Made by a program: the position numbers and the translations under genes | Assembly: GCA_009773315.1 (NCBI GenBank) | Contig: WRPE01000014.1 | Coordinates: forward strand, 1 to 60,979 | DNA: 60,979 nt | From: Syntrophaceae bacterium | GTDB lineage: Bacteria > Desulfobacterota > Syntrophia > Syntrophales > Smithellaceae | Reading direction: 5' to 3' | In this document: piece after piece, positions 1 through 60,979 of the stretch | Numbering within the stretch: the stretch's first letter is position 1 | Layout: every line of letters starts with the position of its first letter | The notes under the pieces: model-generated | What the model saw: the letters and a program-made list of their open reading frames with translations, nothing else | The model's database searches: none | Told to the model about the DNA's origin: nothing

Positions 1-79
1 GCTTTTACAAGCGTTTACGGATACTGAGGTGATTGAAGAAAACACCGAAGACAACAACCAATTGAATTTATTCAACTAA
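1..79 (+). CDS. C-terminal end of a protein with a sliding-clamp-type tail (partial)
   Basis: The last 25 codons of a gene that begins outside the window, ending in TAA at 77-79. The readable tail is acidic and Asn-rich and ends QLNLFN. QLxLF at a C-terminus is the classical beta-clamp (DnaN) binding motif; MutS in this same window ends with the comparable PQLSLF. I infer a DNA replication, repair or modification protein, but too little remains to name a family. It sits directly before the first attC-like repeat, so it may be the last gene of an upstream cassette. Confidence 0.5.
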   Translation, partial: LLQAFTDTEVIEENTEDNNQLNLFN

Positions 80-155
80 CGTTGGGACAGTAGTGATTGC
101 GGGACAAGTCCGTAATCGACAAGGTTTAAAAAGGGCAATGTGCGCAAAAAATTAC

Positions 156-204
156 ATAACCAATAAATACAGCCGGTCGCTGCGCTCCGGCTGATTTTTT
201 CGTT
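156..204 (+). repeat. attC-like repeat, copy 1
   Basis: The site has an AAC box (158-160), CAGCCG (170-175), a 12-nt loop, CGGCTG (188-193) and a terminal CGTT (201-204). This is the paired-box architecture of an integron attC site. The 37-nt core matches copy 3 (near 1243-1279) at about 32 positions. It lies 3' of the partial gene, as a cassette recombination site should. It could instead be a dispersed palindromic repeat of another kind, because the outer boxes are not clean RYYYAAC/GTTRRRY. Confidence 0.45.
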
Positions 205-279
205 CGGCGGCAACAAAAGACAAAAGACTGTTCCCGCCGAACGAAGCGGCGCTGCCCTAGCGTTCAGCGCCGCTTCGTT
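201..279. repeat. Two consecutive perfect GC-rich hairpins
   Basis: Two inverted repeats stand back to back. The first has 10-bp arms at 201-210 and 234-243. The second has 15-bp arms at 240-254 and 265-279 with a 10-nt loop. The right arm ends in GTTAAGC, which fits the GTTRRRY cassette boundary motif, and the next gene ends in the complementary GCTTAAC (621-627). There is no T-run, so an intrinsic terminator is unlikely. They may be part of a long attC-like site. Confidence 0.5.
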
Positions 280-338
280 AAGCCAAAAAATAATATTGAC
301 ATAAGGCAAGCTACAAACAAGTATTTGAGGGAAAAGAA

Positions 339-626
339 ATGAAAAAGATAATTCTGGATGATGATGAAGAAAAAGATATCCTTGAATCATATGAAAGCGG
401 AGAATGGGTACCGGTTAAGAATGCGAAGAAGGAAATCAAGAAGCTCCAGCAGTATGCAAAAAATACACTGCAAAAAGACAAAAGGATAAACATTCGCATG
501 TCTTCAAAAGATTTGGAGCAGGTACAGGTCATCGCAGTGCAAGAAGGTATTCCTTACCAGACCCTGGTATCCAGCATCATTCATAAGTACGTTTCCGGAT
601 ATCTTATCGAGAGAAAAAAGGCTTAA
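339..626 (+). CDS. CopG/COG5304-like antitoxin, apparently without a toxin
   Basis: A 95-residue protein with an acidic N-terminus (LDDDEEKDILES, then EWVPVKN) and a C-terminal half, residues 48-90, that looks like a ribbon-helix-helix DNA-binding fold: KRINIRMSS gives the strand, followed by two helices around IPYQTLVSSIIHKYVSG. Proteins of this type are the antitoxin halves of BrnT-like or RelE-like modules and normally follow the toxin gene. No toxin frame exists in the 259 bp upstream or the 124 bp downstream, so this looks like an orphan antitoxin. A GAGGG ribosome site precedes the ATG. The gene lies between two attC-like repeats, as a single-gene cassette would. Confidence 0.75.
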   Translation: MKKIILDDDEEKDILESYESGEWVPVKNAKKEIKKLQQYAKNTLQKDKRINIRMSSKDLEQVQVIAVQEGIPYQTLVSSIIHKYVSGYLIERKKA

Positions 627-685
627 CCCGTCGCCACACCCGATCGCAGCCCGCTGGGTCGCTCCGGCTGAGCTGTGCGTTCGCT
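621..685 (+). repeat. attC-like repeat, copy 2
   Basis: It begins with GCTTAAC (621-627), an exact RYYYAAC box that overlaps the stop codon of the antitoxin gene. It then has a CAGCC ... GGCTG stem around a GC-rich loop and ends at GTGCGTTCGC (675-684). Position relative to the gene and the central stem match copies 1 and 3, but the right-hand box is not a clean GTTRRRY. Confidence 0.45.
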
Positions 686-695
686 ATAAAAATAT

Positions 696-738
696 TTGAT
701 GTTGTGACGTTTTAGTGCTATAGTTACACAACGTCACA
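696..738 (+). promoter_or_regulatory. Sigma-70 promoter with autoregulatory operator for the antitoxin-toxin pair
   Basis: TTGATG (696-701), a 17-bp spacer and TATAGT (719-724) form a good promoter. A perfect 9-bp inverted repeat, TGTGACGTT (703-711) and AACGTCACA (730-738), brackets the -10 element. This is the expected site for repression by a ribbon-helix-helix antitoxin or toxin-antitoxin complex. The GGAGG ribosome site for the next gene follows immediately. Confidence 0.65.
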
Positions 739-750
739 GGAGGTGATATT

Positions 751-984
751 ATGGGAACAGCGGCAATGCGCGCAACAGTTTATTTAGATCCGGAATTGCA
801 CAAAGCATTACGATTGAAAGCGGTAGAGACCACGCAGTCAATCTCGAAACTCGTGAATGACGCCATCAAAGAATCACTTGCCGAGGACGCGGAAGATATT
901 GCGGCTTTTGAGGCAAGAGCCAAAGAGCCATTGATTAGCTACGACGCGATGATCAAGAGGCTGAAAAAAGATGGCCGAATATAA
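751..984 (+). CDS. RelB/CopG-type antitoxin
   Basis: A 77-residue antitoxin. Residues 6-45 (MRATVYLDPELHKALRLKA, then SISKLVNDAIKESL) form a ribbon-helix-helix DNA-binding domain; the rest is the flexible toxin-binding tail. The ATG at 751 follows AGGAGGTGA at good spacing. The gene overlaps the downstream toxin gene by 14 nt, so the two are translationally coupled. It is expected to neutralise the toxin and repress its own promoter through the inverted repeat at 703-738. The neighbouring attC-like repeats suggest that the pair is a stabilising cassette. Confidence 0.85.
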   Translation: MGTAAMRATVYLDPELHKALRLKAVETTQSISKLVNDAIKESLAEDAEDIAAFEARAKEPLISYDAMIKRLKKDGRI

Positions 985-1228
985 AATCTATTTTAAAGAA
1001 TCTGTTGAAAAGGATTTCCGTACAATACCAAAGAAAGACCTACAGAAGATCATCCTTCGTATTCAGGCTCTCGCAAGTGACCCGAGGCCGCCAGGCCACG
1101 AAAAACTCACAGGACAAGAAAGATATCGCATCCGCCAAGGGCCTTACAGAATAATCTATTCTATTCAAGATAAAGAATTCACGGTTTGGGTAGTAAAGGT
1201 TGGACATCGCAAAGATATCTACAGATGA
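971..1228 (+). CDS. RelE/ParE-superfamily toxin
   Basis: An 85-residue basic protein of the RelE/StbE fold. The sequence shows YKIYFKESVEKDFRTIPKKD at the N-terminus, then KLTGQERYRIRQGPYRIIYSI and a C-terminal VVKVGHRKDIYR, the usual placement of the basic and aromatic residues of ribosome-dependent mRNA interferases. The final HRKDIYR matches RelE rather than gyrase-directed ParE proteins, although the two cannot be told apart with certainty by eye. It starts inside the end of the antitoxin gene. The next gene downstream is convergent. Confidence 0.85.
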   Translation: MAEYKIYFKESVEKDFRTIPKKDLQKIILRIQALASDPRPPGHEKLTGQERYRIRQGPYRIIYSIQDKEFTVWVVKVGHRKDIYR

Positions 1229-1235
1229 AGCGATC

Positions 1236-1280
1236 AAGAACATACAGCCGATCGCTACGCGCCGGTTGATTTTTTCGTCA
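1236..1280 (+). repeat. attC-like repeat, copy 3
   Basis: CAGCCG (1245-1250) pairs with CGGTTG through one G-T wobble and is followed by ATTTTTTCGTC. The core is nearly identical to copy 1. It lies 8 bp after the toxin stop codon and so completes a gene-repeat-gene-repeat pattern. Confidence 0.45.
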
Positions 1281-1319
1281 AGCTGGTTACCGTGACAACC
1301 GCCACGGCAACCAGCTTGA
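1278..1319. repeat. Long hairpin between convergent genes
   Basis: Arms of 17 nt (1278-1294 and 1303-1319) pair with a single mismatch around an 8-nt loop. There is no U-run on either side, so it is not a standard intrinsic terminator, though it could slow transcription from the convergent toxin and thiolase genes. It takes the same position after attC-like copy 3 as the hairpin pair takes after copy 1. Confidence 0.55.
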
Positions 1320-1350
1320 TCCGGACTATCTTTCAATCTTTGATTTTTCA

Positions 1351-1372
1351 TCCGGCATACGCCGGATTCCGC
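1351..1372 (-). repeat. REP-like palindromic repeat, copy A
   Basis: On the minus strand this 22-mer reads GCGGAATCCGGCGTATGCCG, then GA. It matches 19387-19408 on the plus strand at 21 of 22 positions. The core TCCGGC-N4-GCCGGA is a hairpin. In both places the repeat lies within about 25 bp after a stop codon and has the same orientation as the gene before it. Confidence 0.6.
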
Positions 1373-1392
1373 TTCACCTTCAGCCTATTCCC

Positions 1393-2646
1393 CTAAAGCA
1401 TTTCTATCGAGGTGGCCATCGATACCCCGCCGCCTCCGCACAGGGTGGCCAGTCCAAGGGTTTTGCCATGTTTTTGCATCGCATGGATAAGCGTAACCAT
1501 GATTCTGCATCCGGTAGATCCAACCGGATGTCCGAGGCCGATGCCTCCGCCGTTGATATTGGTAATTTCACGGTTTAAACCAAGTTCTTTTTCACAACCG
1601 AGATACTGACCGGCAAATGCTTCGTTGACTTCAATCATCTCAAAAGCATCCAAGGTAAGACGCGGGTCGTTTTTGAGCAGGTTTTTTACGGCTGGAACCG
1701 GGCTTAAACCCATCACGGAAGGATGGCAACCACCACGTCCGGAGGAACGTATCCTGGCAATCGGTTTCAATCCTAATTCCTTGGCTTTTTCGGCCGACAT
1801 GATGATCATGGCTGAAGCGCCATCGTTAAGCCCGGAGGAGTTGCCGGCCGTAACCTTGCCAACCTTCGGGATAAATGCCGGTGGTAATGCTTTTAATTGT
1901 TCCATCGTCAATCCGGGACGGAAATGCTCATCCTTGTCGAAGATGATGGGCGGTTTGCCTTTTTTCTGGGGGAGTTCAATCGGCACGATTTCGTCTTTGA
2001 AGTCGCCATTTTTGGTGGCGCGCTCGACGTTGTTATGGCTGCGCAGGGCGACCTCATCCATTTCCTCGCGGCTGATGTTCAAAAGCTGGGCAATCAGTTC
2101 CGTGGTATGGCCCATGATATAGGGTTTGCCTTTTAAACTCTCGAAAGGCTGGCCCGATTTGACGGGACCATCGTCGGATAATGGCATGACATATGAGCCG
2201 CAATGTAATGCGCGGATCATGGAATCGACAAAAACACTGTCCTGAAGACGGCAGCCCCAACGGGCGTCAAAATTGACATAAGGTGTGCCGGACATATGCT
2301 CAACGCCGCCTGCTAAAATGATATCGGCCATATCGGCTTTGATCATCGCCGTGCCGCTGAGTACGGCTTCCATGCCTGAAATACATACACGATTCAGCGT
2401 AACAGCGGTCACGCTTTCCGGAATACCGGCCAAAAGAGCTCCTACACGAGTAACATTAAGTGTATTACAGGATTCAAGGCAACAGCCGAATCGGACATCA
2501 TCAATCGTAACCGGGTCTATCCCGGCACGCTTAATGGCCTCCTTCATGGCGACGGCCGCAATGCGGGCTCCGATCATGTCCTTCAATGCGCCACCGAATG
2601 TTCCTATAGCTGTTCTGCACGCTGATACAATAACCACATCTTTCAT
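1393..2646 (-). CDS. Thiolase (acetyl-CoA C-acyltransferase)
   Basis: Catalyses condensation of two acyl-CoAs or CoA-dependent cleavage of 3-ketoacyl-CoA in the cytoplasm, as in beta-oxidation or butanoate metabolism. The signature is clear: TLNRVCISGMEAV near residue 89 holds the nucleophilic cysteine, NGGGIGLGHPVGSTG holds the active-site histidine, and LCGGGG near the end holds the second cysteine. Length (417 aa) is slightly above the usual 390-400. ATG at 2646 is preferred to the overlapping GTG at 2649 because AAGGAG lies 8 nt upstream. It follows a nitronate monooxygenase-family gene on the same strand with a 123-bp gap. Substrate chain length cannot be inferred. Confidence 0.93.
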   Translation of the reverse strand: MKDVVIVSACRTAIGTFGGALKDMIGARIAAVAMKEAIKRAGIDPVTIDDVRFGCCLESCNTLNVTRVGALLAGIPESVTAVTLNRVCISGMEAVLSGTAMIKADMADIILAGGVEHMSGTPYVNFDARWGCRLQDSVFVDSMIRALHCGSYVMPLSDDGPVKSGQPFESLKGKPYIMGHTTELIAQLLNISREEMDEVALRSHNNVERATKNGDFKDEIVPIELPQKKGKPPIIFDKDEHFRPGLTMEQLKALPPAFIPKVGKVTAGNSSGLNDGASAMIIMSAEKAKELGLKPIARIRSSGRGGCHPSVMGLSPVPAVKNLLKNDPRLTLDAFEMIEVNEAFAGQYLGCEKELGLNREITNINGGGIGLGHPVGSTGCRIMVTLIHAMQKHGKTLGLATLCGGGGVSMATSIEML

Positions 2647-2769
2647 CACATAATCTCCTTTTTAAATGGAACAACAACCTCGATTTACCAATCTACCCTC
2701 GATAGTTGTGCTACTTGTTAAGCGTTCAGCCATTTTGAGGGTACCTGCTCTATCCTGGGTGAATAAAAG

Positions 2770-3882
2770 TTAGGCCAGTAATTTTGTCTGAACACTCTTG
2801 AGAATATTCTCGGCATCCTTGACGATAGACTGCACCATGTCGTTGACTTTAGGCATATCATTAATACGTTGCGCCGCTTCTCCGGCTGCCATCATCGCTT
2901 TTGTCTTGTCACCATCGCAAACGGCTTTGATGGATTCAATCTCAAATTGGATGAGAGACATATCAATCGTTGTATAATCGTCGGGGATTCCGAGAAAAAC
3001 ACCGGGTGATTTTTGCAACGTGTTTTTGGCGTGTTCGTCGCTGCGAGCATTTTTCAGCCAGCGGGCAGGTCCTACAAAACCACGGGCAACCAGCGTTCCA
3101 CGGTCACCGGCAGCAACAACACCTTCCTTCCAGATCTGGTGGAAATCGCTTTCCTGCGTTGCCAGAAAGCGTGTTCCCATTTGCGCGCCGTCTGCGCCGA
3201 GAACCAGGGCTGCGGCCAGCGTCTTGCCGTCGCAGTATCCACCGGCGCCTGCCACCAGGGTTTTATCGTCAGAAACCGCTTCGACTACGGCGGGCAGCAG
3301 AATCATTGAATGTACGGGCTCCCAGGATGTATGGAATCCGCCTTCATGTCCGGAGGCCACAATCACATCCACGCCTGCCTTTTTACAACGCAAAGCTCCT
3401 TTCACGGAAGGTACAACATGCATCCAGATAAATCCCGCATTTTTAATCTTGTCTTTCCAACCGACCGGGTCACCGGCGGATGTGAAGATTACTTTAAAAT
3501 ACTTTTTCATGTCTGGATTCTCTTCACGAACCCGGATGGCCGTGTCTATCATGATATGCGAATACTTGACGAGTTCCGCCGACACCATAACGTTTATTCC
3601 GAATACGCCTCCTTTATCCTTGACTAAGCGATAGGTGCGTTTTAACAGCTTCTCCAGGACGGTGGCCATGTCATCCTCCCGGTTCGCTTCCGCAGTTTCC
3701 ACAAAAGCATTGTAAATCCAAGGTTGATCGTCCTTGTTAAAAAGACCGCTCGTCGAAAGCAATCCCAGAACGCCTGCATTGGCCGAGGCCACGCAAAGGT
3801 TGTTGTTGCTGAATGGTCCCATGCCCGCCTGGATGATCGGGTATTTTATTCCGGTTAACTCACACAATCTCGATTTAATCAT
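2770..3882 (-). CDS. Nitronate monooxygenase / FabK-like FMN protein
   Basis: A 370-residue TIM-barrel flavoprotein of the 2-nitropropane dioxygenase/FabK family. Visible features are the N-terminal GIKYPIIQAGMG, an ASGHEGGFH loop (residues about 175-185) carrying the catalytic-type histidine, and ALVLGADGAQMGTRFLAT, the FMN-phosphate-binding region. The ATG follows GGAGGG. Members oxidise nitronates or act as enoyl-ACP reductases. In anaerobes true oxygenase activity is doubtful, and the thiolase downstream suggests a role in acyl-CoA or fatty-acid metabolism. That is inference from position only. Confidence 0.85.
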   Translation of the reverse strand: MIKSRLCELTGIKYPIIQAGMGPFSNNNLCVASANAGVLGLLSTSGLFNKDDQPWIYNAFVETAEANREDDMATVLEKLLKRTYRLVKDKGGVFGINVMVSAELVKYSHIMIDTAIRVREENPDMKKYFKVIFTSAGDPVGWKDKIKNAGFIWMHVVPSVKGALRCKKAGVDVIVASGHEGGFHTSWEPVHSMILLPAVVEAVSDDKTLVAGAGGYCDGKTLAAALVLGADGAQMGTRFLATQESDFHQIWKEGVVAAGDRGTLVARGFVGPARWLKNARSDEHAKNTLQKSPGVFLGIPDDYTTIDMSLIQFEIESIKAVCDGDKTKAMMAAGEAAQRINDMPKVNDMVQSIVKDAENILKSVQTKLLA

Positions 3883-4044
3883 AATTATCCCTCCATTTAA
3901 TTTTTGTTATAAAAATTTCTTTTCGGATTTCCTATGCCGTATGTATGAAAATATATCAATAAATAGTTTCGTCAATGGATAATAATTCATTATTTAAATA
4001 GCAACTATGATGAAACCGTATAACGACCCAGGCCGCATTCCACA

Positions 4045-4077
4045 TATAAAAAGCCCGTTCCTTGCCGGAACGGGCTT
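4045..4077 (-). terminator. Intrinsic terminator of tRNA-Asn
   Basis: On the minus strand an 11-bp perfect hairpin (arms 4067-4077 and 4051-4061, 5-nt loop) begins 8 nt after the tRNA 3' end and is followed by a U-run. Confidence 0.85.
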
Positions 4078-4084
4078 CCTATTC

Positions 4085-4160
4085 TGGCTCCCCAGCGCGG
4101 ACTCGAACCACGGACATGGTGGTTAACAGCCACCCGCTCTACCGACTGAGCTACTGGGGA
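4085..4160 (-). tRNA. tRNA-Asn (anticodon GTT)
   Basis: A complete 76-nt cloverleaf on the minus strand. The acceptor stem is TCCCCAG/CTGGGGA, the D-arm is AGCTCAGTCGGTAGAGC, the anticodon loop CTGTTAA gives GTT, the T-arm contains GGTTCGAGTCC and CCA is encoded. A terminator follows and a promoter lies about 85 bp upstream, so it appears to be a single-gene unit. Confidence 0.97.
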
Positions 4161-4245
4161 ACATATTTGATTTTCAAAGATTCTTCTTGCCCTTAACCCG
4201 ATAATTATAAACAAACTCAAGCTGCTCAAGAAAATTTTCAGCGGC

Positions 4246-4274
4246 TACATAATACAAGACGAGTCGGATGTCAA
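4246..4274 (-). promoter_or_regulatory. Sigma-70 promoter for tRNA-Asn
   Basis: On the minus strand, TTGACA (4274-4269), a 17-bp spacer and TATGTA (4251-4246). The start would lie near 4240, about 80 nt ahead of the tRNA 5' end. Confidence 0.65.
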
Positions 4275-4436
4275 CAACTTCAATAAAATAATTACTGAAA
4301 ACAAGAAAGACCTCAATAAATTGATTTGCATGAAAAAATCAGCCGTCAAAGCGATAATTTTAAAGAAATTCATCATTAATCTTGTCTCAAAATCCGGGAT
4401 GGGATATAAACGGACATCTCAAATTTTGGGTATCCG

Positions 4437-5567
4437 ATGAAGAACAAGCCCAGCAGTCAGACAAAACTGAAAAAAGATGTTTTAGAACAAAGCCTTTGCA
4501 CCGGCTGCGGGGCCTGTGTCGGTCTGTGTCCGTATCAAGTTGTTTACCGTGACAGGACGGTGCAACTCCATAACTGCGATTTGACTGACGGAAAATGCTA
4601 CGCATTTTGCCCCCGGACGCCTACCGACTACAGGAAAATATGGGAAATCCTTTTTGAAATTGACGAGATGACGCCGGAAATTGGTGCGGTAAAAGGTTAT
4701 TATTTATCGAGGGCTGCCGATCCTGCATTGCGTGCGAAAGCCCAGCATGGCGGCACGGTGACGGCCCTTCTGGAAGTCGCTATGGATGAAGGCCTGATCG
4801 ATTCCGCCATTGTTTCTTCACGTAACGAAGAAATAGAGCAAGAGGGCAGGCTGGTCGAAGCTAAAAGTCAGTTGGGCGATTATGCGAAAAGCAAGTTTAC
4901 GGTATCTCCTACAGTGGCCGCTTTCAATCGGGTGATGGGCGACACGGCTGGGAAAGTCGGTGTCGTGGCGACGCCCTGCCAGGCGCTGGCTCTGGCAAAA
5001 ATGAAGACGGCAAGAATAAATGATGACCTTAAAATCAATCAATTAAATCTGGTGATCGGTTTATTTTGCGGTTGGACTCTATCGGTCGAAAGCTTTCACC
5101 GTTTGTTACAGCAATATCAAATATCCCCTGAAGCGGTCACCGGCATGGATATTCCGGCGGGAAAGAATGTTCTGGAACTTTACACGAATGCATCTGTGAC
5201 GTCCGTGCCCATGGTCGAGGTGGACGCTTGTGTACGGACGGCCTGCCGGTATTGTATCGACAGTACGGCGGAGTTTGCCGATCTGTCCGTCGGCGCGGCG
5301 CGTTTCGGCGGCGACTGCGATGAGATGCGCGGCTGGAATCAGATCATTGTGCGCTCTGAGTTTGGAAAACAGGTGATGGAACTGGCCGTTGCCCGGGGCG
5401 CACTGGAAATTTGGGAAGCCCCGGCGTCAGCCTTGCAGGATCTGAAAAACGTGGCGGCGGAAAAAAAGAGAAAAGCATTAAAAAATATTGTTGAGAAAAG
5501 CCGTTCGGTAAAAAATCTTTTGTATCTGAACAGCGACGATCCGGTGGTGAAGAAGTATTTAAAATGA
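4437..5567 (+). CDS. FrhB/FdhB-family iron-sulfur flavoprotein (coenzyme F420 hydrogenase beta-like)
   Basis: A 376-residue redox protein. The N-terminus has a ferredoxin-like LCTGCGACVGLCPY motif (about residues 20-33) and further cysteines in NCDLTDGKCYAFCPR. The rest resembles the FrhB_FdhB N- and C-domains, with the conserved QHGGTVTALL stretch, ATPCQALAL and a CVRTACRYCID cysteine cluster. Family members move electrons between a flavin or deazaflavin cofactor and a partner oxidoreductase. It ends 61 bp before iorA and is probably cotranscribed with iorAB, so it may link indolepyruvate oxidation to another carrier; that coupling is inference. No strong ribosome site is visible before the ATG. 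Confidence 0.85.
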   Translation: MKNKPSSQTKLKKDVLEQSLCTGCGACVGLCPYQVVYRDRTVQLHNCDLTDGKCYAFCPRTPTDYRKIWEILFEIDEMTPEIGAVKGYYLSRAADPALRAKAQHGGTVTALLEVAMDEGLIDSAIVSSRNEEIEQEGRLVEAKSQLGDYAKSKFTVSPTVAAFNRVMGDTAGKVGVVATPCQALALAKMKTARINDDLKINQLNLVIGLFCGWTLSVESFHRLLQQYQISPEAVTGMDIPAGKNVLELYTNASVTSVPMVEVDACVRTACRYCIDSTAEFADLSVGAARFGGDCDEMRGWNQIIVRSEFGKQVMELAVARGALEIWEAPASALQDLKNVAAEKKRKALKNIVEKSRSVKNLLYLNSDDPVVKKYLK

Positions 5568-5574
5568 TTTGTGT

Positions 5575-5628
5575 TGCGCTTCACGCTTCACGAGATACGA
5601 GATACGAACGACGAGAGACGAGATACGT
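5575..5628. repeat. Degenerate CGAGATA/CTTCACG short repeats before iorA
   Basis: CTTCACG occurs twice, followed by several imperfect copies of ACGAGATACG up to the iorA start codon. The run separates two genes that would otherwise be tightly packed, and it leaves iorA without an obvious ribosome site. It keeps an open frame with iorA, so a 20-residue N-terminal extension is formally possible but has a repeat-derived composition. Confidence 0.5.
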
Positions 5629-7557
5629 ATGACCAAACTATTATCACCGGCCAAATCAAAGGTGTTATTTCTGGGCAACGAAGCGATCGCGCGCGGCGCG
5701 CTGGAAGCGGGCGTTGCGGTGGCCACGGGCTATCCGGGGACGCCGTCGTCCGAGGTGATCGAATCCCTGGCACATGTCGCCTCCGAACGAAACCTGTATG
5801 TGGAATGGTCGGTCAACGAAAAAGTGGCCCTCGAAGTGGCCGCTGCCGCGTCCTTTGCCGGCCTTCGTTCGATGGCTGTTATGAAACAAAACGGCGTGAA
5901 TGTGGCATCGGATTTCCTTCTGCATTTGACCGCGTCGGGTACGCGTGGGGGGTTGGTGCTGGTTTCCTGCGAAGATCCGGGCGCGCTCTCCAGCGTCAAT
6001 GAAGGGGAATCACGCTATTTCGCGCGGATGCTGGAAATGCCGCTTCTGGAGCCGTCCGATTTTCAGGAAGCCAAAGACCTGACGAAGTGGGCGTTTGAAT
6101 TATCGGAACAAATCGGCAATGTTGTGATGCTGCGATCGGTTACGCGCATGTCGCACGCGAGCGGCAATGTGATTTGCGGGAAGCTGCCGGTAAAAAGCCG
6201 GAAAGCTCACTTTGAATATAACGGATCGGTCATGGATTCGAGCCGTGGGCCGATGATCAGCACGCCGGTGGTGGCCAAACATCTGCTGCATCAGCAAAAG
6301 CTCAAAGTTGTTGAGGCGCTGTTTGAAAAAAGCCCCTTCAACCGTTATGTCGGCGCGGCGAAACCGGAGTTGCTTATCATCACCAGCAGCGCCTGTTTTC
6401 TTTATGCCGAAGAAGCCATCGAGCTGCTGGGACTGCAAAAGCGTGTGGGGATTTTAAAACTGGGGACGACCTGGCCTCTGCCGCCTAAGCTGCTTGAAAA
6501 ACATCTGCGCCAGACGACGAAGATTCTGATTGTTGAAGAAGTGATGCCGTTTCTTGAAGAAAACGTGAAGGTTCTGGCTGCAGGTCTTGTGAACCGGATC
6601 GGTGCTAAAACATTCTTTGGTAAATACGATGAAACGCTGCCGTCCGTGGGCGAACTCAATCCGGATATTGTCGCCGCCGCGCTGTGTTATATTTTGAAGG
6701 TAAAGAGCAAAACGCTTCCGGCGAACTATCTCAGCGACTCTCGGAAAGCAGCGGCGCTGATTCCCGCGCGCGAACAAACGTTTTGCGCCGGATGTCCGCA
6801 CCGCGCGTCGTTCTGGAATATTCACAACGCCATCGCGCTCGACGGCCATAAAGGTTTTGTTTGCGGAGATATCGGCTGTTATTCCATGGCAGCTCTGTCG
6901 CCCGCGACCGGCTATCACACGATGCCTACGCTCCATTCGATGGGTTCCGGTACAGGGCTGGCGAGCGGCTTTGCCAAACTGGCTCAGTTCGGCCTCGATA
7001 AACCGATTCTGACGGTTTGTGGGGATTCCACTTTTTATCATGCGGTGATTCCGGCGCTGATCAACGCGCAGCACAACCGCGCGGACATTACGTTTATTGT
7101 GCTGGACAACGCCGGTACGGCCATGACGGGATTTCAGCCGCATCCGGGCCTCGCGATCAGTGCGATGAAAGAGGTGGTTCCCGCCCTGGACATAGCGGCG
7201 ATTTGCTCCGCCATCGGCGCTAAAGTGGCGGTAAGCGATCCGTTTGATCTGGAGACGACCGGCAAAATTCTGACCTCGTTTCTGGCCGATAAAGGATCGC
7301 TCAAGGTGTTGATCCTGCGTCAGGCCTGCGCGCTCAGCCCCGAGAAAAAGGGAAAGAAAATATTTGAGGTGAAGGTGAACGAGTCTTTGTGTCTGGGCGA
7401 TGCGTGTGGCTGTAACCGCCTGTGTACGCGAATTTTCCGCTGTCCGGCGCTTACCTGGGACCGGACGAAGAACAAGGCGGTGGTCGATGAGGTTATCTGC
7501 GCCGGGTGTGGCGTGTGCGTCTCGATCTGTCCGCAAAAGGCGATCATTAAATTGTAG
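5629..7557 (+). CDS. iorA: Indolepyruvate:ferredoxin oxidoreductase, alpha subunit
   Basis: The large subunit of the thiamine-pyrophosphate enzyme that oxidatively decarboxylates aryl-pyruvates from aromatic amino acids to aryl-acyl-CoA, reducing ferredoxin. Visible: GYPGTPSSEV at the N-terminal pyrimidine-binding domain, CAGCPHRASFW (about residue 390), GDIGCYSM and the TPP-diphosphate motif VCGDSTFYHAV with DNAGTAMTG, and a C-terminal two-cluster ferredoxin domain (CLGDACGCNRLC, then CAGCGVCVSICP). The 642-residue form from ATG 5629 matches the family. An upstream start would add repeat-encoded residues. It lies between the FrhB-like gene and iorB. Confidence 0.95.
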   Translation: MTKLLSPAKSKVLFLGNEAIARGALEAGVAVATGYPGTPSSEVIESLAHVASERNLYVEWSVNEKVALEVAAAASFAGLRSMAVMKQNGVNVASDFLLHLTASGTRGGLVLVSCEDPGALSSVNEGESRYFARMLEMPLLEPSDFQEAKDLTKWAFELSEQIGNVVMLRSVTRMSHASGNVICGKLPVKSRKAHFEYNGSVMDSSRGPMISTPVVAKHLLHQQKLKVVEALFEKSPFNRYVGAAKPELLIITSSACFLYAEEAIELLGLQKRVGILKLGTTWPLPPKLLEKHLRQTTKILIVEEVMPFLEENVKVLAAGLVNRIGAKTFFGKYDETLPSVGELNPDIVAAALCYILKVKSKTLPANYLSDSRKAAALIPAREQTFCAGCPHRASFWNIHNAIALDGHKGFVCGDIGCYSMAALSPATGYHTMPTLHSMGSGTGLASGFAKLAQFGLDKPILTVCGDSTFYHAVIPALINAQHNRADITFIVLDNAGTAMTGFQPHPGLAISAMKEVVPALDIAAICSAIGAKVAVSDPFDLETTGKILTSFLADKGSLKVLILRQACALSPEKKGKKIFEVKVNESLCLGDACGCNRLCTRIFRCPALTWDRTKNKAVVDEVICAGCGVCVSICPQKAIIKL

Positions 7558-7649
7558 AGAACGGCCTTGTGACCTGGAGCCACCTCGCGTGACCTTTAGG
7601 TCATTAGTGTGGTTAGGTTATCGCGACCGTTCCCTACGGAGAAGTGGTA

Positions 7650-8264
7650 ATGAAAAGAACACGGCAGAAGGAAACAAAAAACCTGATCCTTACCGGTGTG
7701 GGAGGTCAGGGCAACGTCATGGCCTCAAGGACGCTGGCGGGTATGCTGGTGGATGCGGGCTATATCGTCACCATCGGCGAAACGTTCGGTATGTCGCAGC
7801 GCGGCGGCTCAGTCATGAGCCATCTGCGTATTTCACCCGATTCAGTTAAAAGCCCGCAGATTCCGCGCGGCAGGGCGGATGTGATTGTGGCGCTTGAGCC
7901 ACTTGAAGCGCTGCGTGTCCTCACGGTTTACGGCAATCCGCAGGTCTGCGTGTTGTCCAATGCACGACCCGTTTATCCCATCGGTGTAATCACAGGCGAG
8001 CTTTCCTATCCATCGGAAGACAATATCCAGGTGGCGTTTCAGCAATTATCGAAAGCCTTCTGGATCATTGATGCGACATCGGCGGCGCTTGCGCTTGGTA
8101 ATCCCGTTTTGAGCAACATTGTGATGATCGGGGCGTTGGCCAAAACCGGCTTTTTACCCATCGACCGCAGGATGTTTGAAAAAGAAATCAAAAAAACGCT
8201 GGCTGCAGATAAATGCGCCGTGAATTTAAAGGCATATGATGCCGGTGGCGAAATGATCAAATAA
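7650..8264 (+). CDS. iorB: Indolepyruvate:ferredoxin oxidoreductase, beta subunit
   Basis: The gamma-type small subunit that pairs with IorA. The N-terminal LTGVGGQGNVMASRTLAGML is the conserved glycine-rich stretch of the pyruvate/ketoisovalerate oxidoreductase catalytic domain, followed by GETFGMSQRGGSVMSHLR. At 204 residues it has normal length. ATG 7650 is preferred to GTG 7644 because GGAG lies 8 nt upstream of it. The 92-bp gap after iorA shows no terminator. With iorA it makes the complete alpha-beta enzyme. No separate acyl-CoA synthetase gene accompanies it here. Confidence 0.93.
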   Translation: MKRTRQKETKNLILTGVGGQGNVMASRTLAGMLVDAGYIVTIGETFGMSQRGGSVMSHLRISPDSVKSPQIPRGRADVIVALEPLEALRVLTVYGNPQVCVLSNARPVYPIGVITGELSYPSEDNIQVAFQQLSKAFWIIDATSAALALGNPVLSNIVMIGALAKTGFLPIDRRMFEKEIKKTLAADKCAVNLKAYDAGGEMIK

Positions 8265-8267
8265 TGG

Positions 8268-8295
8268 TTGACGATCCGCCATTGAACCTTATATT
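8268..8295 (+). promoter_or_regulatory. Sigma-70 promoter of the flavodiiron operon
   Basis: TTGACG (8268-8273), a 16-bp spacer and TATATT (8290-8295), 34 bp ahead of the flavodiiron start codon. No clear operator is seen. Confidence 0.5.
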
Positions 8296-8328
8296 ACAAT
8301 TCCTATATCATTGCCGAGGTGAAATTTC

Positions 8329-9537
8329 ATGGCGAATATCTATTCAGCGGTTAAAGTGAGCGAACATGTTTACTGGGTGGGAGCCATTGACTGGTCCATC
8401 CGCGATTTTCACGGTTACACCACGCCTCACGGCAGCACCTACAACGCCTACCTGGTGATGGCGGACAAGATAACACTTATTGATACGGTCAAAGCGCCCT
8501 TTATGAATGAAATGATGGAACGGATCGCATCCGTAATTGATCCATCGAAGATTGACTATATTGTTTCCAACCATTCCGAGCAGGATCATTCCGGCTGTCT
8601 TTTGGAGGTTATCGACCAGGTAAAACCGGAAAAAGTTTTTGCTTCCGTCATGGGCGTAAAAAATCTGAAAGACATTTTCCACTCCAATTACAACATTCAG
8701 CCCGTAAAAGACGGTGAAACACTCAGCCTGGGCAATATGGATTTGAAGTTTATGGAAACCCGGATGATTCACTGGCCGGATTCCATGTTTTCATATTTGC
8801 AAAAAGACGGTGTGTTGTTTTCGCAGGATGCTTTCGGCATGCACCTGGCGACACTGGAACGTTTTGCCGATGCGCTGCCAGCCGATATGCTGGAATACGA
8901 AGCTGCAACTTACTACGCCAATATCGTGCTGCCTTATTCGCCGGTCGTGCTTAAAGCGCTGGAAAAGGTAGCGGCAACCGGCTGGGCGATCAAAATATTC
9001 GCGCCGGATCACGGGCCGGTCTGGAGAAAAGACCTCGGATTTATTATCGATCTTTATAAAAAGTGGGCCGAGCAGAAACCGGCCAACAAGGCGGTTGTCG
9101 TTTACGCGACGATGTGGCATTCGACGGAAATGATGGCCAAGGCGATTGCCGAATCGCTGGCGTGGGAAGGTATTCGGGTGAAGCTTCTGTCTATAAATGA
9201 TGTGCATCGCAGCGAAGTGGCTTATGAAGTGCTGGGTGCGGGCGCGCTGATTGTTGGATCGTCCACACTGAACAACAACTTGCTGCCGCAGATGGCGGAC
9301 GTCATGACCTATCTGAAAGGATTGAAACCCGCTAATCTGATTGGCGCGGCTTTCGGGTCCTTCGGTTGGAGCGGCGAGTCGGTCAAGGATCTGGAGGCGA
9401 TTCTCAAAGAAATGAAAGTGGATATAGTTGCCGAGGCGATTTCCGTCAAGCATGTTCCGGCAAAAGACGTTCTTGAAAAATGTTCCGAACTGGGTAAAGT
9501 GATTGCAGCCGAATTGAAAAAAAGAATTTCCAGGTGA
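8329..9537 (+). CDS. fprA: Flavodiiron protein (FprA family; O2/NO reductase), copy 1
   Basis: A soluble A-type flavoprotein that reduces O2 to water or NO to N2O with electrons from rubredoxin. The N-terminal metallo-beta-lactamase-like domain shows [10 protein letters not shown] (about residues 80-89), the H-x-E-x-D-H diiron ligand motif, and further ligand regions in IHWPDSM, SQDAFG and PDHGPVW. The C-terminal flavodoxin domain starts near residue 255 ([12 protein letters not shown]). Length 402 aa is typical. The ATG follows GAGGTG. It heads an operon with rubredoxin (28 bp on) and rubrerythrin, the classic electron-donor and partner set in anaerobes. Confidence 0.95.
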
Positions 9538-9565
9538 AATTTATAATTTTGCAAGGAGGATACAA

Positions 9566-9724
9566 ATGAAGAAATATGTTTGCAGTGTGTGCGGTTATGA
9601 ATATGATCCGGCCAAGGGAGATCCGGAAAGCGGCGTAGCGAAAGGCACGGAATTCAAGGATTTGCCGGAGGACTGGACTTGTCCTGTTTGCGGTGCAGAC
9701 AAAAGTGAGTTTGCTCCAGCCTAA
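9566..9724 (+). CDS. Rubredoxin
   Basis: A 52-residue one-iron electron carrier with the two expected CxxC motifs, [13 protein letters not shown] and [13 protein letters not shown], and the usual acidic composition. An AGGAGG ribosome site precedes the ATG. It sits between the flavodiiron protein and rubrerythrin genes and is probably the direct electron donor to one or both. Confidence 0.96.
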
Positions 9725-9750
9725 ACGAACCCCCTATAGGAGTTTGACGC

Positions 9751-10251
9751 ATGGACGAAAAAATCCGGGATGCCCTGCAGCAGGCCTATGTCGGCGAAGC
9801 CAAAGCCGTCCTGAAACTTAAAATGTATGCCGACAAGGCGGACGAGGAAGGCTACAAACAGATTGCGCGCCTGTTCCGTGTGATCGCGTTTTCCGAAGAG
9901 ATCCACGGTATGCGAGCGCTCAGAGTGCTCAAAGAAGTTAAGACAACGGAAGAAAATCTGGCCGTCAGTTTTGAATCGGAAAAGGCTGTGGCGGAAATCG
10001 CCTACGATAGTTTTGTGAAAATGGCTGAGCAGGCAGGGGATAAACCGGCCCTTCGGCATTTCAGCCAGAGCCGCGATGTGGAAGAAACGCACGCCAAGCT
10101 CTATAAACAGGCGATGAATCATTTCATGGAGGAGCGCGAAACGGTTTATCACGTTTGTAAAGTATGCGGCTATGTAGCCGACGGCGAGCTGCCGGATGAA
10201 TGTCCCGTCTGCGGCGCGAAAAAAGACCAGTTTACAACTTTCGATCAATAA
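9751..10251 (+). CDS. Rubrerythrin
   Basis: A 166-residue non-haem iron peroxidase that detoxifies H2O2 in anaerobes. Residues 1-135 form the four-helix diiron domain with glutamate-rich motifs (YVGEAKAVLKLKMYA; FSEEIHGMRALR; DVEETHAKLYKQAM). Residues 138-166 form a C-terminal rubredoxin-like domain with CKVCGYV and CPVCGAKK. It is 26 bp downstream of rubredoxin in the same operon. Confidence 0.94.
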   Translation: MDEKIRDALQQAYVGEAKAVLKLKMYADKADEEGYKQIARLFRVIAFSEEIHGMRALRVLKEVKTTEENLAVSFESEKAVAEIAYDSFVKMAEQAGDKPALRHFSQSRDVEETHAKLYKQAMNHFMEERETVYHVCKVCGYVADGELPDECPVCGAKKDQFTTFDQ

Positions 10252-10303
10252 CGGGTTGTTCGTTGGATCGGGATTTTTTGAAAAACCAGATTGGAGAAAA
10301 TAC

Positions 10304-11152
10304 ATGGCTGTCCGTCGCATTGCTCTGCTAATGATGGTGCTTGTGTTTCTGGGGTTGCCGAAAATTTCGATAGGCGCAGAAAAACCGTTGTGGGAATTGG
10401 GGATTGGTGGTGGATTTCTCATGATGCCGGATTACCGCGGCTCCGATAAAACCCGGGCCTATCTGTTGCCATTTCCTTACGCGGTGTACCGCGGGGGAGT
10501 ATTCCGGCTGGAAGATAAGAGAATTGCGGCAAGGATTTTCTCAACAGACCGGGTGACGCTCGATGCGAGCGGTTACGGCGCGGTGCCGGTGAAGAGCGGC
10601 GACAACGATGCGCGCGCGGGTATGCCGGACCTTGATCCGACATTCGAGTTCGGCCCGGCGCTGCGCATCAAACTTTTGGATTCTAAAGAAAATAGATACC
10701 GGTTAAGCATGACGTTGCCTCTGCGCGCGGTTTTTTCCACGGATTTTCGTTCTGTGCGGTATGAGGGCTGGGTGTTTTCCCCAAGATTAAACCTTGAAAA
10801 AGGCGATGTAATTCCCGGGACGGGTTTATATCTGGGCGTCTCGGCTGGTCCTATGTTTGCTGATCGGAGTTACCATAAGTACTTCTATGAAGTCGAGCCG
10901 GCCTACGCCACGATTACGCGTCAGGCTTATGCGTCGGGTGGAGGGTACAGCGGTTCGACACTGACGCTCGGCCTGGGAAAAAACTACAAACAGTTTATTT
11001 TTAACACTTTTGTCAGCGCTGATTTTTTAAAGGGCGCCGTGTTTGAGGATAGCCCCCTTACAAAGACGCAAACATCCTGGATGGGCGGTTTCAGCATCAC
11101 CTGGGTCTTTTTGAAATCGGCAAAGACTGTAGCGGACGAAAGCCCGCATTAA
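10304..11152 (+). CDS. MipA/OmpV-family outer-membrane protein
   Basis: A 282-residue predicted beta-barrel. Residues 1-24 form a signal peptide (basic MAVRRI, a hydrophobic stretch, then SIGA/EK). The mature part begins WELGIGGGFLMMPDYRGSD, typical of the family, and ends with alternating strands and an aromatic-rich terminus. ATG 10304 is chosen because GGAG lies just upstream and the signal peptide begins there; frame-compatible upstream codons overlap rubrerythrin. Members are MltA-interacting scaffold or porin-like proteins; the precise role is unknown. Its presence supports a Gram-negative envelope. Confidence 0.85.
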   Translation: MAVRRIALLMMVLVFLGLPKISIGAEKPLWELGIGGGFLMMPDYRGSDKTRAYLLPFPYAVYRGGVFRLEDKRIAARIFSTDRVTLDASGYGAVPVKSGDNDARAGMPDLDPTFEFGPALRIKLLDSKENRYRLSMTLPLRAVFSTDFRSVRYEGWVFSPRLNLEKGDVIPGTGLYLGVSAGPMFADRSYHKYFYEVEPAYATITRQAYASGGGYSGSTLTLGLGKNYKQFIFNTFVSADFLKGAVFEDSPLTKTQTSWMGGFSITWVFLKSAKTVADESPH

Positions 11153-11184
11153 GTTTTATGCAATTTACTGATAAGGGAAAATTC

Positions 11185-11598
11185 ATGCTGGTTCTCCTGA
11201 CACGCTGGCTCGTCATTACCGTGGCCATACTGCTTGCCTCCACGATTGTTCCCGGTATTCGAGTTGCGTCCCTGACCACAGCGATTATCGCCGCAGCCAT
11301 TCTGGGGATCATTAATACTTTTTTGCGTCCTGTTTTGCTGATTCTTACACTGCCGTTGACCATTTTGACGCTCGGAGTTTTCGCTTTCGTCCTCAACGCT
11401 CTCATGTTGCTTTTGGTGGCCTATTTTGTTCCGGGATTTGAGGTCAATGGTTTCTTTTCGGCGTTTCTGGGCGCTTTGATCATCAGCATCGTCAGCTGGA
11501 TTGCCAATCGCTTTATCCAAACACCCAAGGGGAAACACAATCGCCAAAAGCCGGATTACATTGATCTGGAGCGGGGAGATGACGGGAAATGGCGCTAG
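11185..11598 (+). CDS. YvlD-like small membrane protein (phage-holin superfamily IV, PF04020)
   Basis: A 137-residue integral membrane protein with about four hydrophobic helices (residues 3-20, 26-46, 52-74 and 80-105) and a basic, polar tail. The family is annotated holin-like by homology only, and the function is unknown. Start at 11185 (MLVLL) is preferred because AAGGG lies 7 nt upstream; ATG 11158 has no ribosome site. The end overlaps the mutS start by 10 nt, so the two genes are translationally coupled. Confidence 0.8.
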   Translation: MLVLLTRWLVITVAILLASTIVPGIRVASLTTAIIAAAILGIINTFLRPVLLILTLPLTILTLGVFAFVLNALMLLLVAYFVPGFEVNGFFSAFLGALIISIVSWIANRFIQTPKGKHNRQKPDYIDLERGDDGKWR

Positions 11599-14213
11599 AC
11601 GCAACGTTCAATCTCACCCCCGCGATGAAACAGTATGTCGAAATCAAGGAAAGATATCCCGATTGCATCTTGTTTTACCGCATGGGCGACTTCTATGAGA
11701 TGTTTTTTGAAGACGCCCTGACCGCCGCACCCATTCTGGGAATTACGCTCACATCCCGCAATAAATCTAAAGATGATGCCGTGCCGCTTTGCGGATTTCC
11801 CTATCATGCCGCTGCCGCTTATATCACCAAGCTTGTGGAAAAGGGGTTTAAGGTAGCTATCTGCGAGCAGGTGGAAGACCCCAAAAGCGCCAAGGGAATC
11901 GTCAACCGGGATGTCATTCGTGTGATCACGCCTGGTCTGGTGCTGGATGAGGAAAATCTGAAAGCCTCGGAAAACAATTACCTGGCCTGTATCAGTTCCG
12001 GACGCGACATGCTGGGACTGGCCTTTCTCGATATATCGACCGGCGAGTTTCAAGTCGGCGAGTTCTCCAGCCGCGACGCGCTCCTTTCCGCCGTGAGCGG
12101 TCTGGATTTTAAGGAATTGCTGATCAGCCGCGCATTTCCTGATCCGGTATTGATGAAAATGCTGGAGGCGCAAATGCCGGCTGGTTGCGTTAATGGCATC
12201 GACGAGTCCTGCTTTGAACCCAGACAAGCCGATGAGATCCTGGATCAGGAGCTGGACGCCCAAGTTCTTACAAAATCCAAAATTAAAGATCGGTCAGCAG
12301 CTAAGATTGCAGCAGCCGTCATTTTGCGATATGTCAATTCCACACAGATGATTCGCGCCTCCCACATTTCCGAAATCAAATGGTACTCACCGGAAAATTA
12401 TCTAATCCTGGACGAAACAGCCCGCCGCAATCTGGAAATATTTTCAACGATCCAGGATGGAAGCCGCGCCGGTTCTCTTTTTTTTCTGATTAATGAAACA
12501 CTCACGCCCATGGGCGCCAGACGTTTGCGCTGGTGGTTGGGCTATCCATTGGTTACGCCCGAAAAAATCCGCGCCCGTCTTGCGGCTGTCGCGGAAATCA
12601 AGGACAACCACACAGTGCGGTCCGGTCTGCGCAAAACGCTTTCGCTTATCTACGATCTGGAAAGGCTGGCCGGACGCGTCGCGCTGAGAGTGGCGATGCC
12701 GCGCGATCTGATCGCGCTCAAATCTTCATTGACCGTTTTACCTCAACTCCAGTCCCTGTTCTCGGATTTTACCGCGCCCACTTTGGTTGCGATCCGCAAA
12801 GAGATGACCGACGTGTCCGCTTTGGTGGATCTGCTTCACCGCGCGATTGTCGCAGATCCGCCGCCCCGCACCCAGGATGGGGGATTTATCGCATCCGGTT
12901 TCGATGACGGACTCGACTCGCTGCGCTCGATGAGCCGTGACGGGAAGCATTGGATTGCCCAGCTGGAGGCTAAAGAAAGGCAGGCCACAGGCATCAATTC
13001 GCTGAAAGTCGGATTTAATAACGTCTTCGGCTACTACATTGAAGTGACCAAGGCCAATGCCGGGTTGGTGCCGGACTCCTATGTGCGCAAACAGACGCTG
13101 GTCAATGCCGAGCGCTATATCAATCAGGAATTGAAGGAATTTGAACAGACGGTGCTCAATGCCGAAGAAAAAATCCGCGAACGTGAAAATGAACTTTTTA
13201 ATGCGCTGCGCGACGATCTGATGCAGTACGTTCCCGACATTCAGCATAATGCCTTTCGTGTGGCTGAGCTCGACGCATTTTGCGCTCTGGCGGAAGTGGC
13301 CGAAAAATACGCCTATGCCTGTCCGGAAATCGATGAAGAAGACGTCATCAACATCAAAGATGGACGCCATCCGGTGGTCGAAGCGGCTTTTAAAAAAGAA
13401 GGTTTTGTGCCCAACGATACTCTGCTGGATTTGCAGGGCAACCGCCTGCTGGTGATTACCGGACCCAACATGGCCGGTAAATCCACTTACATCCGGCAGG
13501 TTGCTTTAATCGTGCTTCTGGCGCAGATGGGCAGTTTTGTGCCGGCGGTCCACGCCCGAATCGGGGTGGTGGATAAAATTTTTACGCGCATCGGCGCGTC
13601 GGATAACCTGATGAAAGGCCAAAGCACTTTTATGGTGGAAATGATGGAAACGGCCCGGATTCTAACGGACGCGACGCCCCGCAGCCTGGTCATTCTTGAT
13701 GAAGTGGGCAGAGGCACGTCGACGCTTGACGGGTTGAGCATTGCCTGGGCGGTGGCCGAATACATTCACGATTTTTGCGGGCGGGGTATTCGCACCTTGT
13801 TTGCCACGCATTATCACCAGTTGACGGATCTGGCCGCGTCCAAAGAAGGAGCAAAAAATTACAATATCGCCGTGAAGGAGTGGGGCGAAAAAATTATTTT
13901 TCTGCGCAAGATTATGGAAGGCGGCGCGAGCCGTAGTTACGGCATCGAAGTGGCGCGGATCGCCGGCGTGCCGGCCGATGTGATTGTCCGGGCCAAAGAA
14001 ATCCTGTGTAATCTGGAAAAAGGGGAGTTCGACGAGATCGGCATGCCTCGCATCGCTCGTGGTAAGAGCGCCTTGAAACCGGGAAATCCGCAGTTGAGTC
14101 TGTTTGTGGAAAGCGAGGATATCATTCTTGATGAACTGCGTCATATCGATATTTCTTCCATGACACCGCTCGCGGCGCTCAATAAACTAAGCGAGCTGAA
14201 AAGCAAAGTATAA
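11589..14213 (+). CDS. mutS: DNA mismatch repair protein MutS
   Basis: The 874-residue mismatch-recognition ATPase. Domain I opens with MKQYVEIKERYPDCILFYRMGDFYEMF, which includes the mismatch-stacking phenylalanine motif FYEMF. The connector, lever and clamp regions follow. The ATPase domain has GPNMAGKST (Walker A, about residue 624) and VILDEVGRGTSTLDG (Walker B and ABC-type signature). The C-terminus holds GNPQLSLF, the beta-clamp binding motif. No mutL lies in the window. Confidence 0.98.
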   Translation: MALDATFNLTPAMKQYVEIKERYPDCILFYRMGDFYEMFFEDALTAAPILGITLTSRNKSKDDAVPLCGFPYHAAAAYITKLVEKGFKVAICEQVEDPKSAKGIVNRDVIRVITPGLVLDEENLKASENNYLACISSGRDMLGLAFLDISTGEFQVGEFSSRDALLSAVSGLDFKELLISRAFPDPVLMKMLEAQMPAGCVNGIDESCFEPRQADEILDQELDAQVLTKSKIKDRSAAKIAAAVILRYVNSTQMIRASHISEIKWYSPENYLILDETARRNLEIFSTIQDGSRAGSLFFLINETLTPMGARRLRWWLGYPLVTPEKIRARLAAVAEIKDNHTVRSGLRKTLSLIYDLERLAGRVALRVAMPRDLIALKSSLTVLPQLQSLFSDFTAPTLVAIRKEMTDVSALVDLLHRAIVADPPPRTQDGGFIASGFDDGLDSLRSMSRDGKHWIAQLEAKERQATGINSLKVGFNNVFGYYIEVTKANAGLVPDSYVRKQTLVNAERYINQELKEFEQTVLNAEEKIRERENELFNALRDDLMQYVPDIQHNAFRVAELDAFCALAEVAEKYAYACPEIDEEDVINIKDGRHPVVEAAFKKEGFVPNDTLLDLQGNRLLVITGPNMAGKSTYIRQVALIVLLAQMGSFVPAVHARIGVVDKIFTRIGASDNLMKGQSTFMVEMMETARILTDATPRSLVILDEVGRGTSTLDGLSIAWAVAEYIHDFCGRGIRTLFATHYHQLTDLAASKEGAKNYNIAVKEWGEKIIFLRKIMEGGASRSYGIEVARIAGVPADVIVRAKEILCNLEKGEFDEIGMPRIARGKSALKPGNPQLSLFVESEDIILDELRHIDISSMTPLAALNKLSELKSKV

Positions 14214-14220
14214 CAAAATA

Positions 14221-14859
14221 ATGACTTGTATTGTCGGGGATGTTTTAGTGCAGACCTTTAAAATAATCATGTTGATTCTGGTGATGCTCTTGTTCGTCTT
14301 TGCTGCGGCGATATTTTACGGACCGGGATTCTTGGTTTATTCGACAAACTACGCCAAGGTGGATGCCATCATTCTTTTGTTAGGGCCAGATTTCAATGCT
14401 CGTCAGAGGCATGCCCTGGATTTGCAGAAAAGAGGGATGGCTGATTATCTCATTATCCCGGCATACAACAAAACGTATACCGTCGATCAGGGAACGATGA
14501 AGCCTTCACCCGGCAAAACGGACAAAAATAATATTAATGGAAAAAGTATCCCAGCTGCACCTTGGTACTATGAAGATACACACCTGGAGTTAATTGCAGC
14601 CAAAAAAGTAATGAAAATGCATGGGCAAAAGTCGGCGATATTTGTCAGTTCTCCCTATCATATGCGCCGTATTCAACTCATGGTGGATAAGGAATTTGAT
14701 CATCATTATGAATCTTATTTTTCACCGACCCCCTACGATCCGGCTCCAATGAACGTTTGGGAGTTAAAGGCGTCCGACTGGAAAAAAGTACGGAGGGAAT
14801 ACGTCAAGATTGTATGGTTTATGATCTATTCCCTATGGACAAAATCAGAAGAGGGTTGA
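14221..14859 (+). CDS. DUF218/YdcF-like membrane-anchored protein
   Basis: A 212-residue protein with one N-terminal membrane helix (about residues 12-36) and a DUF218-type domain: VDAIILLLGPDFNARQRHAL is the first strand and loop, and SPYHMRRIQLMVDKEF is the conserved SxPYHMRR motif seen in YdcF/SanA/ElyC relatives. Family members act in envelope or exopolysaccharide processes, mostly undefined. ATG 14221 lies 7 nt after the mutS stop; GTG 14248 is an alternative with a better ribosome site (GGGGA). Confidence 0.7.
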   Translation: MTCIVGDVLVQTFKIIMLILVMLLFVFAAAIFYGPGFLVYSTNYAKVDAIILLLGPDFNARQRHALDLQKRGMADYLIIPAYNKTYTVDQGTMKPSPGKTDKNNINGKSIPAAPWYYEDTHLELIAAKKVMKMHGQKSAIFVSSPYHMRRIQLMVDKEFDHHYESYFSPTPYDPAPMNVWELKASDWKKVRREYVKIVWFMIYSLWTKSEEG

Positions 14860-14899
14860 GTCACGTCGTTTAATCAGCTGCTTTTCCTGGAATCCGGGC

Positions 14900-15745
14900 T
14901 TAGTTGTCCGGCTTTAAATACGGCAGCGCCAGTTGCACTTTTTTGAGCGCCTGTTTTTCAATCTGACGGGCGCGTTCGCGTGTGATGTTGTATTTGTCGC
15001 CGATTTCTTGGAGTGTCAGCGGGTCATCCGCCATAACGCGATTCTGAATGATGTAGCTTTCCCGCTCATTGAGTTTGGCCAGGGCGCCGGCGATATCGCG
15101 CTTGACCAGGCTTCGTTCTTCGTGCTTGATCAAGGATACTTCCTGATTGTCGCCGTCGTGCGTGAGAAAATCAAGATGGGACGTGTCGCCGTCGTCATTG
15201 ATGAATTCATTGAGCGACAGATCGCGCGTGCCCATGCGCAAATCCATTTCCGCGACCTCTGAATCTTTCACACCAAGGGAATCAGCGATTTCACTGAATT
15301 CGGGATTCTTCTTCGATATCGTCTCCAGTTGCTTTTTGGCTTGGCTTAATTTAAAAAACAGTTTTCTTTGCGCCTGCGTTGTGCCGATTTTGACGATACT
15401 CCACGACTTGATCAGATAATTCTGAATATAGGCGCGAATCCACCAGACTGCATAAGAGATCAGACGGTAGCCTTTATAAGGATCGAATTTTTTCACGGCG
15501 TGAATCAGTCCGATATTGCCTTCCTGGATCAAATCGGCCAGCTTGAAGCCATAATTGCGGTATTCGTGGGCGATCTTGACGACAAAGCGCAGGTTGGAAA
15601 CAATCAGCTTTTCCGCTGCTTCCATGTCATTATATTTCTTGAGACGCACGGCCAGCTTGAATTCTTCCTCTGGCGTTAAAAGCGGGAAACGGTTAATTTC
15701 TGTGATGTATAAGTCAAGCGTGCCGGTGACGACGGGTAACTTCAA
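14900..15745 (-). CDS. rpoH: RNA polymerase sigma-32 factor (heat shock)
   Basis: A 281-residue sigma-70-family factor. Region 1.2/2 shows LYITEINRFPLLTPEEEF, LIVSNLRFVVKIAHEYRNYG, LADLIQEGNIGLIHAVKKFDP and YAVWWIRAYIQNYL (the core-binding and -10 recognition helices). Region 4 shows LTLQEIGDKYNITRERARQIE, the -35 helix-turn-helix. The start is TTG at 15745 with AGGAG 9 nt upstream. It lies next to clpB, a typical RpoH target, but is divergent from the diadenylate cyclase gene that precedes it. Confidence 0.9.
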   Translation of the reverse strand: MKLPVVTGTLDLYITEINRFPLLTPEEEFKLAVRLKKYNDMEAAEKLIVSNLRFVVKIAHEYRNYGFKLADLIQEGNIGLIHAVKKFDPYKGYRLISYAVWWIRAYIQNYLIKSWSIVKIGTTQAQRKLFFKLSQAKKQLETISKKNPEFSEIADSLGVKDSEVAEMDLRMGTRDLSLNEFINDDGDTSHLDFLTHDGDNQEVSLIKHEERSLVKRDIAGALAKLNERESYIIQNRVMADDPLTLQEIGDKYNITRERARQIEKQALKKVQLALPYLKPDN

Positions 15746-15780
15746 CGTTCGGGTCTCCTCAATAAATTAGGCATAGTCGC

Positions 15781-15809
15781 TTTGTATCGAAGAGTGAATT
15801 TGTGGTCAA
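15781..15809 (-). promoter_or_regulatory. Promoter of rpoH
   Basis: On the minus strand, TTGACC (15809-15804), a 17-bp spacer and TACAAA (15786-15781). It is arranged back-to-back with the promoter at 15840. Confidence 0.45.
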
Positions 15810-15839
15810 GCAAATAATTTCCGCTTCTGTTTCCGCTTC

Positions 15840-15868
15840 TTGACAGGCAAACTATTAATGTTTATTCT
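15840..15868 (+). promoter_or_regulatory. Sigma-70 promoter of the diadenylate cyclase-clpB unit
   Basis: TTGACA (15840-15845), a 17-bp spacer and TATTCT (15863-15868), 27 bp before the ATG. No CIRCE inverted repeat is present. Confidence 0.65.
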
Positions 15869-15895
15869 ATCATCAAAAAAATCTAAGGAATTGAA

Positions 15896-16768
15896 ATGAA
15901 ATCCATTAATAAGACGATGATTGAATCAGCCATCAAACTGGCCAAAGAGGTCAAAGCAGGTTGTGTTCTGGTGTGCGTGGATGTAAAAAGTGAGTTGGCC
16001 GAGTTGCCGGAAGACATTCAGACCGCTGTTAACTTTGTTCTTGTCATGCGAGAGGATGAAGATTTGCCGGAGAAGCTCGCAAATTACGTGAAAAAATTGG
16101 ATATTCCTAGTGTAAATTTAACCCGTGTGGGTAAAATAAAAATTGCGATTGCCAAGGGCATCGTTTCAGGGCAATTCAAAAAAGGAGATAAAATCATCTG
16201 TCTCTCCGGTGTGCCGAAATTTGGTTACGCCGACAGTATTTTCTTTATCGACGTCGGTCGCGAATTTGAAATCCTGACGTCCGGTTTTATCAATGATGTC
16301 GTTGAGGCTGTTCAGCCGGAGGTTTTCAACGCGGCGTTGAATATCGCCTGTGAGCTGGCTGCGCAAGGAAGAGAAAACCGTAAGGTAGGAACGATCTTTG
16401 TGCTCGGGGATGATGAAAAAGTTTTGCAGCTCTCGAGGCAGATGATTATGAATCCGTTTTCCGGTTACCCAGAAGACGAGCGTAATATTTTGAGTCCGGA
16501 TCTGGAAGAAACGATTAAGGAATTTTCCGCCATTGACGGCGCGTTTGTCATTAAGTCCAACGGCGTAATTGTCACGGCCGGAAGGCATCTGAGCGCTGCG
16601 CTCGAGAGCAAGGATTTTCCGTCGGGACTGGGCAGCCGCCACATTGCCGCGGCAGGTATTACCCATGTGACCAAAGCGGTGGCCATGGTTATTTCCGAAT
16701 CTTCGGGAAATGTCAGCGTCTTCAAAAACGGCAAGCTGTTTGTGACGATTGAAAAACCAGTAGAGTAG
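15896..16768 (+). CDS. Diadenylate cyclase (DAC domain; CdaZ/DisA-N-like)
   Basis: A 290-residue protein predicted to make the second messenger c-di-AMP from two ATP. Residues 1-150 form an N-terminal domain of alternating strands and helices resembling the pyruvate-kinase-C-like module of CdaZ proteins. The DAC domain follows: IDGAFVIKSNGVIVTAG contains the catalytic DGA, and GLGSRHIAAAGITH takes the place of the second motif. That motif is RHR in DisA/CdaA but RHI here. No membrane helices are seen, so it should be cytosolic. It is 13 bp upstream of clpB and probably cotranscribed, suggesting a stress link. Confidence 0.8.
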   Translation: MKSINKTMIESAIKLAKEVKAGCVLVCVDVKSELAELPEDIQTAVNFVLVMREDEDLPEKLANYVKKLDIPSVNLTRVGKIKIAIAKGIVSGQFKKGDKIICLSGVPKFGYADSIFFIDVGREFEILTSGFINDVVEAVQPEVFNAALNIACELAAQGRENRKVGTIFVLGDDEKVLQLSRQMIMNPFSGYPEDERNILSPDLEETIKEFSAIDGAFVIKSNGVIVTAGRHLSAALESKDFPSGLGSRHIAAAGITHVTKAVAMVISESSGNVSVFKNGKLFVTIEKPVE

Positions 16769-16781
16769 AACGAGGTAACCG

Positions 16782-19382
16782 ATGAGATTTGATAAATTCA
16801 CATTAAAAGTGCAGGAAGCGCTTCAGGATGCGCAGTCGCTGGCGAGCTCTCTGGGCCACCAGGCCGTTGAACCGGAACATCTTCTTGTTTGTTTTTTGCG
16901 GCAGGAAGACGGCATTGCCGGCGCTATTCTCAATAAACTGAACGCTTCTCCCCAGAAAGTGGAGCAGGAGTTAAATAATTATCTGAAAAAGCAGCCAAGC
17001 ATTCAGGGCGCTGGCGCGGGACAGGTTTTTTTAGGCGGCAGGCTCAATAAAATTTTTGATAAAGCTCTGACTGAAGCAGCGCAGCTCAAGGATGAATATG
17101 TCAGCGCTGAGCATGTGCTGGTCGCGATGGCCGAGGAAAAGGAAGGCCAGGCAGGCAAAGTCCTGCGTCAGGCGGGTGTTACCAAAGACAACATTTTTAA
17201 GGTGCTGGTCGATATCCGCGGCAACCAGCGCGTGACCGATCCGAATCCGGAAGGCAAATATCAGGCCCTGGAGCGCTACGCCAGGGATTTTAACGAAATG
17301 GCCCGCAAGGGCTCCTTCGATCCGGTGATCGGCCGCGACGAGGAAATCCGCCGCATTATGCAGGTGCTCTCGCGGCGCACCAAGAACAATCCGGTGCTGA
17401 TCGGTGAACCGGGTGTCGGCAAGACAGCCATCGTGGAAGGTCTGGCGCAGCGCATTGTCAATGGCGATGTGCCGGAAAGTCTCAAAAACAAGCGCGTGAT
17501 CGGTCTGGATATCGGCGCACTGGTGGCAGGTGCGAAATATCGCGGTGAATTTGAGGAGCGACTCAAAGCGGTATTAAAGGAAGTGATCAGCGCCGAAGGA
17601 GAGATTATCCTCTTTATTGATGAAATCCACACCATGGTTGGCGCGGGCGCCGCCGAAGGTTCGATGGACGCCTCCAACATGCTGAAGCCTGCGCTGGCGC
17701 GCGGTGAGCTGCGCTGTGTCGGAGCGACCACGCTTAACGAATACCGTAAATACATCGAAAAGGATGCGGCGCTGGAAAGGCGTTTCCAACCTGTTTTAGT
17801 TAAGGAGCCGTCGGTGGAAGATACGATTGCTATTCTGCGCGGCCTGAAGGAGCGGTACGAAGTGCACCACGGCGTGCGGATAAAGGATGCGGCCATTATT
17901 GCCGCGGCAACTCTTTCTCATCGCTATATCGCCGACAGGTTTCTGCCGGACAAGGCGGTGGATCTAATTGACGAGGCCGCGTCGCGCCTGAGGATCGAGC
18001 TTGACAGCATGCCTTTGGAGATCGACACGATTGACCGGAAAATCATTCAGCTGGAAATTGAACGACAGTCTTTGAAGAAGGAGACCGACAGAACGGCCAA
18101 AGAAAGACGTGACAAGATTGAAATGGAACTGGCTGAATTGAAATCCAGCATGGATCAGATGAAAATGCACTGGTCGGCGGAAAAAGACATCATTAAAAAA
18201 ATTCAGCAGATCAAAAGCCGGGTGGAGGCGCTGAAAATTGAGGAGGCCAGCGCCCAACGCCAGGGGGATCTGGCGAAGGCTGCGGAAATACGCTATGGCA
18301 AACTGGTGGCGTTGGATCGCGAACTTCAGGACGATCAGAAAAAGCTGGAAGATGTTCAGGAAAATAATCAGATGCTCAAAGAAGAGGTGGATGCCGAAGA
18401 TGTGGCGGAAGTCGTCGCCAATTGGACGGGCATTCCTTTGGCGCGTATGATGGAAAGTGACGTGCAGAAACTCATTCACATGGATGAACGGCTCCGGATG
18501 CGCGTGATCGGTCAAGACGAAGGCATTGGGGCGGTGTCCGCAGCGCTGAGGCGCGCACGTTCCGGCCTGCAGGACCCCAATCGTCCCATCGGCTCGTTTA
18601 TTTTTTTGGGGCCGACCGGTGTCGGTAAAACGGAACTGGCCCGCGCTCTGGCCGAATTCATGTTTGATAATGAGCAGGCCATGATCCGCATTGATATGTC
18701 GGAGTATATGGAAAAGCATTCAGTCGCGCGTTTGATCGGCGCTCCGCCCGGCTATGTCGGTTATGATGAGGGCGGTTATCTCACGGAAGCCGTCCGGCGT
18801 AAACCCTATTGTGTCCTGCTTTTTGATGAAATTGAAAAAGCGCATCCGGATGTGTTCAATGTTTTACTCCAGATTCTGGATGATGGACGGCTCACCGACG
18901 GTCACGGCCGCACTGTGGATTTTAAAAACACCGTGGTGATCATGACCTCCAACGTTGGCAGTCAGTGGATTCAGGATACGGCTCTTGATGAAGAAGACAA
19001 GAAGAACCGCTCGATGGACGCGTTGCGGGCGACGTTCAAACCGGAATTTTTAAACCGTATAGACGACATGATCATGTTTTCCACCTTAAAATTGGAAGAT
19101 ATTTATAAAATCGTCGGTATTCAGCTGGGCTTGATCGACAAGCGACTCAAGGAACGCAAGCTGAGCATCGAATTGACAGACGCAGCGAAAAAATATATAG
19201 CCGAGCAGGGCTATAGTCCGGTTTACGGAGCACGGCCGCTTAAGCGGGTACTGCAGAAGATCATTTTGGATCCGCTGGCGCTCGATATTCTGGCGGGAAA
19301 ATTCGCCGAAGGAGATCATATTGTCATTGGTGTGTCCAAAGGCGAGATTACTTTCAGTAAAAAAGGTGGAGCCACACTGTAG
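16782..19382 (+). CDS. clpB: ATP-dependent disaggregase ClpB
   Basis: An 866-residue Hsp100 hexameric disaggregase that works with DnaK. An N-terminal Clp repeat domain (about 1-150) precedes NBD1 with [15 protein letters not shown] and [12 protein letters not shown]. The ClpB-specific coiled-coil middle domain spans about 405-530 and is rich in Lys/Glu heptads. NBD2 has [15 protein letters not shown] and [15 protein letters not shown]. Full family length. It lies close to rpoH, although its visible promoter is sigma-70-like. Confidence 0.98.
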
Positions 19383-19386
19383 TGGG

Positions 19387-19408
19387 GCGGAATCCGGCGA
19401 ATGCCGGA
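19387..19408 (+). repeat. REP-like palindromic repeat, copy B
   Basis: The partner of 1351-1372 (21 of 22 identical, opposite strand). It starts 5 bp after the clpB stop codon, with the hairpin core TCCGGC-N4-GCCGGA. Confidence 0.6.
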
Positions 19409-19425
19409 CTGAAGCTGTAAGATGC

Positions 19426-19450
19426 AGGGGCGGGATAATCCCGCCCCTTT
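19426..19450 (+). terminator. Probable terminator after clpB
   Basis: A 10-bp perfect GC-rich hairpin with a 3-nt loop (arms 19426-19435 and 19439-19448) followed by only two or three Ts. It separates clpB from the DUF1844 gene. Confidence 0.55.
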
Positions 19451-19474
19451 AATCAGTAAACGAGGGGGAATTGT

Positions 19475-19864
19475 ATGGTAGAAGAGAAGAAAGGAGAAGG
19501 ATTTGTTGTTAAAGATAAACGTTTTTCAGAATCGTCGGAAGCCAAAGAAGAGCAGGCAACCCAGACCGGAACGAGTCTAAAAGAAAAAGTGGAAGAACCC
19601 GCCACTGAACCGTTGGACTATCCACCGGTCAATTTTACAAATTTTGTCATATCGCTCAGCACATCCGCTTTGTTCCAATTCGGTGATTTTCCTGAATATG
19701 AGGGGGGCAAAGCCGCAAAGAATCTTCCGGCCGCCAAGCAGACCATTGATATTCTGGATATGCTTAATGAGAAAACCAAGGGAAATCTTGACCAAAATGA
19801 AGCCACCTTAATTCAGGGTGTTCTTTATGAACTGAAAATGCGCTATGTCAAAGAAAAAGGCTGA
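19475..19864 (+). CDS. DUF1844 domain protein
   Basis: A 129-residue protein with a charged, low-complexity N-terminal half (about 1-48) and a DUF1844 C-terminal region: NFTNFVISLSTSALFQFGD, then LPAAKQTIDILDMLNEKTKGNL. The family is small, conserved and uncharacterised, and common in Deltaproteobacteria and Acidobacteria. It lies immediately upstream of ispE, possibly overlapping it. No catalytic motif is visible. Confidence 0.75.
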   Translation: MVEEKKGEGFVVKDKRFSESSEAKEEQATQTGTSLKEKVEEPATEPLDYPPVNFTNFVISLSTSALFQFGDFPEYEGGKAAKNLPAAKQTIDILDMLNEKTKGNLDQNEATLIQGVLYELKMRYVKEKG

Positions 19865-19865
19865 C

Positions 19866-20705
19866 ATGCGAAGGGCAGCGCCCGCGAAAATCAACCTTTT
19901 TCTGCGTGTTTTGCGGAAGCGTCCGGACGGTTATCACGACCTGGCTTCAGTCATGCAGCAGATATCAATTTATGATGAAATAAGTTATTCCCTCCGTCCG
20001 GAGGGAATAACGCTTCATTGCCCCGGAACCAACCTGCCAACTGACGAAAAAAATCTGATTTACCGTGCCGCCCAAGTCATTTTTGCTTCTACCGGTTATC
20101 AGGGTGGCGTTGAAATTATCCTGAACAAGCACATCCCTTCAGCCGCTGGTTTGGGCGGCGGAAGCTCGGATGCGGCAACAACCTTAATGGCTTTAAATGA
20201 CCAGTGTTCACTGGGTCTGAAAAAAACTGAACTCATGAAATTGGGGACAAAGCTGGGTGCGGATGTCCCTTTCTTTATTTTTGGGAGTTCGGCTTTTGCG
20301 ACAGGCATCGGTGAAAAACTTCAAACCCTGCCCAAATTGCCTCAACTTCACATCGTTTTAATCAATCCCGCCTTTTCGCTTTCCACAAAAACGGTTTACG
20401 AAAATCTTAATTTAACATTGACAAAGAAAAAAAATAATTATAGCATTCCGCGATTTTACGCACTAGGCGACGTCATTCGGGAATTGCATAATGATTTAGA
20501 AGCGGTATCGCTGAAAATGCATCCCGAGTTAAATGATTTCAAGCAATTGCTGATGAAACAAGGCGCCTTGGGTGCATTGATGTCGGGCAGTGGCCCCACG
20601 CTTTTTGGCATTTTTGCAGATGAAAAGTCTGCCAAAAAAGCGCGGAACGCTATTTTAAAAAAAGTTTCCAGAGAATGTCTGGTTTTCTTTGCCCAATCAC
20701 TTTAG
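19866..20705 (+). CDS. ispE: 4-diphosphocytidyl-2-C-methyl-D-erythritol kinase
   Basis: A GHMP-family kinase of the non-mevalonate isoprenoid pathway that phosphorylates CDP-ME. The N-terminal APAKINLFLRV, RPDGYHDL and the ATP-binding IPSAAGLGGGSSDAATTL (motif 2) are plain, and LMSGSGPTLFGIF is motif 3. ATG 19866 is chosen because AAGG lies just upstream and it leaves the normal short lead before APAKIN. ATG 19845 would overlap the previous gene by 20 nt. Confidence 0.95.
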   Translation: MRRAAPAKINLFLRVLRKRPDGYHDLASVMQQISIYDEISYSLRPEGITLHCPGTNLPTDEKNLIYRAAQVIFASTGYQGGVEIILNKHIPSAAGLGGGSSDAATTLMALNDQCSLGLKKTELMKLGTKLGADVPFFIFGSSAFATGIGEKLQTLPKLPQLHIVLINPAFSLSTKTVYENLNLTLTKKKNNYSIPRFYALGDVIRELHNDLEAVSLKMHPELNDFKQLLMKQGALGALMSGSGPTLFGIFADEKSAKKARNAILKKVSRECLVFFAQSL

Positions 20706-20745
20706 TAGATGTATTTATTATGTATTTAATTTAATAGAGGGACGA

Positions 20746-20820
20746 TGGGGCGTCGTCAAGCGGTAAGACACAGGACTTTGATTCCTGCATTCGGAGGTTC
20801 GATCCCTCCCGCCCCAGCCA
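20746..20820 (+). tRNA. tRNA-Gln (anticodon TTG)
   Basis: A 75-nt cloverleaf. The acceptor stem is TGGGGCG paired with CGCCCCA, the anticodon loop CTTTGAT gives TTG, the T-arm is GGAGGTTCGATCCCTCC and CCA is encoded. It lies between ispE and prs, a frequent bacterial arrangement. Confidence 0.97.
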
Positions 20821-20845
20821 TAAAAAATTGCGGAGAAGTATTTGA

Positions 20846-21796
20846 ATGTTAGAAAAAATTAGGGTTTTTTCCGGTAACGCCAATATATCACTTGCGCAAA
20901 AAATATGTGAGAAATTGGGTGTGCCACTGGGGAAAGCCAATGTTACCACCTTCAGCGATGGAGAAACGCGCGTTGAGATTAATGAAAATGTCAGGGGAAT
21001 GGATGTTTTTATCATCCAGTCCACCTGTACACCGGTGAACGTTACATTGATGGAACTGCTCATTATGATCGATGCCATGAAGAGGGCCTCGGCCGACCGG
21101 ATTACTGCCGTCGTGCCTTATTATGGATACGCCAGACAAGATCGAAAAGTTGCTCCACGCGCGCCAATTTCGGCAAAATTAGTGGCTGATCTGATTACAA
21201 CAGCGGGCGCCCAACGCCTTTTATCCATGGATCTGCATGCCGGTCAGATTCAGGGTTTCTTCAACATTCCCGTGGACAATATTTTTGCCACGCCGGTTTT
21301 GCTTGATTACATGAAAAGAAGTTATCAGCATAATCAGGAGAATACGGTAGTTGTATCGCCGGATACCGGCGGCGTGGAAAGAGCCCGGGCTTTTGGCAAG
21401 AGACTGGGGGCATCTCTGGCCATTATCGATAAAAGAAGAGAAGGACCTAATGAAGCCCAGGTGATGAATATTATTGGTAATATTAAAGGGAAGCGGGTTC
21501 TCATCCTGGATGATATGATCGACACGGCGGGAACCGTTGTTCAGGCCGCCAATGCTCTGGCGGAAGCAGGCGCGCTGGAAGTATCCGTCTGCTGTACGCA
21601 TCCGGTTTTATCGGGTCCGGCTATTGATCGCATTGAAAAATCAAATATTAAAGAAATTATCGTCACGGACACAATTCCGCTTTCCGATCGGGCGGCTAGT
21701 TGTAATAGAATAAAAGTATTATCGGTTTCCGGCCTTTTATCCGAGGCTGTGCGCCGCATATATTATAACGATTCAGTAAGCTCATTATTTATTTAG
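20846..21796 (+). CDS. prs: Ribose-phosphate pyrophosphokinase
   Basis: Synthesises PRPP from ribose 5-phosphate and ATP for nucleotide, His and Trp synthesis. The 316-residue sequence carries the flexible-loop region YGYARQDRK, the metal-binding [13 protein letters not shown], the [13 protein letters not shown] stretch and the PRPP-binding [13 protein letters not shown]. Standard class I length. It lies 25 bp after tRNA-Gln and 14 bp before rplY. Confidence 0.97.
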
Positions 21797-21810
21797 GAGG
21801 AGAGGGGTAA

Positions 21811-22467
21811 ATGGAAATAACTGATTTAGCGGCCCAAGTCCGTAAAGAACAGAAGAAAGGTCCAGCCCGAAGGCTTAGGCAGCAGGGATTTGTGCCGGCT
21901 ATTTTTTACGGCGGCTCCACGGAAAACATCCAGCTGGCCGTGAAGAGCAGTGACCTGTTAAAACTGCGCAAGGAAAAAAAAGATCACGCCTTTATCAAAC
22001 TGATCATTGACGACGGTGGAAAGAAGCAGGAGAAACTCTCCCTGATCAAGGAATTGCAAATTCAGCCTTTGACCGGAAAGTTTTTTCACGCAGATTTCTA
22101 TGAAGTGAACATGAATAAGAAACTCGCGTTTGACGTCACCCTGAAATTTACGGGCAAAGCCATTGGCGTCGAAAACGGTGGAGAACTCCAGCATATCAAA
22201 CGCGAAGTGAAAGTTTTATGTTTGCCGGCAGATTTGCCCGATCACCTTGTTGTGGATATTACAGCCATCGAGATCGGTCATTCCATTAAAGTCAAAGATA
22301 TCAAGATTCCTGAAGGCCTGACGCATCTGGACCCACCGGATGCCGCTGTTGTGTCGGTTGCCGCTGTCAAGGTTGTGAAGGTTGAAGCCGCTGAAGCGGC
22401 GCTGGCGGAAGGAGAAGCAGTTGCCGCGGAACCGGCAAAAGAAGAGAAGAAAGAAAAAGAAAAATAA
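21811..22467 (+). CDS. rplY: 50S ribosomal protein L25/general stress protein Ctc
   Basis: A 218-residue long-form L25. The N-terminal 5S rRNA-binding domain (about 1-95, beginning TDLAAQVRKEQKKGPARRLRQ) is followed by the Ctc-type C-terminal beta domain and an Ala/Glu-rich tail (AEAALAEGEAVAAEPAKEEKKEKEK). The ATG follows GGAGGAGAGG. The prs-rplY-pth order is common. Confidence 0.95.
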   Translation: MEITDLAAQVRKEQKKGPARRLRQQGFVPAIFYGGSTENIQLAVKSSDLLKLRKEKKDHAFIKLIIDDGGKKQEKLSLIKELQIQPLTGKFFHADFYEVNMNKKLAFDVTLKFTGKAIGVENGGELQHIKREVKVLCLPADLPDHLVVDITAIEIGHSIKVKDIKIPEGLTHLDPPDAAVVSVAAVKVVKVEAAEAALAEGEAVAAEPAKEEKKEKEK

Positions 22468-22608
22468 GATTTAGTCCCGCTTTCCGCGGAACGAGCGTCA
22501 ATTCGCCTTGGTTTGCAGCGAGTTGGTTGATTAAGATTTGGGCGGGAGATCATGCTTCCCTCTGCTTTGGAAAAAATATTTTTTCGGTTTCGAAAAGAGA
22601 GGGAGCAT

Positions 22609-23202
22609 ATGGCGTATCTGATTATCGGTTTAGGTAATCCGGGCAAACGCTATGAGTCGACCCGGCACAATATTGGGTTTATGGCTCTGGATGTGCTTGC
22701 CGCTCAGTTGGAAATAGCCTTGAAACAAAAGAGTTTCAATGCGTTGTGGGGCAAAGGAACCATTGCCGGGAACAATGTTCTTCTGGCAGAGCCTCAAACA
22801 TTCATGAATTTGAGTGGTACTGCGGTAAGGCAGTTGCAGTCGTTCTTTAAGACGGATATCAGCAATCTCATCGTTATTCACGATGATCTCGACTTGCCTC
22901 TTGGTGCCGTTCGGCTGAAGGCGGGAGGAGGGACTGCCGGTCATAAAGGGCTGGCATCTATCGAGTCTAACTTGGGAACTTCTGAATTTGTACGGGTGAG
23001 ACTGGGTATTGGCAAACCAGTTGACAAATCCCGAATTGAGGGTTATGTGTTGGAACCTTTTCAGAAGGAAGAGAAAATCGTGTTGCCGGAATTGCTTCAA
23101 TGGGCAGCCGATGCGAGCGCTGAAATTGTTTTAAGCGGTCTGCAGAAAGCAATAAGCAAGTACCAGACAAAAAATATAAATTTTCTAAAAAAGGAGGACT
23201 AG
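22609..23202 (+). CDS. pth: Peptidyl-tRNA hydrolase
   Basis: Releases tRNA from drop-off peptidyl-tRNA. The 197-residue protein starts LIIGLGNPGKRYESTRHNIGFMALD, with Asn and His of the catalytic region, followed by LAEPQTFMNLSG, IVIHDDLDLPLG with the catalytic Asp, and GGGTAGHKGLASI. ATG 22609 has GGGAG upstream. The upstream 141-bp gap shows no terminator. Confidence 0.96.
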   Translation: MAYLIIGLGNPGKRYESTRHNIGFMALDVLAAQLEIALKQKSFNALWGKGTIAGNNVLLAEPQTFMNLSGTAVRQLQSFFKTDISNLIVIHDDLDLPLGAVRLKAGGGTAGHKGLASIESNLGTSEFVRVRLGIGKPVDKSRIEGYVLEPFQKEEKIVLPELLQWAADASAEIVLSGLQKAISKYQTKNINFLKKED

Positions 23203-23205
23203 TTA

Positions 23206-25647
23206 ATGTTTAAGACCAAGCGAAGTATTTGGACATTTTTACTGAGCAGTTTGATGTTCCTGCTCATGGCCGGCACAGCTTTTGCCGGTGAAGCAAATAT
23301 CAAGCTACCCGATTTGACCCAAATTACCTTTTTGGGCGGATCCCTGACAGGGATGACGATCCTTAATGTCGGCTTGATTATCTGTTTGATTGGTATAGCA
23401 TTCGGCATCCTGCAGTACGTTCAGACGAAAAACCTGCCCGCGCACAAGGCCATGCTGGATGTGTCCCAGACGATTTGGGAAACCTGCAAAACCTATTTGT
23501 TCCAGCAGGGCAAATTTCTCATCGCTTTGTGGGTTTTGATCGCTGTTTGTATGATTTACTATTTCGGCTTTCTGGAGCATATGCCTGTATCGAGCGTCAT
23601 CATCATCCTGATCGCCTCGATTATCGGTATTCTAGGATCCTATGTGGTTGCGTGGTTCGGTATTCGCATCAACACAGTGGCCAACTCCCGCGCCGCTTTT
23701 TCATCACTGAGTGGTGATCCCCTCAATATCGTGAACATCTGTCTGCGTTCCGGTATGAGCGTTGGCCTTCTGCTGGTCAGCATCGAACTGTTCTTCATGA
23801 TCATCATTCTGGCCTACATTCCTACGAACTTGGCCGGTGCCTGTTTCATCGGGTTTGCCATTGGTGAATCTCTGGGCGCTTCCGTGCTGCGTATCTGCGG
23901 CGGTATCTTCACCAAGATTGCCGACATTGGTTCCGACTTGATGAAAATCGTCTTCCATCTTCCCGAAGACGATCCGAAAAACCCCGGAGTTATTGCCGAT
24001 TGTACCGGCGACAATGCGGGCGACAGCGTTGGTCCCACGGCAGATGGTTTTGAAACCTATGGCGTGACCGGCGTTGCCTTAATCGTTTTCCTGGCTCTGG
24101 CGCTGGCTTCCACCCCTGAAATGGGCGGCAGGCTCATTATCTGGATTTTCGCCATGAGAATCCTGATGATCCTCACATCGCTTGTTTCCTACTTTATCAA
24201 TGACGGGATCAGCAAGGCTGCTTTTGCCGGTAAGAAAGAATTCAATTTTGAACATCCGTTAACCAATCTGGTTTGGATCACTTCGATCGTTTCCATCATT
24301 ATTACCTTTGTTGCCAGCTACTTTCTGCTGGGCGATCTGGCGGATGCAAAGTATGCCGGCCTCTGGTGGGCTCTGGCCATCATCATCAGCTGCGGAACCA
24401 TCGCCGGCGCGTTGATTCCGGAATTCACCAAAATTTTCACCAGCACGTCGTCACGTCACTGCGAAGAAGTTGTGAACGCCTCCAGGCAGGGCGGCGCTTC
24501 TTTGAACATCCTTTCCGGTCTGGTTGCCGGTAACTTCTCCGCTTTCTGGCTGGGGATGGTGATCCTGGCTCTGATGTTTGTCGCATATATAGTATCGACA
24601 CACGCAGCCATCATGGCGATTATGCCCGCGGCATTCAGCTTTGCCGCGCCCGTGTTTGCTTTCGGTCTGGTGGCTTTCGGTTTCCTGGGCATGGGCCCTG
24701 TGACCATCGCCGTGGACAGCTTCGGACCGGTTTCCGACAACGCGCAGTCGATTTACGAGTTGTCCTTGATTGAGTCGCGTCCCGATGCGAAAGACGTTGT
24801 GAAAAAACATTACGGCATTGCCCCTGATTTTGCACTGGCCAAGCACTTCCTGGAATCTGCAGACGGGGCGGGAAATACTTTTAAAGCAACAGCCAAGCCC
24901 GTGTTGATCGGTACAGCCGTTGTCGGTGCCACCACCATGGTGTTTGCCACCATCATTTTGCTCGAGGGCGTTTACGGGCAGGTGGTCAGCAGACTGTCTC
25001 TGGTGCAGCCGGAAATCATCCTGGGCCTGCTGGCTGGCGGTTCCGTAATTTACTGGTTCACCGGCGCCTCTATTCAGGCGGTTGTTACCGGTGCTTATCA
25101 GGCTGTTGTGTTCATTAAGAAGAACATCAAACTGGACAAAAAAGAAGCCTCGATTGAAGATTCCAAGGAAGTCGTCAAGATTTGTACCCAGTATGCACAA
25201 AAGGGTATGATCAATATCTTCATCGTGATCTTCTTTATGACCCTGGCCCTGTCGTTCTTCAACCCCTACTTCTTCATCGGTTACCTGATCGGCATCGCCT
25301 TCTTCGGTCTGTTCCAGGCGATCTTCATGGCCAATGCCGGCGGTTGCTGGGATAATGGCAAGAAGATTGTTGAAGTGGACCTCAAGCAGAAAAACACCCC
25401 GTTGCATGAAGCGGCTGTCGTAGGCGACACCGTCGGCGATCCCTTCAAAGATACGTCTTCGGTTTCTTTGAACCCGATCATCAAATTCACAACCCTGTTT
25501 GGTCTCTTGGCTGTTGAAATCGCCGTCACCATGGCAAACAAGAATTTGAAACTCGGACTGGCTATTGTATTCCTGCTGATCGCTCTGGTTTTCGTGTATC
25601 GTTCTTTCTACAGCATGAGAATCTCCAGCGAAAAACTGGGTGACTAA
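23206..25647 (+). CDS. hppA: Membrane proton-pumping pyrophosphatase (K+-independent type)
   Basis: An 813-residue, about 16-helix integral membrane protein that couples PPi hydrolysis to ion pumping. It begins with a signal-like segment (residues 1-27). Catalytic motifs include DDPKNPGVIADCTGDNAGD and, near the C-terminus, VGDTVGDPFKDTSSVSLNP. The motif GNTFKATAKP places Lys where K+-dependent enzymes have Ala (GNTTAA), which predicts a K+-independent H+ pump. AAGGAGG precedes the ATG, 4 bp after pth. Such pumps are common in energy-limited syntrophs. A terminator follows. Confidence 0.95.
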   Translation: MFKTKRSIWTFLLSSLMFLLMAGTAFAGEANIKLPDLTQITFLGGSLTGMTILNVGLIICLIGIAFGILQYVQTKNLPAHKAMLDVSQTIWETCKTYLFQQGKFLIALWVLIAVCMIYYFGFLEHMPVSSVIIILIASIIGILGSYVVAWFGIRINTVANSRAAFSSLSGDPLNIVNICLRSGMSVGLLLVSIELFFMIIILAYIPTNLAGACFIGFAIGESLGASVLRICGGIFTKIADIGSDLMKIVFHLPEDDPKNPGVIADCTGDNAGDSVGPTADGFETYGVTGVALIVFLALALASTPEMGGRLIIWIFAMRILMILTSLVSYFINDGISKAAFAGKKEFNFEHPLTNLVWITSIVSIIITFVASYFLLGDLADAKYAGLWWALAIIISCGTIAGALIPEFTKIFTSTSSRHCEEVVNASRQGGASLNILSGLVAGNFSAFWLGMVILALMFVAYIVSTHAAIMAIMPAAFSFAAPVFAFGLVAFGFLGMGPVTIAVDSFGPVSDNAQSIYELSLIESRPDAKDVVKKHYGIAPDFALAKHFLESADGAGNTFKATAKPVLIGTAVVGATTMVFATIILLEGVYGQVVSRLSLVQPEIILGLLAGGSVIYWFTGASIQAVVTGAYQAVVFIKKNIKLDKKEASIEDSKEVVKICTQYAQKGMINIFIVIFFMTLALSFFNPYFFIGYLIGIAFFGLFQAIFMANAGGCWDNGKKIVEVDLKQKNTPLHEAAVVGDTVGDPFKDTSSVSLNPIIKFTTLFGLLAVEIAVTMANKNLKLGLAIVFLLIALVFVYRSFYSMRISSEKLGD

Positions 25648-25667
25648 ACAGTCTCATCTTTAACGTC

Positions 25668-25701
25668 AAAAAGGCGCTCCCGAAATGGAGCGCCTTTTTT
25701 T
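25668..25701 (+). terminator. Intrinsic terminator of hppA
   Basis: GGCGCTCC (25673-25680) pairs with GGAGCGCC (25687-25694) around 6 nt, with an A-run upstream and seven Ts downstream. The flanking A/T runs could make it bidirectional, also ending minus-strand transcription from purD. Confidence 0.9.
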
Positions 25702-25702
25702 A

Positions 25703-25742
25703 GTGCGCCCGGCAGGGCGCACAGACTTGGTGGTGCAAGTCA
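25703..25742 (+). mobile_element. Remnant of the 5' end of a group II intron (class C-like)
   Basis: It starts GTGCGCCC-GGCA-GGGCGCAC, followed by a second small hairpin GACTTG...CAAGTC containing GGTGCAAGTC. This resembles the GUGYG 5' end and domain I start of bacterial group II introns. It lies 1 bp after the U-run of a terminator, the preferred insertion position of class C introns. No domain V or reverse transcriptase follows, so only a 5' fragment of about 40 nt is recognisable. Confidence 0.45.
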
Positions 25743-25794
25743 GTGTTGATAGGCGTCAATATTTTTTTATGCGTCCAGCCTGCTGTTTATAAAA

Positions 25795-27123
25795 TTAAGA
25801 TTTCCGTATCTTCTTCATATGATCAATACGTTTTTGAATGAGCGTGTTCGTGCCGATATCTTCGCGGTAGGCCACGGGGCCTTTAACGGCTTTGACGCCT
25901 GTCTCGGCGATCTTGCGAGCCTCTTCCAGATTGTCGGCAATGCCGACAATACCGATGGCGCGTGATGAACTCAAGTACAGACCATCTTCTTTTTTATCGA
26001 CGGAGGAATAGTAAAGCCTGGCCTTTCCCACGTCGCCCACTTCAATCTTGTCGCATGACGAGGCCGCGTCGGGATGATCGGTGGGGAGACCGTAGCCTTT
26101 GGGTACAACGTATTTGCAGACGGTAGCCTTCGGTTCAAATTCAATTTTTAATTGATCCAATGTGCCGGCGATGATGTGCCGGCAGATTTCGACAAAATCC
26201 GTTTTCAAAAGCGGCAGGATATTCATGGCCTCGGGGTCGCCGAAACGCGCGTTATATTCCAGAAGCTTTGTGCCGTTTTTGGTGGCGATGAATCCGCCGT
26301 ACATGACACCTTTGTAAAAGCTACCGGTTTCTTTCCAAAGCGCCGCTGCGACTTGCCTTGTGATTTCCAGGCCATCCTCAACATCCTGAGGTTTTAAAAA
26401 AGGCATGCTGTGATCAGGCAGGGAATAAGAGCCCATACCGCCGGTATTGGGGCCGCGGTCGCCGTCAAATCGTCTTTTGTGATCCTGTACCAGCGGTGTA
26501 CCTACAATGGTTTTACCATCACACAGGCATTGCAATGAAAATTCTTCACCGTCGAATTTCTCCTCGACAATCACGGAAGAGGTTTCCTGCAAAATCTGCT
26601 GGCATAATTTCAACGCCTCTGCCTTGGTTGTAAAATGGTCATCTTGCACTAGAACGCCTTTGCCACCGGTCAGACCATCCGGCTTGAGAACGATGCCTTC
26701 CAATTTGTTCAGGAAATCTTCTACACCGTCCATACTCATAAATACATTGAATTGCGGATTGCCGGGAATTTTATATTTGCTGACCAGATTCCGGGTGAAC
26801 GATTTGGACGTTTCCAGCCGCGCCAGGCTTTTGTTAGGGCCGACGGCCGGAATGCCGCAGGCGGTCAGCGCATCGACGACGCCGTTGTTCAGCGGATCTT
26901 CCGGGCCGATCACGGCGAACTCTATTTTGCTCTCCGTTGCAAAGCCGGTAATCGCCGCCAGGTCTGAATAGCCACCGAGTTTGATTTTTTCTGAGAGGGA
27001 CGTGATTCCCGGGTTATTGGCTTTCATAAACGAAAACAGGCGCGGATTATACTGGGATCGTGAAATGGCTTCGGCCATCGCGTGTTCTCGCGCGCCGTTT
27101 CCGACAAGTAATATGTTAGGCAT
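25795..27123 (-). CDS. purD: Phosphoribosylamine-glycine ligase
   Basis: ATP-grasp enzyme that makes GAR in purine synthesis. MPNILLVGNGAREHAMAEAI is the typical N-terminus. FVKPDGL-type motif appears as IVLKPDGLTGGKGVLV, and the ATP-grasp core includes EEFSLQCLCDG and YNARFGDPEAMNILPLL. Start at ATG 27123 with GGAG 7 nt upstream; the TTG at 27129 is less likely. Length 442 aa is normal. Confidence 0.95.
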   Translation of the reverse strand: MPNILLVGNGAREHAMAEAISRSQYNPRLFSFMKANNPGITSLSEKIKLGGYSDLAAITGFATESKIEFAVIGPEDPLNNGVVDALTACGIPAVGPNKSLARLETSKSFTRNLVSKYKIPGNPQFNVFMSMDGVEDFLNKLEGIVLKPDGLTGGKGVLVQDDHFTTKAEALKLCQQILQETSSVIVEEKFDGEEFSLQCLCDGKTIVGTPLVQDHKRRFDGDRGPNTGGMGSYSLPDHSMPFLKPQDVEDGLEITRQVAAALWKETGSFYKGVMYGGFIATKNGTKLLEYNARFGDPEAMNILPLLKTDFVEICRHIIAGTLDQLKIEFEPKATVCKYVVPKGYGLPTDHPDAASSCDKIEVGDVGKARLYYSSVDKKEDGLYLSSSRAIGIVGIADNLEEARKIAETGVKAVKGPVAYREDIGTNTLIQKRIDHMKKIRKS

Positions 27124-27286
27124 GGTCAATCTCCTGCATTAGTTTTATGTCATCACGGCTGTCTCAATAACGGAAAAAAATGTTTTAGTCAAATGGAAGG
27201 AGCGGCATGCCGCATTGCTGTCCCGGAAACACTGTATCTTTTTTTCATGTAATCTGATAAATTGATTGATATCAATAATAGCAATA

Positions 27287-28574
27287 ATGAGGTTTGACAG
27301 GTTGGTTCCGAGTTCTGATATTATCGTTCTACTGATTCTTTTTTTATTTTCCGGTTTTTTTTCATCGGCGGAAGCAGCGCTACTTTCGCTTTCGGATTTA
27401 CATCTGCATAAGATGAAATCGGATAACTATCCCTTTATGAATTCCGTGTTGAAATTGCTGGAAAATCCAAGGCGTCTGCTCATTACGGTGGTTACCAGCA
27501 ATGAAGCCGTTAATATCAGCATTTCCATTTTGGCGGCTTCTCTGTTTATCAGTTTGTTCGGCGTCAATGGTCAGTGGATTTCCATCATCGTGACTTCGAT
27601 TGTGCTTTTCCTGGCAGGTGAAGCCATCCCGAAAACATTTGGCGTCACCTATCCGATGCAGGTATCGTCGGCTGTATCGCCCCTGTTGCTCATTATTTCC
27701 CGGCCTGGAATTTCCGATTGTTACCGCTCTGGAAAAAACGCCCGGATTGATTTTAAAACGCCTAGATAAGCGAAAAACCCGGGATACGGATGTTTTAATG
27801 GAGGACGAATTCAAACACCTGATTGATGCCGGTAGCCGGGAAGGCGTTGTGGATGAATCGCAGAAAGAACTTATCAAAACAATCTTTGAATCGGGCGACC
27901 GGCCGGTGACGGATATCATGATCCCCCGTGTGGAAATGTTTTGTCTTTCTTCCGACATGAAGGCTTCGGCCATTGTCCGGGAGGTTGTTCGCGGCCGGTA
28001 CGAGTGAGTCCCCATTTATCGGGATGACCGCGATAACATCATCGGTATCCTCTTTGCCCGCGATTTACTCAATGACGCCTTACGCGCGCAGGTTGCGGTC
28101 TCCATCGAGAAACTGCTGGCTAAACCTTATTTTGTCCCGGAGGGCAAAACCATTAACGGTCTGCTTCATGATTTTCAGGAAAAATCGATCCAGATCGCTA
28201 TCGTGGTGGATGAGTATGGTGGGGTGTCCGGCCTGGTGACACTGGAGGATATTCTGGAGCATTTATTTGAAGAGGCTTACGGTGAAGATGAACCAGCAAA
28301 CTGTGGGTGCGATATTCTGGATGAGAACACGATGCTTGTTCCCGGCAAGATGGAGATGGAGCAGCTAAACGATCTGCTGCAAGCCTCTTTACCGCAGGAT
28401 GAATTCGATACCATCGGTGGCTTTGTTCTGCATTTGTTCGGGAAGATGCCGGAGCGCAGCGAAACCATACATTTTGAAAATTATGATTTCCGCATTGAGA
28501 GTATCGGCAGAACCAGGATACTTAAAATTCGAATTGAAAAAGAAAAGCAAACACAGACGGTGATTGAAGAGTGA
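27287..28574 (+). pseudogene. Disrupted CNNM/CorC (DUF21-CBS) transporter gene
   Basis: A hemolysin-C/CorC family gene broken twice. The first part (to about 27700) encodes the DUF21 membrane domain (FFSSAEAALLSLSDLHL, then NEAVNISISILAASLF). Near TTTCCCGG (27697-27703) one extra base shifts the frame; reading then continues as LEFPIVTALEKTPG and DRPVTDIMIPRVEMF in the new frame. At 28005-28007 an in-frame TGA falls in RGRYE-stop-VPIYRDD, where CGA (Arg) would fit. Past it the CBS pair (IVVDEYGGVSGLVTLEDILEHLFEE) and the CorC_HlyC tail are intact to 28574. Two lesions argue for decay, although an assembly error is possible for the indel. Confidence 0.75.
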
Positions 28575-29869
28575 GCCTTTATTTGATTATTGCAGTCATA
28601 GTTCTTTGCCTGATTCTGGAGGCTTTATATTCCGGAGGAGAGGTTGCTTTATTTTCCGCCGACATCAACAAAATAAAATATTACGCACGACGGGGATCGC
28701 GAGCCGCTATGCAGGTTGTCAAATTAAAGGAACATCCCGGATGGTTTATTTCCACCGCGCTCATCGGCACGAATCTGGCAATTATTATCGCCTCCACACT
28801 GGGCACGGGTCTTTTGATTCAATATTTCGGCATCCAACGCGGTGAGCAAATTGCTTTTCTGGTCATGCTGCCGACCTTGTTTGTCATCATTATCATCCGC
28901 AGCATCTTCCAGCACTATCCGGAGTTGATGGCGATTAAGGTAGCCCATTTTATCCGTTTTTCATCGCTTGTCTTTTATCCGTTGACTTATTTTATTGCGG
29001 CGATATCCAGAGGTGCGGTCAATATTTCCTTTGATCAAAAGGTGAAGCAGTCCTCCTACATCACCAAAGAAGGCTTAAAATATATATTGGTAGAAAAGAC
29101 AGAGGGCAGCGATATTTTAACAACGGAAAAAGAGATGGTCAGTCGTGTTTTTGGTTTTTCCGAACTCACGGCAGAAAAAATCATGGTGCCTATCTCCGCT
29201 TTGACGGCCTTGCCGCAAACGATGAAGATCGAAGAAGCGGCCCGCGTTGTCGCGGCCAAAAAATATATGCGCATTCCCGTCTATTCGGATACGGTTTACA
29301 ATATTGTCGGTATTTTGCATTATTTTGATCTTCTGGATATGTTATTGAAGCAACAGCAAACGCCGGCGGGGGCTTCCAGCGCGGCTACGGTGGCCGGTTG
29401 CATGCGGACGGATGTTTTTTATGTTCCGGAAACGAAAAAGGCCGGACCGCTTTTGATGGATATGCAAAGAAAACACGAGCACATGGGCGTGGTTGTTGAT
29501 GAGTACGGTGGCGCGGTCGGCATTGTCACCATGGAGGATATCGGGGAGGAAATTGTTGGAAGCATCGATGAGCAATATAACAAGGGTGAAAAACTTTATA
29601 AAAAGATGGTACCCGGCCGGTATTTGATCAATGGCCGGATGAAAATTGATGATATAAATCAAATCTTATTGACAAAGCTGCCTGAAGGAAACTATGAAAC
29701 TCTTGGCGGTTTTCTGATACAGCAGGCGGGAAGGATTCCCCTCAGTCGGGAAAGGCCTGATTTCGACGGCACAACCTTTATTATAGAAAATGCCGATCAG
29801 AAATCCATTCGGGAAGTTCTGGTCATTTTCCCGCCGCAGGTTGAGAGACCGCAAACGCAAATGGTGTGA
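28571..29869 (+). CDS. CNNM/CorC-family transporter (DUF21-CBS-CorC_HlyC)
   Basis: A 432-residue intact paralogue of the broken gene just upstream. Residues 1-190 form the DUF21 membrane domain with about four helices ([21 protein letters not shown] at the start). Two CBS motifs follow ([40 protein letters not shown]), and a C-terminal CorC_HlyC domain begins near residue 345. The family is linked to Mg2+/Co2+ efflux. Start GTG 28571 overlaps the preceding stop (GTGA). Confidence 0.87.
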
Positions 29870-29880
29870 GGTGAAAGTAA

Positions 29881-30639
29881 TTGGTAAAAAACATGGAATT
29901 TTACGCGCTCATTTTAGCGGCAGGGCGGGGCACCCGCATGAAATCAGACATGGCCAAAGTGCTTCATGTCCTCAACGGCAAGCCGCTCTTATATTATTCA
30001 TTAGAAGCGGCGCGCAAGTCGGGAGCGCGGAAAATTGTTGTCATTATTGGCCATCAATCGGACAAAGTACGGGAAGCATTTCCCGATTTGGATTTGGTCT
30101 TTGTGGAACAAATGCCGCAACTGGGAACAGGCCACGCTGTCATGCAGGCCAAGGAGGCTCTTTGCGACTACAAAGGTTTGACGGTTATTCTCTGTGGTGA
30201 TGTGCCGCTTCTGAAGCCGGAAACGATCCGGTCGTTGATCAATCACCATCAAGACGCGCAGGCCTTGGTGACCGTACTGACCACCGAGCCGCCCGGACCT
30301 CATGCCTACGGCCGCATTGTGAAAAACCATCTCGGCGACATCCTGAAGATTGTTGAGCATAGAGACGCCACCGAAGCTGAAAGAAAAATTCTGGAAATCA
30401 ATACGGGCATATATTGCGTCGATACACCGTTTCTGTTTGCCGCGCTGGCCCAGGTTAAGAACGATAATCAGCAGAAAGAATATTATCTGACCGATATCGT
30501 GGAAATCGCCCGGCGGGAGGGAAGGAAGGTCCATGCCTGTTTGACAGTGGATTATGTTGAAGTGATGGGTATCAATACCCTCGAAGAACTGGCCAGAGCA
30601 GGTGAGTATCTTCGGAAGTCAATGTCCGGTCAGGTTTGA
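29881..30639 (+). CDS. GlmU-type nucleotidyltransferase domain protein, lacking the acetyltransferase domain
   Basis: A 252-residue Rossmann nucleotidyltransferase. LILAAGRGTRMKSDMAKVLH is the UTP-binding signature of GlmU, followed by QLGTGHAVMQA, VILCGDVPLL (metal-binding Asp) and NTGIYCVD. The left-handed beta-helix acetyltransferase half of GlmU (about 200 aa) is absent, and the frame ends normally after GINTLEELARA. It probably transfers UMP to GlcNAc-1-P or a related sugar phosphate. TTG 29881 has GAGGTG 8 nt upstream; ATG 29893 is the alternative. Confidence 0.85.
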   Translation: MVKNMEFYALILAAGRGTRMKSDMAKVLHVLNGKPLLYYSLEAARKSGARKIVVIIGHQSDKVREAFPDLDLVFVEQMPQLGTGHAVMQAKEALCDYKGLTVILCGDVPLLKPETIRSLINHHQDAQALVTVLTTEPPGPHAYGRIVKNHLGDILKIVEHRDATEAERKILEINTGIYCVDTPFLFAALAQVKNDNQQKEYYLTDIVEIARREGRKVHACLTVDYVEVMGINTLEELARAGEYLRKSMSGQV

Positions 30640-30642
30640 TTT

Positions 30643-31632
30643 GTGTCCAATATCATCCATCTCCTTCAAGGTAAATCGCTGCTCGCACCGCTGGCGGGTA
30701 TTACCAATTTGCCATTTCGGCTGATTGCCCGTGAGTTCGGTTGTGACCTGTGCTTTACCGAGATGATCAGCGCCAACGGCCTGATTCGGGAATCAGCAAA
30801 AACAGTTGAATATTTAGAAACTTGCCCGGAGGATCAGCCACTGGGTGTTCAGTTATTTGGGGCTGATCCCGATATTATGGCGCAGGCGGCGGCTATTGTT
30901 GCAGGATGCCATCCGGACTTCATCGACATTAATATGGGCTGCCCGGTCAGAAAAGTCGTCAAAACCGGTTCCGGTGCCATGCTGATGAAAGCCCCCATCC
31001 TTGCCGGTCGTATCATTGCAGCTGTTGTCAAATCGGTAAATGTGCCCGTTACGGTCAAGATCCGTTCCGGGTGGAGTCGCAGTTCTATCAATGCCGCAGC
31101 AATGGCGTGCATTGCCGAGGATTCCGGGGCAGCGGCGATCATTGTTCATGGCCGGACGGCCGATCAAGGGTTTTCCGGTCACGCCGACTGGGGTGTCATT
31201 GCGCAGGTCAAAAGCGCCGTTAAAATCCCAGTTATCGGCAACGGTGACATTTGGCAACCCGAGGATGCTTTTAAAATGCGCACCCAGACCGGTTGCGACG
31301 CGGTGATGGTAGGTCGGGGTGCTTTAGGAAATCCATGGATATTTTTGGGAATTAATCAATTATCTTCGGGTTTTCCGTCCAATTGCCATCCTTCCCTGCC
31401 CGAGCGGCATGCTATCATTAAAAAACACTGGGAAATGGAAACGCATTATTGCGGCAGGCGAATTGCAAACCGGTCTTTTCGCAAACATTTACTCTGGTAT
31501 ACCAAGGGATTGGCTGGTTCAGGCCGGTTCAGGGAGATCGTAGGAAAAATGACGGACAGCGATGCGATGTTGTCGGAATTGGACAGGTATTTTCAATCGC
31601 TTGCAGAGTCGCAAACCAAAATAATGGCTTGA
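30643..31632 (+). CDS. dusB: tRNA-dihydrouridine synthase (DusB-like)
   Basis: FMN enzyme that reduces specific uridines in the tRNA D-loop. LLAPLAGITNLPFRLIAREFG, FTEMISANGL, NMGCPVRKVVKTGSGAML (catalytic Cys), HGRTADQGFSGHADW and VMVGRGALGNPW match DusB. 329 aa. The start is GTG 30643, 3 nt after the preceding gene. The stop codon overlaps the TTGACA of the next promoter. Confidence 0.92.
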   Translation: MSNIIHLLQGKSLLAPLAGITNLPFRLIAREFGCDLCFTEMISANGLIRESAKTVEYLETCPEDQPLGVQLFGADPDIMAQAAAIVAGCHPDFIDINMGCPVRKVVKTGSGAMLMKAPILAGRIIAAVVKSVNVPVTVKIRSGWSRSSINAAAMACIAEDSGAAAIIVHGRTADQGFSGHADWGVIAQVKSAVKIPVIGNGDIWQPEDAFKMRTQTGCDAVMVGRGALGNPWIFLGINQLSSGFPSNCHPSLPERHAIIKKHWEMETHYCGRRIANRSFRKHLLWYTKGLAGSGRFREIVGKMTDSDAMLSELDRYFQSLAESQTKIMA

Positions 31633-31657
31633 CATTCCATAAATGAATTGGCATAAA
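31629..31657 (+). promoter_or_regulatory. Sigma-70 promoter for zapB-zapA(-6S RNA)
   Basis: A perfect TTGACA (31629-31634), a 17-bp spacer and CATAAA (31652-31657), about 60 bp ahead of zapB. Confidence 0.5.
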
Positions 31658-31718
31658 TAAAAACAAATTTAAAGCAGTGTCATTGGCGGTACATTCTGAA
31701 AAAAGGGTTGAATCAAAC

Positions 31719-31949
31719 ATGGAAATCGTTAAATTTACAGAGCTTGAAGATAAAATTAAGCATATCGTCAGTGAACAGGTTTTCTCAAGAAAACAGATTT
31801 TAATTTTGGAGGAAGCGTTAAAAAATAAAGAATTGGAGATAGAACAGTTACAAAGCAAAGTTAGGGTATTAGATGAGGAAAGGAACAGCGTACGCGCGAG
31901 GGTGGATTCACTGCTTGATTTACTTGCAGATATAGAAGTGGTAAAATAA
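31719..31949 (+). CDS. zapB: Cell division protein ZapB (coiled coil)
   Basis: A 76-residue protein that is almost entirely one coiled coil, with heptads from LEDKIKHIV to LLDLLADIE. It is placed directly before zapA, as in other Proteobacteria where ZapB bridges ZapA-FtsZ to the nucleoid terminus. ATG 31719 gives the normal family length. An upstream GTG (31677) would add 14 residues with no coiled-coil character. Similarity is structural, so the name relies partly on context. Confidence 0.7.
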   Translation: MEIVKFTELEDKIKHIVSEQVFSRKQILILEEALKNKELEIEQLQSKVRVLDEERNSVRARVDSLLDLLADIEVVK

Positions 31950-31967
31950 TCTTCCAAGGCGTTGAAT

Positions 31968-32246
31968 TTGAAAAAGCGTTATGACATTAAAGTCTTAGGA
32001 CAGGAACTTGCGGTTTTGAGTGATGCGGAAGATGAACAGGTGGCCAAGGTTGTCCGGTTTGTCAATGAAAAAATGGAAGATATTGTCCGATCCAGTGATG
32101 AACTCCGTATATTGGATGTGGCTATCTTGGCAGCTTTGAACATTACAGAAGATCTTATAAAATTAAAGGGAGTTAATCAGGATCTGTGCGAACAGCTTAC
32201 GCATCGATCTGAAAAATTAATTCAACTTATTGAAAACGCAAGTTAA
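31968..32246 (+). CDS. zapA: Cell division protein ZapA
   Basis: A 92-residue FtsZ-ring stabiliser. KKRYDIKVLGQELAVLSDAEDEQVAKVVRFVNEKM is the ZapA globular head and the rest is the dimerising coiled coil. No ATG is available; TTG 31968 puts KKRYD right after the start as in homologues, and TTG 31962 is the alternative. AAGG lies 8 nt before 31968. The 6S RNA follows 12 bp later, as in gammaproteobacteria. Confidence 0.85.
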   Translation: MKKRYDIKVLGQELAVLSDAEDEQVAKVVRFVNEKMEDIVRSSDELRILDVAILAALNITEDLIKLKGVNQDLCEQLTHRSEKLIQLIENAS

Positions 32247-32258
32247 TTGAAATATTTT

Positions 32259-32452
32259 ACCCCTGCGATGTGCGTGATTGTCATTTGTTTTTGAGCCAAC
32301 ACTTTGAACCTGGGGCCTATACTTGTTTGCGGTGAGCATGTCCGCCTTTCCCGCTGGTCGGGTGGCAGAAAGCCTGAAACAAACAACACCGGGCGCCCAC
32401 TTTTTTAAAAAGGTTCAAAATCGTGATTAACACGGCATAGGCGGGGATTTTT
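32259..32452 (+). ncRNA. ssrS: 6S RNA (SsrS)
   Basis: About 190 nt between zapA and rny. The centre contains GCGGTGAGCATGTCCGCC, then AGAAAGCCTGAAACAAACAA, closely matching the conserved central-bubble strand of E. coli 6S RNA (GGUGAGCAUGCUCGG...AGAAGCCUUAAAAC). The ends pair: CCCC (32260-32263) with GGGG (32443-32446), then TGC/GCA and GTG/CAC, followed by a U-run. 6S RNA mimics an open promoter and binds housekeeping RNA polymerase holoenzyme. Ends are approximate. Confidence 0.85.
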
Positions 32453-32649
32453 ATTGATCCTGCCCTCCTTTTCTCTATCAACATACATTTAACAATTATA
32501 ATGCGCCATGAATCCTTCGGCAAAGTTGCTGATCAGTGTTTGCCGGAAGGTTTAAATATAATCCTGTTGAAGCTTTCTGTCTGATTATTCTGGCAAAAGC
32601 AGTTCATTAAGACAGTTTATTCAATGGGATAAAAGAGGAGGGAATCATC

Positions 32650-34215
32650 ATGTTAAACGGCGGTTTGTTTGTCCTGTTTATAATAGTGGCAGTTTTGGCG
32701 GGTGCGGTTGTCGGTTATATTCTGAAACAAATATTCACGGAAAAAAAAATCAAGGCCTCGGAAAGTCTTGCGGCGCGTATTGTTGAGGAGTCCAAGAAGG
32801 AAGCCGAAACGATCAAAAAAGAAGCTATTTTGCAAGCTAAGGAAAATCTGCTGAAAATGAAGGCGGATTTTGATCGGGAAACTAAAGACGTAAAAAGTGA
32901 TCTGGAAGGACTGGAAAAGCGTATTCGGACTAAAGAAGAAAATCTGGATAAGCGCATCGACACATTATCGCAAAAAGAATCAAATATCGAGGGGCGTGAC
33001 AAAACTTTAAGCCAAAAAGAGAATGCCCTAGAGGAAAAACATCGACGTTTGGATACGTTGGTGGAAGAGCAAAAAGAAAAATTAGAGAAGATTGCCGGCA
33101 TTACGCCCGAAGAAGCGAAAAATATCCTCATTCAGTCGATGGAGACAGAAGCTAAACGTGATGCGGCGGCGATTGTCCGTAAAATTGAAGAGGAAGCCAA
33201 ACTCACGGGGGATCGGAAAGCCCGGGAAATTATCGCTTATTCCATTCAAAGATACGCGGGAGATTATGTCGCGGAACATACGGTCTCCGTCGTTAATCTG
33301 CCCAGCGAAGAAATGAAAGGACGCATCATCGGGCGCGAAGGACGCAACATCCGTGCGATTGAAGCAGCCACCGGCATCGACCTGATTGTTGATGACACGC
33401 CCGAAGCGGTGGTTCTTTCCAGTTTTGATCCGATTCGCCGAGAAGTGGCCAGGATTTCACTGGAACGGCTCATTCAGGACGGACGCATTCATCCCGGCCG
33501 GATTGAGGAGATTGTCAAAAAAGTGCGGACGGAAGTGGAGCAAATTATCCGTGAAACCGGCGAGAAGGCGTCTTTCGACTGCGGTGTTCACGACATCCAT
33601 CCCGAAATCATCAACATGCTGGGCGCGCTCAAATACCGCACCAGTTATTCACAAAATGTTCTGCAACACTCCATTGACGTGGCTTATCTGACAGGATTAA
33701 TGGCCGCTGAACTGAAAATGAACATCAAGGAAGCCAAGCGCGCGGGACTGCTGCACGACATCGGCAAAGCAGTGGACCACAAGATTGAGGGAACGCACGC
33801 CGCCATCGGCGCCGACTTCGCCAAGCGCTTCGGCGAGAATCCACGCATTGTTCAGGCGATTGCCACGCACCATGACGACGGGCGTAACAACACGCTTCTG
33901 GGCGTGCTTGTACAGGCCGCGGATACATTATCCGCAGCCCGACCCGGCGCGCGCCGTGAAATGCTGGAAACCTATGTCAAGCGCCTGGAGGAACTTGAAA
34001 AAATTGCTCATTCCTTCAACGGTGTTGATAAGTGCTTTGCGATTCAGGCGGGGCGCGAAATACGCATCATGGTGGAAAATGAAAAGATTTCCGATAATGA
34101 TGCCGTGATGCTGTGCAACGACATCATCAAGAAGATCGAGACCGAGCTGACCTATCCGGGGCAGATCAAGGTAACGGTTATCCGGGAAACACGCGTGTCT
34201 AATTTTGCTAAATAG
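32650..34215 (+). CDS. rny: Ribonuclease Y
   Basis: A 521-residue membrane-anchored endoribonuclease that initiates mRNA decay. One N-terminal helix (residues 3-25) is followed by a long coiled coil (about 30-190), a KH domain ([28 protein letters not shown]) and an HD domain ([16 protein letters not shown], then [13 protein letters not shown]) holding the catalytic His-Asp. The ATG follows GAGGAGGG. The 200-bp upstream gap after 6S RNA holds a TATAAT (32497-32502) with no convincing -35. Confidence 0.97.
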
Positions 34216-34239
34216 ACGTGCGCACAGGGCGAGTGAAAA

Positions 34240-35037
34240 ATGAAAATTCTTTTTATTGGCGATATCGTTGGCAAGCCCGGACGCAGGGCGATTAAAGAGT
34301 TGTTGCCGTCACTTGTTGCCGGCCATGCCGTCGATCTGGTGATCGCCAATTGTGAAAATGCCGCGGCCGGTTTCGGCATCACCCGCGATATTGTTGAAGA
34401 ATTGTATGATGCACACATCGATATTCTAACGTCCGGCAATCATATCTGGGATAAAAAAGAAGTCCTGGAGTTTATGGGAGATTACGAAACACTCCTGCGT
34501 CCCGCCAATTATCCGGGTACTGTGCCGGGAAGAGGCTCGGTATTAATGCCGACCGCCGCAGGCGATTATGTCGGCGTGCTTAACCTGGCCGGAAGAATTT
34601 TCATGGCGCCGATTGACTGCCCGTTTGTCGCGGCAAAAAATGAAATTGCCCGACTTAAAACAAAGACCAATGTCATCATCGTCGATATACACGCGGAAGC
34701 GACATCGGAAAAGAAAGCATTGGGCTGGTATCTTGACGGTGAGGTTTCTGCGGTATTGGGCACGCACACGCATGTGCAGACGGCGGATGACGAAGTTCTG
34801 CCCGGTGGAACCGCTTACATCAGTGACGTGGGGATGACCGGACCGTTTGATTCGGTTATCGGCATAAAAAAAGACACCATTATCGAAAGGTTTCTCACAC
34901 AGATTCCCAATAAGTTTGACGTGGCCAAAGGCGATGTGCGTCTGCAGGGAGTCCTTATGGATATTGATGCGCAGAGCGGTAAAGCCAATACTATCGAGAG
35001 GATCAGCGTCAGACTCAACGATAAAACGGAGGCGTAA
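34240..35037 (+). CDS. YmdB-family metallophosphoesterase
   Basis: A 265-residue dimetal phosphodiesterase (TIGR00282/YmdB type; Bacillus YmdB hydrolyses 2',3'-cyclic nucleotides). Motifs are FIGDIVGKPGRRAI, NCENAAAGFGI, LTSGNHIWDKKE, VDIHAEATSEK and GTHTHVQTADDEVLPGG, which supply the metal-binding Asp, Asn and His ligands. It follows rny by 24 bp, the same pairing as in Firmicutes, and ends 1 bp before tyrS. Confidence 0.92.
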   Translation: MKILFIGDIVGKPGRRAIKELLPSLVAGHAVDLVIANCENAAAGFGITRDIVEELYDAHIDILTSGNHIWDKKEVLEFMGDYETLLRPANYPGTVPGRGSVLMPTAAGDYVGVLNLAGRIFMAPIDCPFVAAKNEIARLKTKTNVIIVDIHAEATSEKKALGWYLDGEVSAVLGTHTHVQTADDEVLPGGTAYISDVGMTGPFDSVIGIKKDTIIERFLTQIPNKFDVAKGDVRLQGVLMDIDAQSGKANTIERISVRLNDKTEA

Positions 35038-35038
35038 A

Positions 35039-36325
35039 ATGAAAAGCGCTTATGAGATTTTAAAGGAAAGAGGTTTTGTCGAACAGATCACCGACGAAGC
35101 CTTGATTACAGAGCTTTTCGTAAAAGGACCCGTGACCTGTTACATCGGATTTGATCCCACCGCGACCAGCCTGCATATCGGCAGTTTGGTGCCTATTATG
35201 GCGCTGGCGCATATGCAGAAAAATGGCAACCGCCCCATCGCGCTCATTGGCGGCGGCACCGGGCTGATCGGCGATCCCAGCGGCAAGACGGAAATGCGCC
35301 AGGTTCTCACCCGTGAGCAAATTGATTACAACGCACAGTGCCTGGGTAAACAGCTCTCCCGGTATCTCGATTTTTCCGAAGGCCGTGCGCTGCTTTTAAA
35401 CAATGCTGACTGGCTGACCAAAATCAACTACATTGAATTCCTGCGCGATATTGGACGGCATTTCAGCGTCAACAAGATGCTGGCGGCGGAAAGCTATAAA
35501 ATCCGCCTGGAGAAAGGGCTCAACTTTATCGAGTTCAACTATATGCTTTTGCAGGGATATGATTTTTTGCATCTGTTCCAGCATTACGGCTGTGCCCTGC
35601 AAATGGGCGGCAACGACCAGTGGGGCAATATGCTGGCCGGCACCGAACTCATCCGCAAAGTCGAAGCCAAAGACGCGCAGGCCGTTACCTTTCCCCTGAT
35701 TACGACATCACTCGGACATAAGATGGGAAAAACAGAAAAAGGCACCATCTGGCTCGACAGCACGCTGACCACACCTTACGAATATTACCAGTACTGGGTC
35801 AACTGCGACGATGCTGATGTGGAAAGGTTTCTCAAACTCTTTACGTATCTGCCTCTTGAAGAAATTGCTGTTGTTAAAACACTGGCCGATGCGCGGCTGA
35901 ACATGGCCAAGGCCGTTCTGGCTTATGAGGCGACCAAAGTTACACACGGGACGGATGCTGCGAAAGCCGCGTGGCGTGCCTCGATGGAAGCTTTCCATTC
36001 GCGCCCGGTCGATTCCGATTTGTTCCCGTCGATCGATATTCCGCGCGAAGCGCCGCAGGCCGATACGTCTGCCATTCCCCGGTATGCGGTTTCCCGTAAG
36101 GATCTGGAAGCGGGAGTCTTGATTACGTCCGCCTGTGCCAAAGCAGGGCTTACGCAATCCTTGTCGGAAGCCAAACGTCTTATCGAGCAGGGCGGTCTTT
36201 ACATCAATGATCGTCAGGTGAAATCCGTGGATGAAAAACTATCGCCCGATGATTTTGCCGGTGGAAATGAACTGCGTGTCCGCAAAGGGAAGAAGAAGTA
36301 TTTGATTATAGAAATAGGGGATTAG
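35039..36325 (+). CDS. tyrS: Tyrosyl-tRNA synthetase
   Basis: A 428-residue class Ic synthetase. CYIGFDPTATSLHIGSLVPIM contains the HIGH-like motif (HIGS), YMLLQGYDFLHL and GGNDQWGN are the tyrosine site, and KMGKTEKG replaces KMSKS. The C-terminal S4 RNA-binding domain begins near residue 360 (KAGLTQSLSEAKRLIEQGGLYIN). ATG 35039 lies 1 bp after the ymdB stop, with GGAGG 8 nt upstream inside that gene. Confidence 0.97.
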   Translation: MKSAYEILKERGFVEQITDEALITELFVKGPVTCYIGFDPTATSLHIGSLVPIMALAHMQKNGNRPIALIGGGTGLIGDPSGKTEMRQVLTREQIDYNAQCLGKQLSRYLDFSEGRALLLNNADWLTKINYIEFLRDIGRHFSVNKMLAAESYKIRLEKGLNFIEFNYMLLQGYDFLHLFQHYGCALQMGGNDQWGNMLAGTELIRKVEAKDAQAVTFPLITTSLGHKMGKTEKGTIWLDSTLTTPYEYYQYWVNCDDADVERFLKLFTYLPLEEIAVVKTLADARLNMAKAVLAYEATKVTHGTDAAKAAWRASMEAFHSRPVDSDLFPSIDIPREAPQADTSAIPRYAVSRKDLEAGVLITSACAKAGLTQSLSEAKRLIEQGGLYINDRQVKSVDEKLSPDDFAGGNELRVRKGKKKYLIIEIGD

Positions 36326-36492
36326 ACCGATCCCCCTGCGGGGTACGCGCGGCTGAAGGCCGAAGGATTGATATTTAAATATATATGGACGAAAAGAAGA
36401 TACTATGAAGAAATTAAAAATAATACCAACTTGCCAATTTCTCCGTCCAATCTTTTTCATTCTCTCCAATGGGTCAGCCTTTGATCAAGTGG

Positions 36493-36921
36493 CTAGAGAT
36501 CCATAAGAAAAGGCAGCGATTTGTCCAGCCGGTAAACCAGTGACTGACAGGTGGCAAGAAGCTTTCCGCAATCGTCAGTGGCGCGGATATCGTAAGCGGC
36601 GGTTCTTTTGGTTTTGTTGATCTCTCTGGCTTCGGCGGTGAGTTTTGCGCCTTTGGCCGGTGAGGCTAGATAATTGATATTCATATTAAGAGCGACAGCC
36701 ATCGTGCCGTGTGAGTTGGAGGCGACTTCAAAAGCTGCGTCCATCAGCGAGAAAATCGCGCCGCCGTGGGCCATGCCGAACATATTTTCCATGTTGCCCG
36801 TAAAAACCATTTCTACTTTGGCGTAGCCTTCCTGCACATCAACCAATGTCAATCCGAATATTTTACCGAATGGTTCATTTTCAATCTGTCGATAGATTGC
36901 AGTTCGAATTCTGTCGTCCAT
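36493..36921 (-). CDS. Hotdog-fold thioesterase (PaaI family)
   Basis: A 142-residue acyl-CoA thioesterase-like protein. NMFGMAHGGAIFSLMDAAFEVASNS is the hotdog catalytic loop and helix with the HGG motif and Asp; ALNMNINYLASPAKG is the following strand. PaaI members hydrolyse aryl- or acyl-CoA. ATG 36921 is chosen because AGGAGG lies 5 nt upstream. The in-frame start at 36957 would add a non-conserved stretch. It stands alone, convergent with tyrS. Confidence 0.85.
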   Translation of the reverse strand: MDDRIRTAIYRQIENEPFGKIFGLTLVDVQEGYAKVEMVFTGNMENMFGMAHGGAIFSLMDAAFEVASNSHGTMAVALNMNINYLASPAKGAKLTAEAREINKTKRTAAYDIRATDDCGKLLATCQSLVYRLDKSLPFLMDL

Positions 36922-37023
36922 AACGGCCTCCTTGAGAAAACAGATGGGGCAAATCACCTGAAGGTGACATAGTAAATATTTGCCCCCTGCTACAATAAAT
37001 AATATTGACTTGGATTAGCATAC

Positions 37024-37052
37024 AAAAAAAGGGCTTCCGTTTAGAGAAGCCC
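37024..37052 (-). terminator. Terminator attached to the tRNA-Lys remnant
   Basis: On the minus strand GGGCTTC (37052-37046) pairs with GAAGCCC (37037-37031), followed by seven Us. It begins 8 nt after the CCA of the tRNA-like remnant, the normal spacing for a tRNA terminator. Confidence 0.75.
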
Positions 37053-37060
37053 GAAAATCG

Positions 37061-37078
37061 TGGCGGGCCGTGCGGGGG
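37061..37078 (-). repeat. tRNA-Lys 3'-end duplicate (att-like direct repeat)
   Basis: The minus strand reads CCCCCGCACGGCCCGCCA. The intact tRNA-Lys at 45898-45972 ends TCCCCGCACGGCCCACCA: 16 of 18 identical, including 13 contiguous bases, same strand. The rest of the tRNA is missing, but a tRNA-style terminator follows. This matches the scar expected at the far end of an element integrated into the tRNA-Lys 3' end. A chance remnant of another deleted tRNA is the alternative. Confidence 0.6.
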
Positions 37079-37095
37079 TGGTGAGCGTGATTGTT

Positions 37096-37130
37096 GCAGA
37101 TCAACCCCATTTCAGACGGGGTTGATCTGC
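37096..37130. repeat. Perfect 13-bp inverted repeat
   Basis: GCAGATCAACCCC (37096-37108) and its exact complement (37118-37130) enclose a 9-nt loop. It lies 54 bp after the substrate-binding protein stop on the minus strand. There is no U-run; it may act as a transcript-end stabiliser or an operator. Confidence 0.6.
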
Positions 37131-37183
37131 TGTTTAAAACAAATCCCGTGGCGCATCATGATGGCCAGCGTTTATTTCAGATG

Positions 37184-38668
37184 CTATTCGCCCCAGTCGT
37201 TCTTTCCTTTACAGCGGTCCAGCTTTTGATCCATCCAGGGGAGCACCTTTTCGGCTGGTAGCACAGCCGTCGGGCCGTAACTGGACGAGCCCTGATACCA
37301 GTAGTAGGGAGGAATATTGAAGGAAACCTTCTGCTGCTCCCACGGCACGAATTCGGAAACGGCAAGATTCTGAATGATCTTGTGATCACAGGCTCTCATC
37401 TTCACCTTTTTCCCATTGACGAATTGATAGGTGTCATTCTCCCACACGGCGATGATCTTTTCCGGGTCGGTGCTCTTGGCCCTTTCTATAACGCTCAGCA
37501 GCCAATAGGTAACTCCCGTCCAGGAACCATAATTACCGCCATAAATTTCAAAAAGCCTGCTGTTGTATGGCGCTGTCTTCCATTTGTTCTTCCACTGATC
37601 ATTCCAAGCCTTATACATTTTGATGTGTCCCGGCAACTGAAATTGCGGGTTTGCCGTGTTGAAAGTACTGAGATTGGTCAATCCGTTTGTCCCTTCGACA
37701 CCGACTTCATGCAAGCTATTGGGTTCGTCCATGTAGATGTTAGCAATGGGTAGCATCACATTCATCTGCCGGGCCTGTTTCAGTAGATTGCCCGCATCGG
37801 GCAGCCAGTCGCCAGTGTAGATGACTTCGGCGCCGGAGGCCTTGATCTTCTCCAGATAAGGGGCGTAATCCGTGAGGAAGAGCTTATGGTAATCTTCGCC
37901 AACAAGCTGTGCCTCGGGGTAGTATTCCTTCAATCCCTTCTTGAACCCCTCAGCCATTTGATGGCCGAAAGAGTAATCCTGGCAGAGGATGTAGAACTTC
38001 TTTTCCTTTTTCCGGATTTGTCCGTAATAATAGGCCATACCGCGGCCGACCTGCTCGGTGGAAAACGCAGTATGGAAAGCATAGCGGGAGAAATTGGATG
38101 CATCCATGAGGTCATCGGACAGGCAGGTGGCATTGATGGCAATGACTTTATACTTGTTAGCTGTTTCATTGATGATCTTCATCAGATGGCTGCCGTCGGT
38201 GCCCCACAGGACGTGAACCTTCTCCTGAAGGATCATCCGCTCAACAACCTTTTTGCACTGGTCCGGTTTGCCCATGTGATCGGCCTTGATAATTTCGACG
38301 AGTTTTTTCTTGCCGTCAACCCAGATGCCGCCTCTTTTGTTGATGTCATGGGCCACCCATTGCGTCACATGCCAATAGAGCGTCCCGTTTAAAGCGGCCG
38401 GCCCGGAAAAGGATGCCACGACAGCGATCTTAATCGTGTCCCCTGTAGGAGAAACGACTGTGGCCGGATCGAAGTCTGACATATCCCCCATCTTGTTGGC
38501 GTCGTAGGCCGCATTCACTTTACCCAGCTTGTCTGAAGGATCTACTTTGGTTGTTTTGGCTTTTTTGTCAACTTTGGCCGCCATGGCCGTGGTCGGTCCA
38601 TAAGCCACCAGAAAAAAAACAGAGAAAATCAACAACACAGACGAAAAACGTTGAAGAAAACACCTCAT
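37184..38668 (-). CDS. ABC transporter substrate-binding protein (Peripla_BP_6, branched-chain amino acid/urea type)
   Basis: A 494-residue periplasmic binding protein. A signal peptide covers about residues 1-30 (MRCFLQRF, then a hydrophobic run, then AMAA/K). IKIAVVASFSGPAALNG and HDINKRGGIWVDGKKKLVEII mark the first lobe, and YILCQDYSFGHQMAEGFKKGLKEY marks the second lobe. No permease or ATPase genes are adjacent, so it is an orphan. Its position in the block with CoA-ester enzymes suggests an organic or amino acid substrate, which is inference. Confidence 0.85.
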   Translation of the reverse strand: MRCFLQRFSSVLLIFSVFFLVAYGPTTAMAAKVDKKAKTTKVDPSDKLGKVNAAYDANKMGDMSDFDPATVVSPTGDTIKIAVVASFSGPAALNGTLYWHVTQWVAHDINKRGGIWVDGKKKLVEIIKADHMGKPDQCKKVVERMILQEKVHVLWGTDGSHLMKIINETANKYKVIAINATCLSDDLMDASNFSRYAFHTAFSTEQVGRGMAYYYGQIRKKEKKFYILCQDYSFGHQMAEGFKKGLKEYYPEAQLVGEDYHKLFLTDYAPYLEKIKASGAEVIYTGDWLPDAGNLLKQARQMNVMLPIANIYMDEPNSLHEVGVEGTNGLTNLSTFNTANPQFQLPGHIKMYKAWNDQWKNKWKTAPYNSRLFEIYGGNYGSWTGVTYWLLSVIERAKSTDPEKIIAVWENDTYQFVNGKKVKMRACDHKIIQNLAVSEFVPWEQQKVSFNIPPYYWYQGSSSYGPTAVLPAEKVLPWMDQKLDRCKGKNDWGE

Positions 38669-38987
38669 TCCAATACCCTCCCTTCAAATTAGAAACTAAA
38701 GCACTTAATTTAGGTCTATAATAGTATTAACGCGAAGTCAAGCATATAGATAACAAACTATATTTAATATTAACGATAACTTATAAACAAGGATGATGAA
38801 AAGTGAAATACTAACGTTTGTTGTAAATATTAGATTTCCCCATGGAATACAAAAGGCCCCGCTCGGTTAGCGGGGAAGTATTTTTCGCATCTGCTTCATT
38901 CAGAGAGAAGACTTTAGGCAATTGATTGTAAAGAATTCCGGAGAACGTTAATGCCCGGGGAAACTTTCCCCGGGCATTGTGTGTGTG
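38669..38987. other. Intergenic region between the binding-protein and HpaB-family genes
   Basis: This 319-bp stretch holds no gene. A weak minus-strand promoter for the binding protein may be AGTCAA/TCTATA on the plus strand (38736-38741 and 38715-38720, 15-bp spacer). Two hairpins lie further right: CCCCGCT/AGCGGGG (38857-38863, 38869-38875) and the strong one listed separately. Confidence 0.5.
38950..38978 (-). terminator. Strong palindrome after the HpaB-family gene
   Basis: Perfect 14-bp arms (38950-38963 and 38965-38978) with a single central base, 9 bp after the stop codon on the minus strand. It lacks a U-run, so it may be an mRNA 3'-end structure rather than a standard terminator. 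Confidence 0.5.
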
Positions 38988-40529
38988 CTATTTCTTTGCC
39001 GTCAACACGATGCTTTCATAGGATTCATCAATGGGAGGCATTTTTACGAAATCCTTCCGGAGCGGCAGCTTCCCATAGATGGGATCATCCTGCCACCCAT
39101 CAACATGTGCCGCCCGTTTCGCCGCCGATTGGAGCTTTTTCCAGTTGGCGCTGGCATAGAGGAACATCTCCTGGGCGGCCATGGATCCTTCGCCGTGAAT
39201 GGTGTCGATCTGATAGTGATTTCCGGTGATGTCCTTGATGAGCCGAAGGATGCGGATCCGGTCCTCCGTAGGTACGCCGTCTTTGGCTGCCAGGTATTTT
39301 TCAATGAAGGGCTTGATTTCATCATTCTTCCAGTCCCGGAAAGTTGGCACCGTCGTTGTCAAGCCGCCGCCGATATCCTGCATATACTGGCATATCTGGT
39401 GGATATTGCTTGCGTAGGTGAACTTCGACGCGTTGATGGCCATCCTGTTGGGCATCATCACATCCATGCCGAATTCCGTCATTGGCTCGAGGCAGGCCTG
39501 TTTGCCCAGCATCTGCACCGTTTCCGTAATATAGGCCATCCAGGCCAGCTTTTTACGGACGTGGGGAACATTCTGGACACCGTTATATTCGGCAATCAGG
39601 CTCGCGGCCCCGGTCATGGTTTCGAGGGTCCCCGTCATCTTGCAGGTGCCGAAGAGGCGGTGATAACTGGCGAAAGCGTAAGCCAGGACCTGGGAGAACT
39701 GCCATTCGCCGCACATGAAGACCCGCTCCCAAGGTACGAAGACGTCGTCGAAGATGATCAAGGATTCAGACGGCTGCATATGGTCCGAAACGGGATAGTC
39801 AAATTCGCACTCGTCACCGTAGAGCCGGAAGTTCGGCTCGACGCCTAAAAGTTTGACGCCGGGCGTGTTGACGGGTACAGCAAAGCCCAGGGCATAATCC
39901 TTGTCCGCCTCGCCATGGGTCCGGCAGGGCAGGCAGAGCAGCTCATTGGCGCAGGGCGAGGCGCTGATATGCACTTTGGCGCCCCGGACCACAATGCCGT
40001 CCTTTTGCCTGTCCACGATCCTCAGGTAAAAGTCCTTATGCTGTTTCTGCTTTGAGGGATGAAGGCTTCTGTCCCCCTTCACATCCGTAATGGCGCCCGT
40101 GATGGCCAGGTCGTTCTTCTGCAGGTATCTGCGGTATTGTTCGACGCGCTCCATGTAACCGGTCCCCAGGTTCTTGTCCATTACCTGGGCGGCAACGGAA
40201 AAGGCCGCCAGCGCATCGGCGCCCATGCAGTGCACGATTACGCCGCCTCCGGACCTGATGCCGACGGTGTAGCATTCTCGCCTGCGGAGCATGTCTGTCG
40301 CTGTCTTCGGAGAGGTGAGCAGGAAATTAATGTCCTCCCCGTCCGCATCCTTCGTTACAAACAGATCCCGATAATCGGGATGGTTCGGCAGAACATAGTC
40401 CATAGTGGCCGTTCTGATGATGGTGCTCACCGTCGGGTGGGTCCGGACATCGGTCACCTTTTCTCCCATGCACCATACTTCCCTGCCGTCATTCAAGCTT
40501 TCCAGATACTGTTCTACTGTTTTGATCAT
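38988..40529 (-). CDS. HpaB/4-hydroxybutyryl-CoA dehydratase-family flavoprotein
   Basis: A 513-residue protein of the family that includes 4-hydroxyphenylacetate 3-monooxygenase (HpaB) and the [4Fe-4S]/FAD enzyme 4-hydroxybutyryl-CoA dehydratase (AbfD). Family stretches are RTATMDYVLPNHPDYRDLF, KGDRSLHPSKQKQHKDFYLR, FDDVFVPWERVFMCGEW and NIHQICQYMQDIGGGL. AbfD uses three Cys and one His for the cluster. Here Cys101 (HCMGAD), His290 and Cys296 (YHRLFGTCK) could correspond, but Asp occupies the C-x3-C partner position. The function may therefore differ. In an anaerobe a CoA-ester dehydratase or isomerase is likelier than an oxygenase. GAGGTG precedes the ATG. Confidence 0.75.
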   Translation of the reverse strand: MIKTVEQYLESLNDGREVWCMGEKVTDVRTHPTVSTIIRTATMDYVLPNHPDYRDLFVTKDADGEDINFLLTSPKTATDMLRRRECYTVGIRSGGGVIVHCMGADALAAFSVAAQVMDKNLGTGYMERVEQYRRYLQKNDLAITGAITDVKGDRSLHPSKQKQHKDFYLRIVDRQKDGIVVRGAKVHISASPCANELLCLPCRTHGEADKDYALGFAVPVNTPGVKLLGVEPNFRLYGDECEFDYPVSDHMQPSESLIIFDDVFVPWERVFMCGEWQFSQVLAYAFASYHRLFGTCKMTGTLETMTGAASLIAEYNGVQNVPHVRKKLAWMAYITETVQMLGKQACLEPMTEFGMDVMMPNRMAINASKFTYASNIHQICQYMQDIGGGLTTTVPTFRDWKNDEIKPFIEKYLAAKDGVPTEDRIRILRLIKDITGNHYQIDTIHGEGSMAAQEMFLYASANWKKLQSAAKRAAHVDGWQDDPIYGKLPLRKDFVKMPPIDESYESIVLTAKK

Positions 40530-40875
40530 ATTGTCACCTCTTATTGAAATTGGATTTACAAGTTTTATCCGGTACCGCCAGGCAGAATGATTATGCCCTG
40601 CGTTTTAAGGATGCCTTTCTAATGCAACAGGATGCGTTCCGTGGAGTCTTGTTTTCTTGTTTGGCGGATTATAAAAAAATGATGTTTAAATGTCAAGAAA
40701 ATAAAGTATTAGTAGCAATAATATAAATTTAAATAATAACTTAAATGAAAACGATTGTTTTATTATTTTCTCCATTTTTAGCGGTATGGGAATTAAAGGA
40801 AAGGAGGAACGATTGGCGACTGAGGGTTTTGTTGCAAACGAAAAAGACGATCCCCCTTTGCATTGCATCGGTGTC
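40530..40875. other. AT-rich regulatory gap between the TetR and HpaB-family genes
   Basis: A 346-bp stretch with no convincing gene. Short frames exist on both strands but lack ribosome sites and family features. It holds the consensus promoter listed separately and a long leader (about 130 nt) for the HpaB-family transcript. I found no clear palindromic TetR operator. Confidence 0.5.
40668..40696 (-). promoter_or_regulatory. Perfect consensus sigma-70 promoter for the HpaB-family gene
   Basis: On the minus strand TTGACA (40696-40691), exactly 17 bp, then TATAAT (40673-40668). Transcription would start about 130 nt before the start codon. A consensus promoter this strong usually needs a repressor, and the TetR gene next door is the obvious candidate. 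Confidence 0.8.
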
Positions 40876-41529
40876 TTACATCGGTTCCGGGATGATCGCT
40901 TTTAGCATAGATTCTTCCGCCAAGTCCAGGAACTCTTCCTTCGTGTATCTTTTTAAGTTCCAGCTTCTCAAAGGGTAAAGAGAAAGTTGAAAGACGAGCA
41001 CGTTGGCTGCAAAAAAAGGATCCTTGACTGTGAAAACTTTCTTTTCCACGCCCCTGGTGATGATGTCTTCAAATATCCGTATGAGATCGCTTTCCTTGCT
41101 CAAAACAATTTTCCGGAATTTTGGAGGCAGGACCCCCGTCTCCCGATACATCATCAAGACATCATTCATGGCGTGATGAATCATTTCGAGCATTTGATGA
41201 ACAGCGACTCTCAGTTGCTCTTTTGGATCCTCTATATCCAATACGCCTTCACGCTTAAACCATTCCATCGCGGGATCATGATAAGTCTCAAAAGCGAGGC
41301 AGAGGATATCTTCTTTGCTGTTAATGAAGTTATACAAATTTCCAAGATTAATGTCTGTGGCCTTGGATATATCGCGCATGGTGGTCTTGGCATATCCTTT
41401 TTTTATGAACAGTTTTGAAGCCTTTTTCACGATATGAATCTGTCTCTTGTTAACATTATCCTGCTTGATGCTCCGGGATTTTACCACATTGCTTTTGTCG
41501 TGATCGCCGATGTCTTTTATTTGCTTCAT
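40876..41529 (-). CDS. TetR/AcrR-family transcriptional regulator
   Basis: A 217-residue repressor-type protein. Residues about 28-75 form the TetR helix-turn-helix (IHIVKKASKLFIKKGYAKTTMRDISKATDINLGNLYNFINSKEDIL in pieces), followed by an all-helical ligand-binding domain. In anaerobic aromatic and fatty-acid degraders such regulators often bind acyl-CoAs; that is inference here. It lies between the dehydratase subunits and the HpaB-family gene, all on the minus strand, and probably controls one or both. Confidence 0.88.
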   Translation of the reverse strand: MKQIKDIGDHDKSNVVKSRSIKQDNVNKRQIHIVKKASKLFIKKGYAKTTMRDISKATDINLGNLYNFINSKEDILCLAFETYHDPAMEWFKREGVLDIEDPKEQLRVAVHQMLEMIHHAMNDVLMMYRETGVLPPKFRKIVLSKESDLIRIFEDIITRGVEKKVFTVKDPFFAANVLVFQLSLYPLRSWNLKRYTKEEFLDLAEESMLKAIIPEPM

Positions 41530-41798
41530 GGATTCCCTTTCTAGAAAGATTGGTGCGGAATATCGTTCGGGCGCTTATTTGCGTGAACGTCTGATCCGTC
41601 AACCCTTCATCACTCTTACCTGGATCAGTAAAAGGGCATGCTTCAGTTTGAGGCTATGGTTTCGTGATATAGCTTGCTGCATTTCCGATACTTTTCGCAT
41701 GAAACAAAACGTCCTTATCAGGCCGTGCCGTTAAAAGCAAGTTCTGATCAGAGGTGACTATACCGCTGTCTCCCACCCAGTTTTTCGGGAAGAATACC

Positions 41799-43094
41799 TC
41801 AGATTGGATTAGAATTTTTACGAGGTGTTTGTGCTCCCCTCTTAGCATCGATGACTTCCAACAACGCTTCGATGCGCGTGAAAACCGATTCCTCACTATA
41901 CTTGCGTATATCGGCGTGATCAACATCGATCATCACGCTGGGGATTCCGAGCCGCTCAGTTACACGCTTCAACATATCCATCTGCATGAGTGAATACACT
42001 TTGCAGCTCCTATTGCTGGCAAAAATAACACCGTCTATCCCCAGGGTTTCAATGGCTCTTTGCATCGCCTGATAGCGAAGCTCCAGTCCATGCGGGCAGA
42101 TGGAAAAGTTCTGTATCCTCGCCAGATACGTGAGAGGATCGCCGCCGTCATACGGATACAGATCAAACTCACCCTCCAGACTGCCCATGCAATAGGTGTA
42201 GGACGCCGCAATCAGATTTGCATTGAGTGAAGCCAGACGCGACGACATTTTGTTCAATTGATGCCATGGGGCGATATTGTCCCAGAGAAGCCGGTATTTT
42301 TCATTAGGGACGGGGAAAATTCCTTTGGCAACATTCTCCTCAGTCTCATCGGCGAGTAGGCGGTAGTGTTCGGCCAACGCCTTTGTTCCCCGCGACGTGA
42401 GAAATGGAGCCATTTGGACAAAGGAATCGAAAACGGTCAAGCCGGCCGGCCGGGATACCGCCGTTTTAAGAAAGCGCTTCCAGTTTGTCAGTGCGCCTTT
42501 GGTATGTTCAAGCGCCTCCCGGACGCGATCGATGTTGAATTTCTGTCCGCTCAAGGTTTCGATGGTGCGGATGAGATCGCGGTATTGGGAGGAAATGTAG
42601 TTGAGATCTCTAGCTGTCTGCTGCTCATAACAAAACGGTATATCCAAGATGAAGTGCGGGACGTCCCATGCCCGGTGATAGATATCGAACCACTTGACTA
42701 GCAGAGAACAGTTGTTGTTATCTGAAATAAGCAGATGTGGTTTCGGTAGTCCAAAAGTGGGGGAATCCTTCCCTCCATCGAATGCTGTTCCCAGATCGAT
42801 CCGTGCATAAGAGCACAAGTCCATCGAATAGCCCATCGCTTCCGCTTTTTCGCATTGCAAGGGGCCAACGCCTTTACCGGCACTCATGGCGGCGTGGCTT
42901 TCCGGCACGCCGTAAACCACATTTTCAAAACCGCTGAACAATTCGGCAGGAACGACAATGGCAATCCAAACCACAAAAGCACCCTCCTTGGCTTTCTGGT
43001 GAAGACGCGTGTAATCATTGATCATCAGTTTGCTCAACCGTTTGCCGGCCTCGGTCTTCTTGTGCCCGGCTTTTAGTTTATCTTCATTCGGCAT
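41799..43094 (-). CDS. 2-hydroxyacyl-CoA dehydratase subunit (HgdB/FldC/BcrB family), subunit 2
   Basis: A 431-residue subunit of a ketyl-radical [4Fe-4S] dehydratase/benzoyl-CoA reductase-type enzyme (PF06050). Three family cysteines are in place: DLCSYAR (Cys94), SDNNNCSLL (Cys129) and ASNRSCKVYSL (Cys364), the expected cluster ligands. The start overlaps the end of the preceding subunit gene by 11 nt, so the two are coupled. The ATP-dependent activator (HgdC/FldI) is not in the window. Substrate is unknown: (R)-2-hydroxyacyl-CoA or an aromatic CoA ester. Confidence 0.87.
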   Translation of the reverse strand: MPNEDKLKAGHKKTEAGKRLSKLMINDYTRLHQKAKEGAFVVWIAIVVPAELFSGFENVVYGVPESHAAMSAGKGVGPLQCEKAEAMGYSMDLCSYARIDLGTAFDGGKDSPTFGLPKPHLLISDNNNCSLLVKWFDIYHRAWDVPHFILDIPFCYEQQTARDLNYISSQYRDLIRTIETLSGQKFNIDRVREALEHTKGALTNWKRFLKTAVSRPAGLTVFDSFVQMAPFLTSRGTKALAEHYRLLADETEENVAKGIFPVPNEKYRLLWDNIAPWHQLNKMSSRLASLNANLIAASYTYCMGSLEGEFDLYPYDGGDPLTYLARIQNFSICPHGLELRYQAMQRAIETLGIDGVIFASNRSCKVYSLMQMDMLKRVTERLGIPSVMIDVDHADIRKYSEESVFTRIEALLEVIDAKRGAQTPRKNSNPI

Positions 43095-44229
43095 AACGAC
43101 CTCCCTGATTGGCGGAACCGATCAATTCAGCAAATGTCTCAATACGCGTCACATAGGCTTCGGAGTACTCATTGTCGTCGATCGAAACTTCGAGGAACAG
43201 AGTCGGCACCCCCATATCCTTCAAGGTCTTTTCCAGATGAGGAATCTCAAAATACTCGAACTCGCAGAATTTCTCCCCGATAAACACAACGCCCTGTGCC
43301 CTGGTGCTGAGAATGAGTTCCCGTATTGCGGCCATGCGTCTGTCCGCCGTATACAGCAGCGTGGTACACGGATAATGATGGTTATAGAAATCAACATAAT
43401 AGTCAGCCGGATCATCCACCATCGCCGGCGTGTAAAAAAGCGCACGATTTTGTGAGGCGATATCATTTCCGACAAACGTTAGACCTGCATTTTCAAAAGC
43501 TTGGATCATGTGTAGCGGCGGAGGGAGGATGCCACTAACAACAATGCGACTCTGCACTGCCGACGGCACATGTTCCCGTTTGGACAACGGCCTGTCCTGA
43601 AGGATCTTCTGTAGTACGAGCAACTGATCCTCAGCGGGGATAAACCAGCCATCCCGGATTATCCGGGAAAACTCGTTGTAGCTCATGCGTCCATTCGCCA
43701 CGAGTGTTTCCAATGCTTTACACAGTTTCCTCATCTCGCGATAAAGAGACACGCTCTGCCTAAACTTTTCTATTGAAAAAGTCACCTGATAGGCTTCTTC
43801 AAGCTCATCGATCAACATTTTGATCCTGGCGCGGAGATAGGCTCGACTTTCCGTCTGTTCCCGCGGCACCATGGGAATGTGGATTTTGAAAATGGGGAGC
43901 GACCGGCCTGTGTCTGCGAGCCCGCAGTTGATGATTTCCGGAAGGTTGCGAAGCGTATCGCAGGCATTATACATGAACAATCCATCCAGTGCCGCACCAT
44001 TTTCCGAAAGCAGGAATTCCGTAAGGTGACGGGCAACCGAACAGGTATAGGGTTGTAAATGTCGATCGCTTTTCCCCGTCGTGGGGATTGAATCCTTGAG
44101 GCCCCATAACGTGACGGGCACCAATCCGAGCGAATGAAACAGCTCCAGAGGAGGGTAAAGAGGAAAACATCCGATCACTTTCCGCCCTTTAGCTTTGTTA
44201 TCTTTCATGTCGTTATTGATGTTTTTCAT
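43084..44229 (-). CDS. 2-hydroxyacyl-CoA dehydratase subunit (HgdB/FldB/BcrC family), subunit 1
   Basis: A 381-residue partner subunit. KVIGCFPLYPPLELFHSLGLVPV is the family N-terminus. Putative cluster cysteines are QPYTCSVAR (about 63), MYNACDTLRNL (about 90) and GEKFCEFEYFEIPHLE (about 322). ATG 44229 is chosen for its AGG box and because the residues encoded further upstream show no family similarity. First gene of the dehydratase operon, behind the promoter at 44257-44285. Confidence 0.87.
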   Translation of the reverse strand: MKNINNDMKDNKAKGRKVIGCFPLYPPLELFHSLGLVPVTLWGLKDSIPTTGKSDRHLQPYTCSVARHLTEFLLSENGAALDGLFMYNACDTLRNLPEIINCGLADTGRSLPIFKIHIPMVPREQTESRAYLRARIKMLIDELEEAYQVTFSIEKFRQSVSLYREMRKLCKALETLVANGRMSYNEFSRIIRDGWFIPAEDQLLVLQKILQDRPLSKREHVPSAVQSRIVVSGILPPPLHMIQAFENAGLTFVGNDIASQNRALFYTPAMVDDPADYYVDFYNHHYPCTTLLYTADRRMAAIRELILSTRAQGVVFIGEKFCEFEYFEIPHLEKTLKDMGVPTLFLEVSIDDNEYSEAYVTRIETFAELIGSANQGGRYAE

Positions 44230-44256
44230 GTTATACCTGTTATTAACTCGGCAATC

Positions 44257-44285
44257 ATCATCGGTTCCAGCGGGACTTCTGTCAA
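44257..44285 (-). promoter_or_regulatory. Promoter of the dehydratase operon
   Basis: On the minus strand TTGACA (44285-44280), a 17-bp spacer and GATGAT (44262-44257), 27 bp before the start codon. The -10 is weak, which suggests regulation. Confidence 0.5.
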
Positions 44286-44374
44286 GATAATTTAGAACAG
44301 ATAATTTCGTACTGAAGGGACAGAGTTTGAGCGTTATGTCCGGGGCTATCTGGACCGCGGTTATGCGCATAAAT

Positions 44375-44412
44375 AAAAAGTGCCTGGCCACAGGTAAGCC
44401 AGACACTTTTTT
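44375..44412 (-). terminator. Terminator after the serA-like gene
   Basis: AAAAAGTGCCTGGC (44375-44388) pairs with GCCAGACACTTTTT (44398-44411) with one internal mismatch and a 9-nt loop. The A/T ends allow function in both directions. It separates the dehydrogenase gene from the dehydratase operon. Confidence 0.85.
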
Positions 44413-44438
44413 GATAAATGGAGAACTTGCCAGAGGTA

Positions 44439-45599
44439 TTAAAGCACTCTGACGGCCAAGACCCCAGCGATCGACTGGATTTTCTTTGCCAGGTCAGTAT
44501 TGATATCGCCTTCCACGTCGATGATGTTGTAGGCTATGTTGCCTTTGCTTTTGTTGATCATGTCGGCGATGTTGAGCTTGTTGTTCGCCAGCATGTGCGT
44601 GATCTTCTCGATCATGCCGGGCTCGTTCTTGTTCGAAATAGTGAGCCTGGCCTTGTCCGACCTGTCGAGAGCGCATTCCGGGAAATTGACAGAGTTCTTG
44701 ATGTTTCCGTTCTCCAGGAAGTCCATGAGCTGCATGGCAGCCATGATGGCGCAGTTCTCTTCCGATTCTTCTGTGGAAGCGCCCAGATGCGGGATGGCGA
44801 TGACCTTGTCCATCTTGATGACCTCTTCATCCGGGAAGTCAGTCACGTAGCGGCTCACGATCCCGTCGGCAATGGCCTTCTTCATGGACGGGGTATCCAC
44901 GAGCCCCCCTCTGGCGAAATTCAGGATTACCACACCCTTCTTCATGACCGCGAATTTATCGGCATTGATGAATCCCTTGGTGTCCTTGTTCTGAGGGACA
45001 TGCAGCGAGATGAAATCGCATTCGGACAGGAGTTTGTCCAGACTTGGCGCTTTCTTGGTATTACGGGACAGTTTCCAGGCCGCCTCGATGGACAGGAACG
45101 GATCATATCCCCAGACTTCCATGCCCAGACCTTCGGCAGCATTGGCCAGCATGGTGCCGATGGCGCCTAAGCCTACCACGCCGAGCTTCTTGCCCAGGAT
45201 CTCGGTGCCGACAAACTTTGCTTTTCCTTTCTCAATCAGATCGGGTACTTTGTCGCCTTCTCCGATCAGCCCTTTGGTCCAGACAAGACCTTCCGCAACA
45301 CTGCGCGCCGCTAGGATCATGCCTAGGATGGCCAGCTCCTTCACGCCGTTGGCGTTTGCTCCCGGGGTATTAAAAACGACGATTCCTTTCTCCGAACATT
45401 TGTCGATGGGAATATTGTTGACACCGGCGCCGGCGCGAGCAATGGCCTTCAGAGACGACGGCAGGGCCATCTCTTTCATTTCCTTGCTTCTTACCAGGAT
45501 ACCGTCGGGATCGGGCATATCCGTGCGATACTCATACTTCTCCGGAAAAAGGCTGAGCCCCTTTTCCGAAATTTTATTTAACAGATCAATCCGATACAT
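44439..45599 (-). CDS. D-3-phosphoglycerate dehydrogenase-like protein (short, ACT-domain form)
   Basis: A 386-residue D-isomer-specific 2-hydroxyacid dehydrogenase. The NAD-binding motif is LGVVGLGAIGTMLANAAEGLGMEVWGYDP. Catalytic-type residues lie in NFARGGLVD (Arg), the Asp/Glu region TDFPDEEV and IPHLGASTEESE (His). A C-terminal ACT domain starts near residue 315. ATG 45599 follows GGAGG. The window also has a full-length serA (47363), so this one may be a second serine-pathway enzyme or an (R)-2-hydroxyacid dehydrogenase feeding the adjacent dehydratase. It lies between its own terminator and the tRNA-Lys terminator. Confidence 0.85.
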   Translation of the reverse strand: MYRIDLLNKISEKGLSLFPEKYEYRTDMPDPDGILVRSKEMKEMALPSSLKAIARAGAGVNNIPIDKCSEKGIVVFNTPGANANGVKELAILGMILAARSVAEGLVWTKGLIGEGDKVPDLIEKGKAKFVGTEILGKKLGVVGLGAIGTMLANAAEGLGMEVWGYDPFLSIEAAWKLSRNTKKAPSLDKLLSECDFISLHVPQNKDTKGFINADKFAVMKKGVVILNFARGGLVDTPSMKKAIADGIVSRYVTDFPDEEVIKMDKVIAIPHLGASTEESEENCAIMAAMQLMDFLENGNIKNSVNFPECALDRSDKARLTISNKNEPGMIEKITHMLANNKLNIADMINKSKGNIAYNIIDVEGDINTDLAKKIQSIAGVLAVRVL

Positions 45600-45769
45600 A
45601 AAATACCTCCTATACCTTTCCATATCTTTTTTATTATAGAGCACTCTGCTAAAGCAGAATACCTATTTTGTGCCACTATATGTCCAAAACAAATTGTCCT
45701 TATGGTGTTTTTTAATAAGAACTTCCGTTTTGCGGGATAAAGTATAGAACGGGCGTTTTTGTGTGTCAA

Positions 45770-45801
45770 GGAAATCTTAGCCACAGGAAATCTTAGCCAC
45801 A
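45770..45801. repeat. Perfect 16-bp tandem duplication
   Basis: GGAAATCTTAGCCACA occurs twice in a row with no gap in the intergenic region between the serA-like gene and tRNA-Lys. It looks like a recent slippage duplication. Confidence 0.85.
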
Positions 45802-45862
45802 AAATGTTGGTGTGCGGCGCCGATGTTAGGAATACGATTTTATGCGGATGTTCATGGATGTT

Positions 45863-45889
45863 AAAAAAAAAGGTTCCCTCTCGGGAACC
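45863..45889 (-). terminator. Terminator of tRNA-Lys
   Basis: On the minus strand GGTTCCC (45889-45883) pairs with GGGAACC (45878-45872) around 4 nt, followed by nine Us. It starts 8 nt after the tRNA. Confidence 0.9.
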
Positions 45890-45897
45890 CCTGATTC

Positions 45898-45972
45898 TGG
45901 TGGGCCGTGCGGGGATTGAACCCGCGGCCAACGGATTAAAAGTCCGCTGCTCTACCGCTGAGCTAACGGCCC
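45898..45972 (-). tRNA. tRNA-Lys (anticodon TTT)
   Basis: A complete 75-nt cloverleaf on the minus strand. The acceptor is GGGCCGT/ACGGCCC, the D-arm is AGCTCAGCGGTAGAGC, the anticodon loop CTTTTAA gives TTT, the T-arm is GCGGGTTCAATCCCCGC and CCA is encoded. Its 3' end is duplicated at 37061-37078. Confidence 0.97.
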
Positions 45973-46003
45973 ACACTGTTTGAGTGTTATTTGACAGCAA
46001 GGT

Positions 46004-46032
46004 TCTCTAGCAGCTAGCAAGAGGTGTGTCAA
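46004..46032 (-). promoter_or_regulatory. Promoter of tRNA-Lys
   Basis: On the minus strand TTGACA (46032-46027), a 17-bp spacer and TAGAGA (46009-46004), about 30 bp before the tRNA. Confidence 0.5.
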
Positions 46033-46049
46033 GAAGAAACTGATACATT

Positions 46050-48946
<2,897 letters not shown>

Positions 48947-48970
48947 AACGTTTTCCAAGATGTTCTTCAG

Positions 48971-50098
48971 TTAAAGGCTTTTTACCTTTTCGTCGAAAAC
49001 TTTTGCCAGTTCGACAAGCGCTATCTTGAGATCAGCCTCCTCGACGGTCGGGCCGCACCAGAAACGATAGCCGGCCGGCGCATCTTTGTAGGAGTTGATG
49101 TCGTGCGCGATATTTTTCTTGCTCAGGTCTGAAGCGATGCTTTTGAGGAACTTGCCCTTTTCATCAGTGCCTAGTGCGTTGACTTTGGGATGAGTCACCG
49201 AGAGGCAAACGGACGTGTTGGAGCGGACTTTGGGATCATCGGCCAGGAATTCGATCCAGTCGGTTTTGGCAACCCAATCTTCGACCACTTTCAGGTTGCC
49301 CTGACTTTTTTTGATCAGACCGTCAAGGCCGAATTTACCTGCCCAATTCAATGCGTCCAGATAGTCTTCTACGCAGATCATGGACGGCGTGTTGATGACG
49401 TCGCCGTCAAAGATGGTCTTGTTGACTTTGTCACCTTTTTTCAAACGGAAAATTTTAGGCATCGGCCAGGGAGGTGTGTAGGATTCCAGACGCGCGACCG
49501 CTTTAGGGCTCATAACCATCATACCATGTGCGGCTTCGCCGCCGAGACATTTCTGCCAGGAAAAGGTTAAAATATCGATCTTGCTCCAATCCACTTCCAT
49601 CGCAAAGACGGCGCTGGTGGCGTCGCATAGGGATAGACCTTGTCGGTTGGCGGGAATCCAGTTGTAATCGGGAACCTTAACGCCGCTGGTGGTGCCGTTA
49701 GCGACAAATACCACATCATTTGACCAGTCCACTTTGCTGAGATCGGGAAGCTTGCCGTAGTCGGCTTTGATAACCGTCGGATTAAGTTTAAGCTGTTTGG
49801 CTACATCGGTTGCCCAGCCTTCGGAAAAACTTTCCCAGACCAATACGGTAACCGGTTTGGGGCCTAAAAGTGACCACATCGCACATTCAAAAGCGCCCGT
49901 ATCGGAAGCCGGCAGAATGCCCACAAGGTAATCTATCGGAATATTTAAGATTTTTCGTGTTTCATTGGTGGCTTTGACAATTCTTTCTTTACCCAACGCG
50001 GAGCGGTGTGAGCGGCCGACCGGCGCGCTCTTCAGCGCGTCGATACTCCACGCTGGCCTCTTGCTACAAGGGCCGGAACTGAAATTAGGGTTTTGCAT
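48971..50098 (-). CDS. serC: Phosphoserine aminotransferase
   Basis: PLP enzyme converting 3-phosphohydroxypyruvate and glutamate to phosphoserine. The 375-residue protein begins [14 protein letters not shown] and resembles the SerC form found in Alphaproteobacteria and Methanosarcina. The PLP lysine is in [16 protein letters not shown], and [11 protein letters not shown] supplies the PLP-binding Asp. The ATG follows AAGGATGG. It heads a serC-serA-purA minus-strand unit. Confidence 0.93.
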
Positions 50099-50252
50099 AA
50101 ATAACCATCCTTAAAATAAATTTGCTCAATGCTGGACTTTCATACCAGTATCGGGGGCTTTTCTCAAGAAATTTAACCGTAATAAACGCCAAATGACCGG
50201 CGGTTGAGGCATCTGTAATGCTTATCTTCAATAAAGCAGACAATAACAAATT

Positions 50253-50294
50253 TTGACTTAAGTCAATTACAATGTTAATGAATTATCCTATAAA
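50253..50294 (+). promoter_or_regulatory. FNR/DNR-like palindrome at -41.5 with -10 element
   Basis: TTGACTTAAGTCAA (50253-50266) is a perfect 14-bp palindrome matching the TTGAY-N4-RTCAA pattern of Crp/Fnr-family sites (FNR, DNR/NnrR). A -10 element TATAAA lies at 50289-50294. If transcription starts near 50301, the palindrome centre is at -41.5, the canonical class II activator position. There is no separate -35. It controls the cupin and flavodiiron genes. Confidence 0.6.
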
Positions 50295-50352
50295 ATCTAA
50301 AAAAGATGATGAAGTATTTTCAATACTCTTTGCCCAGAAAAGGAGAAAAAGC

Positions 50353-50688
50353 ATGGCTGAGAATATTACACAGATAGGAGATATGACCCATACGTTTCAT
50401 CTTAAAGACATGGCTTCCTATCAGGACCATTCCGTCGTCAGCCGGGAAATCATCCGGAAACCTGCTGGAACGGTGACGGTCTTTGCCTTTGATCAAGGGG
50501 AGGGCTTAAGTGAACACAAGGCGCCTTTTGATGCGGTGGTCCATTTGCTGGAAGGTGAGGCTGAAATCACCATTGATAAAAAAAACTATTCGGCAAAAGA
50601 AGGCGAAATGATCATTATGCCGGCCAATAAGAATCACGCGCTCAAAGCCTTAACGAAGTTTAAGATGCTGCTGATCATGATTAAATAG
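50353..50688 (+). CDS. Small cupin-domain protein
   Basis: A 111-residue single-domain cupin. Motif 1 is reduced (EGLSEHKAPFDAVVHLLEGEAEITI) and motif 2 is EGEMIIMPANKNHALKA, with possible metal ligands in SEHKAPF and NKNHALKA. ATG 50353 follows AAGGAG. Cupins of this type accompany nitrosative-stress genes in several anaerobes. Here it precedes a flavodiiron protein by 58 bp and shares the FNR/DNR-like promoter. The substrate or metal is unknown. Confidence 0.85.
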   Translation: MAENITQIGDMTHTFHLKDMASYQDHSVVSREIIRKPAGTVTVFAFDQGEGLSEHKAPFDAVVHLLEGEAEITIDKKNYSAKEGEMIIMPANKNHALKALTKFKMLLIMIK

Positions 50689-50746
50689 CCTATATTTTCC
50701 GGCATAAAGGAGACGTTTGAATAAAACAAAAATCAGGAGGGAAACT

Positions 50747-51931
50747 ATGAAGTTTAAAATTACGCCAAGTGTCGATTGGGTCGGAAAGATTGACTGGGAA
50801 CTGCGCAAGTTTCACGGCGAGGAGTATTCCACGCATCGCGGCACATCCTATAATTCCTATCTTGTGAAGGATGAAAAGATCGCACTGATTGATACGGTCT
50901 GGATGCCTTTCGCCAAAGAATTTGTCGAAAATCTGTCTAAGGAAATCGATCTGAATAAAATTGATTATGTGATTGCCAACCATGCGGAGATGGATCATTC
51001 GGGCGCTCTGCCGGAATTGATGCGGCGCATTCCCGATAAACCTGTTTACTGTACGGCCAACGGCGTCAAATCGCTCAAAGGCCATTACCATCAGAACTGG
51101 AATTTTCAGGTGGTCAAAACCGGCGACAAGCTCAGCCTCGGTAAGAAGGACATGGTCTTCATCGAAGCGCCGATGCTGCACTGGCCGGATTCCATGATGA
51201 CGTATCTCACAGGTGACGCGATCCTGTTTTCCAATGACGCGTTCGGCCAGCACATCGCGAGCGAACACATGTTCAATGATCTGGTTGTGCAATCAGAGCT
51301 TTTTGAGGAAGCGACTAAATATTACGCGAACATCCTCACGCCGTTTTCGCCGCTGGTGACAAAGAAGATAAACGAGGTGATCGCGCTGAATCTGCCGGTA
51401 AACGCCATTTGTCCAAGCCACGGCGTTATCTGGCGGGATAACCCATTGCAGATCGCCGAAAGGTATCTGCAATGGGCTGCGGATTATCAGGAAAATCAGA
51501 TCACGATCATCTATGACACCATGTGGGACGGGACGAGGATACTGGCGGAAACCATCGCCAAAGGCATCAAACAAAATGACGACCAAGTGACGTTGAAACT
51601 CTATAACATTGCCCGCAGCGACATTAACGATGTGGTTACGGATGTTTTTAAATCGAAAATGATTCTACTGGGGTCGCCCACGATCAACAAAGGAATTCTC
51701 AACGCGATGGCGGCGTTGATCGACATGATTACCGGCCTTCGGTTTAAAAACAAAAAAGCCGCGGCGTTCGGTTGTTACGGCTGGAGCGGTGAAAGCGTGA
51801 AGATCCTAAGCGAGCACCTCGCCAAAGCCGGATTTGAATTGGTCAGCGACGGCCTGAAAACGATGTGGCAGCCCGGCGATGAAGAACTGGCAAAGGCTTT
51901 TGCGTTTGGGAAAGAGATTGTCGGTAAGTAA
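50747..51931 (+). CDS. fprA: Flavodiiron protein (FprA family), copy 2
   Basis: A 394-residue paralogue of the 8329 gene. The diiron motif is NHAEMDHSG (about residues 79-87), with HWPDSMMTYL and PSHGVIWR further on, and a C-terminal flavodoxin domain beginning ITIIYDTMWDGT (about residue 250). ATG 50747 follows AGGAGGG. Unlike copy 1 it has no rubredoxin or rubrerythrin neighbour. The FNR/DNR-like site ahead of its operon points to NO or redox control, so an NO-reductase role is plausible. Confidence 0.93.
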   Translation: MKFKITPSVDWVGKIDWELRKFHGEEYSTHRGTSYNSYLVKDEKIALIDTVWMPFAKEFVENLSKEIDLNKIDYVIANHAEMDHSGALPELMRRIPDKPVYCTANGVKSLKGHYHQNWNFQVVKTGDKLSLGKKDMVFIEAPMLHWPDSMMTYLTGDAILFSNDAFGQHIASEHMFNDLVVQSELFEEATKYYANILTPFSPLVTKKINEVIALNLPVNAICPSHGVIWRDNPLQIAERYLQWAADYQENQITIIYDTMWDGTRILAETIAKGIKQNDDQVTLKLYNIARSDINDVVTDVFKSKMILLGSPTINKGILNAMAALIDMITGLRFKNKKAAAFGCYGWSGESVKILSEHLAKAGFELVSDGLKTMWQPGDEELAKAFAFGKEIVGK

Positions 51932-51965
51932 AGCGTGCTATGCAACAGTTAGCTTGTGATAAGTT

Positions 51966-51992
51966 AGGGCGGGTTTATCCCGCCCTTTTTTC
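51966..51992 (+). terminator. Terminator after the cupin-fprA operon
   Basis: GGGCGGG (51967-51973) pairs with CCCGCCC (51979-51985) around 5 nt, followed by seven Ts. Confidence 0.9.
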
Positions 51993-52045
51993 TACTTGAT
52001 GAGGCTTGGGGTTTATCAAAAGTAAGGTTAAGAGGACACAAAAGA

Positions 52046-54343
52046 TTATTTGATGCAGACTCGGCGAACTTGTTTGAAATCCGTCAAGCCTCTTAGTGAT
52101 TTTAAGATACCATCCTGAAGCAGCGTCGTCATACCCTCGGACATAGCTTTGTTACGCATAACTTCAACCGTTTCGCGCTTTTGCACCAATCTTTTAATAC
52201 TGTCGGTGGCCACTACAAGTTCGTGAATGCCCATTCTGCCTTTGTAGCCGGTTTTGTCGCATAGGTCGCATCCTTTGGGGCGGAAAAGTTTGAAATCATC
52301 ATTATAGGCAATATTGAGCTTGGCGAAGGCCTCTTCGCCGTAACTATCCGCAATTTCGTCATATTCTTCTTTGTTGGGATGGTACGACTCTTTGCAGTTT
52401 TTACACAGTGTACGCAAAAGACGCTGGGCAAGAATACCCAGTAGGGCGTCGGCGAAGTTCAGCGGATCAATGCCCATATCCAACAGTCGGACGATAGTTT
52501 CCGGTGCGCTGTTGGTGTGCAAGGTGCTGAAAACCAGATGACCGGTCAGCGATGCTTCGACGCCGATCTTGGCGGTTTCAAAATCGCGCATTTCACCGAC
52601 CATAATGATATCCGGGTCGGCGCGTAAGAATGAGCGCATGGCTGCTGCGAAATCAAAACCGATTTTGGGTTGTACTTGTACCTGACGTAAACCGTATTGG
52701 GTAATTTCCACCGGGTCTTCAGCTGTCCAGATTTTTCTGTCCGGCCGATTAATATGGCGGAGCGCTGCGTGCAACGTGGTTGTTTTACCGGAGCCTGTCG
52801 GGCCGACGACTAAAATCATGCCGTAGGGTTTGGCGATGATTTTGAGCAGTTCATCATAATTACGTTTCGATAGGCTCATATCTTCCAACGGCATGGTTTC
52901 GCCTTTGGCCAAAAGCCGCATGACGACATCTTCGACGCCACCTTGCGTGGGAATTGAGGCCACCCGGAGCTCCAGTTCTTCACCATTGGAACGCCGGAAT
53001 TTAATTTTGCCGTCCTGGGGCAGTCTTTTAACGGTAATATCTAAATTGGACATAATCTTGACGCGGGAAATAATCGCGGCGCGGTAACTGAATGGAACCG
53101 TCTGGTAAACGGCGCAGTCGCCGTCAACACGGAAACGGATTTCCACGTTTTTTTTACCGATATTCGGTTCAATATGAATATCGGATGCCCGGCGGGCATA
53201 TGCATCGTTAATAATTTTATTGATGAGCTGCATGATCACGCTGTCGGATTCCGTGACCAAGTCGGAGCCGTCCTCATCATCGGAGCCTTTATCTTCATCA
53301 TCCAGTTTGCCTAAAATCTCTGTAAAAGAATGTTCGTTATCGGAGGAGCGAAAAAAGAGGTTAATAAATTTCAGGATATCTTCAGGCAAGGCAACGTCAT
53401 ATTTAATTTTATTTGGTTTCAGTAGATTTTCGATGGTGTCTCTTTTCAGGATATTGTTGGGATCATCGACAATCACATGAATGTAGCCGTCGATGATTTC
53501 CATCGGTACCCACAGTTCACGGCAGAGATAATCTTTTTTCAGATTTTTAATTAAATGGCCGGGGATAGTGAATTTATCATTATAATCAAAAAACCGGCAC
53601 CGGTAAAATTCTTCAAAAGAGTGACCGATATCATCCTTGGAAATCCTGTACTTGCGCATCAGGTGCTGTTCAATAGATTCTTTATGCTCGTGCGCTCCCG
53701 CCCAAGCTTCTTCCATTTCTTTATCGTTGATTAAATCACGGGTGATCAGAAAATCGAAGCGTGTTTTACGGCGATGCGAGAACCGCTGCTGATTATAAAA
53801 GGCAACGCCCAAAACTTCGGCGATTTCCACCGCCAGTCCAACCTCTTCTTCAGTAAATTTACTATCGCTTTTTTTTCTGTTGAGAATTTGGATAACGCCC
53901 ATGAGCTGATCTTCATAAAAGATCGGGGCGGCAAGAATTTGTTTGGACCTGAATCCGGATTTTTCATCCCACCTGGAATCAAATTTCAGATCAGAGTCAA
54001 TGGCCTTGAGTTCCGCCTGATTGTAAGCATCGCTGATATTCATAATATTGCCTGTATTGGCCACATATCCGGCAATGCTTTGATTGCTGATCGGGACCCG
54101 AATTTCCTTAAGCTGCGAGCCTGCCAGGAACATGGAATAGATTTCATTACGAAGCTTATCGACGACGTAAATCGTGATGGAGTAGGCGTTAAATAAATTC
54201 AAAATACCGTCTTTTAAGTCAATCAGTATTTGCGTAGTATTCTTCGCTGCATGGATACGATTGGTAATATCCTGAAGGTTTTTACGTATGCGCAGCTTTT
54301 CATCCGTGCTGTCTAGTGGATCGGATTTAAACTTGAAACTCAT
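52046..54343 (-). CDS. GspE/PilB-family secretion ATPase with N-terminal GAF domain
   Basis: A 765-residue AAA+ assembly ATPase for type II secretion or type IV pili with an unusual front end. Residues about 20-165 look like a GAF sensor domain (TQILIDLKDGILNLFNAYSI, then SIAGYVANTGNIMNI, then FRSKQILAAPIFY). An MshEN-like region (about 190-330) and an acidic linker follow. The ATPase has VVGPTGSGKTTTLHAAL, IIMVGEMRDFETAKIGVEASLTGHLVFSTLHTN, and a C-terminal four-Cys zinc motif (CKNC ... CDLC). No other secretion or pilus genes adjoin it. The GAF domain suggests ligand control of pilus or secretion activity. Confidence 0.88.
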   Translation of the reverse strand: MSFKFKSDPLDSTDEKLRIRKNLQDITNRIHAAKNTTQILIDLKDGILNLFNAYSITIYVVDKLRNEIYSMFLAGSQLKEIRVPISNQSIAGYVANTGNIMNISDAYNQAELKAIDSDLKFDSRWDEKSGFRSKQILAAPIFYEDQLMGVIQILNRKKSDSKFTEEEVGLAVEIAEVLGVAFYNQQRFSHRRKTRFDFLITRDLINDKEMEEAWAGAHEHKESIEQHLMRKYRISKDDIGHSFEEFYRCRFFDYNDKFTIPGHLIKNLKKDYLCRELWVPMEIIDGYIHVIVDDPNNILKRDTIENLLKPNKIKYDVALPEDILKFINLFFRSSDNEHSFTEILGKLDDEDKGSDDEDGSDLVTESDSVIMQLINKIINDAYARRASDIHIEPNIGKKNVEIRFRVDGDCAVYQTVPFSYRAAIISRVKIMSNLDITVKRLPQDGKIKFRRSNGEELELRVASIPTQGGVEDVVMRLLAKGETMPLEDMSLSKRNYDELLKIIAKPYGMILVVGPTGSGKTTTLHAALRHINRPDRKIWTAEDPVEITQYGLRQVQVQPKIGFDFAAAMRSFLRADPDIIMVGEMRDFETAKIGVEASLTGHLVFSTLHTNSAPETIVRLLDMGIDPLNFADALLGILAQRLLRTLCKNCKESYHPNKEEYDEIADSYGEEAFAKLNIAYNDDFKLFRPKGCDLCDKTGYKGRMGIHELVVATDSIKRLVQKRETVEVMRNKAMSEGMTTLLQDGILKSLRGLTDFKQVRRVCIK

Positions 54344-54479
54344 CCGGCAATTTCTCCATCTTTTTTTCTAAGCCGAAAACTAATATAATCTTAGCAAGCA
54401 CTTCAATGAATGTCAATGAAACCGATGCTCAAGTCATGTGCATTAAAATTAAAACCTATCATACCGGAATGGCCGTTGA

Positions 54480-56552
54480 TCAGCCGGCGGTCACAATTTT
54501 TGAAAAATCGGCGATTTTGTGGAACAGTGCTGATATTTCAGACAAAAGTGATAAACGGTTGAAACGGATTTTCTCATCTTTATCCATGACCATGACATGC
54601 TCAAAAAAAGCATCCACAGGAGGACGCAGAGCGGCAAGTTTGTTCAATGCGGTGTTGAAATCTTTTTCAGCAATGCCTTTTTCTACACGCAGTCTAATGT
54701 TTTCCAATGACGAAAATAATTTAATTTCCGCATCATGGGAAAGCAGGTTGACATCAACCGGGGCTTCGCGAAAATCTTTTAAGATATTATCAACTCGTTT
54801 GAAAGCGACCGAGATGAGTTCAAATTCCGGATTAAGCCTAAAAGCCTGGAGGGCTTGAATTTTTTCAATAACCGAGACAAGATCGTCAATATCTGTGGAA
54901 AGAACCGCGTCCACTGTATCGTAAGCATAACCCTGGGTGATCAGCTGATTTTGCAAACGTCCCTTAAAGAACTCCAGAATGTCTTTTTTGATGTCGTCAG
55001 CCTGTTTTTTCAAAACGTCTTTCAGTGACGCCAGACTCTCATCGATCAGAAAATTCAGGCTCAAAGCATAACGCCGGTCCAAAATGATATTAATGACACC
55101 CAGCGCCTGACGGCGTAAAGCGTAGGGATCGGCCGTGCCTGTCGGCGGTATGCCCACCGCGAAGAAGCCGACAATTGTATCTATTTTATCGGCAATGGCG
55201 ACAATGGCGCCTTCATCCGTTTGGGGCAGATCACCGCCGGCGATAATCGGCAAATAATGTTCGTAGATGGCATTGGCGATCTCCGGTTTTTCGCCGGCTA
55301 AAAGCGCATATTCGCGTCCCATGATGCCCTGGAGTTCCGAAAATTCACCCACCATGAGCGATTCCAGATCAGCCTTGGCCAGAAGTGCGGCGCGGTCAAC
55401 GTTTTTCTTGACGGACGGTTTCACTTTGGCGGCAATCTTGATTGCCAGCTTGCGGAAGCGCATTACTTTCTTATGCGATGTCCCCAAAAGTGTGTGAAAA
55501 ATAACTTTTTTAAGAGATTCCACCCGATCTTCCAGGGGAACTTTCTTGTCTTCCTCAAAGAAAAACGAAGCGTCGGCCAGGCGCGCTCGTAACACTCTTT
55601 CATTTCCGCTGGCCACCACGGCGATGTCTCGGGGACGGGTGTTGCTCACGGCGATGAAGTAAGGCAGAAGTTTTCCTTCGTCGTTAACGACGGGGAAATA
55701 TTTCTGGTGAGATATCATCGTGGTTGTCAGAACTTCTTTGGGAATTTTTAAATAGGCTTCATCGAATCCGCCGCGCACAATCACGGGATATTCCACAATG
55801 AAGCTGACAGTCGCCAGCAGGTCTTCCGTATAAAAAAGTTTTCCGCCAACCTCGGAAGCCGCCTTTTGGGCTTCTTTCAGAATGAATTTCTTTCTTTCCT
55901 CGGGATCGGCGATGACAAAATTTTCTCTGGTCTTGATCAGATAATCTGCAAAGCCGGATACGGCAAAAGAAGCCGGGCTCATGAAGCGATGACCATAGGA
56001 CATATTGCCGCTTTCAATATCCTCAATCTTCAGGGGAACAACTTTTCCGCCATAGAGCGCCAGAATCCAATGCACCGGACGGGCAAAGCGTAAATCATGG
56101 TTGCCCCAGCGCATGGATTTCCGAAAGGGTATCGTCAGAAGAAAACTCGTCAGAATTTCGGGCAACAATGTTACCGTCGGCTGGCCGGCAATGGTTTTGC
56201 TGGCGCCCAGATATTCGCCTTTTTCAGTGACGATGGTTTCCAACTGGGAGACTTCTATTCCTTGTCCCCTGGCAAATCCCAGCGCGGCTTTTGTCGGTTG
56301 GCCATTTTCATCGAAGGCGGCCTTTTTGGCCGGCCCCAGCTTTTCGATCGTCTGGTCTTCCTGTTTTTGCAAAATGTCCTCAATATAAAGAACCAAACGG
56401 CGCGGTGTGGCCAGACACTTGATTCCGGTAAAGCCAATACGTTTTTCCGTTAAGGATTTGCGAATGATCTCTTCCATATCACCGACGGCCTTGGACAAAA
56501 ACGCGGCGGGAATTTCTTCGGTGCCAATTTCAAAAAGCAGTTCGTTACTCAT
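54480..56552 (-). CDS. glyS: Glycyl-tRNA synthetase, beta subunit
   Basis: The 690-residue beta chain of the heterotetrameric (alpha2beta2) glycyl-tRNA synthetase. ELLFEIGTEEIPAAFL is the conserved N-terminus. HQKYFPVVNDEGKLLPYFI, GNERVLRARLADASFFFEED and an HD-like LGTSHKKVMRFRKLA segment follow, and the C-terminus is a DALR-type anticodon-binding region. It begins 16 bp after glyQ on the same strand. Confidence 0.97.
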   Translation of the reverse strand: MSNELLFEIGTEEIPAAFLSKAVGDMEEIIRKSLTEKRIGFTGIKCLATPRRLVLYIEDILQKQEDQTIEKLGPAKKAAFDENGQPTKAALGFARGQGIEVSQLETIVTEKGEYLGASKTIAGQPTVTLLPEILTSFLLTIPFRKSMRWGNHDLRFARPVHWILALYGGKVVPLKIEDIESGNMSYGHRFMSPASFAVSGFADYLIKTRENFVIADPEERKKFILKEAQKAASEVGGKLFYTEDLLATVSFIVEYPVIVRGGFDEAYLKIPKEVLTTTMISHQKYFPVVNDEGKLLPYFIAVSNTRPRDIAVVASGNERVLRARLADASFFFEEDKKVPLEDRVESLKKVIFHTLLGTSHKKVMRFRKLAIKIAAKVKPSVKKNVDRAALLAKADLESLMVGEFSELQGIMGREYALLAGEKPEIANAIYEHYLPIIAGGDLPQTDEGAIVAIADKIDTIVGFFAVGIPPTGTADPYALRRQALGVINIILDRRYALSLNFLIDESLASLKDVLKKQADDIKKDILEFFKGRLQNQLITQGYAYDTVDAVLSTDIDDLVSVIEKIQALQAFRLNPEFELISVAFKRVDNILKDFREAPVDVNLLSHDAEIKLFSSLENIRLRVEKGIAEKDFNTALNKLAALRPPVDAFFEHVMVMDKDEKIRFNRLSLLSEISALFHKIADFSKIVTAG

Positions 56553-56568
56553 TTTGTCTCCAGATCTT

Positions 56569-57441
56569 CTAGTTGTTCTTTAAAAGGGGATACCCCATTT
56601 CTTCGCGTTGCTTGAGGTAAAGTTCGGCGCTCAGGCGCGCCAGATTTCTGACCCGGCCGATGTAACTGGTGCGTTCAGCCACGCTGATCGCGCCGCGGGC
56701 GTTGAGCAGATTGAAGGTGTGGGAACATTTCAGGCAGTAATCATAGGCGGGCAGCGCCAGTTTTTTTTCGGCAATGCGCAGGGCTTCCTCTTCATACATA
56801 TCAAAGAGCTTACGCAGCATGGGAATATCCGCCACTTCAAAATTGTAGGTGGAAAACTCCACTTCGCCTTTATGATGCACGTCGCCGTATTTGACTTTGT
56901 CTGTCCACTGCAAATCATAAACGTTGTTGATGCCCTGAATGTACATGGCAATGCGTTCCGTGCCGTACGTCAACTCGGCGCATACCGGATGCAGGTCGAA
57001 ACCGCCCACCTGCTGGAAATAAGTGAATTGCGAGATTTCCATGCCGTCAAGCCAGACTTCCCAACCCAGTCCCCAGGCGCCCAGTGTTGGCGATTCCCAG
57101 TCGTCCTCCACAAAACGGATGTCGTGTTCGAGCGGATCTATGCCGAAACTTTTAAGTGAATTGAGGTAGAGTTCCTGGATATTCTTAGGGGAGGGTTTCA
57201 TGATGACCTGATACTGGTAATAGTGTTGCAGGCGATTGGGATTTTCGCCATAGCGGCCGTCGGTGGGACGCCTCGATGGTTGAACATAGGCCACGTTCCA
57301 CGGTTCGGGCCCTAGTGCGCGCAGGCAGGTGGCGGGATGAAACGTTCCCGCGCCGACTTCCATATCATAGGGTTGCTGGATGACGCAGCCTTGAGAGTGC
57401 CAGTATTGTTCGAGAGCAAATATTAATTCCTGAAAAGTCAC
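56569..57441 (-). CDS. glyQ: Glycyl-tRNA synthetase, alpha subunit
   Basis: The 290-residue class II catalytic subunit. [56 protein letters not shown] and [21 protein letters not shown] are diagnostic. The start is GTG 57441 with GGAGG 5 nt upstream. No T-box or glycine riboswitch is seen upstream. Confidence 0.97.
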
Positions 57442-57809
57442 AATGTCCTCCTTAAGTGGTTGCCAAAAAGAAGCACAGACCTATCCAACGGACCCGTATC
57501 TTCAAATTTACAAGCGGCTACCTAGCACAAAAGGGCGATGGGGTCAATATTAAAGGGCAAATGCCATACAGGCGCGTCACGGTCGAAATCATCAGAGGTG
57601 TTATGCGGTGATCGCTCTCTTTTCAAATCAATAGAAAAAATAGCAGAACTAAAATAAATAATGTGCTACAAAATTTCACGTAGATGGTCGTACATAATGT
57701 CTCGCATGTATGCTAAGAAAACATGAACGGGTCATTGCGAACGAAGTGAAGCAATCTCATGGTTTTAGATTGCCACGCAAACATGTAAACAAACAGAAAC
57801 GATAGTCTT
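57442..57809. other. Intergenic region between glyQ and the CARF regulator (divergent)
   Basis: A 368-bp gap without a gene. It contains the glyQ ribosome site, AT-rich sequence and the dispersed repeat listed next. I see no convincing -24/-12 sigma-54 promoter and no clear -35/-10 pair for the CARF regulator, so its promoter is unresolved. Confidence 0.5.
57730..57778 (+). repeat. GTCATTGCGAACGAAG-type dispersed repeat fragment
   Basis: GGTCATTGCGAACGAAGTGA followed by AGCAATCT, then AGATTGCCACG. It resembles the GTCATTGCGAG(C)GAAG...GCAATCTC palindromic repeats scattered in many environmental bacterial genomes. GCAATCT (57751-57757) and AGATTGC (57767-57773) form a hairpin. Confidence 0.5.
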
Positions 57810-59375
57810 ATGGACATTCTTTTTACTTTTGCCGGCAACCGTGATCCTTACAATCCCGAAGCTGTGCAAGGCGTCTTTACCGACGGGCCGGTTCTCACTT
57901 TGCTTACGGAGCGGTCTTTTCATGCCGTCCATATCTTCACCAACCCGAACAGCCTTTCCAACGCCCAGCGGCTCCAGCAGGAGATTTTCAAGAGAGCGGG
58001 GGATGTCCGCACACGGATACACAACATCGATATCCCTGACCCGACGGATTACGAAGCCCTTTTCCTGAACATGAGCGCAAGGTGCCGGGAAATCCTGGAG
58101 GAGTACCGCGATCGGCAGCCCGCCTGTTTTATTGCCACGGCATCCGGGACGCCGCAGATGCAGACCGTCTGGTTTCTCATGGCCCAATCGGGTATTGTCC
58201 CCGCCACACTCCTCAAGATCACGCCGCCTCGTTTCCTGAGGCCGAAGCAGAAAGCCGTCTCCGAAATCAGTCTTTCGCTTGAAAACTTTCCCAAAATTAC
58301 GCCGCCGTCGCCGGCAACGCTGGACATTGCCGCGACCTGTTTGCGCAAGGAAAAACTGGAAGCAGAGCGAGACGAACTCATCCGGGAATTTTCCGGTCTC
58401 CAGATGATCGGCAGGAGTCCGGCGCTAACGCGGGTTATGGACACTGTCCGGGCGGCCGCCCTGTATGACTCGGCGGTTCTGATCCAAGGCGAAACAGGCA
58501 CGGGCAAGGAACTTGTGGCCAAGGCCATCCATTACAACAGCACAAGGAAAGAGGAGCCCCTGATAGTTGTCAATTGCGCCGCCATTCCGGAGACCCTTGT
58601 GGAAAGCGAACTTTTCGGCCACGAGAAAGGGGCCTTCACCGGGGCCACACAGCAAAAGAAGGGCAAATTCGAACTGGCCGACGGGGGCACAATCTTCTTA
58701 GATGAAATTGGTGATATGCCTTTGCCCGCCCAGGCAAAGATCCTGCGCGTCTTGCAGGATAAGGCAATCACGCGGGTGGGCGGTGAAAAAACCATCCGCG
58801 CCGATGTCCGGATCATTGCTGCCACCAACCGGAACCTGGCCGCTTTCATTAGCGAAGGAAAATTCCGGGAAGACCTTTACTACCGCCTCAAGGTGATTGA
58901 CATTCCCATGCCCGCCCTGAGGGAGCGCACGGAGGATATTACCCTTCTTGTGGAATACTTTCTTGACCGCCATAACTCCCGCTACCGGCAGCAGAAGCAG
59001 CTCAACCGGGAAGCAATGCGCCGCATCCTTTCCTATTCGTGGCCGGGAAACATCCGGGAACTGGAAAACGCCGTCGAAAGGGCCTTTGTTCTTTCCAAAG
59101 GCAGCGTCATCAAAGAAAACGATTTACCGCCGGAAATCACGTCACCGACTTGCTCTCTTCCTAAATCGTCCGGCAACACAGAACAACCAAATACTCCGAT
59201 AGTCGCCATCCCCCTTGAAGGTCTCGATCTGGACACACACCTGCACAATCTTGAAAAAGCATATTATGAAGAAGCCATTAAAATGAAAGACGGCAACCGC
59301 GAAGCCGCCGCCCTAATTCTCAACATCAAACCCCACACCTTTCGCAAAAGGGCAAAGGAGAAGTTCGGAATATAG
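57810..59375 (+). CDS. CARF-domain sigma-54 activator (RtcR-like bacterial enhancer-binding protein)
   Basis: A 521-residue regulator. Residues 1-145 form a Rossmann-like CARF domain related to that of RtcR: DILFTFAGNRDPYN at the start and ATASGTPQMQTVWFLMA, then PATLLKITPPR, matching RtcR's TTGTHVAQICWFLLA / PARLIQSSPPR. The sigma-54 AAA+ domain has GETGTGKE (about 227-234), GAFTGA (274-279, the sigma-54 contact loop), TIFLDEIGD Walker B and the arginine-finger region. The C-terminus (about 485-521) is a Fis-type helix-turn-helix. No rtcA/rtcB genes flank it. It should sense a nucleotide or RNA ligand and activate a sigma-54 promoter, perhaps the one at 60390. Confidence 0.88.
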   Translation: MDILFTFAGNRDPYNPEAVQGVFTDGPVLTLLTERSFHAVHIFTNPNSLSNAQRLQQEIFKRAGDVRTRIHNIDIPDPTDYEALFLNMSARCREILEEYRDRQPACFIATASGTPQMQTVWFLMAQSGIVPATLLKITPPRFLRPKQKAVSEISLSLENFPKITPPSPATLDIAATCLRKEKLEAERDELIREFSGLQMIGRSPALTRVMDTVRAAALYDSAVLIQGETGTGKELVAKAIHYNSTRKEEPLIVVNCAAIPETLVESELFGHEKGAFTGATQQKKGKFELADGGTIFLDEIGDMPLPAQAKILRVLQDKAITRVGGEKTIRADVRIIAATNRNLAAFISEGKFREDLYYRLKVIDIPMPALRERTEDITLLVEYFLDRHNSRYRQQKQLNREAMRRILSYSWPGNIRELENAVERAFVLSKGSVIKENDLPPEITSPTCSLPKSSGNTEQPNTPIVAIPLEGLDLDTHLHNLEKAYYEEAIKMKDGNREAAALILNIKPHTFRKRAKEKFGI

Positions 59376-59376
59376 G

Positions 59377-59420
59377 TTGACACCTATTACCTGTTGATAT
59401 TTTAGTAGGTTAAGACTACT
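59377..59420 (+). promoter_or_regulatory. Possible promoter/operator of the toxin-antitoxin pair
   Basis: TTGACA (59377-59382) lies just after the regulator stop codon, with TATTTT at 59398-59403 (15-bp spacer, sub-optimal). A small inverted repeat AGTAG/CTACT (59404-59408, 59416-59420) overlaps the start region and could be an autoregulatory site. Confidence 0.35.
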
Positions 59421-59446
59421 CTTATGCCCTGAAAAGGAGGCTGGTT

Positions 59447-59677
59447 ATGAGTGCCAATTTGGGAAAAATAGAAGAAGCTGCTTTGGCTCTCTCCGCCGAG
59501 GAACGTGCAAGGCTGGCGATGGACTTGATAAAAAGTCTCGATAATTACGACGACCCCGAAGCAGAAAAGTTGTGGCTTCAGGAGGCCGAAAGGCGCTATC
59601 AGGAATACCGGCAAGGTAAAATCCAGGGCAGGCCTGCCGACGATGTTTATCGTGATGCTTTCTCTAAAGTGCGATGA
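59447..59677 (+). CDS. Addiction-module antitoxin (PF09720-like)
   Basis: A 76-residue acidic protein. LSAEERARLAMDLIKSLDNYDDPEAEKLWLQEAERRYQEY is typical of the short antitoxin component of ParE/RelE modules (TIGR02574-like). AAGGAGG precedes the ATG. It overlaps the toxin gene by 4 nt (ATGA), so the two are coupled. It lies 71 bp downstream of the CARF regulator on the same strand. Confidence 0.88.
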   Translation: MSANLGKIEEAALALSAEERARLAMDLIKSLDNYDDPEAEKLWLQEAERRYQEYRQGKIQGRPADDVYRDAFSKVR

Positions 59678-59991
59678 AGAAAGTCATTTTTCTTCCCCAG
59701 GCAGAGCAGGAAATGAACCAAGCGGCCATCTTCTACGATAAACATAGACAAGGATTGGGGCGGGAGTTCTTATCCATGATCAAGAAGGGAACGGACGCGA
59801 TCTCGATTAATCCTATATCTTATCCCATCCAGAGAAATGGAATCAGAAGAATTCTAGTCGGCCGTTTCCCCTATGGAATTATGTACTGTGATGAAGAAGA
59901 ACAAATCGTTGTGATAGCCGTAATGCATCTTCACCGTGCTCCTGACTATTGGATACATCGAGTATCTGAACAAGCGAGCGAATACAGATAA
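59674..59991 (+). CDS. ParE/RelE-family toxin
   Basis: A 105-residue partner toxin. KVIFLPQAEQEMNQAAIFYDKHRQGLG is the ParE-type N-terminal helix pair, followed by RRILVGRFPYGIMYCDEEEQIVVIAVMHLHRAPDYW, the core beta sheet with the C-terminal HxHRxPxYW typical of this subgroup. The target (gyrase or ribosome) cannot be settled from sequence alone. Confidence 0.88.
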   Translation: MKKVIFLPQAEQEMNQAAIFYDKHRQGLGREFLSMIKKGTDAISINPISYPIQRNGIRRILVGRFPYGIMYCDEEEQIVVIAVMHLHRAPDYWIHRVSEQASEYR

Positions 59992-60082
59992 TGCAAGAAA
60001 TAGAACGTAAAAGTTACACTACCATGATATTATTCATTATTTTCTTGGAAAGTGTCGAAGTCAGGATAAAGGATAATTATAT

Positions 60083-60271
60083 ATGATCATGAAATGTGGA
60101 AAACCGGCGGCAACAATTGGGCTGGCGGAAAAAGCTGTCGGCACGCGAACCTTGAAGGAATTGAAAATCTTCCTGCAAACAATGCCCAGGCTGGACGACG
60201 ATGATAAATTTGCGGCTGATGTTGAGGTAATAATAAACAATGGGCTTGTTAATATTAAAAGAGAAAAGTAA
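60083..60271 (+). CDS. Small hypothetical protein
   Basis: A 62-residue frame beginning MIMKCGKPAATIGLAEKAVG, with an acidic patch DDDDKFAADVE. I do not recognise the family. It has a plausible AAGGA site, though rather far from the ATG. A second ATG lies at 60089. There are no membrane segments. It lies between the toxin gene and the inverted repeats ahead of the ATPase gene. Confidence 0.4.
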   Translation: MIMKCGKPAATIGLAEKAVGTRTLKELKIFLQTMPRLDDDDKFAADVEVIINNGLVNIKREK

Positions 60272-60293
60272 TATAAATTACCATATTCGAAAT

Positions 60294-60344
60294 AAATATT
60301 ACCTATAAAATGCTCAAGGACACAATGCTTTGAGTGAAATATTT
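60294..60344 (+). promoter_or_regulatory. Nested inverted repeats, candidate enhancer (UAS) for a sigma-54 activator
   Basis: An outer pair AAATATT (60294-60300) and AATATTT (60338-60344) and an inner pair CTCAA (60313-60317) and TTGAG (60330-60334) share nearly the same centre, about 70 bp upstream of the -24 element. Enhancer-binding proteins usually bind such palindromes 80-150 bp upstream of the start. Confidence 0.4.
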
Positions 60345-60389
60345 GGTTTTGTCGTTTAATTACGAGATGTTGAAAATATAATCGTTTCC

Positions 60390-60405
60390 TGGCACAGAAG
60401 TCGCT
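60390..60405 (+). promoter_or_regulatory. Sigma-54 (RpoN) promoter, -24/-12
   Basis: TGGCACAGAAGTCGCT matches the consensus TGGCACRNNNNTTGCW at every fixed position except one (C for the second T of TTGC). GG and GC have the required spacing. It lies 45 bp before the ATPase start codon, and a sigma-54 activator is encoded 1 kb upstream. Confidence 0.7.
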
Positions 60406-60449
60406 TTATAACAGGGCTTTGATAACGCAACACTGATCGAGGAGAAAAT

Positions 60450-60896
60450 ATGTTCACTGAAATAGGAATCGAAAATTTCAAGGCCTTTGGCAAGATGCAG
60501 CACATTCCTCTGAAACCTATCACGTTGCTTTATGGACCGAACAGTTCTGGAAAAAGCTCATTCATCCAATCATTACTACTATTCAAACAGACATTGGAGG
60601 AATCAACAAATGATGAAGTGCCATTGCTGTCACGGGGAAACTTAGTGGATCTTGGTGACTATTCAGAATTTATTCATAAACATGATGATAAAAATGAATT
60701 TAAAATGTCTTTTTCATTCAATTTTATATGGGATCCAGAAATTGCTAATATTTGCTGGGAGTCACGTCCAATTCGCGAAGATGAGGTCATGACACTGGAG
60801 TTCACATTTCATAAGGATAAAACAGGTGATGTGATTGTGAAATCGATACGCCTGTTTTATCTGCGGAATCCGGAGCCACTATTGATGCCCCTGTAA
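60450..60896 (+). CDS. AAA-family ATPase (OLD/DUF3696-like), apparently truncated
   Basis: A 148-residue N-terminal piece of an ABC/AAA-type ATPase seen in phage-defence and DNA-repair-like systems. FTEIGIENFKAFGKMQHIPLKPITLLYGPNSSGKSSFIQSLLL is the N-terminal strand and Walker A. The gene then stops (TAA 60894-60896) without Q-loop, signature, Walker B or nuclease part, which need several hundred more residues. A new promoter follows, so it is probably a 3'-truncated remnant. AGGAGA precedes the ATG. It lies directly behind the sigma-54 promoter. Confidence 0.75.
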   Translation: MFTEIGIENFKAFGKMQHIPLKPITLLYGPNSSGKSSFIQSLLLFKQTLEESTNDEVPLLSRGNLVDLGDYSEFIHKHDDKNEFKMSFSFNFIWDPEIANICWESRPIREDEVMTLEFTFHKDKTGDVIVKSIRLFYLRNPEPLLMPL

Positions 60897-60950
60897 AAAG
60901 TCAAAAGTCATTTAACGCATTAAAATAATTCAATAAACAGCAATTTTTTC

Positions 60951-60979
60951 TTGACAAAATATTTGAAATATGGCATATA
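60951..60979 (+). promoter_or_regulatory. Sigma-70-like promoter at the window edge
   Basis: TTGACA (60951-60956), a 17-bp spacer and CATATA (60974-60979) at the last bases. It would drive a gene beyond the window. Confidence 0.4.

Follow-up and report, generated by a model that had tools for sequence, protein, structure and literature searches.

Does the metabolic gene block that follows a tRNA-Lys gene in a Smithellaceae genome represent a genomic island? The window, i.e., the whole stretch of DNA that was analysed, comprises 60,979 nt of a Syntrophaceae bacterium (Smithellaceae; GCA_009773315.1, contig WRPE01000014.1, positions 1 to 60,979 of the forward strand), whose genome measures 2.98 Mb and was compared with a set of 51 family genomes. 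The original prediction held that the tRNA and a displaced repeat of its last 18 nt frame a probable 8.8-kb genomic island in which no integrase is left. Read from the tRNA gene, the locus contains the following features.

45898..45972, minus strand: intact tRNA-Lys (TTT) adjoining purA, the putative integration target (ARAGORN; Rfam RF00005, 76 bits)
45869..45892, minus strand: terminator-like stem-loop of the GGTTCCC type, now 3' of tRNA-Lys (stem scan; same type after tRNA-Lys in G007 and G008)
44439..45599, minus strand: D-2-hydroxyacid dehydrogenase with an ACT-like end (PF02826/PF00389; match to the NCBIfam PGDH model below cut-off)
43084..44229, minus strand: HGD-D family dehydratase subunit, HadC/BcrC-like (PF06050; NF052456 134 bits, below the cut-off of 700)
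41799..43094, minus strand: HGD-D family dehydratase subunit, HadB/BcrB-like (PF06050; NF052455 214 bits, below the cut-off of 750)
40876..41529, minus strand: TetR-family regulator (PF00440, PF17932)
38988..40529, minus strand: HpaB-family protein (PF11794 and PF03241; phmmer E-value 6.7e-78 to 1u8v)
37184..38668, minus strand: orphan periplasmic binding protein (Peripla_BP_6; Pfam)
37096..37130, minus strand: hairpin 3' of the binding-protein gene, kept in G015 (by eye; alignment)
37061..37078, minus strand: 18-nt relic of the tRNA-Lys 3' end at the far end of the insert, a putative attachment-site remnant (sequence match; 17/18 in the G015 ortholog)
37031..37052, minus strand: terminator of the GGCTTC type before the thioesterase gene (stem scan; compared by eye with G061, G041, G062, G066 and G064)
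36493..36924, minus strand: hotdog thioesterase, the putative original downstream neighbour of tRNA-Lys (PF03061; first gene after tRNA-Lys in G061)

Both ARAGORN and Rfam recognised the intact tRNA gene at one boundary. At the other boundary the predicted repeat was found: positions 37061-37078 match the last 18 nt of tRNA-Lys at 16/18 in the same orientation, while 100 dinucleotide shuffles of the window yielded no match to this 18-nt end. Alignment showed that the ortholog in G015, a close relative, matches the tRNA end at 17/18, with a mismatch that differs from the window's. Because the G015 copy is kept at this level with another mismatch, the relic resembles a decaying tRNA end. Querying the host genome for the pattern CCCCGCACGGCCCRCCA at up to two mismatches identified three sites, namely the tRNA and the relic (both with 0 mismatches) and one more (two mismatches), compared with two sites for the reversed-pattern control in the same 2.98-Mb genome. 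A looser relic pattern gave four sites versus four in its control, so the relic stands out by its exactness and place rather than by the number of near matches. It spans only 18 nt and begins in the T loop; the longer fragments of relatives, for the most part, begin at or near the anticodon loop. At Rfam gathering thresholds, the window contained no structured RNA besides the tRNA and 6S, and the conserved sequence 3' of the tRNA in G015, G016 and G017 contained none.

The empty site expected in relatives, with the tRNA joined to the terminator, was found in one genome, G061, which belongs to another (sister) genus. Here, tRNA-Lys is followed by a GGGCTTCC..GGAAG stem (by eye) and then by the thioesterase gene. 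Where the interval between the tRNA and the thioesterase was measurable on one contig (17/51 family genomes), it ranged from about 0.1 to 60 kb. Inserts in six genomes (G017, G041, G044, G053, G059 and G062) are bounded by tRNA-Lys 3' fragments of 43-54 nt; the second G059 fragment and the G053 fragment have three mismatches each, and one G062 fragment lies at a contig end and is possibly a cut tRNA. The long inserts of G006, G008 and G010 showed no tRNA fragment at up to three mismatches. Because many relatives are represented by fragmented assemblies with contig breaks, some junctions are hidden. The adjacency of purA and tRNA-Lys is also present in other families of the order (loci L117-L120).

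The gene content of the interval conforms with the original prediction, as Pfam identified two dehydratase subunits, an HpaB-family protein, a TetR regulator, a binding protein and a D-2-hydroxyacid dehydrogenase. The nearest solved relative of the HpaB-family protein is 1u8v, a gamma-aminobutyrate metabolism dehydratase/isomerase. The Peripla_BP_6 gene occurs in three tandem copies in G015 (L108). Outside the window, the dehydratase/TetR/HpaB/binding-protein block is present in some relatives only. HpaB orthologs are located away from tRNA-Lys in G008, G011, G013 and G021, and G018 has its ortholog on a separate contig, which suggests that the cargo moves. The same block without linkage to tRNA-Lys had been named beforehand as a sign against an island, and these orthologs show it in part. 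HpaB is 88-89% identical to its G007 and G015 counterparts, compared with 93-98% for neighbours. The composition check proposed for the block found it ordinary: GC was 0.491 in the interval and 0.488 in the window, and neither GC nor GC3 gave a signal. Atypical composition is not a requirement for an old island.

In 22 of the 51 family genomes, a dehydrogenase shares the contig with tRNA-Lys and lies 3' of it, at distances of 25 bp to about 9 kb. For a set of 22 genomes, a tree of purA and serC groups genera g1 and g2 each, in conflict with the dehydrogenase tree, and the dehydrogenase data reject a single clade both for g1 (p-AU 0.0016) and for g2 (p-AU 0.0002). Judged by this incongruence, the dehydrogenase appears to have been horizontally acquired. 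We rejected it as the native neighbour of tRNA-Lys, as G061 has no dehydrogenase match and its tRNA-Lys is joined to the thioesterase. Rather, the comparison points to a widespread early insert between tRNA-Lys and the thioesterase that is older than the block.

Consistent with the original prediction that no integrase remains, the window contig had no match to PF00589 (8 in the host genome) or PF07508 (0 in the host genome). An integrase fragment had been suspected near 45600-45890, and inspection by eye of the open frames of 45601-45897 revealed no integrase likeness. With no integrase on board, we class the interval as an island remnant rather than an intact island. In at least five relatives, an integrase is located beside tRNA-Lys or its fragment. 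Among the matches listed, tyrosine integrases lie beside the tRNA in G041 and beside the fragment in G044. Serine recombinases lie beside the tRNA in G015, G021 and G052, representing 3 of the 21 PF07508 matches (16/51 genomes).

A terminator-like stem follows each copy of the tRNA end, in line with the claim that each has its own terminator. The claim that both are spaced by the same 8 nt fared less well: our scan placed them 5 and 8 nt past the CCA, so equal spacing hinges on the way the stem is delineated. Among the scanned loci, GCTTC..GAAGC terminators had just two kinds of position, immediately 3' of tRNA-Lys (or of a fragment of it) and immediately ahead of the thioesterase. The terminator at 37031-37052 is probably that of the original tRNA-Lys unit, from which it would have descended. 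In G046 and G049, a GGCTTCC terminator remains at the purA-side tRNA despite the dehydrogenase downstream, showing that the terminator is not always a marker of the old site. The terminator argument for an island is thus mixed.

We consider it quite probable that the interval is an old genomic island at tRNA-Lys, which arose by integration at the tRNA 3' end and underwent later gains, losses and exchanges. This supports the original prediction of an island, but not as one clean 8.8-kb event; it is instead a composite with the older dehydrogenase insert. In an ancestor of these Smithellaceae, tRNA-Lys would have been directly followed by its own terminator, and this by the thioesterase gene. 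Site-specific integration of a mobile element at the tRNA 3' end may then have restored an intact tRNA at one edge, while the former 3' end (37061-37078) stayed behind at the other, probably together with its terminator. On this reading the relic would be an attL site and not a degenerate copy of the tRNA. As the hot spot went on to gain, lose and exchange DNA, the integrase would have been lost and the dehydrogenase kept beside the tRNA. The dehydratase/TetR/HpaB/binding-protein block would have been left or added between the dehydrogenase and the relic, and we infer that the cargo arrived on integrating elements.

Alternatively, the relic might be the rest of a second, once complete tRNA-Lys before the thioesterase, so that the dehydrogenase became enclosed by duplication or transposition of the tRNA and not by an integrase. 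G066 lends this some plausibility, as its gene order is purA, dehydrogenase, complete tRNA-Lys, small gene, thioesterase; a full tRNA at the position of 37061 in sister genomes, also named beforehand as speaking against an island, is thereby partly seen. G062, whose contig ends inside the tRNA, may match this arrangement. The GGCTTCC terminators that stay at the purA-side tRNA in G046 and G049 likewise give more weight to a duplicated tRNA and less to an island. Conversely, the duplicates in G017, G041, G044, G053 and G059 are 3' fragments and not whole tRNAs, integrases accompany the tRNA or its fragment in the relatives mentioned above, and neither in the window nor in G015 did alignment show a tRNA 5' half ahead of the relic. 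We therefore regard a tRNA duplication as rather unlikely.

It is very unlikely that the relic was carried in as an attP fragment by an element reaching the gap between dehydrogenase and thioesterase along another route, in which case it would not mark the original tRNA position. Such an entry would explain why the block, and not the dehydrogenase, adjoins the relic, and it fits the order of dehydrogenase and thioesterase without a relic in G005, G011, G013, G014 and G019. Still, the relic has a GGCTTC-type terminator on its 3' side, and the same is true of tRNA-Lys, or of its fragment, in G061, G041, G062 and G066. A coincidental 18-nt match in GC-rich sequence, with the block gained by homologous recombination between the dehydrogenase and the thioesterase, is scarcely credible. 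The normal composition and the genome-wide near matches (up to two mismatches), which are no commoner than in the control, are compatible with chance, and G006 and G010 carry HpaB-TetR-SBP genes between the dehydrogenase and the thioesterase with no detectable tRNA fragment. However, chance would have to account for a match that shuffling did not reproduce, for a G015 copy nearer to the tRNA sequence, and for a location upstream of the thioesterase, at the place taken by the tRNA end in G061 and by a long fragment in G041 and G062.

Serine recombinases at tRNA 3' ends, which belong to phage-like elements, are a feature of the relatives and not of the window. The G015 and G021 proteins contain both Resolvase and Recombinase domains, and their genes lie against the tRNA 3' end. 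The G015 element is split, with its tRNA-side end on contig C297 and its far end on C35. The far end of a G015-type element was also seen in G004, G016, G017 and G064, where the recombinase was absent at an E-value of 1e-60. We rejected the relic as a product of such an element, as the sequence common to its far junction and the tRNA amounts only to about CCACCA. Members of the recombinase group adjoin Lys, Thr, Met, Gln, Ala and Ser tRNAs. In the tRNA-labelled recombinase tree, the G009 row was left out owing to a wrong reading frame, with the same label count as with G009, and for L276 (G097) the label was tRNA-Asn, regardless of its distance to the recombinase. Among related viral loci, a large serine recombinase lies against a tRNA 3' end in 13 of 80, involving five isotypes. 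There is about an even chance that two unrelated integrase classes use the Smithellaceae tRNA-Lys and that the serine class is part of a wide clade of large serine recombinases whose specialised targets are the CCA ends of several tRNA isotypes, with each lineage tending to its own tRNA. The window island would then be an old layer at a doubly used site. Considering that the two ends of the G015 element lie on separate contigs and that a complete tRNA is absent from 57 of the 70 viral loci with enough sequence, a CCA-end-specialised clade is proposed with caution.

This locus provides a bounded case of a syntrophic anaerobe gaining and reshuffling metabolic genes at one chromosomal address, and one family displays the empty site, a decayed relic and filled sites measuring about 0.1 to 60 kb. 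Even with no integrase and a normal composition, a block is recognisable as an island when an 18-nt tRNA relic is considered together with relatives. A tRNA-specialised branch of serine recombinases, if true, would be relevant to integrase tools and to island finders that seek only tyrosine integrases at tRNAs.

Among the papers listed on Smithella genomic islands and prophages, no title or abstract opening names this locus. Islands as defined by Islander have an intact tRNA at one end and, at the other, a 3' fragment that is displaced but equally oriented, with cargo between them; crossover classes at the anticodon loop and the T-stem region and tandem islands are also described (PMC4383910). 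The window island has the same three elements, but it has lost its integrase and its fragment is only 18 nt with two mismatches. Owing to this loss, the integrase-gene test of Islander would reject it. Repeated integration, with direct repeats of 46-49 bp, is described for the tRNA-Lys(CUU) gene 039 of Sinorhizobium meliloti (PMC11476347). Both hot spots thus share repeated integration at one tRNA-Lys. They differ in anticodon, and in Smithellaceae serine recombinases use the site too; S. meliloti belongs to another phylum than the Smithellaceae host. Among elements with serine recombinases, mycobacterial AICEs occupy tRNA-Leu and the phage phiRSM1 tRNA-Ser, a kind of integration that the source calls rare (PMC3218068), and Paracoccus phage Pami6 in tRNA-Met is one predicted case (PMC6536676). 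Like the elements of the relatives, though not of the window, these have a serine recombinase and insert at a tRNA gene. The published enzymes are possible members of the relatives' recombinase group, which includes enzymes beside the several tRNAs listed above. A genomic island at a tRNA end is of a familiar kind, whereas a serine-type integrase, as at the same tRNA in relatives, is rarely seen at tRNA genes.

We conclude that the region between tRNA-Lys and the thioesterase gene is an old, layered island from which the mobility genes are gone. The original prediction was right about the relic of the tRNA 3' end, its likely meaning and the island boundaries.

Features of the tRNA-Lys region
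45898-45972, minus strand: tRNA-Lys(TTT)
37061-37078, same strand: relic, the last 18 nt of tRNA-Lys with two mismatches
38988-40529: HpaB-family protein (closest solved structure 1u8v)
adjoining tRNA-Lys: D-2-hydroxyacid dehydrogenase, DH (Pfam, NCBIfam)
between DH and the relic: two 2-hydroxyacyl-CoA-dehydratase-type subunits (Pfam, NCBIfam; below curated equivalog cut-offs)
32257-32451: 6S RNA gene (RF00013, 90.6 bits)

The claimed duplication was borne out at 16 of 18 positions on the same strand, and shuffled sequence gave no expectation of such a repeat by chance. Across the whole genome, a 17-nt pattern of the tRNA end (R at the discriminator) found the tRNA and the relic at zero mismatches and one more site at two, against two for the reversed control; a looser pattern found four sites, as did its control. 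In a close relative, G015, the corresponding copy lies between the binding-protein and thioesterase genes and matches the tRNA at 17 of 18 positions. The one position at which it differs is matched in the window, and G015 matches at both positions where the window does not. The simplest reading is an ancestral copy identical to the tRNA end and now decaying. Alignment revealed no further tRNA sequence upstream of the 18 nt in the window or G015. Terminator-like stems follow both copies as proposed, but not at a strictly equal 8-nt spacing, as a stem scan placed them 5 nt (tRNA) and 8 nt (relic) from the CCA.

The anticipated empty site, joining the tRNA to a terminator, was seen in one genome of the family, which numbers 51 with the window's own. 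In G061, from another genus, purA, tRNA-Lys, about 100 bp and the thioesterase gene follow one another, DH has no match at the cut-off used, and the CCA is followed by a GGGCTTCC..GGAAG stem and then the thioesterase gene. We scanned the window and loci L031-L050, L101-L120 and L234-L272 for GCTTC..GAAGC terminators, which occurred immediately downstream of tRNA-Lys or a fragment of it (G046, G049, G066, G041, G062), immediately upstream of the thioesterase gene (window, G008, G003) and nowhere else in these loci. Imperfect versions in G061 and G064, missed by the pattern, were read by eye. In the window, G007 and G008, a terminator of another type, GGTTCCC, now stands 3' of tRNA-Lys. This placement and the different type now at the tRNA make 37031-37052 the probable former terminator of tRNA-Lys; as counter-evidence, G046 and G049 keep a GGCTTCC terminator at the tRNA with DH downstream.

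Gene order in the genus is serC-serA-purA-tRNA-Lys-DH-thioesterase-tyrS. In five genomes (G005, G011, G013, G014, G019), DH is the only query-set gene in the tRNA-thioesterase interval, preceded by about 25-320 bp and followed by 150-220 bp (tyrS lay off the G005 stretch; serA was not found in G019). Because of this simple order, DH looked like a native neighbour of tRNA-Lys, contrary to the original prediction, a reading overturned by the family-wide search that found G061. At the cut-off used, 29 of the 51 genomes have a DH match, and in 22 genomes DH lies downstream of tRNA-Lys on a single contig. For the 22 genomes with all three genes, the purA+serC tree keeps three genera apart, while in the DH tree G008 (genus g1) joins G059 (g2), and G006 (g1) joins G021 and G063 (g3). 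On the DH data, monophyly is rejected both for g1 (p-AU 0.0016) and for g2 (p-AU 0.0002). Seven of the nine genomes checked, including the window's, have a TTGACA/TATA promoter-like site ahead of DH. At L035, L037, L038, L039 and L040 (G003, G013, G005, G019 and G011), 25-29 nt separate the CCA of tRNA-Lys from the start of DH; as this gap has no room for such a site, a tRNA-mRNA read-through transcript is possible there. In G066 (L241:193-4023) the order is purA-DH-tRNA-Lys-small gene-thioesterase, placing the tRNA on the opposite side of DH, and DNA-methyltransferase-like genes, named from translations read, lie between tRNA-Lys and DH at L036 (G012) and L046 (G021).

G007, G015 and partly G004 share the block of genes between DH and the relic, in unchanged order within the limits of their contigs. 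G006 and G010 carry an inverted HpaB there, together with TetR, a binding-protein gene and further genes. HpaB orthologs 86-87% identical lie elsewhere in G008, G011, G013 and G021, whose contiguous tRNA-thioesterase intervals are without HpaB, and an 84% ortholog is on another contig in G018. The window's HpaB is 99% identical to that of G004 and 88-89% to those of G007 and G015; the remaining block genes of these last two share 93-98% identity with their window counterparts (taking the best binding-protein copy). These identities point to allele exchange of HpaB inside the block. Binding-protein copy number varies at the block end, with three tandem genes in G015 (L108:5430-10398) versus one in the window. 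The proposed compositional check gave no island signal, the GC of the interval being ordinary. The cargo may plausibly serve an anaerobic 2-hydroxyacid or amino-acid route; no activator or CoA-transferase was found among genes scanned with Pfam. When HpaB is aligned to 1u8v, the first cysteine of the CFQRC motif, presumably a cluster ligand, is replaced by valine, as in all 11 orthologs read.

The tRNA-thioesterase interval is between about 0.1 and 60 kb long in the 17 of 51 genomes measurable on single contigs (G000, G005, G006, G008, G010, G011, G013, G014, G019, G020, G021, G041, G046, G047, G056, G061, G066). Six genomes hold tRNA-Lys 3' fragments of 43-54 nt, most starting at or near the anticodon loop; the long inserts of G006, G008 and G010 have none at up to 3 mismatches.

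tRNA-Lys 3' fragments in relatives
G017: one, 1.5 kb from the tRNA
G041: one, 60 kb from the tRNA, before the thioesterase gene
G044: two, about 62 and 77 kb from the tRNA
G053: one
G059: two, the first enclosing DH alone
G062: two, one at a contig end

The tyrosine-integrase matches listed include some adjoining the tRNA in G041 and a fragment in G044. The noted absence of an integrase was confirmed for the window contig, which has no PF07508 (serine Recombinase) match and none of its genome's 8 tyrosine-integrase matches; that genome has no PF07508 match at all.

Of the 21 PF07508 matches, which are spread over 16 of the family's 51 genomes, three are serine recombinases adjoining tRNA-Lys, each in a different relative. 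In G015 (L050:5625-7250) a 541-aa Resolvase+Recombinase protein is encoded on the strand opposite tRNA-Lys, its end 163 bp away from the tRNA 3' end, an 82% relative occupies the corresponding place in G052 (L248:6933-8651), and the reading frame of a 635-aa Resolvase+Recombinase protein in G021 (L046:12256-14160) runs over the tRNA. A far end, ...CCAGCACCACCA, abuts native sequence in G004, G015, G016, G017 and G064, which in G064 is a GGGCTTCC stem and the thioesterase gene; a search at E 1e-60 detected no recombinase in G004, G016, G017 or G064. The recombinase end of G015 is on contig C297 and the far end on C35. Because C35 and the G052 locus share terminase-like and ParB-like frames (names from translations read), we infer that one element may carry both ends. 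The window junction, CCCACCA joined to GAATCAGGGG, is the unoccupied form.

Our search retained 80 related viral loci (44-64% identity). In 13 of them a tRNA (Ser 5, Met 3, Gln 3, Thr 1, Ala 1) lies 171-329 bp past the recombinase on the opposite strand, its 3' end facing the recombinase; three further tRNAs lie elsewhere. No complete tRNA was found downstream in 57 of the 70 loci with at least 250 bp of downstream sequence. In these 70, a T-arm+CCA pattern occurred downstream on the strand opposite the recombinase in 19/70 and on the other in 1/70, with upstream controls of 3/63 and 0/63. On a quick recombinase tree (16 labelled rows of 85), the seven isotype labels are explained by 6 changes, the minimum, a figure that none of 200 shuffles matched; Ser is the only scattered label, and support for the Met group is weak.

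For the breadth of tRNA isotypes within one recombinase clade, the literature excerpts available held no precedent, and the Int-S elements of Mycobacterium prophages they describe are not at tRNA genes. Most worth passing on are the series of empty and filled sites and the occurrence of serine recombinases against the 3' ends of tRNA genes. The latter phenomenon has precedents, as mycobacterial and Ralstonia cases, called rare (PMC3218068), and one predicted case (PMC6536676) are published. The region itself is of a known kind, the remnant of an island at a tRNA hot spot.
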